A program made the position numbers and the translations under genes. From NCBI GenBank assembly GCA_023667315.1, contig JAMPAI010000014.1, positions 1-49,972 of the forward strand: a stretch of 49,972 nucleotides of DNA. Direction: 5' to 3'. Of this stretch, positions 1-49,972 are shown one piece after another. Within the stretch, counting starts at the first letter, position 1. Each line of letters starts with the position of its first letter. Under the pieces are notes generated by a model that was not told where the DNA came from, did no database searches, and saw only the letters and a program-made list of their open reading frames with translations. The DNA is from Ruminococcus flavefaciens. Lineage in GTDB: Bacteria; Bacteroidota; Bacteroidia; Bacteroidales; P3.

Positions 1-5
1 TTTCT

Positions 6-82
6 CTATACGTTTTATCCCCGTATAGTGTCAACTTTTTTTAGGGAAAGACACGATGCAACGACTTGGGCTTCCTCGTTGC
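6..82. repeat. Consecutive short inverted repeats at window edge
   Basis: Three inverted repeats follow one another: CTATACG/CGTATAG (6-28), GTGTC/GACAC (30-54) and GCAACGA/TCGTTGC (58-82). The T-rich GTGTCAACTTTTTTT stretch resembles the terminus of some insertion sequences, but no transposase is visible and the left side is cut by the window. It could equally be a terminator region for a gene to the left. Function is undetermined. Confidence 0.3.
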
Positions 83-131
83 CCTGCTTCCCTAGGATCG
101 GGTAGATTTACGGATCAAAACAGGCCTTTTT

Positions 132-620
132 CTACAATATCTTCATCGCAATTGCGGCGCAGGCTTCGGCGTCGGCTAAGGCGTGGTGATGGTTGGATAG
201 ATTGTAGCCGCAGGCTTCCGCCACCACGTGGAGCTGATGGCAGGGTAGGTTGAGGGTGCGGCGGGAGGCCGCCAAGGTGCAATGAAATTCATAGCCGGGA
301 TAAGGCATTCCGTATTCCTCAAACACGGCCTTGAGGCAACTTTCATCGAAAGGCCGGTTGTGCGCCACGAGGGGTAACCCCGCGATGCGGTCCTGAACTT
401 GCCGCCACACTTCAGGAAAGGCCGGTTGCCCGTCGGTATCCTGTCGCGTAAGGCCGTGCACGGCCGTGGTCCAGTACGTATAGTAATTTGGCGTGGGTTG
501 AATCAGGCTGTAGAACTTGTCCACCACCTTGCCACCGCGCACAATCACGATGCCCACACTGCACACGCTGGAACGCCGCCCGTTGGCCGTCTCAAAATCT
601 ATCGCCGCAAAATCTTTCAT
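132..620 (-). CDS. DnaQ-like 3'-5' exonuclease (DEDDh family)
   Basis: A 162-residue single-domain protein of the RNase T/DnaQ exonuclease superfamily, acting on 3' ends of DNA or RNA with two metal ions. The acidic motif FAAIDFETAN lies at the start, LVAHNRPFD in the middle, and HHALADAEACA near the C-terminus supplies the His and last Asp of a DEDDh site. I chose the ATG at 618-620 because the acidic motif begins four residues later; an in-frame upstream extension to 716 has no family-like sequence. It lacks the C-terminal polymerase-binding region of full DnaQ, so it is a stand-alone nuclease. The family assignment is firm; the substrate is unknown. Confidence 0.88.
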   Translation of the reverse strand: MKDFAAIDFETANGRRSSVCSVGIVIVRGGKVVDKFYSLIQPTPNYYTYWTTAVHGLTRQDTDGQPAFPEVWRQVQDRIAGLPLVAHNRPFDESCLKAVFEEYGMPYPGYEFHCTLAASRRTLNLPCHQLHVVAEACGYNLSNHHHALADAEACAAIAMKIL

Positions 621-744
621 GTCAATCGTTTTGATAAATTTTTGAGTCGAGGCAAGGTGGCGGCGAAGCAAGAACCAGCTTTTGCAACGTGGGCGTGGTG
701 ATTGTACGGAACACAACGCATAGTCGAGGCTTGTGCCGATCCGT

Positions 745-1002
745 TTACGACATCGCCCACATTGTGCTGAAGAACAGCATGAAGAGTATCAGCATGATGA
801 TGCCTGCGAACGAGATGCACAGGCCGGCGATGGCCAGGCCCCGCGGTCTTCTGAACACGCCGATAAACGAAAAGACGGTGCCGAGAATCCAAAGGATCCA
901 GTCCAGTACCGGTGTCCAGAAGAACATCAACGACAAAAGCGCCAGCACGAATCCGGCAATACCCATTCCGTTGCTCCGCGGAGCTTCACGATAGCTATCC
1001 AT
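745..1002 (-). CDS. Small membrane protein, DUF4190-like
   Basis: An 85-residue protein with a short polar N-terminus containing NGMGIAGFVLALLSL, then three hydrophobic stretches (about residues 13-30, 33-49 and 55-82) with a charged RRPRG turn between the second and third. The N-G-x-G-I-A-G-F-V-L-A pattern is typical of DUF4190-type small membrane proteins. No enzymatic residues are visible. It lies alone between the exonuclease and the nitroreductase on the same strand. The function of the family is not known to me. Confidence 0.7.
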   Translation of the reverse strand: MDSYREAPRSNGMGIAGFVLALLSLMFFWTPVLDWILWILGTVFSFIGVFRRPRGLAIAGLCISFAGIIMLILFMLFFSTMWAMS

Positions 1003-1032
1003 GATAAAATGTTTTAGACGGGAACAGTCCCT

Positions 1033-1653
1033 TTATTCCACCCAGTAAACGTAGTTTTCCTTGCGGGGCTTGGCCGCGGGCGCGGTGCCGTCAATGTAGC
1101 CGACAATGCAGTTGCCGATGCCTTCGTAGTCGCCCTCGATGCCCCATTCCTTAAGCAGTTCCTTGCCTTCGGGCATGTCGAACACTTCCTTGGCGCGGTG
1201 AATCCAGCACGAACCCAGGCCTACTGCGTGGGCGGCGTTCATCAGGTTGCCCATCACCAGCGAACCGTCGTAAAGGTAGGTGGTCTTGAAGTTGCGGTCG
1301 GCAAGCACCACCAACACCACGGGGGCCCCGTAGAAAGGATCGGAATCGGTGCCGAGTACCTGCGCGTTGAGTTTAGAAAGCCTGTCGCGCGTTTCCTTGT
1401 TCGTTACCGCCACGATAACGGGCGACTGGTTGCCTTTTCCGGTGGGGGCGTAGGTGCCGGCTTCGAGTATCTTTTCCAGCAGTTCCTTTTCGGGCATCTT
1501 GTCCAGATAGTAACGGACGGAACGCCGGGTCTTAAGCGTTTCCAGGGTGTTGTCTTGGCTCATGGTCTGATTGGTTTTGCAATCCGAACAGGCCGTGCCG
1601 AACATCAGCATCAATGCGGCCGCCCAGATAGAGGTTTTGAATTTATTCATCAT
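1033..1653 (-). CDS. Nitroreductase-family lipoprotein
   Basis: A 206-residue protein of the FMN-dependent nitroreductase fold. The N-terminus (MMNKFKTSIWAAALMLMF, then GTAC) is a lipoprotein signal with the lipid-accepting Cys near residue 22, so the enzyme should be exported and membrane-anchored. The family motif TRRSVRYY follows at about 45, APTGKGNQSP at about 70, and GLGSCWIHRA in the C-terminal half matches the FMN-site region. Two adjacent ATGs (1653 and 1650) are possible starts. A TAAATTTG box at 1676-1669 lies 15 nt upstream. The natural substrate is unknown. Other Bacteroidota encode similar lipid-anchored nitroreductases, as I recall. Confidence 0.87.
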   Translation of the reverse strand: MMNKFKTSIWAAALMLMFGTACSDCKTNQTMSQDNTLETLKTRRSVRYYLDKMPEKELLEKILEAGTYAPTGKGNQSPVIVAVTNKETRDRLSKLNAQVLGTDSDPFYGAPVVLVVLADRNFKTTYLYDGSLVMGNLMNAAHAVGLGSCWIHRAKEVFDMPEGKELLKEWGIEGDYEGIGNCIVGYIDGTAPAAKPRKENYVYWVE

Positions 1654-1668
1654 TTCGAGGTTTTGCTG

Positions 1669-1676
1669 CAAATTTA
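1669..1676 (-). promoter_or_regulatory. -7 promoter box TAAATTTG for nitroreductase gene
   Basis: On the minus strand TAAATTTG matches the Bacteroidota sigma-ABfr -7 consensus TAnnTTTG and ends 15 nt before the ATG at 1653. A convincing -33 TTTG was not identified. Confidence 0.55.
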
Positions 1677-1715
1677 CTCGGCTTGCGCGAGATATGCAAT
1701 TCGCGGCGAAAGGTT

Positions 1716-2237
1716 TCAGATTTCTGTGCCGCATACGCGCGCTTCGAGGGAAAGAAGTTCCTGCTTGGCTTCCAGTCCGCCGCCGTAGCCGGTTAGTTTG
1801 TGATTGCTGCCGATTACGCGGTGGCAGGGCACGAAAATGGAAATGGGATTGGTTGCGTTGGCCGAGGCCACGGCGCGCACCGCCTTCGGGTTGCCGATGC
1901 GGCGCGCCACTTCGGCGTAGGATACGGTCCTCCCGTAGGGGATCTTCAGCAGTTCCGACCACACCTTGCCTTGGAATTCCGAGCCGGTAAAGACAAGGGG
2001 AATCGTAAAGGCCTTGCGCTTGCCGGCAAAATATTCATCGAGCTGAGCGATGGCCGTTTTAATTACGGTTGATGTGCCGTCTTTATACACGGCATTCAGG
2101 TGGCGGCAGATACGGCGGTCTATCGTGCCGCGGCGTTTCCCAGCCACCCAGTCGCAAATACAGAGCTTATCGCCAAAAGACCCGATAATCATCTCACCGG
2201 CAGGCGATTGATAGCGAACAATCAGAATCGTTTCCAT
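1716..2237 (-). CDS. Methylated-DNA-protein cysteine methyltransferase (Ogt/Ada-C type)
   Basis: A 173-residue suicide repair protein that transfers the alkyl group from O6-alkylguanine to its own cysteine. The acceptor motif PCHRVIG has Cys at residue 138. The upstream helix-turn-helix region FQGKVWSELLKIPYG and the Asn in SANATNP are the expected DNA-binding and hinge elements. The N-terminal domain (about 1-80) is the usual ribonuclease-like fold. The ATG at 2237 is preferred over the TTG one codon earlier. A TATCTTTG box at 2269-2262 lies 24 nt upstream. It stands alone, with no ada or alkA neighbour. Family certain. Confidence 0.93.
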   Translation of the reverse strand: METILIVRYQSPAGEMIIGSFGDKLCICDWVAGKRRGTIDRRICRHLNAVYKDGTSTVIKTAIAQLDEYFAGKRKAFTIPLVFTGSEFQGKVWSELLKIPYGRTVSYAEVARRIGNPKAVRAVASANATNPISIFVPCHRVIGSNHKLTGYGGGLEAKQELLSLEARVCGTEI

Positions 2238-2261
2238 CAATAAAGGGGGGATTGATTAAGG

Positions 2262-2269
2262 CAAAGATA
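2262..2269 (-). promoter_or_regulatory. -7 promoter box TATCTTTG for the methyltransferase
   Basis: Minus-strand TATCTTTG fits TAnnTTTG and lies 24 nt before the ATG at 2237. It sits just outside the repeat pair that begins at 2291. Confidence 0.5.
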
Positions 2270-2290
2270 AAAAATGAAGAAAGCCCCCCC

Positions 2291-2406
2291 GGAAAGAAAA
2301 ACGCGTTTTGAATGGTGCGCTGCGAGATGAAGCCCGATGGGGCGCGTGGGAACTTACTTTAGTAAGTGATCAAGTAAACCAGTGGACTTCAGCGAAGCAG
2401 ATCGCC
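2291..2406. repeat. 116-bp interspersed repeat, copy 1
   Basis: Begins GGAAAGAAAAACGCG and ends GCAGATCGCC. It is 94% identical by eye (7 mismatches) to the copy at 2415-2530. It holds a near-perfect hairpin ACTTACT-TT-AGTAAGT at 2352-2367. There is no coding sequence. Its GCGTTTTGAATGG arm recurs inverted at 14201-14221, so this is a dispersed intergenic repeat and not a local duplication only. Confidence 0.88.
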
Positions 2407-2414
2407 GGCCCCCT

Positions 2415-2530
2415 GGAAAGAAAAACGCGTTTTGAATGGTGCGCTGCGAGATGAAGCCCGATGGGGCGCGCGGGAACTTACTTTAGTAAGTGACCAAGCG
2501 AACCAACGGGCTTCAGCGAAGCAGATCGCC
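2415..2530. repeat. 116-bp interspersed repeat, copy 2
   Basis: Second copy, separated from the first by 8 bp. The inner hairpin ACTTACT-TT-AGTAAGT is at 2476-2491. It is followed at 2531-2548 by an inverted copy of its own first arm (TTCAAAACGCGTTTTTT), so copy 2 plus this arm forms a complete inverted-repeat-bounded unit ending at the 3' end of tRNA-Ser. Confidence 0.88.
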
Positions 2531-2549
2531 GTTCAAAACGCGTTTTTTG

Positions 2550-2635
2550 CGGAAAGACAGGGATTCGAACCCTGGGTTCCCAAAGGGAACAACGGTTTTC
2601 GAGACCGCCCCGATCGACCACTCCGGCATCTTTCC
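2550..2635 (-). tRNA. tRNA-Ser(CGA)
   Basis: An 86-nt class II tRNA on the minus strand. The acceptor stem is GGAAAGA/TCTTTCC with discriminator G. The T-arm contains GGTTCGAATCC. A long variable arm (GTTCCC-TTT-GGGAAC) is characteristic of serine tRNA. The anticodon loop CTCGAAA gives anticodon CGA, reading UCG. CCA is not encoded. Confidence 0.95.
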
Positions 2636-2653
2636 GTATTAGGAATGGGGCTG

Positions 2654-2661
2654 CAAAGGTA
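2654..2661 (-). promoter_or_regulatory. -7 promoter box TACCTTTG for tRNA-Ser
   Basis: Minus-strand TACCTTTG ends 18 nt upstream of the tRNA 5' end. A TTGC sequence 21 nt further upstream could serve as the -33 element. Confidence 0.6.
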
Positions 2662-2864
2662 GCAAAATATTTTGAAGTGCCCGCAAGAAAGCCCGCAAAT
2701 GTTAAAATTACCGGAAAAACGCCCCCAAAACCAATCGCCGTATCCCGCGTAGAACTCTTCAGGAGCCGTTTGCTGTTAAAAATCCTTAAAATTAACATTT
2801 TTTAACTTAATTATCTGTGGATTACGGATTCATTTCGCTTCCTTTGCGGAAAACCGAAGCGCCG

Positions 2865-3896
2865 ATGACATCCTCCCGACACCTATTATATAAAGGCCTT
2901 TTGTCGCTTATTCTCGGCATTGCCCATATCGGCCTGCCAGCCCAGAACAGCGCGGCACCGCCCGCCGACACCTTTTACCGCATTGCCTTCTACAATGCCG
3001 AGAACTTTTTCGACCCCTTGCACGACAGCGGCAAGAACGACCACGATTTTACGCCCATGGGGATAAAGGGCTGGGGGAATGCCAAATACACCCAAAAGCG
3101 CAACAACCTTTTTAAGGTGATCGCCGCCCTGAACGCCGAGCGCCCCTTGGCAGCCTTGGGCATGGCCGAGGTGGAGAACGCCCGCGTGCTGCGCGATTTA
3201 TGCAGGGGAACGCCCCTGCGTCATCTCGGTTTCGACTTCGTGCATTTCGAGAGCCGCGACCCGCGCGGCATTGATGTGGCCTTGCTCTACCGCAGTGATT
3301 TATTGGCGATTGATACCGCCTTCGTGTATCCGCTGGTCATTCCGCCCGATACCGTTTCCCGCACCCGCGACATCCTGTATGTGCGTGCCCTGCCGCGAAC
3401 GGGCGTGGGACTTCCCGATACCCTGCACCTGTTGGTGAACCATTTTCCCTCCAAATACGGCGGCGTGCTGCAGACGGAAGCTAAACGGGCGGCGGCCGCC
3501 CGCCTGTTGCGGCAGGTAATGGACTCGCTCCATGCCGCGTATCCGCAGGGCTTTATCCTGGCTATGGGCGACTTCAACACCACGCCTCAGGACGAGGTGC
3601 TCTCCCGGCTCGATTCCGTGCCCTTCGTCAATTTGATGAAGGCTGCAGACTGGCCCAGGAAAACCGGCAGCCACAAATACCGGGAAGAGTGGAGTACGAT
3701 AGATCATATCTATCTGGAACGAAGCATGTTGTCCTATATTGACAGAGGGCGGGCGTTCCTGTTTGACCGCAATTTCCTGCTGATGCCCGACGAACGCTAT
3801 CTGGGGCAGAAGCCGTTCCGTACCTTTTACGGAGCCACCTATCTGGGCGGTTACAGCGACCACCTGCCGGTGTACATCGACCTGAAAATTCCGTAA
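2865..3896 (+). CDS. Secreted endonuclease/exonuclease/phosphatase-family protein
   Basis: A 343-residue protein of the EEP (DNase I-like) superfamily. A signal peptide (MTSSRHLLYKGLLSLIL..., cleavage near LPAQ) predicts export. Metal and catalytic motifs are present: FYNAENFFD near the mature N-terminus, MAEVENARVL (catalytic Glu), LVNHFPSKYGG, ILAMGDFNTTP (Asp/Asn pair) and YSDHLPVYID at the C-terminus (Asp-His). The ATG at 2865 gives a normal signal peptide; a GTG at 2817 would add 16 residues. It is probably a periplasmic or surface nuclease or phosphodiesterase; the substrate cannot be told from sequence. Confidence 0.88.
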   Translation: MTSSRHLLYKGLLSLILGIAHIGLPAQNSAAPPADTFYRIAFYNAENFFDPLHDSGKNDHDFTPMGIKGWGNAKYTQKRNNLFKVIAALNAERPLAALGMAEVENARVLRDLCRGTPLRHLGFDFVHFESRDPRGIDVALLYRSDLLAIDTAFVYPLVIPPDTVSRTRDILYVRALPRTGVGLPDTLHLLVNHFPSKYGGVLQTEAKRAAAARLLRQVMDSLHAAYPQGFILAMGDFNTTPQDEVLSRLDSVPFVNLMKAADWPRKTGSHKYREEWSTIDHIYLERSMLSYIDRGRAFLFDRNFLLMPDERYLGQKPFRTFYGATYLGGYSDHLPVYIDLKIP

Positions 3897-3901
3897 ATTT
3901 G
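3894..3901 (+). promoter_or_regulatory. -7 promoter box TAAATTTG, leaderless-type, for ribD
   Basis: TAAATTTG overlaps the stop codon of the upstream gene and ends exactly 5 nt before the ribD ATG at 3907. With the usual start a few nt after the box, the mRNA would begin at or next to the start codon. The same 5-nt gap occurs at three other genes in this window. No clear -33 TTTG is seen. Confidence 0.55.
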
Positions 3902-3906
3902 CGCCT

Positions 3907-5067
3907 ATGCAGTCTGAACAAGCTTTTATGCGCCGCGCTTTCGAAGTGGCGAGACACGGCCTGGGAGCCACCAGCCCCAATCCAACGGTGGGCTGCGTGG
4001 TGGTATGGCAGAACCGGATTATCGGCGAGGGCTTTCACCGCCGCTACGGAGAGGCGCACGCCGAGGTGAACGCCGTGCAGTCGATCCTGACCCCCAACGC
4101 CACGGTGGCTGAGATTTGTCGTACCACGGGCAAGCATCCGGAGGAACTTTTGCGCGAAAGCACGATGTACGTAAGCCTCGAACCCTGTTCCCACTACGGC
4201 AAACAGCCCCCTTGTGCGCTCAAAATCATAGAGATGGGCGTTCCGAGGGTGGTGGTTTCCTGTCCCGACCCCAATCCGGAGGTCAACGGCAAGGGCATCG
4301 CCATGCTGCGCGAGGCCGGGGTGGAGGTAAGGGAACATTGCCTGGAAGCCGAGGGTTGGGAGATGGGAAGACGCTTCTTTACCAATGTGCAGAAAAAACG
4401 CCCCTATGTTATCTTGAAGTGGGCGCAGAGTGCCGACGGCTTTATCGCCGCCCAAAAAGGCCTGCGCAGCCGGATCACAGGTCCAGTCTTGCAGGCGCTC
4501 AACCATGCCTATCGGGTGCGGGAAGATGCCATTATGGTGGGAACCAATACGATACTGGCCGACAATCCCCGTCTGGATGCCCGGATGTACCACGGAAGCC
4601 AGCCCCTGCGCGTAAGCTTCGACCTGCATGGCCGCCTTTTAACTCATATGCGGGATGCCGAACGCGACAGCACGCTGCCGCAACTGCATTTCTTCGATGG
4701 CCGGCAGAAAAGCCTTCTCTTTGTAAATAAGGATGATGGAGAGAAATATGCCGGCTTGCAGACAGCGGCCGGACAAAACCTGGAAATCTGCCCGATAGAA
4801 GCTCCGTTTAGGCTGCAAGCCTGTCTTGAGGTATTGAAGGGCAAGAAGATAGGTTCTCTGATTGTGGAGGGAGGCACCGAACTCCTACACTCGTTTATTG
4901 CGGAAAGCCTGTGGGATGAAATCCGGGTCTTCCGGGGTGTCACCAATCTGGGAAACGGCTATCCGGCACCCGCCTTGCCCCCGGCCGAATGCGTGAGCCA
5001 CGAGGTGTATAATGGCGAAGAGGTTGATATTTACCGGAATAGGGCGGCTGATTCCCGCTTGAAATAA
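3907..5067 (+). CDS. ribD: Bifunctional riboflavin deaminase/reductase RibD
   Basis: A 386-residue two-domain enzyme of riboflavin synthesis: it deaminates the pyrimidinone intermediate, then reduces the ribosyl side chain with NADPH. The deaminase domain has HAE (His51) and PCSHYGKQPPC (Cys94, Cys103) as zinc ligands. About 15 extra residues between these motifs, compared with typical RibD, form an insertion. The reductase domain starts near residue 160 (PYVILKWAQSADGFIA) and includes VGTNTILADNPRL and the C-terminal IVEGGTELLHSF motif. No other rib genes are adjacent. Its promoter box implies a leaderless transcript. Confidence 0.95.
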   Translation: MQSEQAFMRRAFEVARHGLGATSPNPTVGCVVVWQNRIIGEGFHRRYGEAHAEVNAVQSILTPNATVAEICRTTGKHPEELLRESTMYVSLEPCSHYGKQPPCALKIIEMGVPRVVVSCPDPNPEVNGKGIAMLREAGVEVREHCLEAEGWEMGRRFFTNVQKKRPYVILKWAQSADGFIAAQKGLRSRITGPVLQALNHAYRVREDAIMVGTNTILADNPRLDARMYHGSQPLRVSFDLHGRLLTHMRDAERDSTLPQLHFFDGRQKSLLFVNKDDGEKYAGLQTAAGQNLEICPIEAPFRLQACLEVLKGKKIGSLIVEGGTELLHSFIAESLWDEIRVFRGVTNLGNGYPAPALPPAECVSHEVYNGEEVDIYRNRAADSRLK

Positions 5068-5087
5068 TTCCTAAGGCAAGAATTTTG

Positions 5088-5732
5088 ATGGCAAGATCCG
5101 ACAAACAGAATCCGCCCCAGGCCCCGGTGTCCGTTCCGGACGATACCTACCTTACCTTGGCCGCACCTGCCCAGGGGCTGTATAAGGAAAAGGGGAGCAA
5201 GTTCCTCGCGTTTGCCTATCCGGTGGAAACGGAGCAGGAAATCAAGGATTTAATCGAGAAGTTGCGCAAGGAATACTACGATGCCCGGCATCATTGCTAC
5301 GCCTATGTGTTGGGCAGCCGTCAGGAGGTATACCGCGCCAACGACGATGGCGAGCCTTCTTCTACGGCGGGCAAACCTATTCACGGACAGATACTTTCGT
5401 TCGGGCTTACCAATGTCTTGGTTGTGGTGGTACGCTATTTCGGCGGCACCAAGCTGGGCACCTCCGGACTGATAAACGCGTATAAGACAGCCACCAACGA
5501 TGCCCTGGCGCAGGCCGAGACTGTGGAAAAGGTGGTGATGCGCGCCTACGGGCTGCGGTTCCCCTACGAGCAGATGAACCAGGTGATGCGTATCGTAAAG
5601 GATTTGCGCCTGCAGGTTCTGGGGCAGGAGGCGGACAGCGAGTGCCGGATGCGGGTCAGTGTGCGCCTTTCCGAATGTGTCCGTTTCGAGGAAAAATTTA
5701 CCGACGCCCGGATTTCTTTCGTGGCGGAATAG
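5088..5732 (+). CDS. YigZ/IMPACT-family protein (UPF0029)
   Basis: A 214-residue protein of the YigZ/IMPACT family. The N-terminal domain carries DDTYLTL, KEKGSKFLAFAYPV, the ARHHCYAYVLG motif, the NDDGEPSSTAGKPI signature and VVVVRYFGGTKLG. A C-terminal ferredoxin-like DUF1949-type domain follows from about residue 145. The ATG at 5088 is preferred over the TTG immediately before it. It lies 20 bp after ribD on the same strand and could be co-transcribed. Bacterial members are thought to bind nucleic acid or ribosomes, but the role is not settled. Confidence 0.9.
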   Translation: MARSDKQNPPQAPVSVPDDTYLTLAAPAQGLYKEKGSKFLAFAYPVETEQEIKDLIEKLRKEYYDARHHCYAYVLGSRQEVYRANDDGEPSSTAGKPIHGQILSFGLTNVLVVVVRYFGGTKLGTSGLINAYKTATNDALAQAETVEKVVMRAYGLRFPYEQMNQVMRIVKDLRLQVLGQEADSECRMRVSVRLSECVRFEEKFTDARISFVAE

Positions 5733-6296
5733 TGTCTTTTTGTCATACTTGAATATTTTCGATTCTCGGATTTTAAAGAATCCCAGGAAGTCGAATCGGG
5801 CGAAATTTCGGCTCGAAAATCGGTGGGGGAGTGTCATAGCCCGATTCGGGGAGAAAGTTTCTTAAAACGTCTGTTTTAAAATTTCGGCTCGGCGCATTTT
5901 GAATGCCGATTTTGTTTACCATTGTATCCACTGCTTTCTGTAGACTTGGAAAATCCGGCATACATCCGTAGTCCAAGTTCGTTTTTGTCCGGTGATTCTT
6001 GTAAATGCACGGAATCTGTCTTGTATTAGTGCTATTTTATGTTTAATTAAAATGTAATCTGATTTTTGCATTTGTAATCTAAAGTGTTTGTTGTATTGTT
6101 TTGGTGTTTTATCTTGCATTTCTCTTGTTGGTATATTTAATTGCTTGATATTATTGTTGTATTATTGTATAATATAAACTTTTGCTTTATGTGTTTTCTT
6201 GTATTGGATTTGTTTATGAATGTAAATTTGCTTACTTTTACAAATGCAAATCGGGCTGGCTTTTGAAAAATCCGGTTTGTTTAAAAATGTAAACCG
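5733..6296. other. AT-rich gene-free region
   Basis: No credible gene. The left half has an inverted repeat GAATCGGGC/GCCCGATTC around 5793-5847 and two copies of AAATTTCGGCTCG near 5809 and 5880. The right half (about 6000-6290) is strongly AT-rich and ends in the promoter and operator of the XRE gene. I see no tRNA or known riboswitch pattern. Confidence 0.6.
6221..6242 (+). promoter_or_regulatory. Promoter box TAAATTTG with overlapping dyad (XRE gene)
   Basis: TAAATTTG at 6223-6230 is a -7 match. It is embedded in the dyad TGTAAA-10 nt-TTTACA (6221-6226/6237-6242). An operator overlapping the promoter of a helix-turn-helix gene suggests autorepression. This is inferred from position only. 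Confidence 0.4.
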
Positions 6297-6839
6297 ATGA
6301 TCAAGAGAATCGAGCTGATTATTCAATCGCAAAATCTCACTCCTTCGCAGTTCGCCGACCGGATCGGCATCCAGCGGTCGGGTTTGTCGCACATTTTGTC
6401 AGGGCGGAACAACCCGAGTCTGGATTTTGTGCAAAAAGTTCTGGTCGCTTTCCCCGATCTGAGTCCGGCCTGGTTCCTGCAAGGAAAAGGCCGGATGTAT
6501 GTTAATTTGGCAGAAGCGGGAACGCCCGTTTTCGGAACGGAATCCAGGTCGTTTTCGGACGAAAACGGCCTCGGTTCAAATGAAGAAACGCAGGCAACTT
6601 TCCAAACCGAATCGGATGTAAGGAACGGAGGCGGGGAAGTCGCCTTCTTTCCGGCCAACGAACCGGAGCCTCAGGCCGGAGAAGCGGATACGGAAATGCC
6701 TTGGATGGTTTCAGCCGATGATAGACAAGTAAATACGGAAAAAGGGGAACGGATGCCGGAACGGGAAAACCGGCCTAAAGTGCAGCGGATTTTATTGTTC
6801 TATGAGGATGGTACCTTCGAAGAATTCGGGAAACGGTAA
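6297..6839 (+). CDS. XRE-family helix-turn-helix regulator
   Basis: A 180-residue protein. The N-terminal 60 residues are a Cro/C1-type helix-turn-helix (MIKRIELIIQSQNLTPSQFA, IGIQRSGLSHILSGRNNPSL). FPDLSPAWFLQGKGRMYVNL at about 52-71 is the conserved segment of a common Bacteroidota XRE subfamily. The remaining 100 residues are acidic, low in hydrophobics and apparently disordered, ending FYEDGTFEEFGKR. Its 3' end overlaps the convergent permease gene by 65 bp. DNA-binding role is clear, targets unknown; a dyad at its own promoter suggests autoregulation. Confidence 0.88.
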   Translation: MIKRIELIIQSQNLTPSQFADRIGIQRSGLSHILSGRNNPSLDFVQKVLVAFPDLSPAWFLQGKGRMYVNLAEAGTPVFGTESRSFSDENGLGSNEETQATFQTESDVRNGGGEVAFFPANEPEPQAGEADTEMPWMVSADDRQVNTEKGERMPERENRPKVQRILLFYEDGTFEEFGKR

Positions 6840-8046
6840 TCAGCAGCAGGTAGGCGGCTGCCATTACCAATAAATTGGTGGCCAATATCATAAGCCATGG
6901 GAAGGCCACGGGCACGCGGTCTATGTAATAGACGGCCTCGTTCAGTCGTATAAGTCCCGTGATTTTTTGCAAGGCGCAGAGAATCAATGCTGCGGCATTG
7001 CCCCAAAGCAGGCCTCTGCCCAGAATCCGCAGGGTCTGCCTCACAAAGATGCGGCGGACCAGCAGGGGCGTTCCGCCGAGCGCCATCAGTATGCCCACGT
7101 GCGCCTTGCGTTCTATCATCAATATAAAGAGCAAGGAAACCAGGCAGATAAGGCATACGATAAGCATAATCACCATCAGCACCCATACATTGGCGTCCAC
7201 CAGCACCAGCCAGTCGAATATCTCAGGAAAGAGTGCGTCGCAAGCGAAGCTGTTGTAGCGGTACGGCAGTTCTATTTGCAGGAGTTGGGCGACCCATTGT
7301 CGTTTTTCGGGATTTTCCAGCCGGATGTCCACTCCATCGGACATCTGCGCGTTCCATCCGTTAAGTTTTTGGATATGACCGATATGACCTATTACATAGG
7401 TCTCGTCGAACCGCTCCAGCCCCGTGCTGTAGATGCCGCACACGGTAAAGGCGCGGGGGCGGAGCCGTCCCTCGCAGGCAAAGTAGGCGCGCAGCCGGCT
7501 TCCCGTGTCTATATTCAATTTATTGGCCAACAGTTCGGAAACCAGCACTTCCTGGGAGAGTTTTGTCCAGAAACGGTTGGTGTCGAGGGGCAGAAAGGCC
7601 GGGTTATGGGCGAAATCGGGTAAGCGGCCTCGCTTCAACTTGCTGGAAAAGAAACTTGTATCGAAATTTGGTGGCAATCCTTTGTAGAACACACCGTGGC
7701 TCTGTTCCCGGCCGCGCACCAAGGCCCCCTTTAGGGTATAGGCCTGCGCCGAAGAAATGCCCGGCAGATTGTCGAGTACTTCCTGCAATTCTCCGTTCCA
7801 GTTTATGCAGGCTTCATTGGTTTCGTTATCAGTAAGATAAGGCTGAATCACCACGTGGGAACCGAAGCCGAACACCTTTTCGCTCACCTCCTGACGGAAT
7901 CCGGTAAGTATGCAGGCGGAAACCACCATTACGCAGATACACAGTCCGATACAAACCACCCCCATACGCACGATATGGCGGCTGTGGCGTAGCGAAGAGG
8001 CTCCTGCCCAACGTTTTGCGATAAGATTGGCTACATGGGATCCCAT
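6775..8046 (-). CDS. FtsX-type ABC permease, LolC/LolE-like
   Basis: A 423-residue inner-membrane protein. There is one transmembrane helix near residues 29-49 (VRMGVVCIGLCICVMVV), a periplasmic region of about 220 residues, then three helices (about 285-310, 340-360 and 380-405), the standard MacB/FtsX permease layout. The N-terminal IAKRWAG.....RHSRHIVRMGV resembles LolC/LolE, which extract outer-membrane lipoproteins with the ATPase LolD. No ATPase gene is adjacent, which is common in Bacteroidota. The last codons overlap the XRE gene tail-to-tail. A TACCTTTG box ends 5 nt before the ATG. Confidence 0.87.
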   Translation of the reverse strand: MGSHVANLIAKRWAGASSLRHSRHIVRMGVVCIGLCICVMVVSACILTGFRQEVSEKVFGFGSHVVIQPYLTDNETNEACINWNGELQEVLDNLPGISSAQAYTLKGALVRGREQSHGVFYKGLPPNFDTSFFSSKLKRGRLPDFAHNPAFLPLDTNRFWTKLSQEVLVSELLANKLNIDTGSRLRAYFACEGRLRPRAFTVCGIYSTGLERFDETYVIGHIGHIQKLNGWNAQMSDGVDIRLENPEKRQWVAQLLQIELPYRYNSFACDALFPEIFDWLVLVDANVWVLMVIMLIVCLICLVSLLFILMIERKAHVGILMALGGTPLLVRRIFVRQTLRILGRGLLWGNAAALILCALQKITGLIRLNEAVYYIDRVPVAFPWLMILATNLLVMAAAYLLLITVSRILRRYHPHRTIKSAAL

Positions 8047-8051
8047 GCTCG

Positions 8052-8059
8052 CAAAGGTA
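8052..8059 (-). promoter_or_regulatory. -7 promoter box TACCTTTG, leaderless-type, for permease
   Basis: Minus-strand TACCTTTG ends exactly 5 nt before the permease ATG at 8046, the same geometry as at ribD, the mannosyltransferase-like gene and dinB. No obvious -33 element. Confidence 0.55.
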
Positions 8060-8072
8060 CGTGAAAATATAG

Positions 8073-8080
8073 TATCTTCG
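8073..8080 (+). promoter_or_regulatory. Putative -7 box TATCTTCG for the nqr operon
   Basis: TATCTTCG is a one-mismatch -7 box, 27 nt before the nqrA ATG. It lies between 9-bp inverted repeats AAAGGTACG (8053-8061) and CGTACCTTT (8079-8087) that give the divergent intergenic region two-fold symmetry. Confidence 0.4.
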
Positions 8081-8107
8081 TACCTTTAAAACAGGTGGCA
8101 TTAGCAC

Positions 8108-9469
8108 ATGGAAAAAATCATCAAACTCCGTAAGGGGCTGGATATCAAAATTGAAGGTGTTCCCGACCATTCGTTGAACGCGCCCACGGTGGCTTATGTG
8201 AAGTATGCGGTCAAGCCGACTGACTTTTACGGCATGCAGCCCAAGTTGGACGTGGCCGAAAACGACTGCGTTCAGGCCGGTTCCCCCTTGTTCCACGACA
8301 AGAAGAATCCCCGGATCACCGTTTCCTCGCCGGTAAGCGGCACGGTAAGGGAGATCGTTTACGGGGAACGCCGCGCCATTCGCGAAATCCGCATCGATGC
8401 GGACGAAAAGATTGAATACAAGCAGTTTGAACCCATCAAGCCAGAAGACTTTACGGGCGATAACGTAAGGGAACGCCTCTTGGAGGCCGGGCTTTGGGCC
8501 TATATCCGCCAGCGTCCCTACGATATTCCCGCCAATCCCGACACCCGTCCGCGCAGCATCCATATCTCGGCCTTCGACACGGCCCCCTTGGCCCCCGACC
8601 TGGATATCGTGGTGCACGGGCAGGAGAGCTTCTTTCAGGCTGGCATCGACGCCTTGAACAAGCTTACCGACGGCAAGGTCTATCTGGGCGTTCACCGCAC
8701 CAAAACGGCCTCCAAGGTATATAATGAATGTAAGAATGTGGAACTCTGCGTGTTCGAGGGTGTTCACCCCTGCGGCAACGTGGGCGTTCAGATTCATCAT
8801 ACCCGGCCGATCAACAAAGGCGAGACGGTTTGGTACGTGCATCCGCAAGACGTGGTGATTATGGGGCGCCTGCTGCTCAAGGGCATCTACGACGCCACCA
8901 AGATCGTGTCCCTGGGCGGTTCGGAAGTGGTTCACACCGGCTACCACAAGGTGTTGGCGGGCTTGAACGTGCAGTATCTGCTTAAGGACAACCTTAAGGA
9001 ATCCGAACTGGAACCGCGCGTGGTAAGCGGCAACGTGCTTACGGGTACGAGTGTGGGTGTGAACGGCTACCTGGGAGCCTACGACCACGGAATCTCGGTA
9101 ATTCCGGAGGGCAGGCGCTTCCGTTTTATGGGCTGGATGACCCCCGGCTTCAACCTCTACAGCTATTCGCGCACCTTCTTCGCCTGGATGTTCCGCCAGA
9201 GGCGCTACCGTATCGACACCAACGTGAACGGCGGCGAGCGCGCCTTCGTGCTTACCGGGCAGTTCGAGAAAGTGCTTCCGATGGATATCTATCCCATGCA
9301 GTTGATCAAGGCTTGCCTGGCCGAAGACATCGAGAAGATGGAAGACCTGGGCATCTACGAGGTTTCGCCCGAAGATTTCGCGCTCTGCGAATACATCGAT
9401 GCCTCCAAGACCGAAATCCAGCGGATTATCCGCAAGGGTCTGGAACTGGTTCGCAAGGAAGTGGATTAG
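8108..9469 (+). CDS. nqrA: Na+-translocating NADH:quinone reductase subunit A
   Basis: A 453-residue peripheral subunit of Na+-NQR, which oxidises NADH, reduces quinone and pumps Na+ out. It has the family N-terminus (IKLRKGLDIKIEG), the RnfC/NqrA barrel-sandwich segment around SPVSGTVREIVYGERRA and a C-terminal region ending in IRKGLELVRKEVD. It has no transmembrane segments, as expected. It is the first gene of an uninterrupted nqrABCDEF series on one strand with short gaps, and the length matches the family. Confidence 0.96.
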   Translation: MEKIIKLRKGLDIKIEGVPDHSLNAPTVAYVKYAVKPTDFYGMQPKLDVAENDCVQAGSPLFHDKKNPRITVSSPVSGTVREIVYGERRAIREIRIDADEKIEYKQFEPIKPEDFTGDNVRERLLEAGLWAYIRQRPYDIPANPDTRPRSIHISAFDTAPLAPDLDIVVHGQESFFQAGIDALNKLTDGKVYLGVHRTKTASKVYNECKNVELCVFEGVHPCGNVGVQIHHTRPINKGETVWYVHPQDVVIMGRLLLKGIYDATKIVSLGGSEVVHTGYHKVLAGLNVQYLLKDNLKESELEPRVVSGNVLTGTSVGVNGYLGAYDHGISVIPEGRRFRFMGWMTPGFNLYSYSRTFFAWMFRQRRYRIDTNVNGGERAFVLTGQFEKVLPMDIYPMQLIKACLAEDIEKMEDLGIYEVSPEDFALCEYIDASKTEIQRIIRKGLELVRKEVD

Positions 9470-9505
9470 TGCCGATTAAAGAATAAAGAAACACCTATAT
9501 ATAAT

Positions 9506-10639
9506 ATGTTGCGGAATTTCTTAGACAGGATCAAGCCTCAGTTCGAGAAGGACGGAAAGCTGCATTTCCTCCATTCCACATTCGAGGCTTTTGAATCCTT
9601 TTTGTATGTGCCTGATAAAGTTACCGTTTCGGGAAGCCATGTGCGCGACGCGCTGGACATGAAACGCACCATGATCACCGTGGTGGTGGCGCTCTTGCCC
9701 TGCTTCCTGTTCGGCATCTACAATACCGGCTATATGCACTACAGCGCGCTCGGCCAGGGTGCCGATTTCTGGCCCATGTTCTGGTTCGGCTGCACCAAGG
9801 TGCTTCCCATGCTGATCGTGAGCTATGTGGTGGGCCTGGGCATCGAGTTTATCTTCGCCCAGGTTCGCGGGCATGAGGTCAACGAGGGCTTTTTGGTGTC
9901 GGGCTTCCTGATACCCCTGATCTGCCCGCCCGACGTTCCCCTGTGGATGATTGCCGTGGCCACCGCCTTCGCCGTGATTATCGGCAAGGAAGTGTTCGGC
10001 GGCACGGGCATGAATATCTGGAACCCGGCCTTGCTGGCGCGCGCCTTCCTGTTTTTCGCCTATCCCTCGCAGATGAGCGGCGACGCCGTATGGGTGGCCG
10101 ACGCCGTTTCGGGGCCCACCGCCTTGTTGGCCATGGCTTCGGGCGCGGATGCACCCTCGGTTTCCGATCTGTTCTGGGGGCTGATTCCCGGCTCGGTGGG
10201 CGAGACCTCCAAGTTTTGCATCCTGCTGGGGGCGGCCATCCTGCTTTGGAGTGGCATCGGCAGCTTCCGCATCATGTTCGGTGCCGTAATCGGCGGGGTG
10301 GTGATGGCCTGGATCGGCCGCATGACCGGTTCCACCGACGCCACCGTGATGCAGCACCTGCTTTCGGGCGGCTTCCTGTTCGGCGCCGTGTTCATGGCCA
10401 CCGACCCCGTAACCTCCGCCCAGACCAACTGCGGCAAGTGGATCTTCGGTTTCCTCGTGGGCTTGATGGCGGTGCTGATTCGTATCTATAATCCTGCCTA
10501 TCAGGAAGGTATGATGCTGGCTATCCTGCTCATGAACACCTTTGCCCCGCTGATCGACTATCTGGTGGTGAACCGCAACATAAACCGCCGCAAGAAACGC
10601 CTGCGCGCCGTGGAACAACCGCAAACCCTAAACGCCTAA
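9506..10639 (+). CDS. nqrB: Na+-NQR subunit B
   Basis: A 377-residue integral membrane subunit carrying one covalent FMN and part of the Na+ path. It has about ten hydrophobic helices beginning near residue 53. The motif AVSGPTALLAM in the middle contains the SG-x-T flavinylation Thr, and FGGTGMNIWNPALLARAFLF is strongly conserved in the family. Separated from nqrA by 36 bp. The slightly charged C-terminal tail (RRKKRLRAVEQ) is cytoplasmic by the positive-inside rule. Confidence 0.96.
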   Translation: MLRNFLDRIKPQFEKDGKLHFLHSTFEAFESFLYVPDKVTVSGSHVRDALDMKRTMITVVVALLPCFLFGIYNTGYMHYSALGQGADFWPMFWFGCTKVLPMLIVSYVVGLGIEFIFAQVRGHEVNEGFLVSGFLIPLICPPDVPLWMIAVATAFAVIIGKEVFGGTGMNIWNPALLARAFLFFAYPSQMSGDAVWVADAVSGPTALLAMASGADAPSVSDLFWGLIPGSVGETSKFCILLGAAILLWSGIGSFRIMFGAVIGGVVMAWIGRMTGSTDATVMQHLLSGGFLFGAVFMATDPVTSAQTNCGKWIFGFLVGLMAVLIRIYNPAYQEGMMLAILLMNTFAPLIDYLVVNRNINRRKKRLRAVEQPQTLNA

Positions 10640-10650
10640 TACCCGAAACC

Positions 10651-11454
10651 ATGTTCTCCAACAAATACATATTTCTCTATACCTCGGCGCTGGTTGTGGC
10701 CGTCGCCGTGGTGCTGGCCCTTACGGCGAGCCTGCTGCAGCCCATGCAGGAGCGCAACCGGGAAGTGGCCAAGATGCAGGAAATCCTCAAGGCCGCCGGT
10801 CAGACGGCTTCGAGCGAGGATGCCGTGAACCTCTATAACCGCCAGATTACCTCCGAATGGATGGTGGATATGAAGGGCGATTTGGTATCGGAATACCGGA
10901 ACGTCCGTGGCGAATGGAAAGCCGTGAGCGGCGGTAAGGCGGCTGTCCGCGCGTTCGACTGCGACCTCAAGACCCAGTTGGGCGAGGCCGCCGCAGGGCG
11001 CAAGGACGTTCTTTTCCCCGTGTTCGTGTGCCGCGACACGCTCTATATCGTGCCCTTGCAGGGCAAGGGGCTGTGGGGACCCATCTGGGGCTACCTTGCC
11101 TTGGGCAGGGATTTCAACACCGTTTGGGGCGCCACCTTCGGACACAAGGGCGAGACTCCCGGTTTGGGCGCCGAGATTGCCGAAGACGCGTTCCAAAGCG
11201 AGTTCGTGGGCAAGAAACTCTTCGACGGGCAGGGCAATTTCACCTCCATCACCGTGCAGAAAGGCGGTGCCGACAAGTATGCCGGTGGCGTGGAGCACGC
11301 GGTGGACGCCATTTCGGGCGGCACGATGACCAGCAACGGCGTAACGGCCATGTTGGCCGGCTGCATGGAATACTACCGTCCTTTTTTCCAGAACATGAAA
11401 GCGCGGCTGGCCGCTGCCGACACGGTGGCGGAACAAGTGCCCGAGGTCGAATAA
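10651..11454 (+). CDS. nqrC: Na+-NQR subunit C
   Basis: A 267-residue subunit with one N-terminal transmembrane helix (about residues 7-27) and a large periplasmic FMN-binding domain. The motif AISGGTMTSNGV near residues 226-237 has the SG-x-T site where FMN is attached by a phosphodiester bond. GPIWGYLALG and KGETPGLGAEI are further family motifs. It lies 11 bp after nqrB. FMN attachment needs an ApbE flavin transferase, which is not in this window. Confidence 0.95.
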   Translation: MFSNKYIFLYTSALVVAVAVVLALTASLLQPMQERNREVAKMQEILKAAGQTASSEDAVNLYNRQITSEWMVDMKGDLVSEYRNVRGEWKAVSGGKAAVRAFDCDLKTQLGEAAAGRKDVLFPVFVCRDTLYIVPLQGKGLWGPIWGYLALGRDFNTVWGATFGHKGETPGLGAEIAEDAFQSEFVGKKLFDGQGNFTSITVQKGGADKYAGGVEHAVDAISGGTMTSNGVTAMLAGCMEYYRPFFQNMKARLAAADTVAEQVPEVE

Positions 11455-11469
11455 CCGGATAACAAGAAG

Positions 11470-12177
11470 ATGAAAGAAAAAGATATAAAGCGGCAGGAAA
11501 AGCCTGCCAAGGCACAAGGCGGCGTCCCCAAGCCATCGGGGGAGGAAAACCGCCTTTTCTCGGCCAAGAACATGAAGTTGCTGAGCCGTCCTTTCGGGGC
11601 GGACAACCCTGTAACGGTGCAGGTGCTGGGCATCTGCTCGGCGCTGGCGGTAACGGTAAAATTGCAGCCGGCCTTAGTGATGGCCGTTTCGGTAATCGTG
11701 GTGACCGGGTTCTCGAACCTTATCATCTCGCTGCTGCGCAACACCATTCCGCCGCGCATCCGCATCATCGTGCAGCTTACGGTAATCGCCACGCTGGTGA
11801 TCCTGGTGGATCAGGTGCTCAAGGCGGTGGCCTACGACGTAAGCAAGCAGCTGTCGGTGTTCGTGGGGCTGATCATTACCAACTGTATCGTGATGGGACG
11901 TCTGGAAGCCTTCGCGATGGCCAACAAGCCCTGGCCGTCTTTCCTCGATGGGATCGGCAACGGGGCGGGCTACGGTTTCATCCTGGTGGCCGTGGCCTTT
12001 ATACGCGAGCTGTTCGGAACCGGCACGCTCTTGGGTTTCAAGGTGATACCCGATTCGTTCTACGACGCGGGCTATGTAAACAACGGCCTGTTCATCCTGC
12101 CGCCCATGGCCTTGATCGTGCTGGGTGTCATCATCTGGATTCATCGTTCGTTTAACCGTAATTTAATCGAGAAGTAA
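11470..12177 (+). CDS. nqrD: Na+-NQR subunit D
   Basis: A 235-residue membrane subunit with six hydrophobic helices. The family core begins at about residue 42 (FGADNPVTVQVLGICSALAV). The roughly 35 residues before it are lysine-rich and longer than in most NqrD proteins (MKEKDIKRQEKPAKAQ...). An internal start at a later Met would remove most of this tail, but the ATG at 11470 follows nqrC by 15 bp and fits the operon. TNCIVMGRLEAFAMANKPW is characteristic. NqrD and NqrE together hold an intramembrane iron centre. Confidence 0.95.
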   Translation: MKEKDIKRQEKPAKAQGGVPKPSGEENRLFSAKNMKLLSRPFGADNPVTVQVLGICSALAVTVKLQPALVMAVSVIVVTGFSNLIISLLRNTIPPRIRIIVQLTVIATLVILVDQVLKAVAYDVSKQLSVFVGLIITNCIVMGRLEAFAMANKPWPSFLDGIGNGAGYGFILVAVAFIRELFGTGTLLGFKVIPDSFYDAGYVNNGLFILPPMALIVLGVIIWIHRSFNRNLIEK

Positions 12178-12180
12178 GCC

Positions 12181-12798
12181 ATGGAAAATCTGTTCAGCCT
12201 TTTCGTGCGGTCGATTTTTGTAGATAATATGGTGTTTGCCTACTTCTTAGGCATGTGTTCCTACCTGGCCATCTCCAAAAACGTAAAGACCGCCTTCGGC
12301 CTCGGGCTCGCCGTTATCTTCGTGATGCTGATTACCGTTCCGGTAAACTTCCTCATCAATAAATACCTGTTGGTCAAAGGCGGCCTGTCGTGGCTCAGCC
12401 CCGCGCTGGCAGAGGTGGACTTGAGCTTCCTGAGCTTCATCATGTTCATCGCCGTAATCGCCGCCATCGTGCAGTTGGTGGAAATGGTGGTAGAACGCTA
12501 TTCGCCCGCCCTGTATTCGTCGCTGGGTATCTTTTTGCCGCTGATTGCCGTTAACTGCGCCATCATGGGAGCCTCGCTCTTTATGCAGGAACGGGAATAT
12601 TCCTCGTTGGCCGAATCCACCACCTTCGCCCTCGGTTCGGGCATCGGCTGGTGCCTGGCCATCGTGGGCATCGCCGCCATCCGCGAAAAACTGAAGTATT
12701 CGCAGGTCCCCGCGCCTCTCAAGGGCTTGGGCATCGCCTTCATCATTACGGGGCTGATGGGCGTATCTTTTATGTGTTTCTTGGGTATTGAGCTTTAA
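12181..12798 (+). CDS. nqrE: Na+-NQR subunit E
   Basis: A 205-residue membrane subunit, six helices, paralogous to NqrD in inverted topology. Family motifs include [20 protein letters not shown] near the N-terminus and [19 protein letters not shown]; the two Cys of these motifs are the expected ligands of the intramembrane Fe centre. It starts 3 bp after the nqrD stop codon, so translational coupling is likely. Length is typical. Confidence 0.96.
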
Positions 12799-12809
12799 AA
12801 TAGGATGTT

Positions 12810-14048
12810 ATGTGGAGTGTTGTTTTAAGTTCGGTGGCCGTTTTCCTGGTGGTCATCCTTATTTTGGTGGCCGTGTTGTTGCTGGCGCGCAAGAAGCTGG
12901 TGCCGCAGGGAAAGGTTAAACTGCAGATAAACGGAGAAAAGACCTTGGAAGTGGACACGGGCAACTCGCTCTTGTCGACCCTGGCTTCCCAAAAGATATT
13001 CCTGCCTTCGGCCTGCGGGGGCAAGGGCAGCTGCGGGCTGTGCCGCTGCCGCGTTACCGAGGGCGGGGGCAGCATCCTGCCTTCCGAAAAGGGCTTCTTC
13101 TCGTACCGCGAACAGCAGCAGAACTGGCGTCTGGGCTGTCAGGTAAAGGTGAAGGGCGATATGTCGGTGCAGATTCCGCCCGAAGTGTTCGGGGTGCGCA
13201 AGTGGGAATGCGAGGTGGTGTCGAACAAGAATGTGGCCACCTTCATCAAGGAATTCGTGGTGAAGCTTCCCGAAGGGGAGAACCTGAACTTCAAGGCGGG
13301 CGGCTATATCCAGATCGACGTGCCGGCCTGCACGGTAAACTATAAGGACATTCAGGTGCAGGAGGAATACCGCGTCGACTGGGACAAGATGAAGATGTGG
13401 GACTTGGTGATGAAGAACCCCGAACCCTGTTTCCGTGCCTATTCGATGGCCAACCATCCGGCCGAGGGCAACCGCATCATGCTCAACGTGCGTATCGCCA
13501 CGCCGCCATTCGACCGCAAGAAGGGCGGTTTCATGAACGTGAACCCCGGTATCTGCTCCTCGTACATCTATTCGCTCAAGCCGGGCGACAAGATTACCAT
13601 TTCGGGACCCTACGGCGAGTTCTTCGTGCAGGATACGCAGCGCGAGATGATGTTTATCGGCGGGGGCGCGGGCATGGCGCCCATGCGTTCGCAGATTTTC
13701 GACCAGTTCAAGACAAGGCATACCAGCCGCAAGGCTTCGTTCTGGTACGGAGGCCGCTCGCTCAAGGAACTGTTCTATATGGATGAATACGAGCAACTGG
13801 CCAAGGAAAATCCCAATTTCAGTTTCCACGTGGCTCTGAGCGAACCGCTGCCCGAAGACAACTGGACGGGCGACACTGGTTTCATCCATCAGGTGATTTT
13901 CAACAAATACCTCAAGAACCATCCCGAACCCGAAGAAATCGAGTACTACCTCTGCGGGCCCAAGCCGATGACGGATGCGGTGGTGAGGATGCTGGATAGT
14001 CTGGGTGTTCCCCCGGAAATGATTCGCTACGACAACTTCGGTAATTAA
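12810..14048 (+). CDS. nqrF: Na+-NQR subunit F (NADH dehydrogenase)
   Basis: A 412-residue electron-entry subunit. One N-terminal transmembrane helix (residues 5-26) is followed by a plant-type [2Fe-2S] ferredoxin domain with ligands Cys69, Cys75, Cys78 and Cys110 (CGGKGSCGLC...LGC). An FAD domain follows with RAYSMANHPAE, and then an NADH domain with IGGGAGMAPMRSQIFD and YYLCGPKPM. The C-terminus ends in NFGN, as in the family. The stop codon lies inside the left arm of an inverted repeat that may form the 3' end of the operon mRNA. Confidence 0.96.
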   Translation: MWSVVLSSVAVFLVVILILVAVLLLARKKLVPQGKVKLQINGEKTLEVDTGNSLLSTLASQKIFLPSACGGKGSCGLCRCRVTEGGGSILPSEKGFFSYREQQQNWRLGCQVKVKGDMSVQIPPEVFGVRKWECEVVSNKNVATFIKEFVVKLPEGENLNFKAGGYIQIDVPACTVNYKDIQVQEEYRVDWDKMKMWDLVMKNPEPCFRAYSMANHPAEGNRIMLNVRIATPPFDRKKGGFMNVNPGICSSYIYSLKPGDKITISGPYGEFFVQDTQREMMFIGGGAGMAPMRSQIFDQFKTRHTSRKASFWYGGRSLKELFYMDEYEQLAKENPNFSFHVALSEPLPEDNWTGDTGFIHQVIFNKYLKNHPEPEEIEYYLCGPKPMTDAVVRMLDSLGVPPEMIRYDNFGN

Positions 14049-14170
14049 ACGTGTTTTGGGGGCGGGCTGCTGCGTTGGGCATTGGAGGCTACTCGGTCAC
14101 GTACTTCAGTACGCTCCCTCGCATCCCCCAATGCCCGCCTTGCATCCCACTCCCCAAAACACGTTTAATT
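14043..14170. repeat. 128-bp nested inverted repeat at end of nqr operon
   Basis: The outer arms AATTAAACGTGTTTTGGGG (14043-14061) and its exact complement (14152-14170) enclose a second pair GGGCATTGG/CCAATGCCC and a central CGTACT-TC-AGTACG hairpin. The nqrF stop codon is inside the left arm. It could act as a transcript-end stabiliser or factor-dependent terminator. Layout and sequence resemble the 2291-2548 elements. Confidence 0.8.
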
Positions 14171-14195
14171 GAACTGGCTCCGTCGGTTTTACTTG
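14136..14195. repeat. 60-bp direct repeat, copy 1
   Basis: Starts CGCCTTGCATCCCAC and ends GGTTTTACTTG. It matches 14267-14326 at roughly 85% by eye and overlaps the right arm of the 128-bp inverted repeat. Confidence 0.75.
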
Positions 14196-14200
14196 CATCT

Positions 14201-14221
14201 CACCATTCAAAACGCTTTTTT
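14201..14221. repeat. Inverted arm shared with the 2.3-kb repeats
   Basis: CACCATTCAAAACGC followed by a T run is the reverse complement of the arm AACGCGTTTTGAATGGTG seen at about 2298-2318 and 2422-2442, with one mismatch in about 21 positions. This links the two intergenic repeat loci. Confidence 0.7.
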
Positions 14222-14266
14222 AGGGCCTTCGGATATAGTGAATGCTCCCGCGCAAGGCTGGTTTTC

Positions 14267-14326
14267 CGCCTTGCATCCCACGCCCCAAAAGCCTTTTAAT
14301 TGAATTGGCTTCGTTGGTTTTGCTTG
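14267..14326. repeat. 60-bp direct repeat, copy 2
   Basis: Second copy of the 14136-14195 repeat, offset by 131 bp. It is more degenerate in its CCCCAAAA-x-TTTAATT part, as expected of a decayed element. Confidence 0.75.
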
Positions 14327-14372
14327 ACCGCTCCCGAATCCTTTCTTTACATCCTACACTAAGTGTGAAATC

Positions 14373-14500
14373 TTGGAAAAACGGCAAAATTGGGGTGTTT
14401 TACCTTGGAAAAGCGGCAGATTTTAGGGAAAATTTCTTGGAAAAACGGCAAAAATAACCTATTTTGTATTGGAAAAGCGGCAGATTTTATCTGATTTGAT
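14373..14500. repeat. Four-unit phased array, exactly 32-bp period (A-B-A-B)
   Basis: Units start at 14373, 14405, 14437 and 14469, each 32 bp apart. Units 1 and 3 begin TTGGAAAAACGGCAAAA; units 2 and 4 begin TTGGAAAAGCGGCAGATTTT. About 18-21 bp is conserved and the remainder of each unit varies. The spacing is close to three helical turns, which would put all copies on one DNA face. It lies immediately upstream of an AAA ATPase remnant. There are no Cas genes, and conserved and variable parts are too short for CRISPR. Confidence 0.85.
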
Positions 14501-14526
14501 TGAAAATCTGCTAAATAATAGGTTTT

Positions 14527-14714
14527 ATGATAAGGCGAAAGATAGACGGTTTCCTTAAGCGGTACTAGCAGACACACGGAATGCATTGTTGCTTACCGGA
14601 GCACGGCAAATAGGCAAGACGTATTCGGTTCGCGCGTTCGGCAAGACCTTTAAGCATTTTGTGGAAATTTTGATAAACGAAAGCGTTCAGTCTGAACAAT
14701 CTCCATCTTGTTGA
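14527..14714 (+). pseudogene. AAA ATPase remnant (DUF4143-type), frameshifted and truncated
   Basis: An ATG at 14527 opens MIRRKIDGFLKRY and hits TAG at 14566. Shifting frame at 14568 continues ADTRNALLLTGARQIGKT and then YSVRAFGKTFKHFVEI, a Walker A P-loop with the flanking sequence of the AAA_14/DUF4143 ATPases that usually run about 400 residues. The pattern fits loss of about one base at 14566. After about 35 more codons the family match ends and the frame stops at 14712-14714. Intact members are cytoplasmic ATPases of unknown role, common in several copies in Bacteroidota. The phased array directly upstream may be its old regulatory region. Confidence 0.75.
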
Positions 14715-14779
14715 TGGAGAAAGTCGATAGATGTTGAAAAAATATTTGTTTGCATGGTTGTGTGTTGTCAATAATTTGT

Positions 14780-14787
14780 TATATTTG
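14780..14787 (+). promoter_or_regulatory. Promoter GTTG-N19-TATATTTG
   Basis: TATATTTG with a GTTG 19 nt upstream (14757-14760) fits the sigma-ABfr promoter. It drives the FGE-like lipoprotein gene after an A-rich leader of about 55 nt. That leader ends in AAACCTTAAAACACAAAA, almost the same as the leader of the gene at 37073. Confidence 0.6.
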
Positions 14788-14848
14788 TATTGATAGATCA
14801 TGGGAGCATGGTATATAAACGAAACACAAACCTTAAAACACAAAACAA

Positions 14849-15679
14849 ATGGAAAAATTAATTAAGGCAGGCTTTCTGAGCCTGATGGTGCTTGTCTTTA
14901 TGACCTCGTGCGAAAAGGAAAAAGGGCAGGAAAGACACGAAAACTACACGGAAACCGCATTCGGCATGTCTATGGACATGGTTTATGTGGAAGGGGGAAG
15001 CTTTATGATGGGGGCAACCGAAGAGCAAGGAGCGGAGGTAAACGAAGATGAAATGCCTGTTCGAGACATAAACATAGGTTCCTATTATATAGGAAAGTAT
15101 GAGGTTACTCAGAGCGAATGGGAAGCGGTAATGGGAACATCATTGGTTGAGCAAGGGGAACAATCGTTTTATTATGAGATTTGGGGCATGCGCGGAGAAG
15201 GTCCCGATTATCCGATGTATTATGTAAGCTGGGAAGATGCACAGGAATTTTGTAAAAAATTGAGCGAACGTACAGGAAAGAAGTATGTATTGCCTACGGA
15301 AGCTCAATGGGAATATGCTGCCCGAGGAGGCAAGAATAGTAAAGGTTACAAATTCAGTGGCGGAGATGATATTGAAGAAGTGGCTCATTATCATGGAAAC
15401 GGGGACGGCCAAAATCATCCTGTAGGAACCAAGGCGGGAAATGAACTTGGAATCTTTGACATGAGTGGCAACGTATGGGAATGGTGTGCGGATTGGTATG
15501 GCCCGTATAGTGAAAGTGAAACCAATAATCCTTCAGGACCCGACGAAGGTGAGGATCGTGTAGTTCGTGGGGGGAGTTGTTTTGACTATGAGGCAACATG
15601 CAGGGTTGCACGTAGAAATTATGATTATCCTGATAATCGGTTTATTATTATAGGGTTTCGTATAGCACGGATCCTTTAG
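14849..15679 (+). CDS. FGE/SUMF1-domain lipoprotein
   Basis: A 276-residue lipoprotein. The signal MEKLIKAGFLSLMVLVFM is followed by the lipobox TSC. From about residue 42 it is a formylglycine-generating-enzyme (sulfatase-modifying factor) fold: DMVYVEGGSFMMGAT, YYIGKYEVTQSEWEAVMG, YYVSWEDAQEFCKKLSE, YVLPTEAQWEYAARGG, GIFDMSGNVWEWCADWYG and RVVRGGSC. The C-terminus reads CRVARRNY and IIGFRIARIL. No sulfatase is nearby and many family members in Bacteroidota are not true FGE enzymes, so its activity is open. Relation to gliding/T9SS components GldJ/GldK is only at fold level. Confidence 0.9.
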   Translation: MEKLIKAGFLSLMVLVFMTSCEKEKGQERHENYTETAFGMSMDMVYVEGGSFMMGATEEQGAEVNEDEMPVRDINIGSYYIGKYEVTQSEWEAVMGTSLVEQGEQSFYYEIWGMRGEGPDYPMYYVSWEDAQEFCKKLSERTGKKYVLPTEAQWEYAARGGKNSKGYKFSGGDDIEEVAHYHGNGDGQNHPVGTKAGNELGIFDMSGNVWEWCADWYGPYSESETNNPSGPDEGEDRVVRGGSCFDYEATCRVARRNYDYPDNRFIIIGFRIARIL

Positions 15680-15692
15680 TCTAATGTACTTG

Positions 15693-15736
15693 CAAGAAGA
15701 GAGAGGCGGCAAATTCATGCCGCCTCTCTCTTCTTG
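15693..15736. terminator. Strong bidirectional terminator
   Basis: An 18-bp perfect stem (CAAGAAGAGAGAGGCGGC and its complement) around the 8-nt loop AAATTCAT, sitting between two convergent genes ending at 15679 and 15751. Confidence 0.88.
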
Positions 15737-15750
15737 TGGAGGATTGCGTT

Positions 15751-16029
15751 TTACCCGATGTACTGGTGCAGGGTGGCCACGTATTCTTCGAACGCTGCCT
15801 GGCCCACCTCCGTAATCCGGCATACGGTACGGGTTTTCTTGCCGGAAAAGCCCTTTTCCACGGAGATGTATCCGGCAGAAGACAGTTTGTCGAGCTGAAC
15901 GCTGAGGTTGCCGGCGGTGGATTCGGTTTTCTCCCTGAGATAGACGAAATCCGCCTCATCGACATTCAGCAGAATCGACATGATGGCCAGGCGCAATTGG
16001 GAGTGCAGCAGTGGATTGAGTTCTTTCAT
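15751..16029 (-). CDS. Winged-helix transcriptional regulator
   Basis: A 92-residue single winged-helix domain: MKELNPLLHSQLRLAIMSIL, FVYLREKTESTAGNLSVQLD as the recognition region, and GYISVEKGFSGKKTRTVCRI as the wing. It belongs to the small ArsR/MarR-like family often annotated as winged helix DNA-binding protein. The ATG at 16029 overlaps the stop of the upstream membrane gene (ATGA), so the two are translated together. Paired GGTTTA/TAAACC dyads at the operon promoter are likely its operators. No metal-binding Cys cluster or effector domain is present. Confidence 0.88.
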   Translation of the reverse strand: MKELNPLLHSQLRLAIMSILLNVDEADFVYLREKTESTAGNLSVQLDKLSSAGYISVEKGFSGKKTRTVCRITEVGQAAFEEYVATLHQYIG

Positions 16030-16658
16030 TGTTGTCCTCTTTTGATTTTCTTGGCCACGATGCCCGCCGGCACGATACACATCAGCAGGAAACACAGGAT
16101 GTAGAGCGGTAGGCACCAGGTGATGGAAAGCGGTATGTTGCAAAGATACAACCCCATGACAAAAAAGCCGGAAACAATGGAGAAAAGGCCGCCGAACACA
16201 TAGGAATTTTCTCTCACCACCACTCCTTGCATGGCCGCGCCGAATCCCACGATGATAAAGGCAAAGAAGAAGGTGGATATCCAAAGCTGATGATATCCGA
16301 ACAGGCTGAAGACCACGCACAGCAGCATGAGGCCGAGTCCGGAATATCCCACTATTTTCCAGATGCCGTTGGTGAGCGAATCCACAAAGGTCTTTACTTT
16401 GTTCTCCTTGCGGGCTTTTTTCGAAAGGATGAGCGTGCAGGGAACGCCGACAAGGGGAATGAGGAACCAAAAGAGCTGAAACCATTTGTTGTGCGTAAGC
16501 AATAGGAGTGTGCCTACCACAAGGGCGGTTCCGATGGCCAGCAAGCCCCAGGTAATGAAAATTTTTAAATCCTGCATCGTCATGCGGCGTTTGGTGGTCT
16601 GAATCATCTCGCTGATGATTTCCATACTCTCTTGCGGTGTGATTTTCTTGTCTTCCAT
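16026..16658 (-). CDS. Membrane protein co-encoded with winged-helix regulator
   Basis: A 210-residue protein. A cytoplasmic N-terminus (MEDKKITPQESMEIISEMIQ, then TTKRRM) precedes five or six hydrophobic helices: about residues 32-50, 55-75, 98-116, 120-140, 147-168 and 175-200. It resembles uncharacterised Bacteroidota membrane proteins found beside winged-helix regulators; I know no function. The ATG at 16658 is the first in-frame Met that keeps the conserved ISEMI segment without the odd upstream residues. It is the first gene of a two-gene operon. Confidence 0.82.
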   Translation of the reverse strand: MEDKKITPQESMEIISEMIQTTKRRMTMQDLKIFITWGLLAIGTALVVGTLLLLTHNKWFQLFWFLIPLVGVPCTLILSKKARKENKVKTFVDSLTNGIWKIVGYSGLGLMLLCVVFSLFGYHQLWISTFFFAFIIVGFGAAMQGVVVRENSYVFGGLFSIVSGFFVMGLYLCNIPLSITWCLPLYILCFLLMCIVPAGIVAKKIKRGQQ

Positions 16659-16687
16659 TGTTTTTTGTTTTTGATTGTTAATAAATA

Positions 16688-16704
16688 GGTTTACTTTATA
16701 AACC
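16688..16704. promoter_or_regulatory. Operator-like palindrome GGTTTA-N5-TAAACC (site 2)
   Basis: A perfect 6-5-6 palindrome in the leader of the membrane/winged-helix operon, 29 bp before the ATG. It shares its half-site with the dyad at 16773-16789; the centres are 85 bp apart. Confidence 0.6.
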
Positions 16705-16760
16705 GTAAATCGAAAAGAAAAGGATCCATGCGCGCTGATGACTCCCTCCATTTTCAAGTG

Positions 16761-16768
16761 CAAATATA
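16761..16768 (-). promoter_or_regulatory. -7 promoter box TATATTTG of membrane/wHTH operon
   Basis: Minus-strand TATATTTG, about 100 nt before the ATG at 16658, giving a long leader that contains operator site 2. Confidence 0.55.
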
Positions 16769-16772
16769 AACC

Positions 16773-16789
16773 GATTTATTTCATAAACC
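16773..16789. promoter_or_regulatory. Operator-like dyad GATTTA-N5-TAAACC (site 1)
   Basis: The same 6-5-6 design as site 2 with one mismatch. It lies directly upstream of the -7 box, inside the expected -33/-7 spacer, a position where a bound repressor would block RNA polymerase. Confidence 0.55.
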
Positions 16790-16807
16790 AAATTGCACAA
16801 AAAAAAA

Positions 16808-17260
16808 CTACCGCTGCAGCTGCATCAAATAATTGGTTAGCGGAACACCGTTGCGTTTCACCGTATTGACCGCCAAGGTTTTGTAGCCTCGTTTTTCGAA
16901 AAACGGCCTTGCCGTGATGGACGCATGAACCGTAATGCAGTCCGCTTTTGCCAGGGATTCGAGGCGGTTGCATATCACGGTGGCAATGCCTTTGCGCTGG
17001 TGCGCATAATGCACGTAAAGCCGGTCGAGATAACCGGAGGAGTCCATATCCCCGAAACCCACAATCTTTCCGTTATCGACCGCCACCATCGAGATATGGT
17101 TTCGTAAGGAGGCATCCCAATCCTCCCGGTTCACTCTTCCCGAAGCCCAGGCATTTACCTGTTCTTCGGAATAGTCCCGGATATTGACCCGGTGCACCGT
17201 TTCGTAAAACAGTTGCAGGATTTCCTCTAAATCATCGGAATCGTAAGGCCGGAGGTGCAT
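16808..17260 (-). CDS. GNAT-family N-acetyltransferase
   Basis: A 150-residue acetyl-CoA-dependent transferase. Motifs: MHLRPYDSDDLEEILQLFYE at the N-terminus, VDNGKIVGFGDMDSSGYLDR as the central strands, LYVHYAHQRKGIATVICNRL as motif A with the pyrophosphate loop Q-R-K-G-I-A, and ARPFFEKRGYKTLAVNTVKR as motif B. The layout is like YafP/PhnO-type GNATs. The substrate cannot be assigned. Its first 29 bp overlap the end of a truncated RhuM reading frame on the same strand, suggesting that a rearrangement joined them. Confidence 0.9.
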   Translation of the reverse strand: MHLRPYDSDDLEEILQLFYETVHRVNIRDYSEEQVNAWASGRVNREDWDASLRNHISMVAVDNGKIVGFGDMDSSGYLDRLYVHYAHQRKGIATVICNRLESLAKADCITVHASITARPFFEKRGYKTLAVNTVKRNGVPLTNYLMQLQR

Positions 17261-17603
17261 TGTGGTTTTGCGTAGTGTTCAGTTTGAGGGCGCCACGGTG
17301 CGGCTTGACACGGTATCCCACACTGATAATCATGTCGAGGTTGTAGAAGGCGATGTTGCGTTCCACTTTGCGTGAACCTTCGTCCTGAACTGTTGCAAAA
17401 AATGCAACAGTTGCATCGGCACTTAGTTCCCCCTCGTCAAACACATTCTTAATATGCCGTGAAATGGTGGACTTATTGCGTTGAAACAGTTCCGCCATCT
17501 GGTCGGCAGTGAGCCATACGGTATCGTTAGACAAGGTTACCTCGATATTCGTGTTCCCGTCTGCTTCCTGATACAGGATGATGCTTCCTTTATTTTGCTC
17601 CAT
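17232..17603 (-). pseudogene. Truncated RhuM-family protein
   Basis: The reading frame opens MEQNKGSIILYQEADGNTNI and matches the N-terminal part of RhuM proteins through VWLTADQMAELFQRNKSTIS, HIKNVFDEGEL, ATVAFFATVQDEGSRKVE and FYNLDMIISVGYRV (about residue 98). Full RhuM continues for another 200 or more residues. Here the family match stops after KPHRG and the frame ends in unrelated residues overlapping the GNAT start. It has an intact helix-turn-helix-like N-terminus but no C-terminal domain, so it is a remnant or a short product of unknown activity. Confidence 0.75.
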
Positions 17604-17615
17604 AACGCTTTTTTG

Positions 17616-18797
17616 CTACCTGATATATACTTCGAGGGCTCCCGCCCCATATTTCACGCGGGACGCCTCCATAAAATGCAGGTTCTCGTACTGCTTCAGC
17701 TTCTTTTCCATCTCGGCCTTCAGGATGCCGTTTCCCACACCGTGGATAAAGATGATTTTCGACAGACGCTGGCTTACCGCCTGGTTCAGACAGGTCTCGA
17801 ACACCTGCAGTTGTCGTGCCAGATAGTCCTTTTCGTCGGCGTTCTTGAATTCCAGGCGCGTCGAAAGCAGTTTTTCCACGTGCAGGTCCACTTCCGCCAC
17901 GTCCTTCTGCAGCATATAGGCCTGCAGGGGATTCTTGGAGTCGGTTACGATATTGCGCGCCGGAGCTTCGGCCTCCTCCGCCTTGCCCCCGGCCTTGCCC
18001 AAAGCCATCGGGATGCCGTTCTCCGCCTTGTGCAGGGCCGCGTCCAGCACCGGCACCAGAAGCGTTTTCTGCTGCATGAATACCGGAAATACATAGTTCT
18101 CCTGCTTGCCAAGGTGGTTCACCTTTATCTTGTAGTCCTTGCTGAAGGGCATCATCCACACCGGGCTTTCGTCCTGGTAGAACAGCCCCTGCAGGATGCC
18201 TTCCGTCCACAAGCCCAGATCCTCGCGTTCCACGCTCTCCACCAGCATCTTGCTGTAGGGCGGCACCGAGGCGAAATCCACCCCGTAAAAACTTTCCGCT
18301 CCTCGTGTGGCCAGGTTGTAGAGCAGGGTGTAGGGCGTGTAGTTCACGATATGGAACTCCAGCGGTCCGCGCAGCATAAACTGCTGGTCAAGAGGCACGA
18401 GGGCGATATATACCCCCTCGCGCTGCGGGTTCTTGCCCCCGAACGAACGGCGCAGGGGCGAAATCCGCATGTCCTCCGCCAAGGCTTCGGGAATGTCGTT
18501 GGCTTCGTAATCTTCGGATTCATCCTCGTCTTCCGGCTCAAAGGATGTTTGAACCGCTTTGTTCCTATTGGGCGCCGATTCCGGCTTGGCCGGCGCGTCG
18601 TAGCTGCCCTTGCCCTCGTAGAACAGGCGTTCGGCCGTGGAGGAGGGTTTCTCTATCTTGATGAGGTCGGTAACCGAACAGGGAATCTCGAAGCCGTCGG
18701 TGGTAACGCCCACCGTGTTGGCGTTGATGATTTTGGTGATCTCGCCCTGGCCTTCCTGATCCATGAACTTTACCTTGTCGCCTAAATTGAATTTCAT
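17616..18797 (-). CDS. DUF2027 and Smr domain protein
   Basis: A 393-residue protein. Residues 1-50 (MKFNLGDKVKFMDQEGQGEI, TKIINANTVGVTTDGFEIPC) are an SH3-like DUF2027 N-terminus. The middle 60-290 is the rest of DUF2027 with a variable acidic linker. The C-terminal 95 residues form an Smr domain with DLHVEK (the DLH motif) and IIFIHGVGNGILK (the HGxG motif), found in MutS2-like nucleases. ATG 18797 is chosen because GDKV starts the family; an upstream Met would add eight residues. It is probably a nucleic-acid-acting protein; the exact role is unknown. Confidence 0.88.
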   Translation of the reverse strand: MKFNLGDKVKFMDQEGQGEITKIINANTVGVTTDGFEIPCSVTDLIKIEKPSSTAERLFYEGKGSYDAPAKPESAPNRNKAVQTSFEPEDEDESEDYEANDIPEALAEDMRISPLRRSFGGKNPQREGVYIALVPLDQQFMLRGPLEFHIVNYTPYTLLYNLATRGAESFYGVDFASVPPYSKMLVESVEREDLGLWTEGILQGLFYQDESPVWMMPFSKDYKIKVNHLGKQENYVFPVFMQQKTLLVPVLDAALHKAENGIPMALGKAGGKAEEAEAPARNIVTDSKNPLQAYMLQKDVAEVDLHVEKLLSTRLEFKNADEKDYLARQLQVFETCLNQAVSQRLSKIIFIHGVGNGILKAEMEKKLKQYENLHFMEASRVKYGAGALEVYIR

Positions 18798-18818
18798 TGT
18801 CAATAGTTTATCAAACCG

Positions 18819-18826
18819 CAAATCTA
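18819..18826 (-). promoter_or_regulatory. -7 promoter box TAGATTTG for the DUF2027-Smr gene
   Basis: Minus-strand TAGATTTG, 21 nt before the ATG at 18797, in the divergent region shared with the mannosyltransferase-like gene. Confidence 0.5.
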
Positions 18827-18887
18827 TGCGCTAAGATAGGGGAGTTTCCCGTTTTTCGCAAAATCCCGGCGGCAAAGATTTTTTTGC

Positions 18888-18895
18888 TACATTTG
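18888..18895 (+). promoter_or_regulatory. -7 promoter box TACATTTG, leaderless-type
   Basis: TACATTTG ends exactly 5 nt before the ATG at 18901. If translation instead began at the Met codon at 18919, an 18-nt leader would result, so this case is less certain than ribD or dinB. Confidence 0.5.
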
Positions 18896-18900
18896 TCGGA

Positions 18901-19680
18901 ATGTTAAAACTTTCGGGGATGCGTAGCGACACCTTGGTAATTATTCCCACCTACAACGAAAAAGAGAATATCGAGAAGATCGTGCGGGCGGTATTCGCCC
19001 TGCCCAAGGCTTTCGATATACTGGTGGTGGAAGACAATTCGCCCGACGGCACGGCGGATATTGTGGAACGCCTTATCGACACCGAGTTCGGCGACCGGCT
19101 GTTTATCGAGAAACGCCAGGGAAAGCTGGGGCTCGGAACCGCCTACATCCACGGATTCAAGTGGGCCTTGCAGCGTAAGTACGACTACGTGATCGAGATG
19201 GATGCCGATTTCTCGCACAATCCGCTCGACTTGGAACGCCTTTACAACGCCTGCGCCAAAGACGGCGCCGACCTCAGTGTGGGGTCGCGTTATGTGAACG
19301 GCGTGGTGAACGTGATCAACTGGCCGATGGGGCGGGTGCTCATGTCGTATTTCGCCTCGGCCTATGTGCGCTTCGTTACCCGCATGAAGATAGGCGATGC
19401 CACGGCGGGTTTCGTGTGCTACAAGGCATCGCTGCTGCGCGGCATGGACCTGGACGACGTGCATTTCGTGGGCTATGCCTTCCAGATCGAGATGAAATAC
19501 ACGGCCTACCGTCTGGGCTATCAGATAAAGGAGGTTTCCATCGTGTTCACCGACCGTACCGAGGGCACGTCCAAGATGAGCAAGAAGATCTTCAAGGAAG
19601 CCTTCTTCGGGGTTATCTCGCTGAGGTTCCGCCGTTTCCACGGGCAATACAAGGGTAAACCCAAACCGCCTGTTTTCTAA
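18901..19680 (+). CDS. Polyprenol-phosphate mannosyltransferase-like GT2
   Basis: A 259-residue family 2 glycosyltransferase of the dolichol-phosphate mannose synthase (DPM1) group, moving mannose from GDP-mannose to a polyprenyl phosphate. Motifs: LVIIPTYNEKENI, VVEDNSPDGTADIVE, GKLGLGTAYIHGFKWAL, the metal-binding EMDADFSHNP, VGSRYVNGVVNVINWPMG and TDRTEGTSKMSKKIFKEA. No C-terminal membrane helices, so a single-domain soluble-type enzyme. Two starts are possible (18901 and 18919). Followed closely by the SprT-like gene. The family is clear; the sugar is inferred. Confidence 0.9.
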   Translation: MLKLSGMRSDTLVIIPTYNEKENIEKIVRAVFALPKAFDILVVEDNSPDGTADIVERLIDTEFGDRLFIEKRQGKLGLGTAYIHGFKWALQRKYDYVIEMDADFSHNPLDLERLYNACAKDGADLSVGSRYVNGVVNVINWPMGRVLMSYFASAYVRFVTRMKIGDATAGFVCYKASLLRGMDLDDVHFVGYAFQIEMKYTAYRLGYQIKEVSIVFTDRTEGTSKMSKKIFKEAFFGVISLRFRRFHGQYKGKPKPPVF

Positions 19681-19695
19681 GCATTCATCCGACCC

Positions 19696-20577
19696 ATGGC
19701 CGCGGGCATCAGAGTAGAGCGGAATGTGGCGTGGGCGCTCAAGCCCTACATCATTGCGGAAGCCCTGCCCATGGTAGTTTCCATGTTGCAGCACGAGGGC
19801 GTGCGGGTGGCTTTTTCCACGCGCAAGGGGCATACCCTGGGTTACTACATGCCGCCCAAGGTGGATGCCGACACGCCGGCCTTCGTGCCCGGTTTCGCCA
19901 AACTGCACACCATCTCCCTGCAGATAGACCTGAACCCTTACGCGCTGCTGTTCGTGTTCGTGCACGAATGGGCGCACCTGCTTACCCAGAAACAGTACGG
20001 CAACAACGTATATCCCCACGGCAAGGAGTGGAAGCACAACTTCAAGACCCTGTTCAAGCCTTTTTTCTCGCCCAAAATCTTTCCCAACGACATCCTGCAG
20101 GTGATTGCCGGCTATTTCGAGAAGACCAGCCGCTATTTCGAGGCCGATTTGGAGGAAGCCTGCAACTGCTACGGCAGGAACCGCAAGGCCTTCGTTTCCA
20201 AGTATATGAAACTGCTTCGGAAAGGTATCGTGATTCCCGCGCCCGACTTGGGTGCGGCGGCGCAGAAGTTACTGGAGGGTATCCGGCAACAGGAGAGCGA
20301 GGCGGAACGTGCGCGTGAGGAGGCGGCCTTCCAGGCCTTGGAAAAACGCAGGAAAGAGGCGGAGGAACCTCCTGTGAAAGCATGGGTGGAGGCGGAAAGC
20401 CTCAGGATCAACGAACTGCCGGTGGGAACGCGGTTCCGTATGGATGGCGCCGACTACGAGGTGGTGGAGAAACTACCGCCCTTCGTGAATGTCCGCAATA
20501 TAGGTGACGGACAGAAACTGCGCGTGCACGGATTGGTGGCCGTGCACCGTTTGGAACGGAACCCCCTGGCGGAGTAG
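19696..20577 (+). CDS. SprT-like zinc metalloprotease-domain protein
   Basis: A 293-residue protein. The SprT-like core has HEWAH (His90, Glu91, His94) followed by HGKEWKHNF around 108-116, giving the third metal ligand. Residues 180-240 are rich in E, A and R (likely helical, coiled), and the last 55 residues are a small beta domain with VGTRFRMDGADYEVVEK. SprT/Spartan family proteins are linked to removal of DNA-protein crosslinks in some organisms; the role here is inferred only. It lies 15 bp after the glycosyltransferase. The 3' end overlaps a convergent small lipoprotein gene. Confidence 0.86.
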   Translation: MAAGIRVERNVAWALKPYIIAEALPMVVSMLQHEGVRVAFSTRKGHTLGYYMPPKVDADTPAFVPGFAKLHTISLQIDLNPYALLFVFVHEWAHLLTQKQYGNNVYPHGKEWKHNFKTLFKPFFSPKIFPNDILQVIAGYFEKTSRYFEADLEEACNCYGRNRKAFVSKYMKLLRKGIVIPAPDLGAAAQKLLEGIRQQESEAERAREEAAFQALEKRRKEAEEPPVKAWVEAESLRINELPVGTRFRMDGADYEVVEKLPPFVNVRNIGDGQKLRVHGLVAVHRLERNPLAE

Positions 20578-20733
20578 GGGCGCGGCCTGCGAATAGGAGG
20601 GGCAGCCGCAGTTGTTGGCCGGCTTGCGGCGGTAGTTGCCGCCGGGCAGGTAGTACTGCTGACGGCAGGAGTAGCACAGGCAGCCCAGCAACAGGCAGGG
20701 CAGGAGGGTTCGCAGGAGTTTCTTCGATTTCAT
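20473..20733 (-). CDS. Small lipoprotein, hypothetical
   Basis: An 86-residue frame with a clear lipoprotein signal (MKSKKLLRTLLPCLLLGCLC, then YSC). Residues up to about 50 (QYYLPGGNYRRKPANNCGCP) have the look of small Bacteroidota lipoproteins rich in N, R and C. The last third overlaps the 3' end of the SprT-like gene on the other strand by 105 bp and is unusual in composition. A TAATTTTG box at 20760-20753 lies 19 nt upstream, supporting a real gene. No function known. Confidence 0.55.
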   Translation of the reverse strand: MKSKKLLRTLLPCLLLGCLCYSCRQQYYLPGGNYRRKPANNCGCPSYSQAAPLLRQGVPFQTVHGHQSVHAQFLSVTYIADIHEGR

Positions 20734-20752
20734 GTACCGGAAGATTTCGGCG

Positions 20753-20760
20753 CAAAATTA
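20753..20760 (-). promoter_or_regulatory. -7 promoter box TAATTTTG for the small lipoprotein
   Basis: Minus-strand TAATTTTG, 19 nt before the ATG at 20733. It is divergent from the mlaE promoter box at 20805. Confidence 0.45.
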
Positions 20761-20804
20761 GGCAAAGTCCCGGCGCAATCAAAGCGGGCTTTGGATTTTA
20801 TCCG

Positions 20805-20812
20805 TACCTTTG
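20805..20812 (+). promoter_or_regulatory. -7 promoter box TACCTTTG for mlaE operon
   Basis: TACCTTTG, 22 nt before the ATG at 20835. It heads the three-gene mlaE-mlaF-cvpA-like run. Confidence 0.55.
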
Positions 20813-20834
20813 TCATTTAAGAGCCGATATTGTT

Positions 20835-21566
20835 ATGATACGTACCTTAGGCAGATACTTCATTCTTTTGGGCAAGGTGTTCTCCCCGCCCGGAAAGCGC
20901 AATCTTTTTTGGAAGCAGGTGGTGGGCGAGATGAACCAGTTGGGCTTCGATTCCATTCCCTTGGTGTCGCTGGTGTCCATCTTCGTGGGCGCGGCCATCG
21001 CCATCCAGCTTCAGGTAAACATGGATTCGCCCTGGATTCCGCTCTACGCGGTGGGTTTCGCCACCCGCAAGGCCATCGTGATGGAGCTGGCACCCACCAT
21101 CATCGGCCTCATACTGGCCGGCAAGATCGGCTCGCACATCGCTTCCCAGCTGGGCACGATGCGCATTACCGAACAGATCGACGCCATCGAGGTGATGGGT
21201 ATGAACTCGGCTTCCTACCTGATCCTTCCCAAGATCATCGCCTGCCTCATCTTCAACCCGATACTGATCATGCTCAGTATCGTGGCCGCGCTCTTCGGCG
21301 GCTGGTGGGCGGCGGTGAGCATCGGCGGCATGACCTCCTACGAGTTTATCTACGGCCTGCAGTCGTTCCCGCACCCCTTCGACCTGGCCTACGCCATCAT
21401 CAAGACCGTGGTGTTCGCCTTCTTTATCAGCAGCATATCCTCGTTCTACGGATATACCGTGCAGGGCGGGGCATTGGAAGTGGGGCGAGCCAGCACCAAG
21501 GCGGTGGTCAACAGCAGCATCGCCATCATCCTTTCCAACCTGGTGCTGACCCAGTTACTTATGTAA
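20835..21566 (+). CDS. mlaE: MlaE-family ABC permease
   Basis: A 243-residue membrane permease of the phospholipid transport system that maintains outer-membrane lipid asymmetry. It has five or six helices. Family segments include PLVSLVSIFVGAAIAIQLQV, the conserved RKAIVMELAPTIIGLILAGK, IGSHIASQLGTMRITEQIDA and YGYTVQGGALEVGRASTKAV. The ATPase follows 14 bp downstream. The substrate-binding MlaD gene is not in this window. Confidence 0.93.
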   Translation: MIRTLGRYFILLGKVFSPPGKRNLFWKQVVGEMNQLGFDSIPLVSLVSIFVGAAIAIQLQVNMDSPWIPLYAVGFATRKAIVMELAPTIIGLILAGKIGSHIASQLGTMRITEQIDAIEVMGMNSASYLILPKIIACLIFNPILIMLSIVAALFGGWWAAVSIGGMTSYEFIYGLQSFPHPFDLAYAIIKTVVFAFFISSISSFYGYTVQGGALEVGRASTKAVVNSSIAIILSNLVLTQLLM

Positions 21567-21580
21567 AGGCAATTTCGGCA

Positions 21581-22354
21581 ATGATAGAAATACAACATCT
21601 GAATAAGTTTTTCGGCGACCGTCAGGTGCTTTTCGACATCAACCTCAAGCTGATGCCGGGCAAGTGCAACCTGATTATCGGCCAAAGCGGTTCGGGCAAG
21701 ACGGTGCTGATGAAGAGCATGACAGGATTGCTTACGCCCGACAGCGGGGCCATCCTTTTCGACGGCCGCGATTTCGTTACCAAGCAGAACCACGAGCTGC
21801 TCACCTCCATACGCCGCGAAATCGGCATGGTGTTCCAGGGGGGCGCCTTGTTCGACTCGCTTTCGGTGCTTGAGAACGTGATGTTCCCGATGGATATGTT
21901 TACCCAGAAATCGCGTTCGGAAAAGATTCGCCGCGCCAAGGAGTGTCTGGCGAGGGTCGATCTGAAGGGCGCGGAAACGCTTTCGCCATCCGAACTGAGC
22001 GGGGGCATGCGCAAGCGGGTGGCCATTGCCCGCGCCATCGCCGTGGAACCCAAATACTTGTTCTGCGACGAGCCCAATTCGGGCCTCGACCCCCGTACCT
22101 CCGAGCTTATCGACAACCTGATTGCCGAAATCACCAAGGAATACGAAATCACCACCGTCATCAACACCCACGACATGAACTCGGTGCTGAAGATCGGCGA
22201 CACGGTGAACTTTATCTACGAAGGCAAGCTTTGGTGGCAGGGCAGCGGGAGCGACATCATGCAGAGCGACAATCCGGAAATCATCCATTTCATGGAGGCC
22301 TCCGAGCTTACCAAACGCCTCCTGAACAATCACAGACACAGAAACGAAGCATGA
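21581..22354 (+). CDS. mlaF: MlaF-type ABC ATPase
   Basis: A 257-residue ATPase partner of MlaE. Walker A is GQSGSGKTVLMK near residue 37, signature LSGGMRKRVAIARA, Walker B YLFCDEPNSGLDP and H-loop NTHDMNSVLK. The ATG at 21581 starts MIEIQHLNKFFGDRQVLF as the family does; the frame is open far upstream but that part overlaps mlaE. Its stop overlaps the next gene (ATGA). Confidence 0.93.
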   Translation: MIEIQHLNKFFGDRQVLFDINLKLMPGKCNLIIGQSGSGKTVLMKSMTGLLTPDSGAILFDGRDFVTKQNHELLTSIRREIGMVFQGGALFDSLSVLENVMFPMDMFTQKSRSEKIRRAKECLARVDLKGAETLSPSELSGGMRKRVAIARAIAVEPKYLFCDEPNSGLDPRTSELIDNLIAEITKEYEITTVINTHDMNSVLKIGDTVNFIYEGKLWWQGSGSDIMQSDNPEIIHFMEASELTKRLLNNHRHRNEA

Positions 22355-22860
22355 ATTTCTTAGACCTCATTATTCTCATCCCCCTGCTTTGGTGCGGCTT
22401 CAAGGGTGCCAAGAACGGCCTGGTGATGGAACTGGTCTCGCTGCTGGCCCTGGTGGCGGGTTTCTATATCTCGTTCAAGTTCTCGTACTTGGTGGGAAAC
22501 TGGTTCTCGATCAACGGAAAGCACGCGCAGACGATCTGTTTCGTGATTATGTTCATCGGCGTGTCGGTGGGCGTATATCTCTTGGGCAAGGTGCTGGGCA
22601 ACTGGGCCAACAAGACTTCCTTGGGGCTTTTCAACCGTATCGGCGGCCTGCTGCTTAGTTTCTGCAAGGTGCTGGCGGTGTTCAGCATCCTGATTTATTT
22701 CTGGAACAAGATTGACCCTGAGGAAGAAATCCTCAAGACCTCCGTGCGCGATTCCTCGCTCTCGTTCCGCTATGTGGAAAAGGCCACCTACCGTTTTTGG
22801 CCGGTCGTACGGGAAACGGTGCAGACAGGGGTGGACTGTTTCAAGGAACTGGCGGATTAA
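22351..22860 (+). CDS. CvpA-family membrane protein
   Basis: A 169-residue inner-membrane protein of the CvpA (colicin V production) family: MNFLDLIILIPLLWCGFKGA, KNGLVMELVSLLALVAGFYI, two further helices around 68-85 and 105-122, and a soluble C-terminal tail. It overlaps mlaF by 4 bp (ATGA), so it is translationally coupled to the lipid transporter. CvpA proteins are reported in envelope stress contexts, which fits; the mechanism is unknown. Confidence 0.88.
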   Translation: MNFLDLIILIPLLWCGFKGAKNGLVMELVSLLALVAGFYISFKFSYLVGNWFSINGKHAQTICFVIMFIGVSVGVYLLGKVLGNWANKTSLGLFNRIGGLLLSFCKVLAVFSILIYFWNKIDPEEEILKTSVRDSSLSFRYVEKATYRFWPVVRETVQTGVDCFKELAD

Positions 22861-22881
22861 TTAGTCCGACTTGGCAAATGA

Positions 22882-22920
22882 AAAAGCCGGAAGCGACATC
22901 AACGCTCCTGGCTTTCTTTT
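22882..22920. terminator. Bidirectional terminator between cvpA-like gene and phosphohexomutase
   Basis: An imperfect stem AAAGCCGGAAGCG / CGCTCCTGGCTTT with T runs on both sides, between convergent stop codons at 22860 and 22936. Confidence 0.75.
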
Positions 22921-22935
22921 TGTGTTTATGGAGAA

Positions 22936-24633
22936 CTAAATGCCCAGGTCTTTCTTCATCTTTTCTACTTGCAGGGCGGCCTCGGCGTCTTGGGCGGCGT
23001 AGCCCTTGCCGTCCTGCCAGGGGCATTTCAGCCCGAAGTAGAACTTTATCTTGGGTTCGGTGCCCGATGGGCGAACCGTTATCTTGCTGCCTTTTTCGGT
23101 AAAGAACTGCAATACGTCGGAGGGCGGAAGTCCGGCAAATCCCTGCTTGTAGTCGCGTACCTCCACCACCTTTTCGCCGCCTATGCTTCGGGGCGGGTTC
23201 TGCCGGAAATCAGCCATCATGGCCTTGATTTCCTCCGCGCCGCTCTGCCCCTTGCGGCTCAGCGACACCAGGGATTCGCGGTAGAATCCGTATTCTTTGT
23301 ACAGCCCGCAGAGGATATCCATAAAGCTTTCGCCCTTGCAGGCGGCTTCAGCGGCCATCTCGGCAATCAGACAGCAGGCGATCACGGCATCCTTGTCGCG
23401 CACGAACTCGCCCGCCAGATAGCCGTAACTTTCCTCGCCGCCACCGATAAAGGTCTGCTTTCCTTCACGCTGGCCGATCACTTCGGCGATGTATTTGAAG
23501 CCGGTGAGCACATCGGGGCAGTCCAGGCCGTTCTTGGCGGCCATTTCCTTAAGCAGCTCGGTGGTAACGATGGTCTTTACGATATATTCCTTGCCCGTGA
23601 GCCGTCCGTTTTCCTTCCATTTGCGCAAGAGGTAGTTCACCAAGACCGAACCGGTCTGGTTACCGTTGAGCAGGATAAAGTCGCCCCGGCCGTCGGCGAT
23701 GGCCACGCCCACACGGTCGGCGTCGGGGTCGGTGGCGATCACGAGGTCGGCTTTCTCGCGGCGCGCTAGGTCGAGGGCGGGCTGCATGGCGGCCTTTTCT
23801 TCGGGATTGGGCGATGCCACGGTGCTGAAGTTTCCGTCGGGAACCATCTGTTCGGGCACGCAGAGCACGTTTTCGAAGCCCCAGCGTTTGAGGGCGCGGG
23901 GCACCATGGTCATGCCCGTGCCGTGCAACGGGGTATAGACAATCTTGAGGTCTTTCTGCTTGCGCACCGCCTCCCTGTCGAGCGAGAGGGCGCATACCTT
24001 TTCGAGATAGGCGGTGTCCACCTCCTCGTCCACATAGCGGATATTGGCCTCTCCGCCCTGCATCCTTACCTCGGAAAGCCCCTTGATAGCGGCCACCTCG
24101 GCCATCACGTTCCTGTCGTGGGGCGCCACCAGCTGGCCGCCGTCCTTGCCGTAGGCCTTGTATCCGTTGTATTCCTTGGGGTTGTGGCTGGCGGTAACAA
24201 TCACGCCTCCGCAGCATCCGTAGTGACGCACGGCGAACGAAAGCACCGGCGTGGGGCGCATGGCGGTAAACAGATACACCTTGAAGCCGTTGGCGGCGAA
24301 CACCTTGGCGGTGGTGAGGGCGAATTCGGAACTTCCGTTGCGGCAGTCGTACGACACGGCCACACATTGTTGCAGGTTTTCGGCCGCGCACTGCTTGGTC
24401 AGGTAATTGGCGAAACCCTGGGTGGCCAGGGCCACCACATACACGTTCATCCGGTTGGTGCCCACGCCCAGGATGCCGCGCAGGCCGCCCGTGCCGAACT
24501 CCAAATCGCGGTAAAAGGCATCGGCGCATTCGGCCTCATCGCCGTTCAGCAGGGCTTGCGCCGCAAGGCGCGTCTTTTCATCGTAAGGCGGCTTGGTCCA
24601 CAATTCCGCCCGTTGTCTTATCGTCTGGTCCAT
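22936..24633 (-). CDS. Phosphoglucomutase/phosphomannomutase
   Basis: A 565-residue alpha-D-phosphohexomutase interconverting hexose 1- and 6-phosphates. Active-site serine motif TASHNPKEYNGYK, metal-binding loop ATDPDADRVGVA, sugar-binding GGGEESYGYLAG and the C-terminal phosphate-binding RPSGTEPKIKFY. FGTGGLRGILGVGTNRMN near residue 45 places it in the long PGM subgroup (as in PGM2/YhxB). The ATG at 24633 is preferred over one 24 nt upstream. A TAAATTTG box at 24693-24686 lies 52 nt upstream. Confidence 0.94.
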   Translation of the reverse strand: MDQTIRQRAELWTKPPYDEKTRLAAQALLNGDEAECADAFYRDLEFGTGGLRGILGVGTNRMNVYVVALATQGFANYLTKQCAAENLQQCVAVSYDCRNGSSEFALTTAKVFAANGFKVYLFTAMRPTPVLSFAVRHYGCCGGVIVTASHNPKEYNGYKAYGKDGGQLVAPHDRNVMAEVAAIKGLSEVRMQGGEANIRYVDEEVDTAYLEKVCALSLDREAVRKQKDLKIVYTPLHGTGMTMVPRALKRWGFENVLCVPEQMVPDGNFSTVASPNPEEKAAMQPALDLARREKADLVIATDPDADRVGVAIADGRGDFILLNGNQTGSVLVNYLLRKWKENGRLTGKEYIVKTIVTTELLKEMAAKNGLDCPDVLTGFKYIAEVIGQREGKQTFIGGGEESYGYLAGEFVRDKDAVIACCLIAEMAAEAACKGESFMDILCGLYKEYGFYRESLVSLSRKGQSGAEEIKAMMADFRQNPPRSIGGEKVVEVRDYKQGFAGLPPSDVLQFFTEKGSKITVRPSGTEPKIKFYFGLKCPWQDGKGYAAQDAEAALQVEKMKKDLGI

Positions 24634-24685
24634 ATCTGGAAGGTTTTTGGGGGGCACTATATCGTTGAGATTGGCACAACGGTAG

Positions 24686-24693
24686 CAAATTTA
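24686..24693 (-). promoter_or_regulatory. -7 promoter box TAAATTTG for phosphohexomutase
   Basis: Minus-strand TAAATTTG lies immediately after the U-tract of the upstream terminator, so one gene ends and the next starts within a few bases. Confidence 0.55.
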
Positions 24694-24726
24694 CAAAAAA
24701 AGGCGGTCGCATATGCGGCCGCCTTT
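24693..24726 (-). terminator. Terminator of the 24747-28691 T9SS gene
   Basis: A 13-bp stem AAAGGCGGTCGCA/TGCGGCCGCCTTT (24699-24726, one G-U pair) followed on the minus strand by seven T. Confidence 0.85.
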
Positions 24727-24746
24727 CGGTAATTGAACAGAAAATT

Positions 24747-27700
24747 CTATTCGATTACGATTTTTTGCCAACGTAACGTGCCGTCGGGCAGGGTAAAGCG
24801 CAGCATATACAAGCCGGACGTCAAATCCGAGGCATCGATGTCGGAACGTCTGTCGGTGTAGCGGCGTACCACGGCTCCCGACAAGTTCGCAATCTCCATC
24901 GTAAGGTATTCGCCTTGGATGCGGAATACGCCGTTTGTCGGGTTGGGGAATACCTTGACGGCTTCGGTCAGAGTTTGCGGCATATTATCTACGGAACTCA
25001 AGTTGATCATCCTGCCGTCGCCTTTGATTTCCTTGTCATTGCTGTAAACAGCCGATACCCGATATTCATAAACGCCTTCTTCAACGTTCATATCCTGATA
25101 AGAGAAACCTTTCAATAACTCATTGTTCAGTTTTTCTTCTTCACGATAGATGTTGAAACCTTGCAATTTAACGCTTGCACTGCTCGATTTCGAAGCGTGG
25201 ATGGCTTTAGGTTCGGTAAGCTGGAATTGATTGTTCAGACTCATTACCTTAACGATGGATTTCGAGGAGTGTAAAAGGCTGGAAGATGTTGTCGCTTCTT
25301 CTAAGTCGCGCTTATCAACCACCAAAGCATTGATACACCAGTTGGCATTGATGCCGGCGTCGGTCAGGGTAGTCCATTGCTTTCCATCTCCAGATAAGAT
25401 ATCTCCGAACCAGGTGTTGGCGGGGCCCATATCAAAGACGGCCACCGGTTTTGTGCCGTCGCGGTAGGTAACCTTATATCCAACCAGAAGTTCACTCGGC
25501 TGATTCATCGAGAAATAATGGTTGAACAGAAGGGTATTCCACGCGTTTTCCTGAATACGGGAATCGCTCGGGCACTGGTAAGCCAAGGTGTCGTTTAAGT
25601 AAAGCAGACCTTCTACCGAAGTGATGTCTTCTCCGATAAAATATTCAATACCTACAACATAATAGTCTTTAAAAGGAGCCAAGCCTGCGGTGTCCCAACC
25701 TATGAGCGCATAAACCGGAATATTGTTATCTCCGTCTTTCAGACCGGTGCCGTTATACGGCATATTGCAGTAACCTATGGCCAAGGGGCTTTCGTAGTAG
25801 GGAAGGTCCCAAGTGGCTGAAATATTATAGCGTTTGGATTGCTTTTCGGTTCCGGTGGCACTCAAAACAAGGTGCGCAGGCGGCATGGCCACACCTTCAT
25901 GGGTAACCGTTACCTTAGCCTCTTTAGACGCCACGCACGAGTTGTTGTAGAATGCTTCCACGCGATAGGTATAATCGCCTTTGGCCAGATTGAAGTCGGT
26001 GTATTTTAAATCCGCTATGTGTTCAGCCAGCAATTTATTGTCGCGATATATATTGAAGCCTACAAAGGAAGGTCCTTCAGAGGGGCTTTCGTAATCCCAA
26101 TCCAAACGAACGGCCTTGGCTTGCTCCTCTGCCTTAAGCGTTTTGGGTGCAACACATTCACCGATCGGTTCTATGGTGACTTCCGTTTTTACATTGCTGA
26201 GCATCATCTTGCAATTGCCTTCGTTTACGGCTTCTACGGTGTAAACGTATTTGCCGGGTTCCAGCAGGTCTTCGGAATAGCTCAAACCTTTGATATATTG
26301 CCCTTCCGGATTAACGCGTTCGGATTTTCCTCCATCTTTGCTGCGATAGAGATTGAATCCCAACAAGCGTTCGGATGCTTCCACTTCCAGGAAAGCTATG
26401 TGCGGAAAGTCTCCCGACATCTGTAATGTGGCGGCCAAGGCGATGGTTCCGTCTGCTAAAGTGTTGAGCGATAGCCCACCGGCAATGAACCCGTATCCAT
26501 TGGCATCGATTTCGGCCATACGGGGATTGCTGCCAAGGTTTTGCTTACGCAGGTATTGCCCCTTTTCGAAATCAATGGTATAGATTTCGGCGCTTTGCGG
26601 ACTTCCGGTCTGACTGTAAAGGAAGAACAATCCGTTGTGGTAGGCGGTTCCAGCAATCAGCAGGTTGTCGATGTCGATACTTGGCGTTCCGGTAGAGATG
26701 GCACGCCCGTAGAGGTCGCAGTACTGCAAGGCTTCCCAAGTTCCATAAGCGAAGCCTCCCTTTCCGTCGTTCAGTGTCGGAATATAGGAAAGATGTTGTA
26801 CAGCCATGCCTTTGGTTTGGAGTTCATTGCTGATGCTCATTGTTTTGAAATCCAAGACCACGATTTTTTCTTCACCCGTCGCCAAGTAAAGTTTGTCGTT
26901 GACATAGACCATATTCCGGATTGCGGGTACATCGATGGTATGGGATTCGAGTACGCTCATATCGTCGGGATCGAATACCGTAATGGTTCCGCTGTTATAC
27001 TGCGTGGCATATAGACGGTTTCCGATCAGCAAGGCGCATGCCCAGTAATAACTTTCGAACCGGTTGAACCCGATTACATCCAGATTTTCGTTTTGGTATG
27101 ATTTGGAGGGAATGGTATTTACCGTACGTCCCGAAGCCTTTCCCCCAATGGTCAGAGCGTCCGGATTGCTCGGGGCGGCTGTTTTTGCCATGGGTTGAGA
27201 CATTTTGGCCGAAGGCAGACCCCAATAGATAGCCGCCGTGCGGTTATACACCAAATTGTGGCCGATTTCCTGTACGGGCAAGCAGCCGTCGCCTGCAATC
27301 ACCAGCATGTTTACGGGTACGCAATAGTTCGATACGCCTTCTTCGTAAACAGCCTGTACCGTATAGTCGTGTACGCCGGTTTGGGCATCGGAATGGGTAT
27401 AATTCATCTGTGTGGCAGGGATGAGTTCATCATTGATTTTTGCGGAATCGCAATACACGTTGAAACCCTTCAGGGTATATTGTCCACGCAAGGGCGTTGC
27501 CCACGAAACGTTAACCGTCATTTCGCCATAGGGTTGCAGGGCAGTCAACGCGCGGGGGCGTGCGAATATTTGCGTTTCATCCAACGAAATGAGATAAGGC
27601 ACATCCATATTGTTGTAATACGACCAGCCTGTTATCTTTCGGCCGTCGTCGCTGATGGAAAAGGCCGTAAATGTAGGTATCGGCAATTCCAGGCCATAGA

Positions 27701-28691
27701 GTTCGCGCACATATTCCTTGAGGCTTACCAAGGTCTTGGATTCCATATCGTAGATATAGGTTTCCCGGCTGCCAGGGTCGTTACCGCTCGCCTGTACGCA
27801 GATGGCCAATCCGGTTTCGGAAATGCCGTTTAACATTCCGCCTGTTTTACCGGGAGCGTTCGGTACCGTTTCGAAAGTCATACTCTTTTGTTCACGGTTA
27901 TAATGAATGATTACCGTTTCGCCCCGGGCCGTTCCACCAATCAGCGTTCCATCGTTGTTCGTGCAGTATAAATCGCCGTTGTCATCTTGGTCTGTGCCGA
28001 CAAAGAAGGAGGTATCGGCCTTGAGGTCCCAAAAGACAGGGGCCCATTGGGCACCGTTGGGGCGGGCGCTGTGACCGACCAGTATCGTGGCATCGTTATT
28101 GGCGGCGTTTACACGGGCGCCGAAACCGATAGCGGAGGCTGCCGTTAACGGCCAATGCGCCTTGATGCTACGGATAACCTTGCCGGTTTTGCCGTTTACG
28201 AGATAGGGAAGGTTGATGGTCATGCCGTTCGGACGTTCTCCGGTAGGGTCGTCAGCAATCTCGTAGGCCATCGTGATGATCGTATCCAAACTGGCTGAAG
28301 CCGCCCAGATGCTGGCATGTGACATTTCGGCACTTGTCTGGTCAGGATATAGGCTTTCCACTTCAATCAGCTGTCCGTTGCGGCTAATTGTGTTGTTACC
28401 GGCATATAAGGTCCACGAATTCACTACATCGGCCGATGTGGTGATTTTGAGCGTGTCTCGTGCGATATCATACACATAACCTACATTGGTGGTCCAATCG
28501 CTTCCGGCGGTACCCCCTACGAACATGCCGTCGGCCGACAGATTACCACCCCGGACACCCAATGCTCCGGTCAGAATATAACATTTACCCTTTTCTCCCT
28601 GAGTTACGGCAGTAAAGTTTTGCGCCGTCACAGAGCCGGCCAGCAGGCTGCCTATAGCCGTCAGACCGAAAATAAACTGCTTTAGTTTCAT
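24747..28691 (-). CDS. Giant T9SS-type secreted protein with four fibronectin-like modules
   Basis: A 1314-residue protein with signal peptide MKLKQFIFGLTAIGSLLAGS and cleavage near TAQ. Residues about 30-370 look like beta-propeller/WD-type repeats. Four fibronectin-III-like modules carry the motif GFN-x-Y: about residues 409, 779, 880 and 1179, each ending Y-x-Y-R/T-V-x-A-V-Y. A second propeller-like stretch lies around 530-740. The last 70 residues (from VKVFPNPTNGVFRI, about 1247) are a type A T9SS sorting domain ending in RWQKIVIE. It should cross the outer membrane and be released or anchored. Binding target unknown. It follows the 1296-residue partner by 19 bp, probably co-transcribed. 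Confidence 0.9.
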   Translation of the reverse strand: MKLKQFIFGLTAIGSLLAGSVTAQNFTAVTQGEKGKCYILTGALGVRGGNLSADGMFVGGTAGSDWTTNVGYVYDIARDTLKITTSADVVNSWTLYAGNNTISRNGQLIEVESLYPDQTSAEMSHASIWAASASLDTIITMAYEIADDPTGERPNGMTINLPYLVNGKTGKVIRSIKAHWPLTAASAIGFGARVNAANNDATILVGHSARPNGAQWAPVFWDLKADTSFFVGTDQDDNGDLYCTNNDGTLIGGTARGETVIIHYNREQKSMTFETVPNAPGKTGGMLNGISETGLAICVQASGNDPGSRETYIYDMESKTLVSLKEYVRELYGLELPIPTFTAFSISDDGRKITGWSYYNNMDVPYLISLDETQIFARPRALTALQPYGEMTVNVSWATPLRGQYTLKGFNVYCDSAKINDELIPATQMNYTHSDAQTGVHDYTVQAVYEEGVSNYCVPVNMLVIAGDGCLPVQEIGHNLVYNRTAAIYWGLPSAKMSQPMAKTAAPSNPDALTIGGKASGRTVNTIPSKSYQNENLDVIGFNRFESYYWACALLIGNRLYATQYNSGTITVFDPDDMSVLESHTIDVPAIRNMVYVNDKLYLATGEEKIVVLDFKTMSISNELQTKGMAVQHLSYIPTLNDGKGGFAYGTWEALQYCDLYGRAISTGTPSIDIDNLLIAGTAYHNGLFFLYSQTGSPQSAEIYTIDFEKGQYLRKQNLGSNPRMAEIDANGYGFIAGGLSLNTLADGTIALAATLQMSGDFPHIAFLEVEASERLLGFNLYRSKDGGKSERVNPEGQYIKGLSYSEDLLEPGKYVYTVEAVNEGNCKMMLSNVKTEVTIEPIGECVAPKTLKAEEQAKAVRLDWDYESPSEGPSFVGFNIYRDNKLLAEHIADLKYTDFNLAKGDYTYRVEAFYNNSCVASKEAKVTVTHEGVAMPPAHLVLSATGTEKQSKRYNISATWDLPYYESPLAIGYCNMPYNGTGLKDGDNNIPVYALIGWDTAGLAPFKDYYVVGIEYFIGEDITSVEGLLYLNDTLAYQCPSDSRIQENAWNTLLFNHYFSMNQPSELLVGYKVTYRDGTKPVAVFDMGPANTWFGDILSGDGKQWTTLTDAGINANWCINALVVDKRDLEEATTSSSLLHSSKSIVKVMSLNNQFQLTEPKAIHASKSSSASVKLQGFNIYREEEKLNNELLKGFSYQDMNVEEGVYEYRVSAVYSNDKEIKGDGRMINLSSVDNMPQTLTEAVKVFPNPTNGVFRIQGEYLTMEIANLSGAVVRRYTDRRSDIDASDLTSGLYMLRFTLPDGTLRWQKIVIE

Positions 28692-28710
28692 GTTGATTAT
28701 GTTTTAATAT

Positions 28711-31700
28711 TTACCTCAATATAATTTTATAAACCGCGGTTTCGCCGGCTGAGAAGATACGCACCAATACCATGCCAGAGCCGGAGTTGACCCTCGGCAA
28801 CAAGATGTTGCTTGCGGTGTGGAACTTTTCGGCATACAGCAGGCTTCCGTTGGCTCCGTACATTTCCACGCGGTCTATTGTCAAAGCACCGGCGTTCCAA
28901 ATGGCGATACGTCCGTTGTCAACACCTACTTTAAGGTTGGCAAAGCGGGCGGGCTGTTCGATGGCCACTACGGCGGTCGTGAAGTTGTTGCCTGCCACCA
29001 CATTGCTCAGATAGGATCCGCAAACGGCCTGCAACTGCCATACATAAGCCGTTTCAGGTTTCAGGGACGTAAGCTTGTATTCGGGTTCGGTTGCTTTCAA
29101 GGTGTCGAATTTCTGTTCCGCGTTTTCACGGTACATAAGGTTGAAATAGTCGTTGTCGGCACCGGCGGTCCAAGCCAGTTCGGCATAATCCGAACCAGTC
29201 TTTGTGCATTGCAATTCGGTGGGGGCAGCACAAGCCGTACGCGTGTTAAAGAAACCTTCTTCGCTCAACGCGCTCGGACTGCGGTGGCCTTCTTCGCAAT
29301 AGCCTTGAATCCGGTAGGTGTAGAGCGTGCCCGGTTCAAGTCCGGTTAAGGTATGGGTTGTTTCCTTGGTATAAACCGTATCGATCTCGTTATTATCCTC
29401 GTTTTTAAGGATAATGCCGTATTCTTCCGAGTAGCCAGTCCACGACAGTGTGATGCCGGTGGTGCTTAGATCGTACTGGTTGATGTCTTCGACCTCATAA
29501 CAGGGAATTTCGGCTGTATAACGGGCTTGCAGGCTGTCGATAACGAAATAAGTGCTCATGCGTTGCATCTGTTTTTCATAATAGTCCGGATTCGAATAGT
29601 CGATATTCTCGTTTTCCGCATAAAGGGCGATATGTATCTGACGCGTGTATTGCGATAAATCAACCGTATAGGTCTGGTATGCGGTTTTCATCGTATCTAC
29701 CGTTAAGGTGTCAACAATATCGGAGCTGCTGAACTGCCCGTCTTTGGAAACGAGAATAAGTACGCGGAATGCACTTTGAGGATCAACGGCATCCTTGGTT
29801 CCAGTGGCATAATTGTCATAATAGGCCTTGTACTGGAAGGTATATTCGGCCGGGGCGGACATGTCTTCCAACGAAATAACCGGCAGCATCAGCCATTTTT
29901 TGCTGTCACTCGTTTCGAACGAGGTGCCTATGGCTGTATGCCCTTCCGTGCTATATCTTTCGGTATTGAAGCCACTATGATAGGTGTCGGGATAAATCTC
30001 ATCGCCGAGATCCCCGACCCAGGCGCTGAAATCGGACGGCCATTCATCCAAGTCCGTTACGGCAGCTTGATAAGGCAATCCGTATAGAGTCTGAACGCTT
30101 ACCGTTTTTACCAGCGAACTGTCTTGGCGGCAAACCGACTGCAGTTCAATTTCGTAATCCGTATGCTGTTGCAAGCGGCGGATTAGGGTGGAGGTGGGCT
30201 GCGAAGCGGCAAAGTATTCAGACCAAGCATCTGTTCCGGCCGTGCGGTAGCGGTAAATGACCGAGGCGGCAGGTGTATTGTTGTCGGTCCAGCTTAAGCC
30301 GATCTTGCTGTGCGTGGTCAGCGAGTCAATTACGGAAATATTTTCCGGATAGGCACAGTTGAGATGAGGTTCCACCGTAACATGGTGTAAGGTGAAGATT
30401 TTGGAAGACATCATGCTTCCTGGAATGGCCCGAATCATAAAACGAACCTGAATCGCCTTGTCTTGCGGCACGTTCGAAACAGTGGCCTTAAGGGTGACGT
30501 AGTTGTCGGAAGCATATTCCCATACACCGTCTTCGCTTGTTACGCTGGAGGCCAACTTCCATTCGTTCTGCCCCATTTCCCGATACCAGACACTCAGTGT
30601 GTCGCCTTCTCCCAATTGAGATAAATTGCTGCCCATCATGGAGGAAGCCTGCATGTTGACCCTGTACAGTATATCGAAAGAGGGATGCGTTGAAAGGAAG
30701 GCGGGCATGATGGCGTCGGCCCGTGCCGCATCGGAGCCTGTTGCAGTTAAACGGACACCCAGTGTGCGAAGTTCATTCGGGTCTCCTTGGGCGGTCATCC
30801 CATTGCCTATTTGGAACAGTGCGGCCGAAAACTGGGAGTTCATAGCAGGAGAACTGCTCCAACCGGCGGGAAGCCAGGATTCGTCTTGAATGGGAGAGCG
30901 GTCGGTAGCCAACGTAAAGGTATGGGGCGTGGTGGCCAAGGTATAGACGCCTTTTTCCACATATTCGTTGGAGTATTGGTTTTCGCCGGTCGTGGCCGTC
31001 CAGAAATAGAAATAGTAGGGCGTGCCCGGTTTGAGATCTCCGATGGTCAGCGATCCGTTTTCCACTTTGCCTACATGCGCTGTAGTAATCAGATATGGTC
31101 CTTGGTTGGAATAGTTTGAAAATTCGGTGGAGGGATTATGGAACAACGTATCGCCTATATGATGGGGCTTACCGGAAATACCGGTAATTTCATAGCGGGA
31201 ACCGTAGGCTTCGTTCCGGTAGTCGCGTCGGGCGATGCCCACCAGAATGCCTGTTTCGGAATTCAAATCAGGGAAGTTGAAGGTAACGGCGTTTTCGGTG
31301 GTGTTGGCCACGGTTACGGTAGGTCCGCCGATTACGGTCGTAACCGGGAGGATTATCGGATCTTCGGCATAGACTGGACCTCCCAGGCACTGGGCATTGT
31401 AGGGATAGATGTATATGTAGCTTGTAGATTCAGGGCTTAATCCGTTGGCGGAAACCATGGTGTTCGTGCCGAAAATCTTAACGGGGAAGCCATCGATTTC
31501 GTCCGGGGCTGCATTCCAGCTGCCGGTGGAATAGGATTTACCGGAGACGGGTTTCTCGGCTACATCGTCGTTGTCGGCCACAAAGACCAACCAGCCGTCG
31601 GCACCGCTGATACTCAATGTGGCGGAGAAGTCGGAGGAATACACCTCAGAATCCTGTATGCTGGCGTTGATGTCTTGCGGTACGGTGCATTCCTGTGGTA

Positions 31701-32601
31701 ACATAAAGGTTAATACCGAGCTTTCGGCTTCTGCGGTTACCTCCATATTGTTGAGGGCGTAGCCGGATTCCACGACGGCTGATTTTCCGGTCCAATCGGT
31801 GGCGGCGACGGCATCTTCCGAATTGCCGAACATACCGAACGAAAAATAGAGTAAGCCGTTGCCGGCATCCGAGGCCTGGGGTTTCAAATCAATAGGATTC
31901 AGCATGACGCGCCCGTCATTATATAGGATAACATCGTACGTTACACGCAGATTGTAATCTTTATCGGGAGTGGGAGTCTCGTCCCCTGGTTGACCGTATA
32001 AGGTAAAGCTGACCAATAAATCCCGGATCCCGATAATCAAGTAGTCTTCGTCGGGAGCCTTGTAATATCCGATTTTGGTTTGGGCGTCCGCCACAAAATG
32101 AGGTTCGGTGGGGTTTTGGTAGCCTTGGTTGTCTCCCAACGGCCGGGCTACGATAACATCTGCAAGGTTGTATGTAGATGCAGATGAGGTATATGTAATG
32201 TCTTTTTCTACGTTGTCGGAGGTTCCGGAAGTCCCCAGGTAAATCAGACCGTTGCCGGTTACGCCGAAATGGGTCATCGTGCGACCGCCATACGGAAAGT
32301 CGAAACCGATTTCGTACAGTTGAACCGTTACCGGCACGGTCATATAATTTTCAATTTTTTCGATGACCACCGGGGCGGCATCCGCACTCAGATAAGTTTT
32401 GGTGATTGTATCCCGGTTGCCGCTTGAGGGCAGCTGAAATTCCGTCCAGCCGTCGGCAGGATGGGCGGGAGCCGTTTCTGTTGTAACCAAACTGTAGAGA
32501 GATACCGGATACGTTTCCGGTGCCGTTTGTGCTTGTGTAACCGACATGCCCCCAAGCCATATCAGATCCAGACAGGCAAAAAACAAAGCTACTCTTTTCA
32601 T
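28711..32601 (-). CDS. Giant secreted fibronectin-III protein with T9SS-like C-terminus
   Basis: A 1296-residue protein. Signal peptide MKRVALFFACLDLIWLGGMS ends near TQAQ; an in-frame upstream Met would add 14 residues and spoil the signal. Fibronectin-III-like modules lie near 749-824, 1033-1100 and 1127-1195, with conserved L-x-x-x-T-x-Y boxes. The regions at about 585-740 and 825-1030 resemble choice-of-anchor or cleaved-adhesin jelly-roll domains (SFDILYRVNM, WLMLPVISLEDMSAPAEYTF). The C-terminal 75 residues end VLVRIFSAGETAVYKIILR, a T9SS-like sorting domain, less canonical than in the neighbour. Likely an adhesin or surface carbohydrate/protein binder; no catalytic motif seen. Confidence 0.88.
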   Translation of the reverse strand: MKRVALFFACLDLIWLGGMSVTQAQTAPETYPVSLYSLVTTETAPAHPADGWTEFQLPSSGNRDTITKTYLSADAAPVVIEKIENYMTVPVTVQLYEIGFDFPYGGRTMTHFGVTGNGLIYLGTSGTSDNVEKDITYTSSASTYNLADVIVARPLGDNQGYQNPTEPHFVADAQTKIGYYKAPDEDYLIIGIRDLLVSFTLYGQPGDETPTPDKDYNLRVTYDVILYNDGRVMLNPIDLKPQASDAGNGLLYFSFGMFGNSEDAVAATDWTGKSAVVESGYALNNMEVTAEAESSVLTFMLPQECTVPQDINASIQDSEVYSSDFSATLSISGADGWLVFVADNDDVAEKPVSGKSYSTGSWNAAPDEIDGFPVKIFGTNTMVSANGLSPESTSYIYIYPYNAQCLGGPVYAEDPIILPVTTVIGGPTVTVANTTENAVTFNFPDLNSETGILVGIARRDYRNEAYGSRYEITGISGKPHHIGDTLFHNPSTEFSNYSNQGPYLITTAHVGKVENGSLTIGDLKPGTPYYFYFWTATTGENQYSNEYVEKGVYTLATTPHTFTLATDRSPIQDESWLPAGWSSSPAMNSQFSAALFQIGNGMTAQGDPNELRTLGVRLTATGSDAARADAIMPAFLSTHPSFDILYRVNMQASSMMGSNLSQLGEGDTLSVWYREMGQNEWKLASSVTSEDGVWEYASDNYVTLKATVSNVPQDKAIQVRFMIRAIPGSMMSSKIFTLHHVTVEPHLNCAYPENISVIDSLTTHSKIGLSWTDNNTPAASVIYRYRTAGTDAWSEYFAASQPTSTLIRRLQQHTDYEIELQSVCRQDSSLVKTVSVQTLYGLPYQAAVTDLDEWPSDFSAWVGDLGDEIYPDTYHSGFNTERYSTEGHTAIGTSFETSDSKKWLMLPVISLEDMSAPAEYTFQYKAYYDNYATGTKDAVDPQSAFRVLILVSKDGQFSSSDIVDTLTVDTMKTAYQTYTVDLSQYTRQIHIALYAENENIDYSNPDYYEKQMQRMSTYFVIDSLQARYTAEIPCYEVEDINQYDLSTTGITLSWTGYSEEYGIILKNEDNNEIDTVYTKETTHTLTGLEPGTLYTYRIQGYCEEGHRSPSALSEEGFFNTRTACAAPTELQCTKTGSDYAELAWTAGADNDYFNLMYRENAEQKFDTLKATEPEYKLTSLKPETAYVWQLQAVCGSYLSNVVAGNNFTTAVVAIEQPARFANLKVGVDNGRIAIWNAGALTIDRVEMYGANGSLLYAEKFHTASNILLPRVNSGSGMVLVRIFSAGETAVYKIILR

Positions 32602-32678
32602 AATGTTTGTTTTATAGAGTTGTTTTAGTTTCCGTAACTGCATAATGCCAATTATCGGACAAGCGAATATAAGAAATT

Positions 32679-33629
32679 TTATTGTATTTCGTGCTCGTGA
32701 ATCTGCCAGGAGTTCATGAGGTTCTGCCAGATGCTGTAGAAGCCGCCCACCACCGAGGTGATGGGGGTGTAGAAAGTGTAGCCGAGCCAGATGGCGAGCA
32801 CGGTGTTTTTCTGTCCCAGGGTCTGCCCGCTTGTAATGGCATCGTTGTAGGGGCGGCCTATCCTACGGCCTAAGAAGAAATGGCTGGTGGCCGCGATAAA
32901 CGACACGAGAACGAGCCACAAACCTGTGCTGATTCCCACGTTGCTGTGCACGATGTAGCGCGTGGTGACCATCGTGGCCAGCGTTACCGCCGCCACCCAC
33001 AGAAAGAACGACAGGTTGCCGTAGCGTTGAATGAAGAAATGCACTTTGGGAAGGAAACGCCGTATCAAAAAGGCGGTTACCAGCGGCAGCAGCAACAGCG
33101 GGAACACCTTGCCGAGAATCAGCAGGAAGGCGCGGATAAAGGGCAGGTCGGGATTGGGATGCACGAGCGGGATGGAGGCCGGAATCACGATAGACGCCAC
33201 CAAGTTGATAAGTATCGTGTAGGAGGTGATGTGGGTGGGGTTGCCGCCGAGTTTCTTCACGATGACCGCACCCGCCGTGCCTGTGGGGCAGATAAAACAG
33301 ATCATGGCCCCTTCGAGGATGATGCGGAGGTCGTTGCGGGGCAGGAACATCACCACCGCCCCGATGCCGATGTACAGCCCCAACTGGAAAAGCAACAGCC
33401 ACCAGTGGTAGCGGCAAAGCTTCAGTTTGCGGAGGTTTATCTTGCAGAAGGTGAGGAACAGCATGCCGAAGATAAGCACCGGCTGAACGATCTTTATCGT
33501 CTGCAGGGCGGCCTCGTGCGTAAAGTCGAGTACGGGAATGGAGGTGTAGATAAAGTATCCCGCCACTCCTCCTATGATGGAGAAGATGAGAATCCAGTCG
33601 TTGATGAATTTAAATACGCGGCGCAACAT
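32679..33629 (-). CDS. Bile acid:sodium symporter-family (BASS) transporter
   Basis: A 316-residue membrane protein with about ten hydrophobic helices. FICPTGTAGAVIVKKLGGNP and SGQTLGQKNTVLAIWLGYTF match the two crossover regions of BASS (SBF-like) transporters, where Na+ and substrate bind. The substrate is unknown; members carry organic acids, bile acids or pantoate. Unusually for this window, a strong AGGAGG Shine-Dalgarno lies 4 nt before the ATG. A TAAATTCG box is at 33658-33651. Confidence 0.85.
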   Translation of the reverse strand: MLRRVFKFINDWILIFSIIGGVAGYFIYTSIPVLDFTHEAALQTIKIVQPVLIFGMLFLTFCKINLRKLKLCRYHWWLLLFQLGLYIGIGAVVMFLPRNDLRIILEGAMICFICPTGTAGAVIVKKLGGNPTHITSYTILINLVASIVIPASIPLVHPNPDLPFIRAFLLILGKVFPLLLLPLVTAFLIRRFLPKVHFFIQRYGNLSFFLWVAAVTLATMVTTRYIVHSNVGISTGLWLVLVSFIAATSHFFLGRRIGRPYNDAITSGQTLGQKNTVLAIWLGYTFYTPITSVVGGFYSIWQNLMNSWQIHEHEIQ

Positions 33630-33633
33630 CCTG

Positions 33634-33639
33634 CCTCCT
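33634..33639 (-). promoter_or_regulatory. Strong Shine-Dalgarno AGGAGG before BASS gene
   Basis: AGGAGG with a 4-nt gap to the ATG at 33629. Other genes in the window lack a clear Shine-Dalgarno. It fixes the start codon. Confidence 0.6.
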
Positions 33640-33726
33640 TTTTGCGGGCGCGAATTTACGGCAAAAAAACGTATGGGTGAATCGGGTCGGGAAAATCGAA
33701 CGGTGCGGGAGAAGACGGGGCGGAGG

Positions 33727-34293
33727 TCAGTCGTAGATGCTCTTGATGATTCGGGCCGGAACGCCGCCGGCCACCATATCGGCAGGCACGTCTTTAGTGA
33801 CGACCGCGCCGGCGGCTATCACGGCGTTGTCGCCAATGGTGACGCCGGCGGTGAGGGTGGCGTGCGCTCCGATCCAGACGCCCTTGCCGATGTGAATCGG
33901 GGCGTGGTGAAGGTTCTGCCGCCTGGAGGGTTCGAAATCGTGGTTCAGCGTAGACAGCACCACATCGTGTCCTATCAGGCAGTTGTCGCCGATAAAGATG
34001 CCGCCCTGGTCCTGGAAATGACAGCCGGAATTGATGAACACTTTCTTGCCGATATGAATGTTCTTGCCGAAGTCGGTGTAAAAGGGTGGGAAAAGCCGGA
34101 AATCCTCATCCGTTTCCCTGCCGGTGATTTCGCCGAACAGCTGCCGAATCTCTTGGGGCGTGTGGTAATGCGTGTTCAGCTCGAACTGAACCCTGCGCGA
34201 AAGGTCGCTCTGCTGCCGCATGAATTGAATCATCTCCTCACCTTCCAAAGGCTTGCCCTCGGCAATTTTCCGCTGAAAATCTTCTATCGTCAT
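33727..34293 (-). CDS. Sugar O-acetyltransferase, LacA/Maa type
   Basis: A 188-residue left-handed beta-helix acetyltransferase that moves acetyl from acetyl-CoA to a sugar hydroxyl. The N-terminal maltose acetyltransferase helix region is residues 1-55. Hexapeptide repeats follow (FGKNIHIGKKVFINSGC, IFIGDNCLIGHDVVL, IHIGKGVWIGAHATLTAGVT, IGDNAVIAAGAVVTKDVPA). The catalytic His lies in STLNHDFE. A TACTTTTG box lies at 34321-34314, 20 nt upstream. The natural acceptor sugar is unknown. Confidence 0.92.
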   Translation of the reverse strand: MTIEDFQRKIAEGKPLEGEEMIQFMRQQSDLSRRVQFELNTHYHTPQEIRQLFGEITGRETDEDFRLFPPFYTDFGKNIHIGKKVFINSGCHFQDQGGIFIGDNCLIGHDVVLSTLNHDFEPSRRQNLHHAPIHIGKGVWIGAHATLTAGVTIGDNAVIAAGAVVTKDVPADMVAGGVPARIIKSIYD

Positions 34294-34313
34294 AGCACAG
34301 GTTATTGATGGGG

Positions 34314-34321
34314 CAAAAGTA
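34314..34321 (-). promoter_or_regulatory. -7 promoter box TACTTTTG for acetyltransferase
   Basis: Minus-strand TACTTTTG, 20 nt before the ATG at 34293. Confidence 0.5.
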
Positions 34322-34382
34322 AGGAGGGGAACCTATCGTGCCGGTACTCGGATTGCGGGCGGTATAACCCGGATTGCGGAAT

Positions 34383-34589
34383 TTACTTGGCCGTGAAACA
34401 ATGCCGGGGACAGGCTTTCACGCATTTCTGACAGCCGATGCAGGCCTCGGCATGGGCTATGGCGGCGTGTTTGTGAAAGAGGAACTTCACTTTTCCGATA
34501 ACCTGCTTGGGGCAGGCCTCGACACAACGCCAGCAGGCAATGCAACCATGAGGCGTGAAATTAACATGGGGCGAGGAGAGTTGATGCAT
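34383..34589 (-). CDS. 2[4Fe-4S] ferredoxin-like protein
   Basis: A 68-residue protein with two complete cluster motifs, CIACWRCVEACP and CIGCQKCVKACP, spaced as in bacterial 2[4Fe-4S] ferredoxins. The segment between (KQVIGKVKFLFHKHAAIAHA) is longer and more basic than in clostridial ferredoxins. Expected to be a low-potential electron carrier in the cytoplasm. A TACCTTTG box at 34619-34612 lies 22 nt upstream. Partner enzymes cannot be assigned from neighbours. Confidence 0.9.
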   Translation of the reverse strand: MHQLSSPHVNFTPHGCIACWRCVEACPKQVIGKVKFLFHKHAAIAHAEACIGCQKCVKACPRHCFTAK

Positions 34590-34611
34590 GGGGTTATTGA
34601 TTTGTTATCCG

Positions 34612-34619
34612 CAAAGGTA
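34612..34619 (-). promoter_or_regulatory. -7 promoter box TACCTTTG for ferredoxin
   Basis: Minus-strand TACCTTTG, 22 nt before the ATG at 34589. Confidence 0.55.
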
Positions 34620-34717
34620 GGGATTTGGTCACGAAGTTGGTGATTTCATAATAGTATTCATATTTTTGTCTGGAGGATTTTATTTGGAAGACAGGCGTGA
34701 TGAACCATATAGGAACG

Positions 34718-35185
34718 ATGAAATGGTTTAAAACCATGCGGTTGATGCTCGCTTCGTTCGTGTTGGCGGTGTTTATGGCGGTGCCGCAGGCGTGCAAGGA
34801 TTCGACCGTGTCCAAGACACAGACAGGAGGAGAAATGATATGCGATAAACTGCCGATGACCGACAGCGGCATCATCCGACTGTCGAAAATAGAGGTGTAC
34901 CCCGAATATCTTGAAGAATACTTGGCTTTCGCAAGGGAAGTGGGTGAAATCTCGCTCAAAACCGAACCGGGGGTGTTGACGATGTACGCCTTGCAGGATA
35001 AGGAAAACCCTTGCAAGATTACCATACTGGAAACATATTCCAGTCAAGAGGCCTATCAATCGCATGTCGCCTCGCCGCATTTTCAAAAATACAAGCAAGG
35101 CACGCTTCACATGGTGAAGCATTTGGAACTCTGCGACCAGCATCCGCTGAACCCCCGGAGCGAGATAAGAAACAGTTTGAGATGA
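34718..35185 (+). CDS. ABM-fold (antibiotic biosynthesis monooxygenase-like) lipoprotein
   Basis: About 155 residues. Signal MKWFKTMRLMLASFVLAVFM ends in PQAC, a plausible lipobox. Residues 50-150 form a ferredoxin-like ABM fold: IIRLSKIEVYPEYLEEYLAF, PGVLTMYALQDKENPCKITI, LETYSSQEAYQSHVASPHFQ and KYKQGTLHMVKHLEL. Exported ABM-domain proteins occur in Bacteroidota; known family roles include heme degradation and quinone oxidation, but nothing here fixes the substrate. GTG or ATG at 34697/34700 are alternative starts that lengthen the n-region by six or seven residues. Confidence 0.8.
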   Translation: MKWFKTMRLMLASFVLAVFMAVPQACKDSTVSKTQTGGEMICDKLPMTDSGIIRLSKIEVYPEYLEEYLAFAREVGEISLKTEPGVLTMYALQDKENPCKITILETYSSQEAYQSHVASPHFQKYKQGTLHMVKHLELCDQHPLNPRSEIRNSLR

Positions 35186-35242
35186 TAGGTGTCTCATTAA
35201 AAGGGGTACACGGCGGGCATAATTTGAAAAAAGGTTAAATAC

Positions 35243-35743
35243 GTGAAAGATATAGAGATCTGTCAATTCACCGATGACTATACCGATGCGGTGATTGAAC
35301 TTGTGTTGCATTTTCAAAATGACGGCACACGTCCGCCGGTAACGGTGGAGGACCAGCCGGACTTGCTGGATATAGGGAAATCGTATATCGAATCCAATGG
35401 AAATTTTTGGATCGCCAAAGAAAAAACCACAGGAAAATTGATAGGTACCATTGGCCTGATGCTATATGGCGAAGAAATCGCCGTGCTGAAGAAGTTTTTC
35501 GTTTGCGAAGATTATCAGGGCGAACCCTATCATATAGGACGGCGGCTCTACGATGAACTTATGACGTTTGCAAAATCCCGTCATATAAAGACCATTTTGC
35601 TTGATACGCCAAAAAATACGGTCAGGGCGCATAACTTCTATAAGAAGGCGGGATTCCGTTTAGTCTCGGAAAATGAATTGCCGATACGCTACAGCCACCC
35701 ACACCCCGATTGCGACTTCTTTTTGCTTGATTTAAAAGACTGA
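35243..35743 (+). CDS. GNAT-family N-acetyltransferase
   Basis: A 166-residue acetyltransferase: KDIEICQFTDDYTDAVIELV at the N-terminus, ATP/CoA-site segment VCEDYQGEPYHIGRRLYDEL (motif A, atypical, with Y-H-I-G-R in place of the usual Q/R-x-x-G-x-G/A), and TVRAHNFYKKAGFRLVSENE (motif B). It starts at GTG 35243, as an in-frame stop lies just upstream and no ATG fits. It follows the ABM lipoprotein gene by 58 bp. Substrate unknown. Confidence 0.86.
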   Translation: MKDIEICQFTDDYTDAVIELVLHFQNDGTRPPVTVEDQPDLLDIGKSYIESNGNFWIAKEKTTGKLIGTIGLMLYGEEIAVLKKFFVCEDYQGEPYHIGRRLYDELMTFAKSRHIKTILLDTPKNTVRAHNFYKKAGFRLVSENELPIRYSHPHPDCDFFLLDLKD

Positions 35744-35759
35744 AAGCTTTCTTGACAGA

Positions 35760-36857
35760 CTAATGAGGCTGATTGTTTAAGCCGCAACCTCCTTTTTCAA
35801 ATTCCAACCGCAGCTGCGTGCCGGCCACCATCGGCTGAGGTTCGGCGGCATTGCCTACGGTTACGCCGATGAGGCGAATTTTACTTTCTTTGAAATTGAC
35901 GGTGTCCAAGAGTTCTTCGGCCACCTTTTGCAATAATTCGGGTGAATCGACGGTAAAAGGCAAGGTTTTGGAGCGGGTAATCTGCCGGAAGTCCGCGAAC
36001 TTCACTTTCAGCACTACGGTCTTTCCCTTGAAACCGTGTTTGGAAAGTCGGTTCCATACCTCCTTGCAGATGGCGGTCAGTTCTTCGAGCAGGCGTTCCC
36101 GGCTGTCGGTGTCTTCGGCAAAGGTTTCCTCGGCGCCCAAGGATTTGCGGATGCGGTTGGGTTCCACGGGGCGTTCGTCGATGCCCCGCGCATAGCCGTA
36201 ATAGGCGCGTCCCATCTTTCCGAATTCCTGAATGAGCGATAGTTCGCTCCATTGCCGCAGGTCGGCGCCCGTGTGGATTCCCAGGCGGTGCATCCGCTCT
36301 GCCGTCACCTCTCCGATACCGAAAAATTTCTCAATGGGCAGTGCGGCCACAAACGCCTCGATTTGCTGGGGAGGAATCACGAACAGGCCGTCGGGCTTCC
36401 GATAGTCGGAGGCTATCTTGGCCAGCATTTTGTTCACCGAGATGCCGGCCGAGGCCGTAAGGCCGGTTTCATGAAAGATGCGGGACTTGATTTCCTGCGC
36501 CAGCAAGGTGGCCGAAGGCGCGGCAGACACGTCGAGAAAGGCTTCGTCGAGCGAGAGCGGCTCCACCAATTCCGTATAGTCGTGAAAGATATTCCGGATC
36601 TGCATCGAGACGGCCTTATAGACCTCGAAGCGTGCAGGCACGAAAATCAAGTCCGGACAGAGCCGCTTGGCCCGTGTGGACGGCAAGGCCGAGTGCACGC
36701 CATACTTGCGGGCTTCGTAGCTGGCGGTCGCCACTACGCCGCGGGGCCCCTCATGCCCCACGGCAATGGGCTTCCCCCGCAGTTCAGGATGGTCCCGCTG
36801 CTCGATGGAGGCATAGAAGGCATCCATATCGATGTGTATGATCTTGCGCTTCGGCAT
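35760..36857 (-). CDS. dinB: DNA polymerase IV (Y-family)
   Basis: A 365-residue translesion polymerase. Palm motif HIDMDAFYASIE at the N-terminus and LSLDEAFLDVS supply the catalytic acidic residues. The thumb HhH region includes FFGIGEVTAERMHRLGI, and the little-finger domain covers about 245-345. The C-terminus ends LRLEFEKGGCGLNNQPH with no clear beta-clamp QxxLF peptide at the very end. A TACATTTG box ends exactly 5 nt before the ATG, so the mRNA is probably leaderless. No SOS box recognised. Confidence 0.95.
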   Translation of the reverse strand: MPKRKIIHIDMDAFYASIEQRDHPELRGKPIAVGHEGPRGVVATASYEARKYGVHSALPSTRAKRLCPDLIFVPARFEVYKAVSMQIRNIFHDYTELVEPLSLDEAFLDVSAAPSATLLAQEIKSRIFHETGLTASAGISVNKMLAKIASDYRKPDGLFVIPPQQIEAFVAALPIEKFFGIGEVTAERMHRLGIHTGADLRQWSELSLIQEFGKMGRAYYGYARGIDERPVEPNRIRKSLGAEETFAEDTDSRERLLEELTAICKEVWNRLSKHGFKGKTVVLKVKFADFRQITRSKTLPFTVDSPELLQKVAEELLDTVNFKESKIRLIGVTVGNAAEPQPMVAGTQLRLEFEKGGCGLNNQPH

Positions 36858-36862
36858 AGACG

Positions 36863-36870
36863 CAAATGTA
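36863..36870 (-). promoter_or_regulatory. -7 promoter box TACATTTG, leaderless-type, for dinB
   Basis: Minus-strand TACATTTG ends exactly 5 nt before the dinB ATG at 36857, the same gap as at ribD and the FtsX permease gene. Confidence 0.55.
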
Positions 36871-36903
36871 CGATATAAACGCCATAGGATGCCTTACAGC
36901 CCA

Positions 36904-37002
36904 TTTTTGTACGCTCTGTAGAAATTTTTTAGACCGTTTTTGCACGCCAGGTAGAAATTTTCGCCCCGATTTTTGTATCGCTTTTTGTGTCAATAAAAAT
37001 TA
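36904..37002. repeat. Phased direct repeat array, 33-bp period
   Basis: TTTTTGTACGC, TTTTTGCACGC and TTTTTGTATCGC start at 36904, 36937 and 36970, exactly 33 bp apart. The first two units also share GTAGAAATTTT at the same offset; the third is degenerate after 12 bp. The third copy overlaps the -33 region of the promoter at 37007. Probably a protein-binding array controlling the downstream secreted-protein gene. Confidence 0.75.
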
Positions 37003-37014
37003 TTAATATATTTG
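36984..37014 (+). promoter_or_regulatory. Canonical promoter TTTG-N19-TATATTTG
   Basis: TTTG at 36984-36987, 19 nt spacer, TATATTTG at 37007-37014: the best match in the window to the Bacteroidota -33/-7 consensus. The leader then carries the hairpin CACTATA/TATAGTG (37028-37043) and the A-rich AAACCTAAAAACACAAAA before the ATG at 37073. Confidence 0.75.
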
Positions 37015-37072
37015 ACGCCGATAAAAACACTATATTTATAGTGCCAGATCAAACCTAAAAACACAAAAAACT

Positions 37073-37816
37073 ATGAAAAAGTTGATGTTTGCTCTCGGGA
37101 TCGCCCTTCTGTCGGTTCCGGTATTTGCCAGGCCTACAATGCTAAAGATGTCGAACGCGCATGGAAAGACCACCTTCTGGATTTCCGTGCCGGACGAAGA
37201 CATGGGAGATTCGCATTCCCTCAGGATGGAAAACTTCGTATTCCACAATAACGGGCAATCCTATAAGGCTGAGAAAGTTTTGGTGGTGAAGAAAGCTTCG
37301 GTAGCGGGCAAGACCACCCTGAAGATGAGCTTTAAGAAGTTCACCGAATTTAACGATTGCGCCCTGTCGTTTACGCTGAACGGTCAAGATCAAGGTTTCT
37401 TAAATGTGGAAAGAAATCCGGTGTGGTTTTCCGGGAAAGTCGGTTCCGAGGCGTATGCCAAGGCTCGGGGCAATTACGAAAAATCCATCGCGGTCGATTC
37501 CACGCTTCCTTATATGACGTTTTTTTCGAACGGAGGAGGGAAGACCACCATTCGCTTCGCCGTGCCGGTAGTAGAGGGGAAATCCGACAACAGGCCTGAA
37601 TTGGGAAACTTCATCTTGCACAATAAGGGAAAATCCTATCAGGGAAGGTCGGCTAAGAGCGTGTGGGCCGAAAGCAATCCTAAGAATGTAAATGTGGAGG
37701 TGTGCTTTAAACGTTTTACGGTCTATAAGGACTGCCGCCTTTCGTTTTTGATGAACGGCGAAGAACGGTTTATCGACATCCAGCGGAGGATTGAGCGGAT
37801 AGGGGATTCCGAGTAG
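37073..37816 (+). CDS. Secreted protein with internal tandem duplication, unknown function
   Basis: A 247-residue protein with signal peptide MKKLMFALGIALLSVPVFAR. I do not recognise the family. It has two homologous halves, about residues 22-115 and 146-240. Matching segments are ENFVFHNNGQSYKAE and GNFILHNKGKSYQGR; KMSFKKFTEFNDCALSF and EVCFKRFTVYKDCRLSF; LNGQDQGFLNVER and MNGEERFIDIQRR; and SNAHGKTTFWISVP and SNGGGKTTIRFAVP. One Cys per half is conserved (NDC, KDC). No catalytic motif. It is likely a periplasmic or surface beta-rich protein under a strong promoter with a phased array upstream. Confidence 0.85.
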   Translation: MKKLMFALGIALLSVPVFARPTMLKMSNAHGKTTFWISVPDEDMGDSHSLRMENFVFHNNGQSYKAEKVLVVKKASVAGKTTLKMSFKKFTEFNDCALSFTLNGQDQGFLNVERNPVWFSGKVGSEAYAKARGNYEKSIAVDSTLPYMTFFSNGGGKTTIRFAVPVVEGKSDNRPELGNFILHNKGKSYQGRSAKSVWAESNPKNVNVEVCFKRFTVYKDCRLSFLMNGEERFIDIQRRIERIGDSE

Positions 37817-37828
37817 TTTTCCGGCCCG

Positions 37829-37858
37829 GATCTTTCGGTAAAGATTTCGCTTTTTTTT
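37829..37858 (+). terminator. Terminator after duplicated secreted protein
   Basis: ATCTTT-CGGT-AAAGAT hairpin (37830-37845) followed by TTCGC and eight T. The stem is short and AT-rich, so efficiency may be modest. Confidence 0.6.
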
Positions 37859-37872
37859 CTGCAAATATTTGC

Positions 37873-37880
37873 TAACTTTG
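37873..37880 (+). promoter_or_regulatory. -7 promoter box TAACTTTG for the 4-hydroxybutyrate cluster
   Basis: TAACTTTG directly after the upstream terminator, about 270 nt before abfD, the only box seen in the gap. No clean -33 TTTG at 19-21 nt. Confidence 0.5.
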
Positions 37881-37889
37881 CCTCGCTTT

Positions 37890-38148
37890 GGAAAAATAAG
37901 GCGCTGAACTTGTTCAGAGGCCGATTTTCCGCAAACAACACACTGCAGGAAAGACAAAACACGTATGTAACCGCGTTGGTCTTCGACCGGCGCACAACGC
38001 CTTGGACAGCAGCTTAACAACAATGAGCGGCCCTTATTACAGAAGCCGCACAGTAGGAACAGAGCAACGTGCATGTTCGGGGCGTTTTGTTTTACCTGGG
38101 GTGATTTGAACGCAAACAAAAAACATAAACCATAAAAAGAATACCGCC
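37890..38148 (+). other. Long structured leader of abfD
   Basis: About 260 nt between promoter box and abfD. Hairpin 1 (37890-37930): GGAAAA(A)T / ATTTTCC outer stem, GGC/GCC, then CTGAA-CTTG-TTCAG with a CUUG tetraloop. Hairpin 2 (37973-37993): nine pairs, GCGTTGGTC-TTC-GACCGGCGC, two of them G-U. A 28-codon open frame (38023-38109, MSGPYYRSRTVGTEQRACSG...) lies between hairpin 2 and the gene. No known riboswitch family matches. It could regulate abfD expression or be an independent small RNA. Confidence 0.5.
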
Positions 38149-39633
38149 ATGATGACAGCTGAAGAGTACATCAAGAGCCTCCAGAAAATGGACCTGAAGG
38201 TCTATATGTTTGGAGAAAGAGTTAAAGACCCTGTAAACCACCCCGTTATCCGTCCGTCCTTGAATTCGGTGGCCATGACCTACGAACTGGCCCAGAAGAA
38301 GGAATACGAAGACCTGATGACGGCCTATTCGCCCCTTATCGGCGAAAAGGTGAACCGTTTCTGCCACCTGCACCAGAATACCGAAGACCTGATCAAGAAG
38401 GTTAAGATGCAGCGTCTTATGGGTCAGAAAACGGCCGCCTGCTTCCAGCGTTGCGTAGGTATGGACGCGTTCAACGCCATTTTCTCCACCACCTACGAAA
38501 TGGACAAGGCCCTCGGTACCGAATACCACAAACGCTTTACCGAATACATGAAGTTCGTTCAGAAGAACGACCTTACCGTTGACGGTGCCATGACCGACCC
38601 CAAGGGCGACCGCGGCCTGGCTCCCTCGCAGCAGGAAGACCCCGATTTGTTCGTACACATTACCGAAGTACGTCCCGACGGTATCGTGGTTCGCGGTGCC
38701 AAGGCTCACCAGACCGGTGCCATCAACAGCCACGAACACCTTATCATGCCCACCATCGCCATGCGTGAGGAAGACAAGGACTATGCCGTTTCGTTCGCCA
38801 TCCCGTCCGATGCCAAGGGCGTGTTCATGATTTACGGCCGTCAGTCCTGCGACACCCGCAAGATGGAACCCAATGCCGAAATCGACCTCGGTAACTCCCA
38901 GTTCGGCGGTCACGAAGCCTTGGTGGTGTTCGACGACGTGTTCGTACCCAACGAACGTATCTTCATGTGCAAGGAATACCAGTTCGCCGGCATGATGGTG
39001 GAACGCTTCGCCGGTTATCACCGTCAGTCCTACGGTGGCTGTAAGGTAGGTGTGGGCGACGTGTTGATCGGTGCCGCCGCTTTGGCTGCCGACTACAACG
39101 GTGTTCCCAAGGCCAGCCACATCAAGGACAAGCTGATCGAAATGATTCACTTGAACGAAACCCTCTACGCCTGCGGTATCGCCTGCTCGGCCGAAGGGGT
39201 AAAGATGCCTGCCGGCAACTACCAGATCGACTTGCTGTTGGCCAACGTCTGCAAGCAGAACGTTACCCGTTATCCCTACGAAATCGCCCGTCTGGCCGAA
39301 GACATCGCCGGCGGTCTGATGGTTACCATGCCCTCCGAACAGGATTTGCGTTCCAAGGAAACCGGTGCCTATGTCAAGAAGTTCTTCAAGGGTGCCACCG
39401 GTGCCGATACCGAAAACAGGATGCGTGTTCTCCGCTTGATCGAAAACATGACCCTGGGTACGGCTGCCGTAGGTTACCGCACCGAATCCCTGCACGGAGC
39501 CGGTTCGCCCCAGGCGCAGCGTATCATGATTGCCCGTCAAGGCAACCTCGAGGCCAAGAAGGAACTGGCCCGCAAGATCGCCAAGGTGGACGTTTCCAAA
39601 GACAACTGGCCCGCAAAGCCCGCTAAAAAATAG
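38149..39633 (+). CDS. abfD: 4-hydroxybutyryl-CoA dehydratase / vinylacetyl-CoA isomerase
   Basis: A 494-residue FAD and [4Fe-4S] enzyme that dehydrates 4-hydroxybutyryl-CoA to crotonyl-CoA by a radical mechanism. The cluster ligands of the family are all present: Cys98 and Cys102 in CFQRC, His291 and Cys298 in YHRQSYGGC (each one residue lower than in the Clostridium enzyme, as I recall the numbering). It also has the acyl-CoA dehydrogenase-like fold. A second ATG directly follows the first. First gene of abfD, nifU-like, CoA-transferase, dehydrogenase, sucD. It is oxygen-sensitive in characterised members. Confidence 0.96.
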   Translation: MMTAEEYIKSLQKMDLKVYMFGERVKDPVNHPVIRPSLNSVAMTYELAQKKEYEDLMTAYSPLIGEKVNRFCHLHQNTEDLIKKVKMQRLMGQKTAACFQRCVGMDAFNAIFSTTYEMDKALGTEYHKRFTEYMKFVQKNDLTVDGAMTDPKGDRGLAPSQQEDPDLFVHITEVRPDGIVVRGAKAHQTGAINSHEHLIMPTIAMREEDKDYAVSFAIPSDAKGVFMIYGRQSCDTRKMEPNAEIDLGNSQFGGHEALVVFDDVFVPNERIFMCKEYQFAGMMVERFAGYHRQSYGGCKVGVGDVLIGAAALAADYNGVPKASHIKDKLIEMIHLNETLYACGIACSAEGVKMPAGNYQIDLLLANVCKQNVTRYPYEIARLAEDIAGGLMVTMPSEQDLRSKETGAYVKKFFKGATGADTENRMRVLRLIENMTLGTAAVGYRTESLHGAGSPQAQRIMIARQGNLEAKKELARKIAKVDVSKDNWPAKPAKK

Positions 39634-39638
39634 GTTCT

Positions 39639-39932
39639 GTGGACAACACTGAATTCGAAGGCCGGGTTCGCTCTTTAATCGAAGAGCGGATCCGTCCTTC
39701 TTTATTGAATCACGGCGGAGACATCCGCATCAAGGAAATCAAGGGCAGGGATGTGGGCTTGGTTTTCCAGGGTGCGTGCCGGACTTGCCCGGCGGCGCAG
39801 ATTACCTTGGAAGAGGTAATCGAAAAGACACTCAGGGAAGAGCTTCCCGAAACCGGACGGGTGTACCTTATCAACGAAACCGATCCGGAACTCTTGGCCT
39901 TTGCCAAGACACTGATGCACGGAAAAAAATAA
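39639..39932 (+). CDS. NifU C-terminal domain-like Fe-S scaffold protein
   Basis: A 97-residue protein starting at GTG 39639, 6 bp after abfD. It is a NifU-like (Nfu) domain with the CxxC motif in GACRTCPAAQITLEEVIEKT, and LNHGGDIRIKEI upstream as in the family. Nfu proteins carry and hand on [4Fe-4S] clusters. Its location between abfD and the CoA-transferase strongly suggests cluster delivery to or repair of AbfD. As I recall, Porphyromonas gingivalis has a NifU-related gene in the same place. The role is inference. Confidence 0.9.
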   Translation: MDNTEFEGRVRSLIEERIRPSLLNHGGDIRIKEIKGRDVGLVFQGACRTCPAAQITLEEVIEKTLREELPETGRVYLINETDPELLAFAKTLMHGKK

Positions 39933-39946
39933 AACACATCATAATC

Positions 39947-41233
39947 ATGGATTTGAAAAAAGAAGGAAACTTCGTTACCGTGGAAGAAGCGGTAAAAGCG
40001 ATCAAAGACAACGACAAGGTGGTCTTCGGCCATGCCGCCGGCGCGCCTCAGGTTGTTCCCTCCGAAATGGTAAGGCAGATGGAACGTCTCCACGGTGTGG
40101 AAATCTTCCATATGTTCACCATTATGAGCGACTGTCACCTCACGCCCGAAACCGAAGGGCATTTCCGCCACGTAACCAATTTCGTGGCCGGAAACTCGCG
40201 TGCGGCCATCGCCGAAGACCGGGGAGACTTCGTTCCCCTTCACTTCTCGGATGTTCCGGCCTGGTTCGACGAATCCTTCAAGCCCGATGTAACGGTCTGC
40301 GTGGTTTCCCGTCCCGACGAGAAGGGTAACTGCAGCTTCGGCATCTCCTGCGACTACACCTTGCCCGCCGCCCGGCGTTCCAAGGTGATCATTGCCGAGA
40401 TGAACCCCAACATGCCCTACATTCCCGGCGACAACTTCATGAACATCAAGGATTTTACCTATATCGTGGAAACCGACGGCCCCATTCCCGTGTTGCCTCC
40501 AGCCAAGATTACCGATGTGGAAATCGCCATCGGCAAGAACTGCGCCTCGATCGTGAAGGACGGCGACACCCTCCAGCTCGGCATCGGCGGTATCCCCGAT
40601 GCGGTTTTGATGGCCCTCGGCGACAAGAAAGACCTCGGCATCCACACCGAAATGTTCTCCAGCGGCGTGGTGGACTTGGTTCACAAGGGCGTCATCAACG
40701 GCAAGGGCAAGAACTTCATGCCCGGCAAGCTGGTGGCCACCTTCCTGATGGGCACCAAGGAACTCTACGATTTCGCCAACAACAACCCCAGCGTGGAAAT
40801 GCGTCCCGTGGACTGGGTCAACGACCCGCGTGTCATCAGCCAGAACGACAACCTGGTTTCCATCAACTCCTGCATCGAAGTGGACCTGATGGGGCAGGTG
40901 GCAAGCGAGGCCATGGGGCTGAAGCAGTTCAGCGGTACCGGCGGTCAGGTGGACTATGTAAGGGGTGCGGCCTGGTCGAAGGGCGGACGCTCCATCATGG
41001 CCATGCCCAGTACGGCGGCCAAAGGCACGGCTTCCCGCATCATGCCCTTCCTCAAGCAGGGTGGCGCGGTAACGACCTTGCGCAACGACGTGGACTATGT
41101 GGTAACCGAATACGGTGTGGCCAAACTCAAGGGCGCCAGCCTTAAGAATCGCGCCAAACGTCTTATCGCCATCGCCCATCCCGACTTCCGCCCCATGCTG
41201 GAAGAAGAATACAAGAAAAGATTTAAAAATTAA
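39947..41233 (+). CDS. 4-hydroxybutyrate CoA-transferase
   Basis: A 428-residue class I CoA-transferase of the acetyl-CoA hydrolase/transferase group, moving CoA from an acyl-CoA (acetyl- or butyryl-CoA) to 4-hydroxybutyrate. Family features: KDNDKVVFGHAAGAPQVVPS at the N-terminus, GIGGIPDAVLMALGDKKDLG, HTEMFSSGVVDLVHKGVING and CIEVDLMGQVASEAMGLKQF with the catalytic Glu in the E-V/A-x-L region. ATG 39947 starts MDLKKEGNFVTVEEAV; the open frame upstream is inside the NifU gene. Known as AbfT or Cat2 elsewhere. Position in the cluster fixes the assignment. Confidence 0.93.
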   Translation: MDLKKEGNFVTVEEAVKAIKDNDKVVFGHAAGAPQVVPSEMVRQMERLHGVEIFHMFTIMSDCHLTPETEGHFRHVTNFVAGNSRAAIAEDRGDFVPLHFSDVPAWFDESFKPDVTVCVVSRPDEKGNCSFGISCDYTLPAARRSKVIIAEMNPNMPYIPGDNFMNIKDFTYIVETDGPIPVLPPAKITDVEIAIGKNCASIVKDGDTLQLGIGGIPDAVLMALGDKKDLGIHTEMFSSGVVDLVHKGVINGKGKNFMPGKLVATFLMGTKELYDFANNNPSVEMRPVDWVNDPRVISQNDNLVSINSCIEVDLMGQVASEAMGLKQFSGTGGQVDYVRGAAWSKGGRSIMAMPSTAAKGTASRIMPFLKQGGAVTTLRNDVDYVVTEYGVAKLKGASLKNRAKRLIAIAHPDFRPMLEEEYKKRFKN

Positions 41234-41246
41234 ACACTGATACATC

Positions 41247-42359
41247 ATGCAATTATTCAAGTTAAAGACTCGTTTGAGTCAATTCGAGCACTTCGGCGAA
41301 TTCGCCAAGGAATTCAATTTGGGTGCCAAAGACTTGGTGGTGACCAATGAGTTCATCTACGAACCCTTCATGAAGTCGCTCAACCTGCCCTGTACCTTTA
41401 TCTTTCAGGAAAAGTACGGCGCGGGCGAGCCTTCGGACGAAATGATGAACGCCATCCTCAAGGAAGCCAAGAAGGTTGACTACGACCGTGTGATTGCCGT
41501 GGGCGGCGGTACCGTTATCGACATTTGCAAGGTGTTCGCGCTTAAGGGCGTTGAAAACGTAACCGACGCTTTCCTGCGCAAGATTCCCATCGTCAAGGAA
41601 AAACAGCTGGTGATCCTGCCCACCACCTGCGGTACGGGCAGCGAAGTGACCAACATCTCGATTGCCGAGCTCAAGAGCCTGCACACCAAGATGGGGCTGG
41701 CCGACGATGCCATCGTGGCCGACGACGCCGTTCTGGTTCCCGAACTTCTGAAGGGCCTTCCCTTTAAGTTCTACGCCTGCAGTGCCATCGACGCCTTGGT
41801 TCACGCCACCGAATCGTTCGTTTCCCCCAAATCGAACCCCTACACCGAAGCCCTCGGCAAGGAAGCCATGCGCATCATCATCGATGTGTTCCAGGGCATT
41901 GCCGAAAAAGGCCCCGACTATCGTTTCGAACGTCTGGGCGAAATGCTGATGGCCAGCAACTTTGCCGGCATCGCGTTCGGCAACACGGGCGTGGGTGCGG
42001 TTCACGCCTTGAGTTATCCCCTGGGCGGCAACTACCACGTGCCCCACGGAGAAGCCAACTACCAGTTCTACACGGCCATCTTCCACCTCTACAACAAGAA
42101 GAACCCCAACGGCCGCATCAAGGAACTGAACGCCTACCTGCAGCAACTGCTGCACACCACGGGCGATCCCTACGACGCCCTGGACGAACTGTTGGGCAAG
42201 CTCATCAAGAAGAACCAGCTCCACACCTACGGCATGAAGGAAGAAGAAGTGGCCGGATTCGCCAAGGCGGTGCTGGAAACCCAGCAGCGTCTGCTCAACA
42301 ACAACTACGTTCCCCTGAGCGAAGACGAAATCCGCGAAGTTTACCGCGAACTTTTTTAA
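41247..42359 (+). CDS. 4-hydroxybutyrate dehydrogenase (iron-type ADH family)
   Basis: A 370-residue iron-containing alcohol dehydrogenase reducing succinate semialdehyde to 4-hydroxybutyrate with NADH. NAD-binding VIAVGGGTVIDICKVFALKG, LPTTCGTGSEVTNISIA, metal-site residues in the segments SAIDALVHATESFVSP and AVHALSYPLGGNYHVPHGEA. Begins 13 bp after the CoA-transferase. Commonly 4hbD in butyrate-forming anaerobes. The substrate is deduced from the neighbouring genes. Confidence 0.93.
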   Translation: MQLFKLKTRLSQFEHFGEFAKEFNLGAKDLVVTNEFIYEPFMKSLNLPCTFIFQEKYGAGEPSDEMMNAILKEAKKVDYDRVIAVGGGTVIDICKVFALKGVENVTDAFLRKIPIVKEKQLVILPTTCGTGSEVTNISIAELKSLHTKMGLADDAIVADDAVLVPELLKGLPFKFYACSAIDALVHATESFVSPKSNPYTEALGKEAMRIIIDVFQGIAEKGPDYRFERLGEMLMASNFAGIAFGNTGVGAVHALSYPLGGNYHVPHGEANYQFYTAIFHLYNKKNPNGRIKELNAYLQQLLHTTGDPYDALDELLGKLIKKNQLHTYGMKEEEVAGFAKAVLETQQRLLNNNYVPLSEDEIREVYRELF

Positions 42360-42379
42360 AAAGTAAGCAATCTTTTACC

Positions 42380-42387
42380 TACATTTG
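42380..42387 (+). promoter_or_regulatory. Possible internal promoter TACATTTG before sucD
   Basis: TACATTTG at the foot of a strong hairpin, 73 nt before the sucD ATG. It could give sucD separate expression. Confidence 0.4.
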
Positions 42388-42416
42388 CCCCGCTTTACAA
42401 GGCGGGGCTTTGTAGC
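42387..42416 (+). terminator. Hairpin between 4-hydroxybutyrate dehydrogenase and sucD
   Basis: A 7-bp GC stem GCCCCGC (42387-42393) / GCGGGGC (42402-42408) followed by TTTGTAGCTTTT. It is either a partial terminator in the operon or an attenuator in the leader of an independent sucD transcript. Confidence 0.6.
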
Positions 42417-42460
42417 TTTTACGGTAATTGCACGTATTAAAAATTTAAAAACATAAAGAA

Positions 42461-43813
42461 ATGGAAATCAAGGAAATGGTGGCCAAGGCTCGCGAAGCTC
42501 AAGCCATTTATGAAAGAACCTTCAATCAGTCTTCCTGCGATGCCGTGGTAAGAGCCACCGCCCGTGTTATCTTCGACAATGCGGAAATGCTGGCCAAGAT
42601 GGCCGTGGAAGAAACCAAGATGGGTAAGTTGGAAGACAAGATTGCCAAGTGCCGCAACAAATCCAAAGGCATCTGGTACAACCTGCGCGACAAGAAGTCG
42701 ATGGGTATCTTGGAAATCGACGAACGCACCGACATGATCACCATCGCCAAGCCTATCGGCGTGGTGGCCGGTATCACCCCCATGACCAACCCCGTGGTTA
42801 CGCCCATGAGCAAGATCATGTTCGCGCTCAAGACCAAGAACGCCATCATCATCGCCCCGCACCCCAAATCCAAACTGTGCTCGGCCAAGGCCGTTCACTT
42901 GATTCAGGAAAAGATCCAGGCGATGGGTGTTCCCCAAAACTTGGTTCAAATCATCGAAGAACCCTCCATCGAATCGACCCAGGAACTTATGAAGGCCGCT
43001 GACGTGGTGGTTGCCACCGGCGGTATGCCCATGGTTAAGAGCGCCTATTCTTCGGGCAAGCCTTCCTTCGGTGTGGGTGCCGGTAACGTTCAGTGTATCC
43101 TCGACACCGACATCAACTTCGAAGAAGCCGCCAAGAAAGTGGTTTTCGGCCGTACCTTCGACAACGGTATCATCTGCTCGGGCGAACAGTTCTTCTGCTA
43201 TCCCAAGAAAGACAAGGAAGCCGTTTTCGCCGCCTTCAAGAAAGCCGGTGCCTATTTCTGCAACGATGAGGAAAAGAAGAGCCTCTTGGCCACCTTGTTT
43301 AAAGACAACGCGATGAACCGCGACGTGGTAGGTCAGGACATCGAAAAGATCGCCGCCATGGCCGGCATCAAGATTCCCGCCGGAACCAAGACCATCGTGG
43401 CCGAAGCGATCGGTGCCGCCCAGGCCGACCAGATCTGCAAGGAAAAGATGTGCCCGGTTATGGGTTGCATCGGTTACGACAACTTCGAAGAAGGCCTGCG
43501 CATCATGCTGGACAACCTCCATATGGAAGGCAACGGCCACACCTGTGTGGTTCACTCCAACAACCAGGGCAACATCCTGATGGCCGGCCACATGCTTACC
43601 GTTAGCCGTGTGGTTGTAAACGCTCCCGGTTCCACCACCGGCGGCGGCGCCATCCAGAACGGTCTTGCCGTTACCAACACGCTGGGTTGCGGTACTTGGG
43701 GCAACAACTCCATCTCCGAAAACTTCACCTACAAGCACCTGCTCAACACCACCCGCATTGCGCCGCTGTGCGAGCGCATCCGCATCCCCTCCGACGAAGA
43801 AATGTGGGGATAA
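42461..43813 (+). CDS. sucD: Succinate-semialdehyde dehydrogenase, CoA-acylating
   Basis: A 450-residue aldehyde dehydrogenase of the CoA-acylating group, reducing succinyl-CoA to succinate semialdehyde with NAD(P)H and entering the 4-hydroxybutyrate route. Catalytic Cys in FDNGIICSGEQ (about residue 243). Other segments: IAKPIGVVAGITPMTNPVVT (cofactor site), GVGAGNVQCILDTDINFEEA and the glycine-rich VATGGMPMVKSAYSSGKPSF. It is separated from the preceding gene by 101 bp containing a hairpin and a promoter-like box, so may be expressed independently. Confidence 0.94.
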   Translation: MEIKEMVAKAREAQAIYERTFNQSSCDAVVRATARVIFDNAEMLAKMAVEETKMGKLEDKIAKCRNKSKGIWYNLRDKKSMGILEIDERTDMITIAKPIGVVAGITPMTNPVVTPMSKIMFALKTKNAIIIAPHPKSKLCSAKAVHLIQEKIQAMGVPQNLVQIIEEPSIESTQELMKAADVVVATGGMPMVKSAYSSGKPSFGVGAGNVQCILDTDINFEEAAKKVVFGRTFDNGIICSGEQFFCYPKKDKEAVFAAFKKAGAYFCNDEEKKSLLATLFKDNAMNRDVVGQDIEKIAAMAGIKIPAGTKTIVAEAIGAAQADQICKEKMCPVMGCIGYDNFEEGLRIMLDNLHMEGNGHTCVVHSNNQGNILMAGHMLTVSRVVVNAPGSTTGGGAIQNGLAVTNTLGCGTWGNNSISENFTYKHLLNTTRIAPLCERIRIPSDEEMWG

Positions 43814-43840
43814 GGTTGTTGAAAAGCGTTCAACACCGAA

Positions 43841-43878
43841 AGAGGCTGTCGAGTTTTACTTGGCAGCCTCTTTTTTTG
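43841..43878 (+). terminator. Terminator after sucD
   Basis: AGAGGCTGTC / GGCAGCCTCT stem (10 pairs including one G-U) followed by seven further T. A TATCTTCG box at 43879-43886 starts right after it. Confidence 0.9.
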
Positions 43879-43886
43879 TATCTTCG
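43879..43886 (+). promoter_or_regulatory. -7-like box TATCTTCG for the ABC exporter
   Basis: A one-mismatch -7 box, 21 nt before the ATG at 43908, immediately following the sucD terminator T run. Confidence 0.4.
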
Positions 43887-43907
43887 CGAGCCTATTGGCA
43901 GTTATAG

Positions 43908-45725
43908 ATGAAAGACCTGAGCCATTTCTTACGTTCCGTTTTCCAGTACAAGTGGTACATTGCCGGAAACATGCTTTCCAACCTTCTGTACGTGCTTACC
44001 TCTTTCTTTTCGCTTACGCTGATAGCGCCCTTCGTTTCGGTGATGTTCGGCATGGTGCCTCCGGTGGAGAGCCTGCCCGAATTCCATTTCAATGTAGATA
44101 CCATCTTGCAGTACGCCTACTATTACGTGGGCATTTTCAAGGCCGCCCACGGGGTGATGCCGGCTCTGGTGATACTGGCGCTGGTGTTCGTGGGCATGTC
44201 GGTGCTGTCCAATTTTTTCCGCTACGGGGCGATGTATTTTTTGGCCAACATCCGCAGCGGCATCGTGTGCGATATACGCATCCATTTCTACGACCACATG
44301 ATGCACCTGCCCCTGGGCTACTTTTCGGAACAGAAGAAGGGCGACCTGCTGGCGCGGGTCAACATCGATATGGGCGAGGTGGAGACGGCGGTGGTGAAGT
44401 CGCTGCAGAGCGCCTTTATGGAACCGCTGTACGTGATCGTGTTCGTGATCGGGCTGTTCGCCATCAATCCCGTGCTTTCGCTGGTGGTGCTGCTGGCCTT
44501 TCCCGTGATCCTTTACGTGATGGGCAGGATAGGCGTGTACTTGAAGCGCAAGAGCGAGAAAACGCAGAACATGCTGGGGCAGATCGTGTCGATGATCGAG
44601 GAGGCGATAAACGGCCTGCGCGTCATCAAGTCGTTTAACCTGATAGGCTGGTCGCACAAGAATTTCAGCAACTACAACAAACAGTATGTAAGGGTGTTGA
44701 ACGGGGTTCACCGCCGCCGCGACCTCTCGGGACCCCTTACGGAGATCCTGCTGGTGGTCGTTACCATGGGCGTGCTGGGCTTCGGCGGGCTGTGGGTGCT
44801 CGACGGGCGGATGCCGGCCGATATGTTCGTGCTCTACATCCTGCTGCTCATACGCATCATATCGCCGGCCAAGCATACGGTGAACGCCTACTACAACATA
44901 CAGAAGGGGCGCGCCGCCCTCAAGCGCATCTATGCGGTGATCAACGAGCCCCAGGGAGAGGATTCCCGGCCGGATGCGGTGCGCAAGGATTCTTTTGAGC
45001 GGGAAATCGTTTTCGAGGACCTTACGTTCCATTATCCCGATTCCGAGACGCCGGCGCTGGAACATGTGAACCTGCGTATGGAAAAGGGCAAGACCTATGC
45101 GTTCGTGGGGGCTTCGGGCGCGGGCAAGACCACGATGGTCGACCTGCTCTGCCGCCACTACGACCCGGATTCGGGGCGGATCACGATAGACGGCAGCGAC
45201 ATATCCGCCATGAAGCGCGAAGACCTGCGCGCCTTGATCGGCACGGTGAGCCAGCACCCGTTCGTATGGCACGACACGGTGGCCAACAACATACGTTTCG
45301 GCATGGAGAACGTGCCGATGGAAGCCGTTGTGGAGGCCGCGCGGAAGGCCAACGCGCACGAGTTCATCGAGAAGATGCCCGAAGGCTACGACAGCCTGCT
45401 GGGCGACAACGGGATGACCGTGTCGGGCGGGCAGCGCCAGCGTATCACCATCGCGCGCGCCATCCTTAAGAACGCGCCCATCCTGGTGCTGGACGAGGCC
45501 ACCTCGGCGCTCGACACCGAGTCGGAAGTGGCGGTGCAGCAGGCGCTTTCGCAACTGATGAAGGGCCGCACCTCCATCGTGGTGGCGCACCGGCTCAGCA
45601 CCGTGCGTCATGCCGACCGTATCGTGGTGTTCGACAAAGGCCGTATCGTGGAAGAAGGCACGCACGAGCAGCTGATGGCGCTCAACGGACACTACGCCCG
45701 GTACGTGGCGCTTCAAACCCTGTAA
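43908..45725 (+). CDS. MsbA-like ABC exporter (fused permease-ATPase)
   Basis: A 605-residue half-transporter. Transmembrane domain of six helices in residues about 20-330, including EETEKGDLLARVNID-type coupling sequence (QKKGDLLARVNIDMGEVETA). ATPase domain from about 360: Walker A VGASGAGKTTMVDL, Q-loop SQHPFVWHD, signature VSGGQRQRITIARA, Walker B ILVLDEATSALD and H-loop AHRLST. Resembles MsbA lipid A flippases and other lipid or peptide exporters; the substrate is not fixed. Ends 10 bp before the amidohydrolase, probably co-transcribed. Confidence 0.93.
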   Translation: MKDLSHFLRSVFQYKWYIAGNMLSNLLYVLTSFFSLTLIAPFVSVMFGMVPPVESLPEFHFNVDTILQYAYYYVGIFKAAHGVMPALVILALVFVGMSVLSNFFRYGAMYFLANIRSGIVCDIRIHFYDHMMHLPLGYFSEQKKGDLLARVNIDMGEVETAVVKSLQSAFMEPLYVIVFVIGLFAINPVLSLVVLLAFPVILYVMGRIGVYLKRKSEKTQNMLGQIVSMIEEAINGLRVIKSFNLIGWSHKNFSNYNKQYVRVLNGVHRRRDLSGPLTEILLVVVTMGVLGFGGLWVLDGRMPADMFVLYILLLIRIISPAKHTVNAYYNIQKGRAALKRIYAVINEPQGEDSRPDAVRKDSFEREIVFEDLTFHYPDSETPALEHVNLRMEKGKTYAFVGASGAGKTTMVDLLCRHYDPDSGRITIDGSDISAMKREDLRALIGTVSQHPFVWHDTVANNIRFGMENVPMEAVVEAARKANAHEFIEKMPEGYDSLLGDNGMTVSGGQRQRITIARAILKNAPILVLDEATSALDTESEVAVQQALSQLMKGRTSIVVAHRLSTVRHADRIVVFDKGRIVEEGTHEQLMALNGHYARYVALQTL

Positions 45726-45735
45726 AACACAGCCC

Positions 45736-46911
45736 ATGCAAGACAAGATAAAGCGGCTCGCCCGCGAACTGCAGGCCGAGATCGTAGAGATACGCCGGCA
45801 CCTGCACCGGCATCCGGAACTCTCCACGCAGGAATTCGAAACCGGACGCTACATTGCAGCCAAGCTGGCCGAGTGGGGCATTCCCTGCACGTCGGGCTGG
45901 TCGGAAACGGGCGTGGTGGGACTTGTCGAGGGCAGGAATCCGGCCTCGCGCTGCGTGGCCTTGCGGGCCGACATGGACGCGCTGCCGATAACGGAAAACA
46001 CGGGGCTGGACTTCGCTTCCTGCAACCCAGGGGTGATGCACGCCTGCGGTCACGACGCGCACATGGCCTGTCTGTTGGGCGCGGCCAAGATACTGCACAC
46101 GCTTAAGGATGAATGGGATGGCACGGTAAAGCTGATTTTCCAGCCTTCCGAAGAGGATTTCAGGGCGGGCGCGCCCAAGATGATCGAACAGGGGGTGCTC
46201 GAGAACCCGAAGCCCGAACGCATCTACGCGCTGCACGTGATGCCCGAGATGGAATGCGGACGGGTAGGGGTCAAGACGGGGCAGTACATGGCCTCCACCG
46301 ACGAGATTTACCTGAAGGCCGTCGGCAAGGCGGGGCACGGGGCGATGCCGGAACTGAACATCGACACGGTGCTGATGTCGGCCTATATCCTTACCGGCCT
46401 GCAGCAGGTGGTGAGCCGCCAGGCGCCGCCCTACATCCCCACGGTGCTGTCGTTCGGCAGGATTATCGGGGAGGGGCGCACCAACATCATTCCGGGCGAG
46501 GTGAACATGGAGGGTACCTTGCGCACGTTCAGCGAGGAATGGCGCGCCAAGGCGCACGAGAACATAAGGCGTTGCGCCCAGGGCATTGCCGAAAGCATGG
46601 GCGGGAAATGCGAGGTGTTCATCGACCACGGCTATCCGTTCGTAAACAACGATGCCGCTGCCGCCGACCATGTGCGCAGCGTGGCCGCCGACGTGGTGGG
46701 CAAAGACCATCTGGATGAACTGCCGCTGCGCATGACGGCCGAAGACTTCGCCTACTACACGCAGCGGATTCCGGGCTGTATGTTCCGCTTGGGCGTGAAG
46801 CCGCCCCAATTGAGCGACCCCACCAACCTGCACACCGCTACCCTCGCCATAGACGAGAACGCCCTCCCCATAGGAGCGGAAATGCTCGCCGGCCTGGGGG
46901 TTAGGGGGTAG
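45736..46911 (+). CDS. M20-family amidohydrolase
   Basis: A 391-residue zinc-dependent peptidase/amidohydrolase of the IAA-amino acid hydrolase/hippurate hydrolase group. Metal-site motifs: EIRRHLHRHPELSTQEFET, ALRADMDALPITE, MHACGHDAHMACLLG and FQPSEEDFRAGAPKMIEQ; AEDFAYYTQRIPGCMFRLG near the C-terminus. The dimerisation insert lies at about 185-300. Stops one base before the convergent hipA stop codon. The substrate is an N-acylated amino acid or peptide, unspecified. Confidence 0.92.
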   Translation: MQDKIKRLARELQAEIVEIRRHLHRHPELSTQEFETGRYIAAKLAEWGIPCTSGWSETGVVGLVEGRNPASRCVALRADMDALPITENTGLDFASCNPGVMHACGHDAHMACLLGAAKILHTLKDEWDGTVKLIFQPSEEDFRAGAPKMIEQGVLENPKPERIYALHVMPEMECGRVGVKTGQYMASTDEIYLKAVGKAGHGAMPELNIDTVLMSAYILTGLQQVVSRQAPPYIPTVLSFGRIIGEGRTNIIPGEVNMEGTLRTFSEEWRAKAHENIRRCAQGIAESMGGKCEVFIDHGYPFVNNDAAAADHVRSVAADVVGKDHLDELPLRMTAEDFAYYTQRIPGCMFRLGVKPPQLSDPTNLHTATLAIDENALPIGAEMLAGLGVRG

Positions 46912-46912
46912 G

Positions 46913-48193
46913 TTAGAGATTCAGTTTGAATTCGGACTGGATACCCTTTATCATATCGGCGGGGACACCGCATTCGGCAGCGATACGTTCCCAGCGGGCT
47001 GCGGTTCCGCAAATGCGGTCTATGATTTCGGATGCTTCCTTGATATTGTTTTTTGTGGCGAATTCCATTAAATCTGTTCGCGTTATATCCTTGAACTTTC
47101 CGTTTATCGACATCTGGTGTTGAGAGGTCCAATCTCCGTCGGGGTTATAGCTGAACCCCATATCGTAGGCGGGCGACAACGACCATTTCCCGTTCTTATC
47201 CATCAGGAACGAGATATTCTTGGTATGGTCATCCTGATTGCGTATCACTACATTGAACACCATGCGCCGGAACATTTCCTGTGCCTGGGCGTAAGGCAGG
47301 TGTAATTCTCTCATCACATTGAACGCCTGTTCGTACGAATACGCCCGGAGCATACGGTAGTCGTAGTGGGCAATGGCACAGAGCGTCTGCATATGCACTT
47401 TCTCTCCGTTTACCCGGTCGAAGCGTTTGGTCAGGAAGTGAGCCCGACCGTTTTCCTCTATCAGCGAACATTCCGACATCTCCATACCGCATTCCCGTAC
47501 CAGTTTGGCAAAAGAATATTCCAGCCTGCCGAAATTCTGTGTTTCCCGAAAACCGGCAGTGGCGGTTACACCATCAAGTTTTATAAGGTAATAATCGAAG
47601 CCTTCGGGGGCTTCAATCTGTCCGGAACGGACTTCCCCCGTTTCCTTGTTGTATGCGATGATGGCTTTTGCCCGTTGTCCTCCGGCCGAAGTGCCGAGCC
47701 TCACGATTTCCGCTATCGCGGCCTTTTGGTCAACTTTAAGGTTGGCGCCGAAATCTTCTTTCTCGGCCAGAGCCTCACTGGCTACATCGATCAAGGATTC
47801 GATTTCGATTTTCATATTGGAATCGTAGGGCATATCCATGGCCGGTTCGAATTCCAAGGCTCCCATGCAGCGTTTGCCCAAGAAACACAGGGTTTCCACC
47901 GCATTGCCGCTCCTACGGCCTGTCAGTGCAAGCCAGCGTTCAAACAACGCCCGTCCATAAGTGTCCGGCAGTGAATCCGCCAGCATTCCCGGCAATCCTT
48001 TAAAGGTTTCCTTGCCGATATCGCCGAACGAATACACGCGTCCACCGTGTACGGGCATCATGAGCGGTGCGGGTTCGATTCCCCTGTTTAGAAAATCGCT
48101 TACGTATTCGAACTGCGCCAAACCGTATCTTTCGTTCCAACGGAAAGTACCCATATCCATTCCATACAGACGGACTTTCGCTATATCTACCAT
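46913..48193 (-). CDS. HipA-family serine/threonine kinase toxin
   Basis: A 426-residue HipA-like toxin kinase. In E. coli HipA phosphorylates glutamyl-tRNA synthetase and causes persistence. The N-terminal HipA_N domain is residues 1-110; kinase motifs are FDYYLIKLDG, HFLTKRFDRVNGEKVHMQT, the catalytic loop RNQDDHTKNISFLMDKNG (Asp in N-x-D-D-H) and the metal-binding SPAYDMGFSYN. Length close to the family norm, with all catalytic residues retained. The start overlaps the antitoxin stop by 7 bp. Neighbours give no island context. Symbol not given because the target is untested. Confidence 0.93.
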   Translation of the reverse strand: MVDIAKVRLYGMDMGTFRWNERYGLAQFEYVSDFLNRGIEPAPLMMPVHGGRVYSFGDIGKETFKGLPGMLADSLPDTYGRALFERWLALTGRRSGNAVETLCFLGKRCMGALEFEPAMDMPYDSNMKIEIESLIDVASEALAEKEDFGANLKVDQKAAIAEIVRLGTSAGGQRAKAIIAYNKETGEVRSGQIEAPEGFDYYLIKLDGVTATAGFRETQNFGRLEYSFAKLVRECGMEMSECSLIEENGRAHFLTKRFDRVNGEKVHMQTLCAIAHYDYRMLRAYSYEQAFNVMRELHLPYAQAQEMFRRMVFNVVIRNQDDHTKNISFLMDKNGKWSLSPAYDMGFSYNPDGDWTSQHQMSINGKFKDITRTDLMEFATKNNIKEASEIIDRICGTAARWERIAAECGVPADMIKGIQSEFKLNL

Positions 48194-48534
48194 TCAGATT
48201 CCTCCTGTCGTTTAGGTTTAAACGTGCCGGTGGCGCGCTTGCGCGTTTTCTTTTTGGCGTTGTTTACCAGCTCGTAATATTCGTTGGGGCTCAGTTCTTC
48301 TTCCTCGATGAGCGGTTGCAGTACATCGAGCTTGCCCAAGGTTCGGAGCAGCCGGAGAAAGGCGTCGAACGAACCGATTTCGCCGCGCTCTATCTTCTTG
48401 ACGGTAGAAAGCGACACCTGCGCTTCCTGCGCAACGCTTTCTTGCGTAAGGTTCTGCTTGAGCCGAACCGTCTTTAATTTTTCGCCGATAAGGCGCTCTA
48501 TCTGCGTATCGGCAAGGCTGTATGTGCTGCTCAT
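48187..48534 (-). CDS. HipB-like XRE antitoxin
   Basis: A 115-residue protein with a Cro/C1 helix-turn-helix (RLIGEKLKTVRLKQNLTQES, VAQEAQVSLSTVKKIERGEI) like HipB. The C-terminal tail of about 40 residues is longer than in E. coli HipB and ends in basic residues (NNAKKKTRKRATGTFKPKRQ). It would bind its operator and neutralise the kinase. It overlaps hipA by 7 bp, antitoxin first, as in classical hipBA. A TATATTTG box at 48570-48563 lies 28 nt upstream. Confidence 0.92.
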   Translation of the reverse strand: MSSTYSLADTQIERLIGEKLKTVRLKQNLTQESVAQEAQVSLSTVKKIERGEIGSFDAFLRLLRTLGKLDVLQPLIEEEELSPNEYYELVNNAKKKTRKRATGTFKPKRQEESEW

Positions 48535-48562
48535 AACAGCTTAAAATTAGACTTTAGTGATG

Positions 48563-48570
48563 CAAATATA
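48563..48570 (-). promoter_or_regulatory. -7 promoter box TATATTTG for hipBA
   Basis: Minus-strand TATATTTG, 28 nt before the antitoxin ATG. The AT-rich sequence around (TTATAATATT) may include the HipB operator, but no clean dyad stands out. Confidence 0.5.
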
Positions 48571-48657
48571 GTTATAATATTCTAAATTTAAACTGTTAGT
48601 TGTCGGGGAGGAAGGGGGATTTCCGGTGATTTTTATGAGGAAGGGTAAAAAGAGAAG

Positions 48658-48681
48658 CGCCAAGGCAGTATCGCCTTGGCG
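48658..48681 (-). terminator. Terminator of hypothetical gene 48705-49070
   Basis: A 9-bp perfect stem CGCCAAGGC/GCCTTGGCG with a 6-nt loop, followed on the minus strand by a T-rich run. Confidence 0.75.
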
Positions 48682-48704
48682 TTTCCGCTTACTGGGATGT
48701 GCTA

Positions 48705-49070
48705 TTATTTCAGCGATAGCGTAATGTATGGCTTGGTTACTATTTCGACAAAGGGTAGTTTCCTCAATATCCATACCACTCCAGATGAACATCTTTTTTG
48801 AATTTGTTTGGTAAGTTCTTTTCTCACGATAGAACCTTCCCGAATTAATTCGTTATAGACGGAACGGAAATGCTCGATTGGAATATTGTTGATATTATTC
48901 TTGGAGGTGATTCGTTTGACACCTCTATTGTCTATCTTTAGGATTTTATTTGAACCTATAGTGTTAGGGATAGTGTCGTCTATGGCTATCCTGTTTCTAA
49001 GGATTTGCCATGCTTCATCGAAACTCGGCTTGCCGGCTTTCTCGAATTCTTTATATTCTTTTGTTGCCAT
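48705..49070 (-). CDS. Hypothetical protein
   Basis: A 121-residue protein I do not recognise. It has an acidic/basic N-terminus (MATKEYKEFEKAGKPSFDEA), a central NNINNIPIEHFRSVYNELIR stretch, and a basic hydrophobic C-terminus (ELTKQIQKRCSSGVVWILRK). Composition is more AT-rich than its neighbours, with many Ile and Asn, hinting at acquired DNA. A promoter box (TACCTTTG, 49118-49111) and a downstream terminator frame it as an independent transcript. The IPIEHFRSVYNEL-IREGSI part looks like a small helical (possibly winged-helix) fold, but this is a guess. Confidence 0.7.
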   Translation of the reverse strand: MATKEYKEFEKAGKPSFDEAWQILRNRIAIDDTIPNTIGSNKILKIDNRGVKRITSKNNINNIPIEHFRSVYNELIREGSIVRKELTKQIQKRCSSGVVWILRKLPFVEIVTKPYITLSLK

Positions 49071-49110
49071 GATTGTGTGTTTTAAAATGTTCTCTAAAGT
49101 TTGTTACTTG

Positions 49111-49118
49111 CAAAGGTA
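49111..49118 (-). promoter_or_regulatory. -7 promoter box TACCTTTG
   Basis: Minus-strand TACCTTTG, 40 nt before the ATG at 49070 of the hypothetical gene. Confidence 0.5.
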
Positions 49119-49130
49119 CAATGCTGACTC

Positions 49131-49972
49131 CTATCGCACAATAACCTTATAGCTGCGAGCGCCAACCCTTACGATATAGACCCCGCTCTGCCGTACCGGA
49201 ATGGCGGAAGTATTGCCGTTGTAGAGGCATTGGCCGAGCATGTTATAGACCTGCACCTCGCGGTATTCGGAAAGGTAGATAACGCGGTCTCGGGCGTATA
49301 CACGGAAGCCGTTTTCTTCCCGGCTTTCGTTGCCCACATTATCCGGTTCTTGCTCGAAGTTGGCCGTAAGTTCCATATCTTCCGTTACGATAAAAACATG
49401 AACAGCATTGGTGCTGAACACAGAACCGTCCGCTGTTGTCCAGTTTACGAAGCGGTAGCCCTCTTTAGGGGCGGCGATAATCGTGGCCGTTTCATTTTCT
49501 TCGTACCAACCGTTGCCTATTTGAGAAACGGATCCCCATTCGGCATTGTTGGTGTGGAGACCGACAAAGATAGTTTTCGTGTCATCGTCATTGTCGGCAA
49601 GTTTTTCGAAATTGGCCGTCAGTTCGAGGTTCTCCGTTACGGTAAACGTGTAAACGGCTTCCGTGCAGAACACCGTTCCGTCTTGTTTCGTCCAGTTCAC
49701 GAAACGGCAGCCCTTTTGCGCTTTGGCGGCAATCGTAGCCTCCTTGCCGTTCTTGTAAATGCCGTTGCCCGAAAGCACCGATCCCATTCCGGCATTATTG
49801 GAAGCAAGCCTTACCGTAAAGTGCCCTTCGGGAATCTCGCTCAATACCGAAATATGCCAGGTAAAGTTTGCCGGCTCTTCCATTCTCAGGTCAACGCTGG
49901 TGTTTAGCAGTGTCAATGTGTATTGGCGCGGTTTAAGGAATTGAAATACAAACCCGTCTTCCGTCCAGGAAT
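49131..49972 (-). CDS. T9SS-type secreted protein, 5'-truncated by window edge
   Basis: The frame is open to the right edge (280 residues visible). Two tandem InlB-B-type repeats of about 70 residues: one with GMGSVLSGNGIYKNGKEATI and CRFVNWTKQDGTVF, the other with EWGSVSQIGNGWYEENETAT and YRFVNWTTADGSVF, each ending L-E/T-L-T-A-N-F-E. The last 65 residues (FRVYARDRVIYLSEYREVQV...) end VGARSYKVIVR, a type A T9SS sorting domain. Secreted and probably surface-attached. The signal peptide lies outside the window. Confidence 0.85.
   Translation of the reverse strand, partial: SWTEDGFVFQFLKPRQYTLTLLNTSVDLRMEEPANFTWHISVLSEIPEGHFTVRLASNNAGMGSVLSGNGIYKNGKEATIAAKAQKGCRFVNWTKQDGTVFCTEAVYTFTVTENLELTANFEKLADNDDDTKTIFVGLHTNNAEWGSVSQIGNGWYEENETATIIAAPKEGYRFVNWTTADGSVFSTNAVHVFIVTEDMELTANFEQEPDNVGNESREENGFRVYARDRVIYLSEYREVQVYNMLGQCLYNGNTSAIPVRQSGVYIVRVGARSYKVIVR

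Follow-up and report, generated by a model that had tools for sequence, protein, structure and literature searches.

PDC-S01 has been described as an ATPase domain fused to a member of the PD-(D/E)-X-K superfamily and is reported to rank fourth in frequency among the defence systems of prokaryotes (PMC12988326); in a rumen survey no other individual locus was as frequent (PMC13356809). Experimental validation of most PDCs of the core defensome is pending (PMC12988326); this, together with the prevalence of PDC-S01, is why a code in its promoters would matter. In a Thermus strain with Argonaute, one DUF4143 gene showed a 6.6-fold rise with plasmid DNA, a change not observed without Argonaute (PMC4406477). 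That rise hints at inducibility and is not tied to repeats. In our searches of the open PMC literature, outside which most subscription papers lie, we found no description of promoter repeats for the DUF4143/PDC-S01 family. The repeats described here lie in front of a broken gene of this kind, and the downstream genes that we examined in other genomes are members of the PADLOC PDC-S01 / AAA_14-DUF4143 ATPases.

The window, that is the whole stretch of 49,972 nucleotides analysed (Ruminococcus flavefaciens contig JAMPAI010000014.1), contains four exact copies of TTGGAAAARCGGCA whose starts follow one another by exactly 32 bp (Table 1). The complete assembly of 2,928,964 bases (88 contigs) has just these four exact matches and zero matches to the pattern read backwards. 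The array is real and not a chance pattern, and it is not a coding repeat because its 32-bp unit is not divisible by 3. The sequence-only reading had reported exact 32-bp phasing, strict A-B alternation and no coding capacity. All three hold in the window, where the ninth base of the units runs A-G-A-G and the bases after it alternate between CAAAA and CAGATTTTA. Elsewhere the alternation does not generalize: it is clear also in L084, L097 and L110, but among 42 arrays with three or more units, unit i was nearer to unit i+2 than to unit i+1 in 16 and less near in 26. We therefore dropped it as a general feature and take it as incidental in the window. The strict 32-bp spacing likewise belongs to the window, its relatives having 32 or 33 bp.

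Table 1. Positions of the repeat units, the predicted promoter box and the gene remnant in the window
Feature	Position	Strand	Basis and remarks
Repeat unit 1 core TTGGAAAAACGGCA	14373..14386	+	Exact pattern match
Repeat unit 2 core TTGGAAAAGCGGCA	14405..14418	+	Exact pattern match; 32 bp beyond unit 1
Repeat unit 3 core	14437..14450	+	Exact match; its own TTG is the predicted -33 box
Predicted -7 box position	14460..14466	+	Off the TAnnTTTG consensus in the window; the G004 orthologue fits the consensus
Repeat unit 4 core	14469..14482	+	Exact pattern match
AAA_14/DUF4143 ATPase 5' remnant	14527..14668	+	Early frameshift, truncated; homology ends at about the last position given; PF13173, tblastn, alignment

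Rfam gave no match at 13900-15700 of the window, and therefore no known RNA element lies there. A distant search of plasmids with 14340-14700 also gave no match. A CRISPR array, with its unique spacers, its repeats longer than 20 bp and its neighbouring cas genes, was considered and rejected: the repeats here are 14-17-bp cores in two to five units, and as regards cas the rejection is based on the finding that no neighbour family occurred in more than 3 of 40 loci. Other repeated elements were noticed in the window. Between the nqrF-like gene and the array (14043-14326) there are palindromic intergenic elements with CACGTACTNNAGTACG and a duplicated 61-nt segment whose copies, 87% alike, are 131 bp apart; a similar element is found in the G004 orthologue described below. 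At 2285-2531 there is a 124-bp tandem pair (93% matches) with a similar palindrome, CTTACTTTAGTAAGTGACC. A frame of 123 aa at 17232-17603 on the minus strand, probably truncated, resembles the N-terminus of a RhuM-type protein.

The gene remnant begins with an ATG 44 bp past the last core. It contains a PF13173 match at 14577-14669 (E 4.3e-4) and agrees at 81% over 42 aa with the L097 protein (tblastn, E 9e-20). No uninterrupted frame of about 447 aa was found in the window; about 142 bp of the 5' end are left, and these are frameshifted. The congener G004 (contig JAMPIH010000004.1) has the orthologous array, L097, with spacings of 33, 32 and 33 bp, ahead of an intact 447-aa gene. The neighbourhood is that of the window, and the two have in common the upstream reading frame, which we take to be nqrF-like. 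In L097 the unit matching window unit 3 has TAnnTTTG at +23. With its early frameshift, truncation and off-consensus -7 box, the window copy looks like a decaying allele, and the array appears to be the control region of a gene that died here recently.

A motif pair at 27-37-bp spacing was found in 3 of 190 genomes of the family, namely the window's genome, G004 and G014. The G014 array (L039 / L164) is an orphan: three units of the window motif at 33 bp stand between HTH-like and response-regulator-like genes (named by eye), with no ATPase in about 1.5 kb on either side. We then scanned contigs, one genome standing for each GTDB species, for TTGGAAAANNGGC pairs at any spacing of 21-51 bp, which gave at least 119 stretches. 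Two viral contigs were added; among the matches listed, 195 motif pairs were counted, and in 149 of them the spacing was 32 or 33 bp out of the permitted 21-51 bp. Tightening the motif to TTGGAAAA[AG][ACT]GGC at 32 or 33 bp gave at least 89 arrays. An AAA_14/DUF4143 gene starts less than 300 bp downstream in 55 of 89 among the matches listed, as judged by tblastn with 40 seed proteins; the 40 seed genes count within the 55, because the seeds are frames downstream of these same arrays, chosen by P-loop pattern and a length above 400 aa. The search that the sequence-only reading had called for, of its consensus at 32-bp spacing ahead of such genes, was thus successful on many Bacteroidales-labelled contigs. 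Its suggestion that the array may be a conserved regulator-binding region of that gene family stands in outline, with three amendments: the spacing is 32 or 33 bp, alternation is not general, and TTGGAAAARYGGCA is the repeat of one subfamily, other paralogues having other repeats at equal spacing, or at 23 bp in another subfamily.

The remaining 34 of the 89 arrays (among the matches listed) had no gene match; in 5 of these the sequence ends within 300 bp, leaving 29 of 84 arrays that are not cut off and have no adjacent ATPase match. Therefore some arrays persist or act without the gene. Twenty-seven orphans were inspected, three of which retain a decayed gene start (L106, L129 and L162; E 7e-4 or better), with L148 doubtful. 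Two ATPase-less arrays within the 89, L048 (Actinomycetaceae label) and L077 (Nitrospirae label), were omitted from these 27 and from the unit logos below. By eye, the orphan arrays L129, L148 and L153 lie 13-30 bp past the stop codon of another ATPase-like gene.

Labels of the motif contigs are mostly Bacteroidales. Among the 40 intact genes, seven have an Akkermansia or Akkermansiaceae label; Bifidobacterium pullorum DSM 20433 and Clostridium (L085) account for one each, and the promoter of L085 is of the Bacteroidota type. The labels are those of the records and may include errors of MAG binning; this caveat notwithstanding, the Akkermansia- and Bifidobacterium-labelled genes differ in promoter type too. 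The window-type core also precedes proteins down to 46% identical to that of L097, at loci picked by that core. Apart from the ATPase, no gene within 2.5 kb was seen to travel with the array across the 40 loci, the largest neighbour family occurring in 3. Other layouts were kept outside the 89, namely arrays at 31 bp (e.g. L070, L131, L158), 21 bp, 35 bp and wider. The three 31-bp TTGGAAAANNGGC arrays, on records labelled Kiritimatiellae, Verrucomicrobia and Spartobacteria, are followed by TTCCAATG and show a TTGGAA/TTCCAA symmetry unlike the Bacteroidales arrays. The viral contigs gave two pattern matches, one with 51-bp spacing and one in a 33-bp array of a different core, TTGGAAAANNGGCCCTC. 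The latter (L166, IMGVR_UViG_3300048588_000315) has six TTGGAAAANNGGCCCTC units at 33 bp and is apparently a different repeat.

The array is the predicted promoter of the gene behind it, the TTG of one unit being the predicted -33/-35 box. Among the 40 intact genes, TAnnTTTG lies 23 bp after a motif start 18 times and 22 bp after it 6 times, and the remaining offsets between 15 and 33 are all empty; 32 of the 40 are on contigs without an Akkermansia(ceae) or Bifidobacterium label. Bacteroidota sigma-ABfr promoters have TTTG/TTG near -33 and TAnnTTTG at -7 (PMC7366714). The 24 occurrences of TAnnTTTG at +22 or +23 agree with this predicted layout, from which the window copy departs at -7. In the eight genes with Akkermansia, Akkermansiaceae or Bifidobacterium labels, the last unit carries TTGGAA, followed after 17 bp by TAnnnT in six and by TATAAA or TTTATA in two (TAAAAT twice, TAGAAT twice, and TAGTAT, TACAAT, TATAAA and TTTATA once each). 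This is the layout of an ordinary sigma-70 promoter. From the two promoter types, therefore, the core stays on the -33/-35 element and the downstream box follows the host. Logos were made from 81 units of 32 bp and 60 of 33 bp, in which positions 1-8 and 11-13 are fixed by the search pattern; of the positions left free, 14-18 show conservation and are rich in A, 19-24 show hardly any conservation, and 25-29 are A/T-rich.

Many paralogues of the gene have an evenly spaced repeat of their own, unrelated to the others. The window's genome has 35 AAA_14 and 22 DUF4143 matches, and many of these are preceded by further direct repeats at the window's spacing, e.g. AAAGTTCGGTCGGAAAA at 33 bp, CCATGGAAAAATGTGT at 32 bp, and TATGTCTGACTTTTTGCA three times at 33 bp (one copy with one change). 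A first survey of other genomes covered 113 regions of at least 116 DUF4143 matches whose open frame spans 370 aa or more (G211:C215, G199:C322 and G198:C82 were omitted). Adding 27 genes from the 30 AAA_14 loci of the window's own genome gave 140 genes, 138 of them with a recognisable P-loop. Each was scored by the best 17-mer repeat at a spacing of 18-60 bp in the 230 bp upstream, with a threshold of at least 14 matches. A repeat was found in 41 of 63 genes of the GARQ/GARR class, 35 of them at 31-35 bp, so that 28 of 63 fall below the criterion of a repeat at this spacing. In the GxKxCGKT class 14 of 15 genes had a repeat, always at 23 or 46 bp, and in the GxRRxGKS class 16 of 26 had one, nine of which are in the 31-35-bp range (at 32-33 bp). 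For the GPRQ/GPRR class the count was 10 of 27, with 4 at 31-35 bp and a few genes with 22-23-bp repeats, and for the remaining classes 2 of 7, with zero at 31-35 bp. The 33-bp repeats of L276, L285 and L304, all of the GxRRxGKS class, look palindromic, e.g. TTCTATTTGAAATAGAA in L304.

Control ORFs in the surveyed loci had a repeat in 25 of 214, 11 of them at 31-35 bp; five of these 11 are the ATPase array seen from a divergent neighbour and six are not. Single-base shuffles reached 14 in 1 of 138. TAnnTTTG was also present close to 40 of the 53 genes that lack a repeat of at least 14 matches, so its mere presence is not diagnostic.

For a hold-out, 60 genes of the GARQ type were picked with a protein profile and regardless of repeats, in genomes that the first set does not contain and with criteria fixed beforehand; we went down the profile match list, accepting genes with no stops at loci not already sampled. 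A repeat at 31-35 bp preceded 37 of 59 readable genes (12 at 32 bp and 25 at 33 bp), and 22 of 59 fell short; three further genes had a repeat at other spacings. None of 114 control ORFs had a repeat at 31-35 bp, 11 having one at other spacings, and dinucleotide shuffles gave 7 of 1,180. The Fisher p of 1.2e-22 is optimistic because some genes are closely related, and the hold-out favours the GARQ class because the profile was built from motif-selected proteins. Among the best 30 loci of the same profile search, some of which overlap with the first set, 21 of 29 readable genes had the repeat at 32-34 bp. The 23-bp class was held out by protein similarity to L030 (30 loci, 29 readable, 21 new): 17 of the 21 new GxKxCGKT genes passed the score, all 17 at 23 bp; in the other four the best repeat was weaker and lay at 23 or 46 bp. 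When the GARQ-like genes were pooled (GARQ, GARR, GCRQ, GVRQ and GPRQ P-loops), 93 of 161 distinct genes had an array at 31-35 bp, 57 of the 93 with three or more in-phase units. The 68 of 161 without an array at 31-35 bp by this criterion may have arrays that are too diverged, or none.

Five of the proteins encoded behind these arrays were searched (L097, L065 of Duncaniella muris DSM 103720, L135, L126, L082). All five match PF13173 and PF13635 above the curated cut-offs, and all five match the PADLOC defence candidate PDC-S01 (PDLC04792) over nearly the full length with E values of 1e-199 to 1e-176. Over 66 sequences, E339, E378 and K380 are invariant and D365 is conserved in at least 90%; we take these four residues to be the predicted PD-(D/E)XK nuclease motif. 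The AlphaFold model from these 66 sequences, a more diverse alignment, replaced a first model that had low confidence in the winged helix, and has a mean pLDDT of 89.3. It places in order an AAA core, a helical region, a module at 233-307 and a helix-strand core at 335-430, on which the four residues sit. The module consists of helices 233-248, 256-259 and 265-278 and strands 281-287 and 298-307, and we read this helix-helix-helix-strand-strand arrangement as a predicted winged helix, within which the confidence goes down to 57-60 over residues 251-270. The nearest Foldseek structure was a Pyrococcus Walker ATPase (TM 0.42-0.52), followed by weak matches to Orc1 bound to DNA (TM 0.27-0.30), other ORC subunits, NLR and Avs ATPases, and MuB. 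A single-protein sequence search found no relatives in the PDB; with a profile, most PDB matches fell in the ATPase region of other ATPases, and the few remaining ones were weak, a Cas4-family exonuclease (E 0.82) among them.

The repeats tested are private to their genes. An exact genome-wide search found each of four repeats in its own promoter alone, and each of the 14 repeats searched with one mismatch allowed stayed within its own locus over 142,818 bp of own-genome sequence. Across 59 genes, 12 of which are motif-picked TTGGAAAA genes, repeat similarity follows protein identity (Mantel r 0.64, p 0.0005, 1,999 permutations). Taking the winged helix by itself (0.635) does not raise the correlation above that of the whole protein (0.641). 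Such a correlation is necessary for self-recognition and not a proof of it, because linked DNA drifts together. When the genes were divided by C or T at motif position 10 and corrected with four principal components, residues 249 and 262, both inside the predicted winged helix, ranked first of 282 columns. The family-wise p of the best column was 0.07, which is not significant. The association is swamped with zero components and fades with eight, and the 3,000 permutations are too few to resolve the family-wise value at zero and two components. The result is a suggestive hint that depends on the correction for relatedness.

These data led us to the proposal that the array is an operator-promoter, and that each ATPase probably binds and represses its own promoter through the predicted winged helix. 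What the analysis establishes is the array, its spacing, its constant place relative to the promoter boxes, its association with the gene, the privacy of the repeats tested and their co-variation with the protein; binding by the ATPase itself, repression through this binding and a role in defence are inferred. In the intact relatives one unit provides the predicted -33/-35 element, with one to four further units beside it, mostly 32 or 33 bp apart. Several copies of the ATPase would bind the repeats cooperatively through the winged helix, and the phased multimer would occlude the -33/-7 region and keep its own expression low until foreign DNA or ATP turnover releases the repression. A spacing of 32-33 bp is about three helical turns and would fit copies lined up on one side of the helix; at 23 bp, about 2.2 turns, they would have to pack differently. 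Each paralogue would read its own repeat only, which would allow independent control of the numerous DUF4143 genes in a genome.

Operators are commonly read by dedicated regulators, and the repeats could be read by one or more separate host-encoded proteins, the ATPase being merely the regulated gene. An example is the RptR repressor, whose targets are three direct repeats in a defence-island promoter (PMC12255303). We consider this explanation unlikely for the present arrays: the motif goes with the gene on Bacteroidales, Akkermansia and Bifidobacterium labels without a neighbour family in more than 3 of 40 loci, and the unrelated private repeats of paralogues in one genome would need a different regulator for each. 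The ATPase is the simplest candidate regulator because no other gene was seen to travel with the array across the 40 loci and the arrays of paralogues in one genome differ. The arrays might instead be loading or recognition sites of the ATPase-nuclease, used for self-marking or for storage and release onto foreign DNA, the overlap with a promoter being secondary. Orc1/ORC and MuB, its weak structural neighbours, are DNA-loading proteins, the subfamily-specific spacing suggests an ordered multimer, and orphan arrays without the gene exist. The constant position of the repeats relative to -33/-7 boxes, or to -35/-10 boxes under the labels of other phyla, argues for transcription control, and no exact copies were found elsewhere in the genome for any of the four repeats tested; we regard such sites as distinctly improbable. 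Neutral tandem repeats from replication slippage or local duplication near mobile genes are very improbable, in spite of units 1-2 and 3-4 of the window being 84% alike over 55 nt, the shown units of L204 identical and two of three in L267 identical, since in the 32-34-bp arrays the 17-bp core agrees at 0.88-0.98 between copies (inflated by the choice of the best window) against about 0.3-0.6 for the intervening bases, and since the period goes with the protein subfamily (32-34 or 23 bp) and was found in 0 of 114 hold-out controls.

Self-repression by the ATPase-nuclease thus remains our preferred reading. It has a bolder form, which we offer tentatively and regard as rather doubtful, in which these very widespread single-gene candidate defence ATPase-nucleases would be self-addressed, each gene having a private, subfamily-phased code on which its own protein assembles. 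The array would be at once operator and holding site, and loss of occupancy, by titration or foreign DNA, would release and arm the nuclease, so that dozens of paralogues could work without cross-talk.

If PDC-S01 genes carry private phased operators, each protein would have a predicted DNA target and each promoter a predicted regulator. There would then be many natural pairs of protein and repeat, from which a recognition code of the winged helix might be learned, and the separation of some twenty paralogues in one genome (22 DUF4143 matches here) would be explained. Among known systems, plasmid iterons resemble these arrays in having phased direct repeats that adjoin the gene of the presumed binding protein; iterons belong to plasmid replication origins. 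The likeness to toxin-antitoxin autoregulation is that a gene product represses its own promoter (PMC12255303), as we propose here. Toxin-antitoxin systems differ in that the present case has a single gene with no recurrent partner in 40 loci, and the DNA-binding module is predicted inside the effector itself. RptR is similar in having several direct repeats over the promoter of a phage-defence locus, and different in being a separate homodimeric repressor on 9-bp repeats (PMC12255303). In the arrays described here, by comparison, cores of about 14-17 bp stand 32-34 or 23 bp apart, they are specific to the paralogue, and the ATPase-nuclease is their sole recurrent neighbour.
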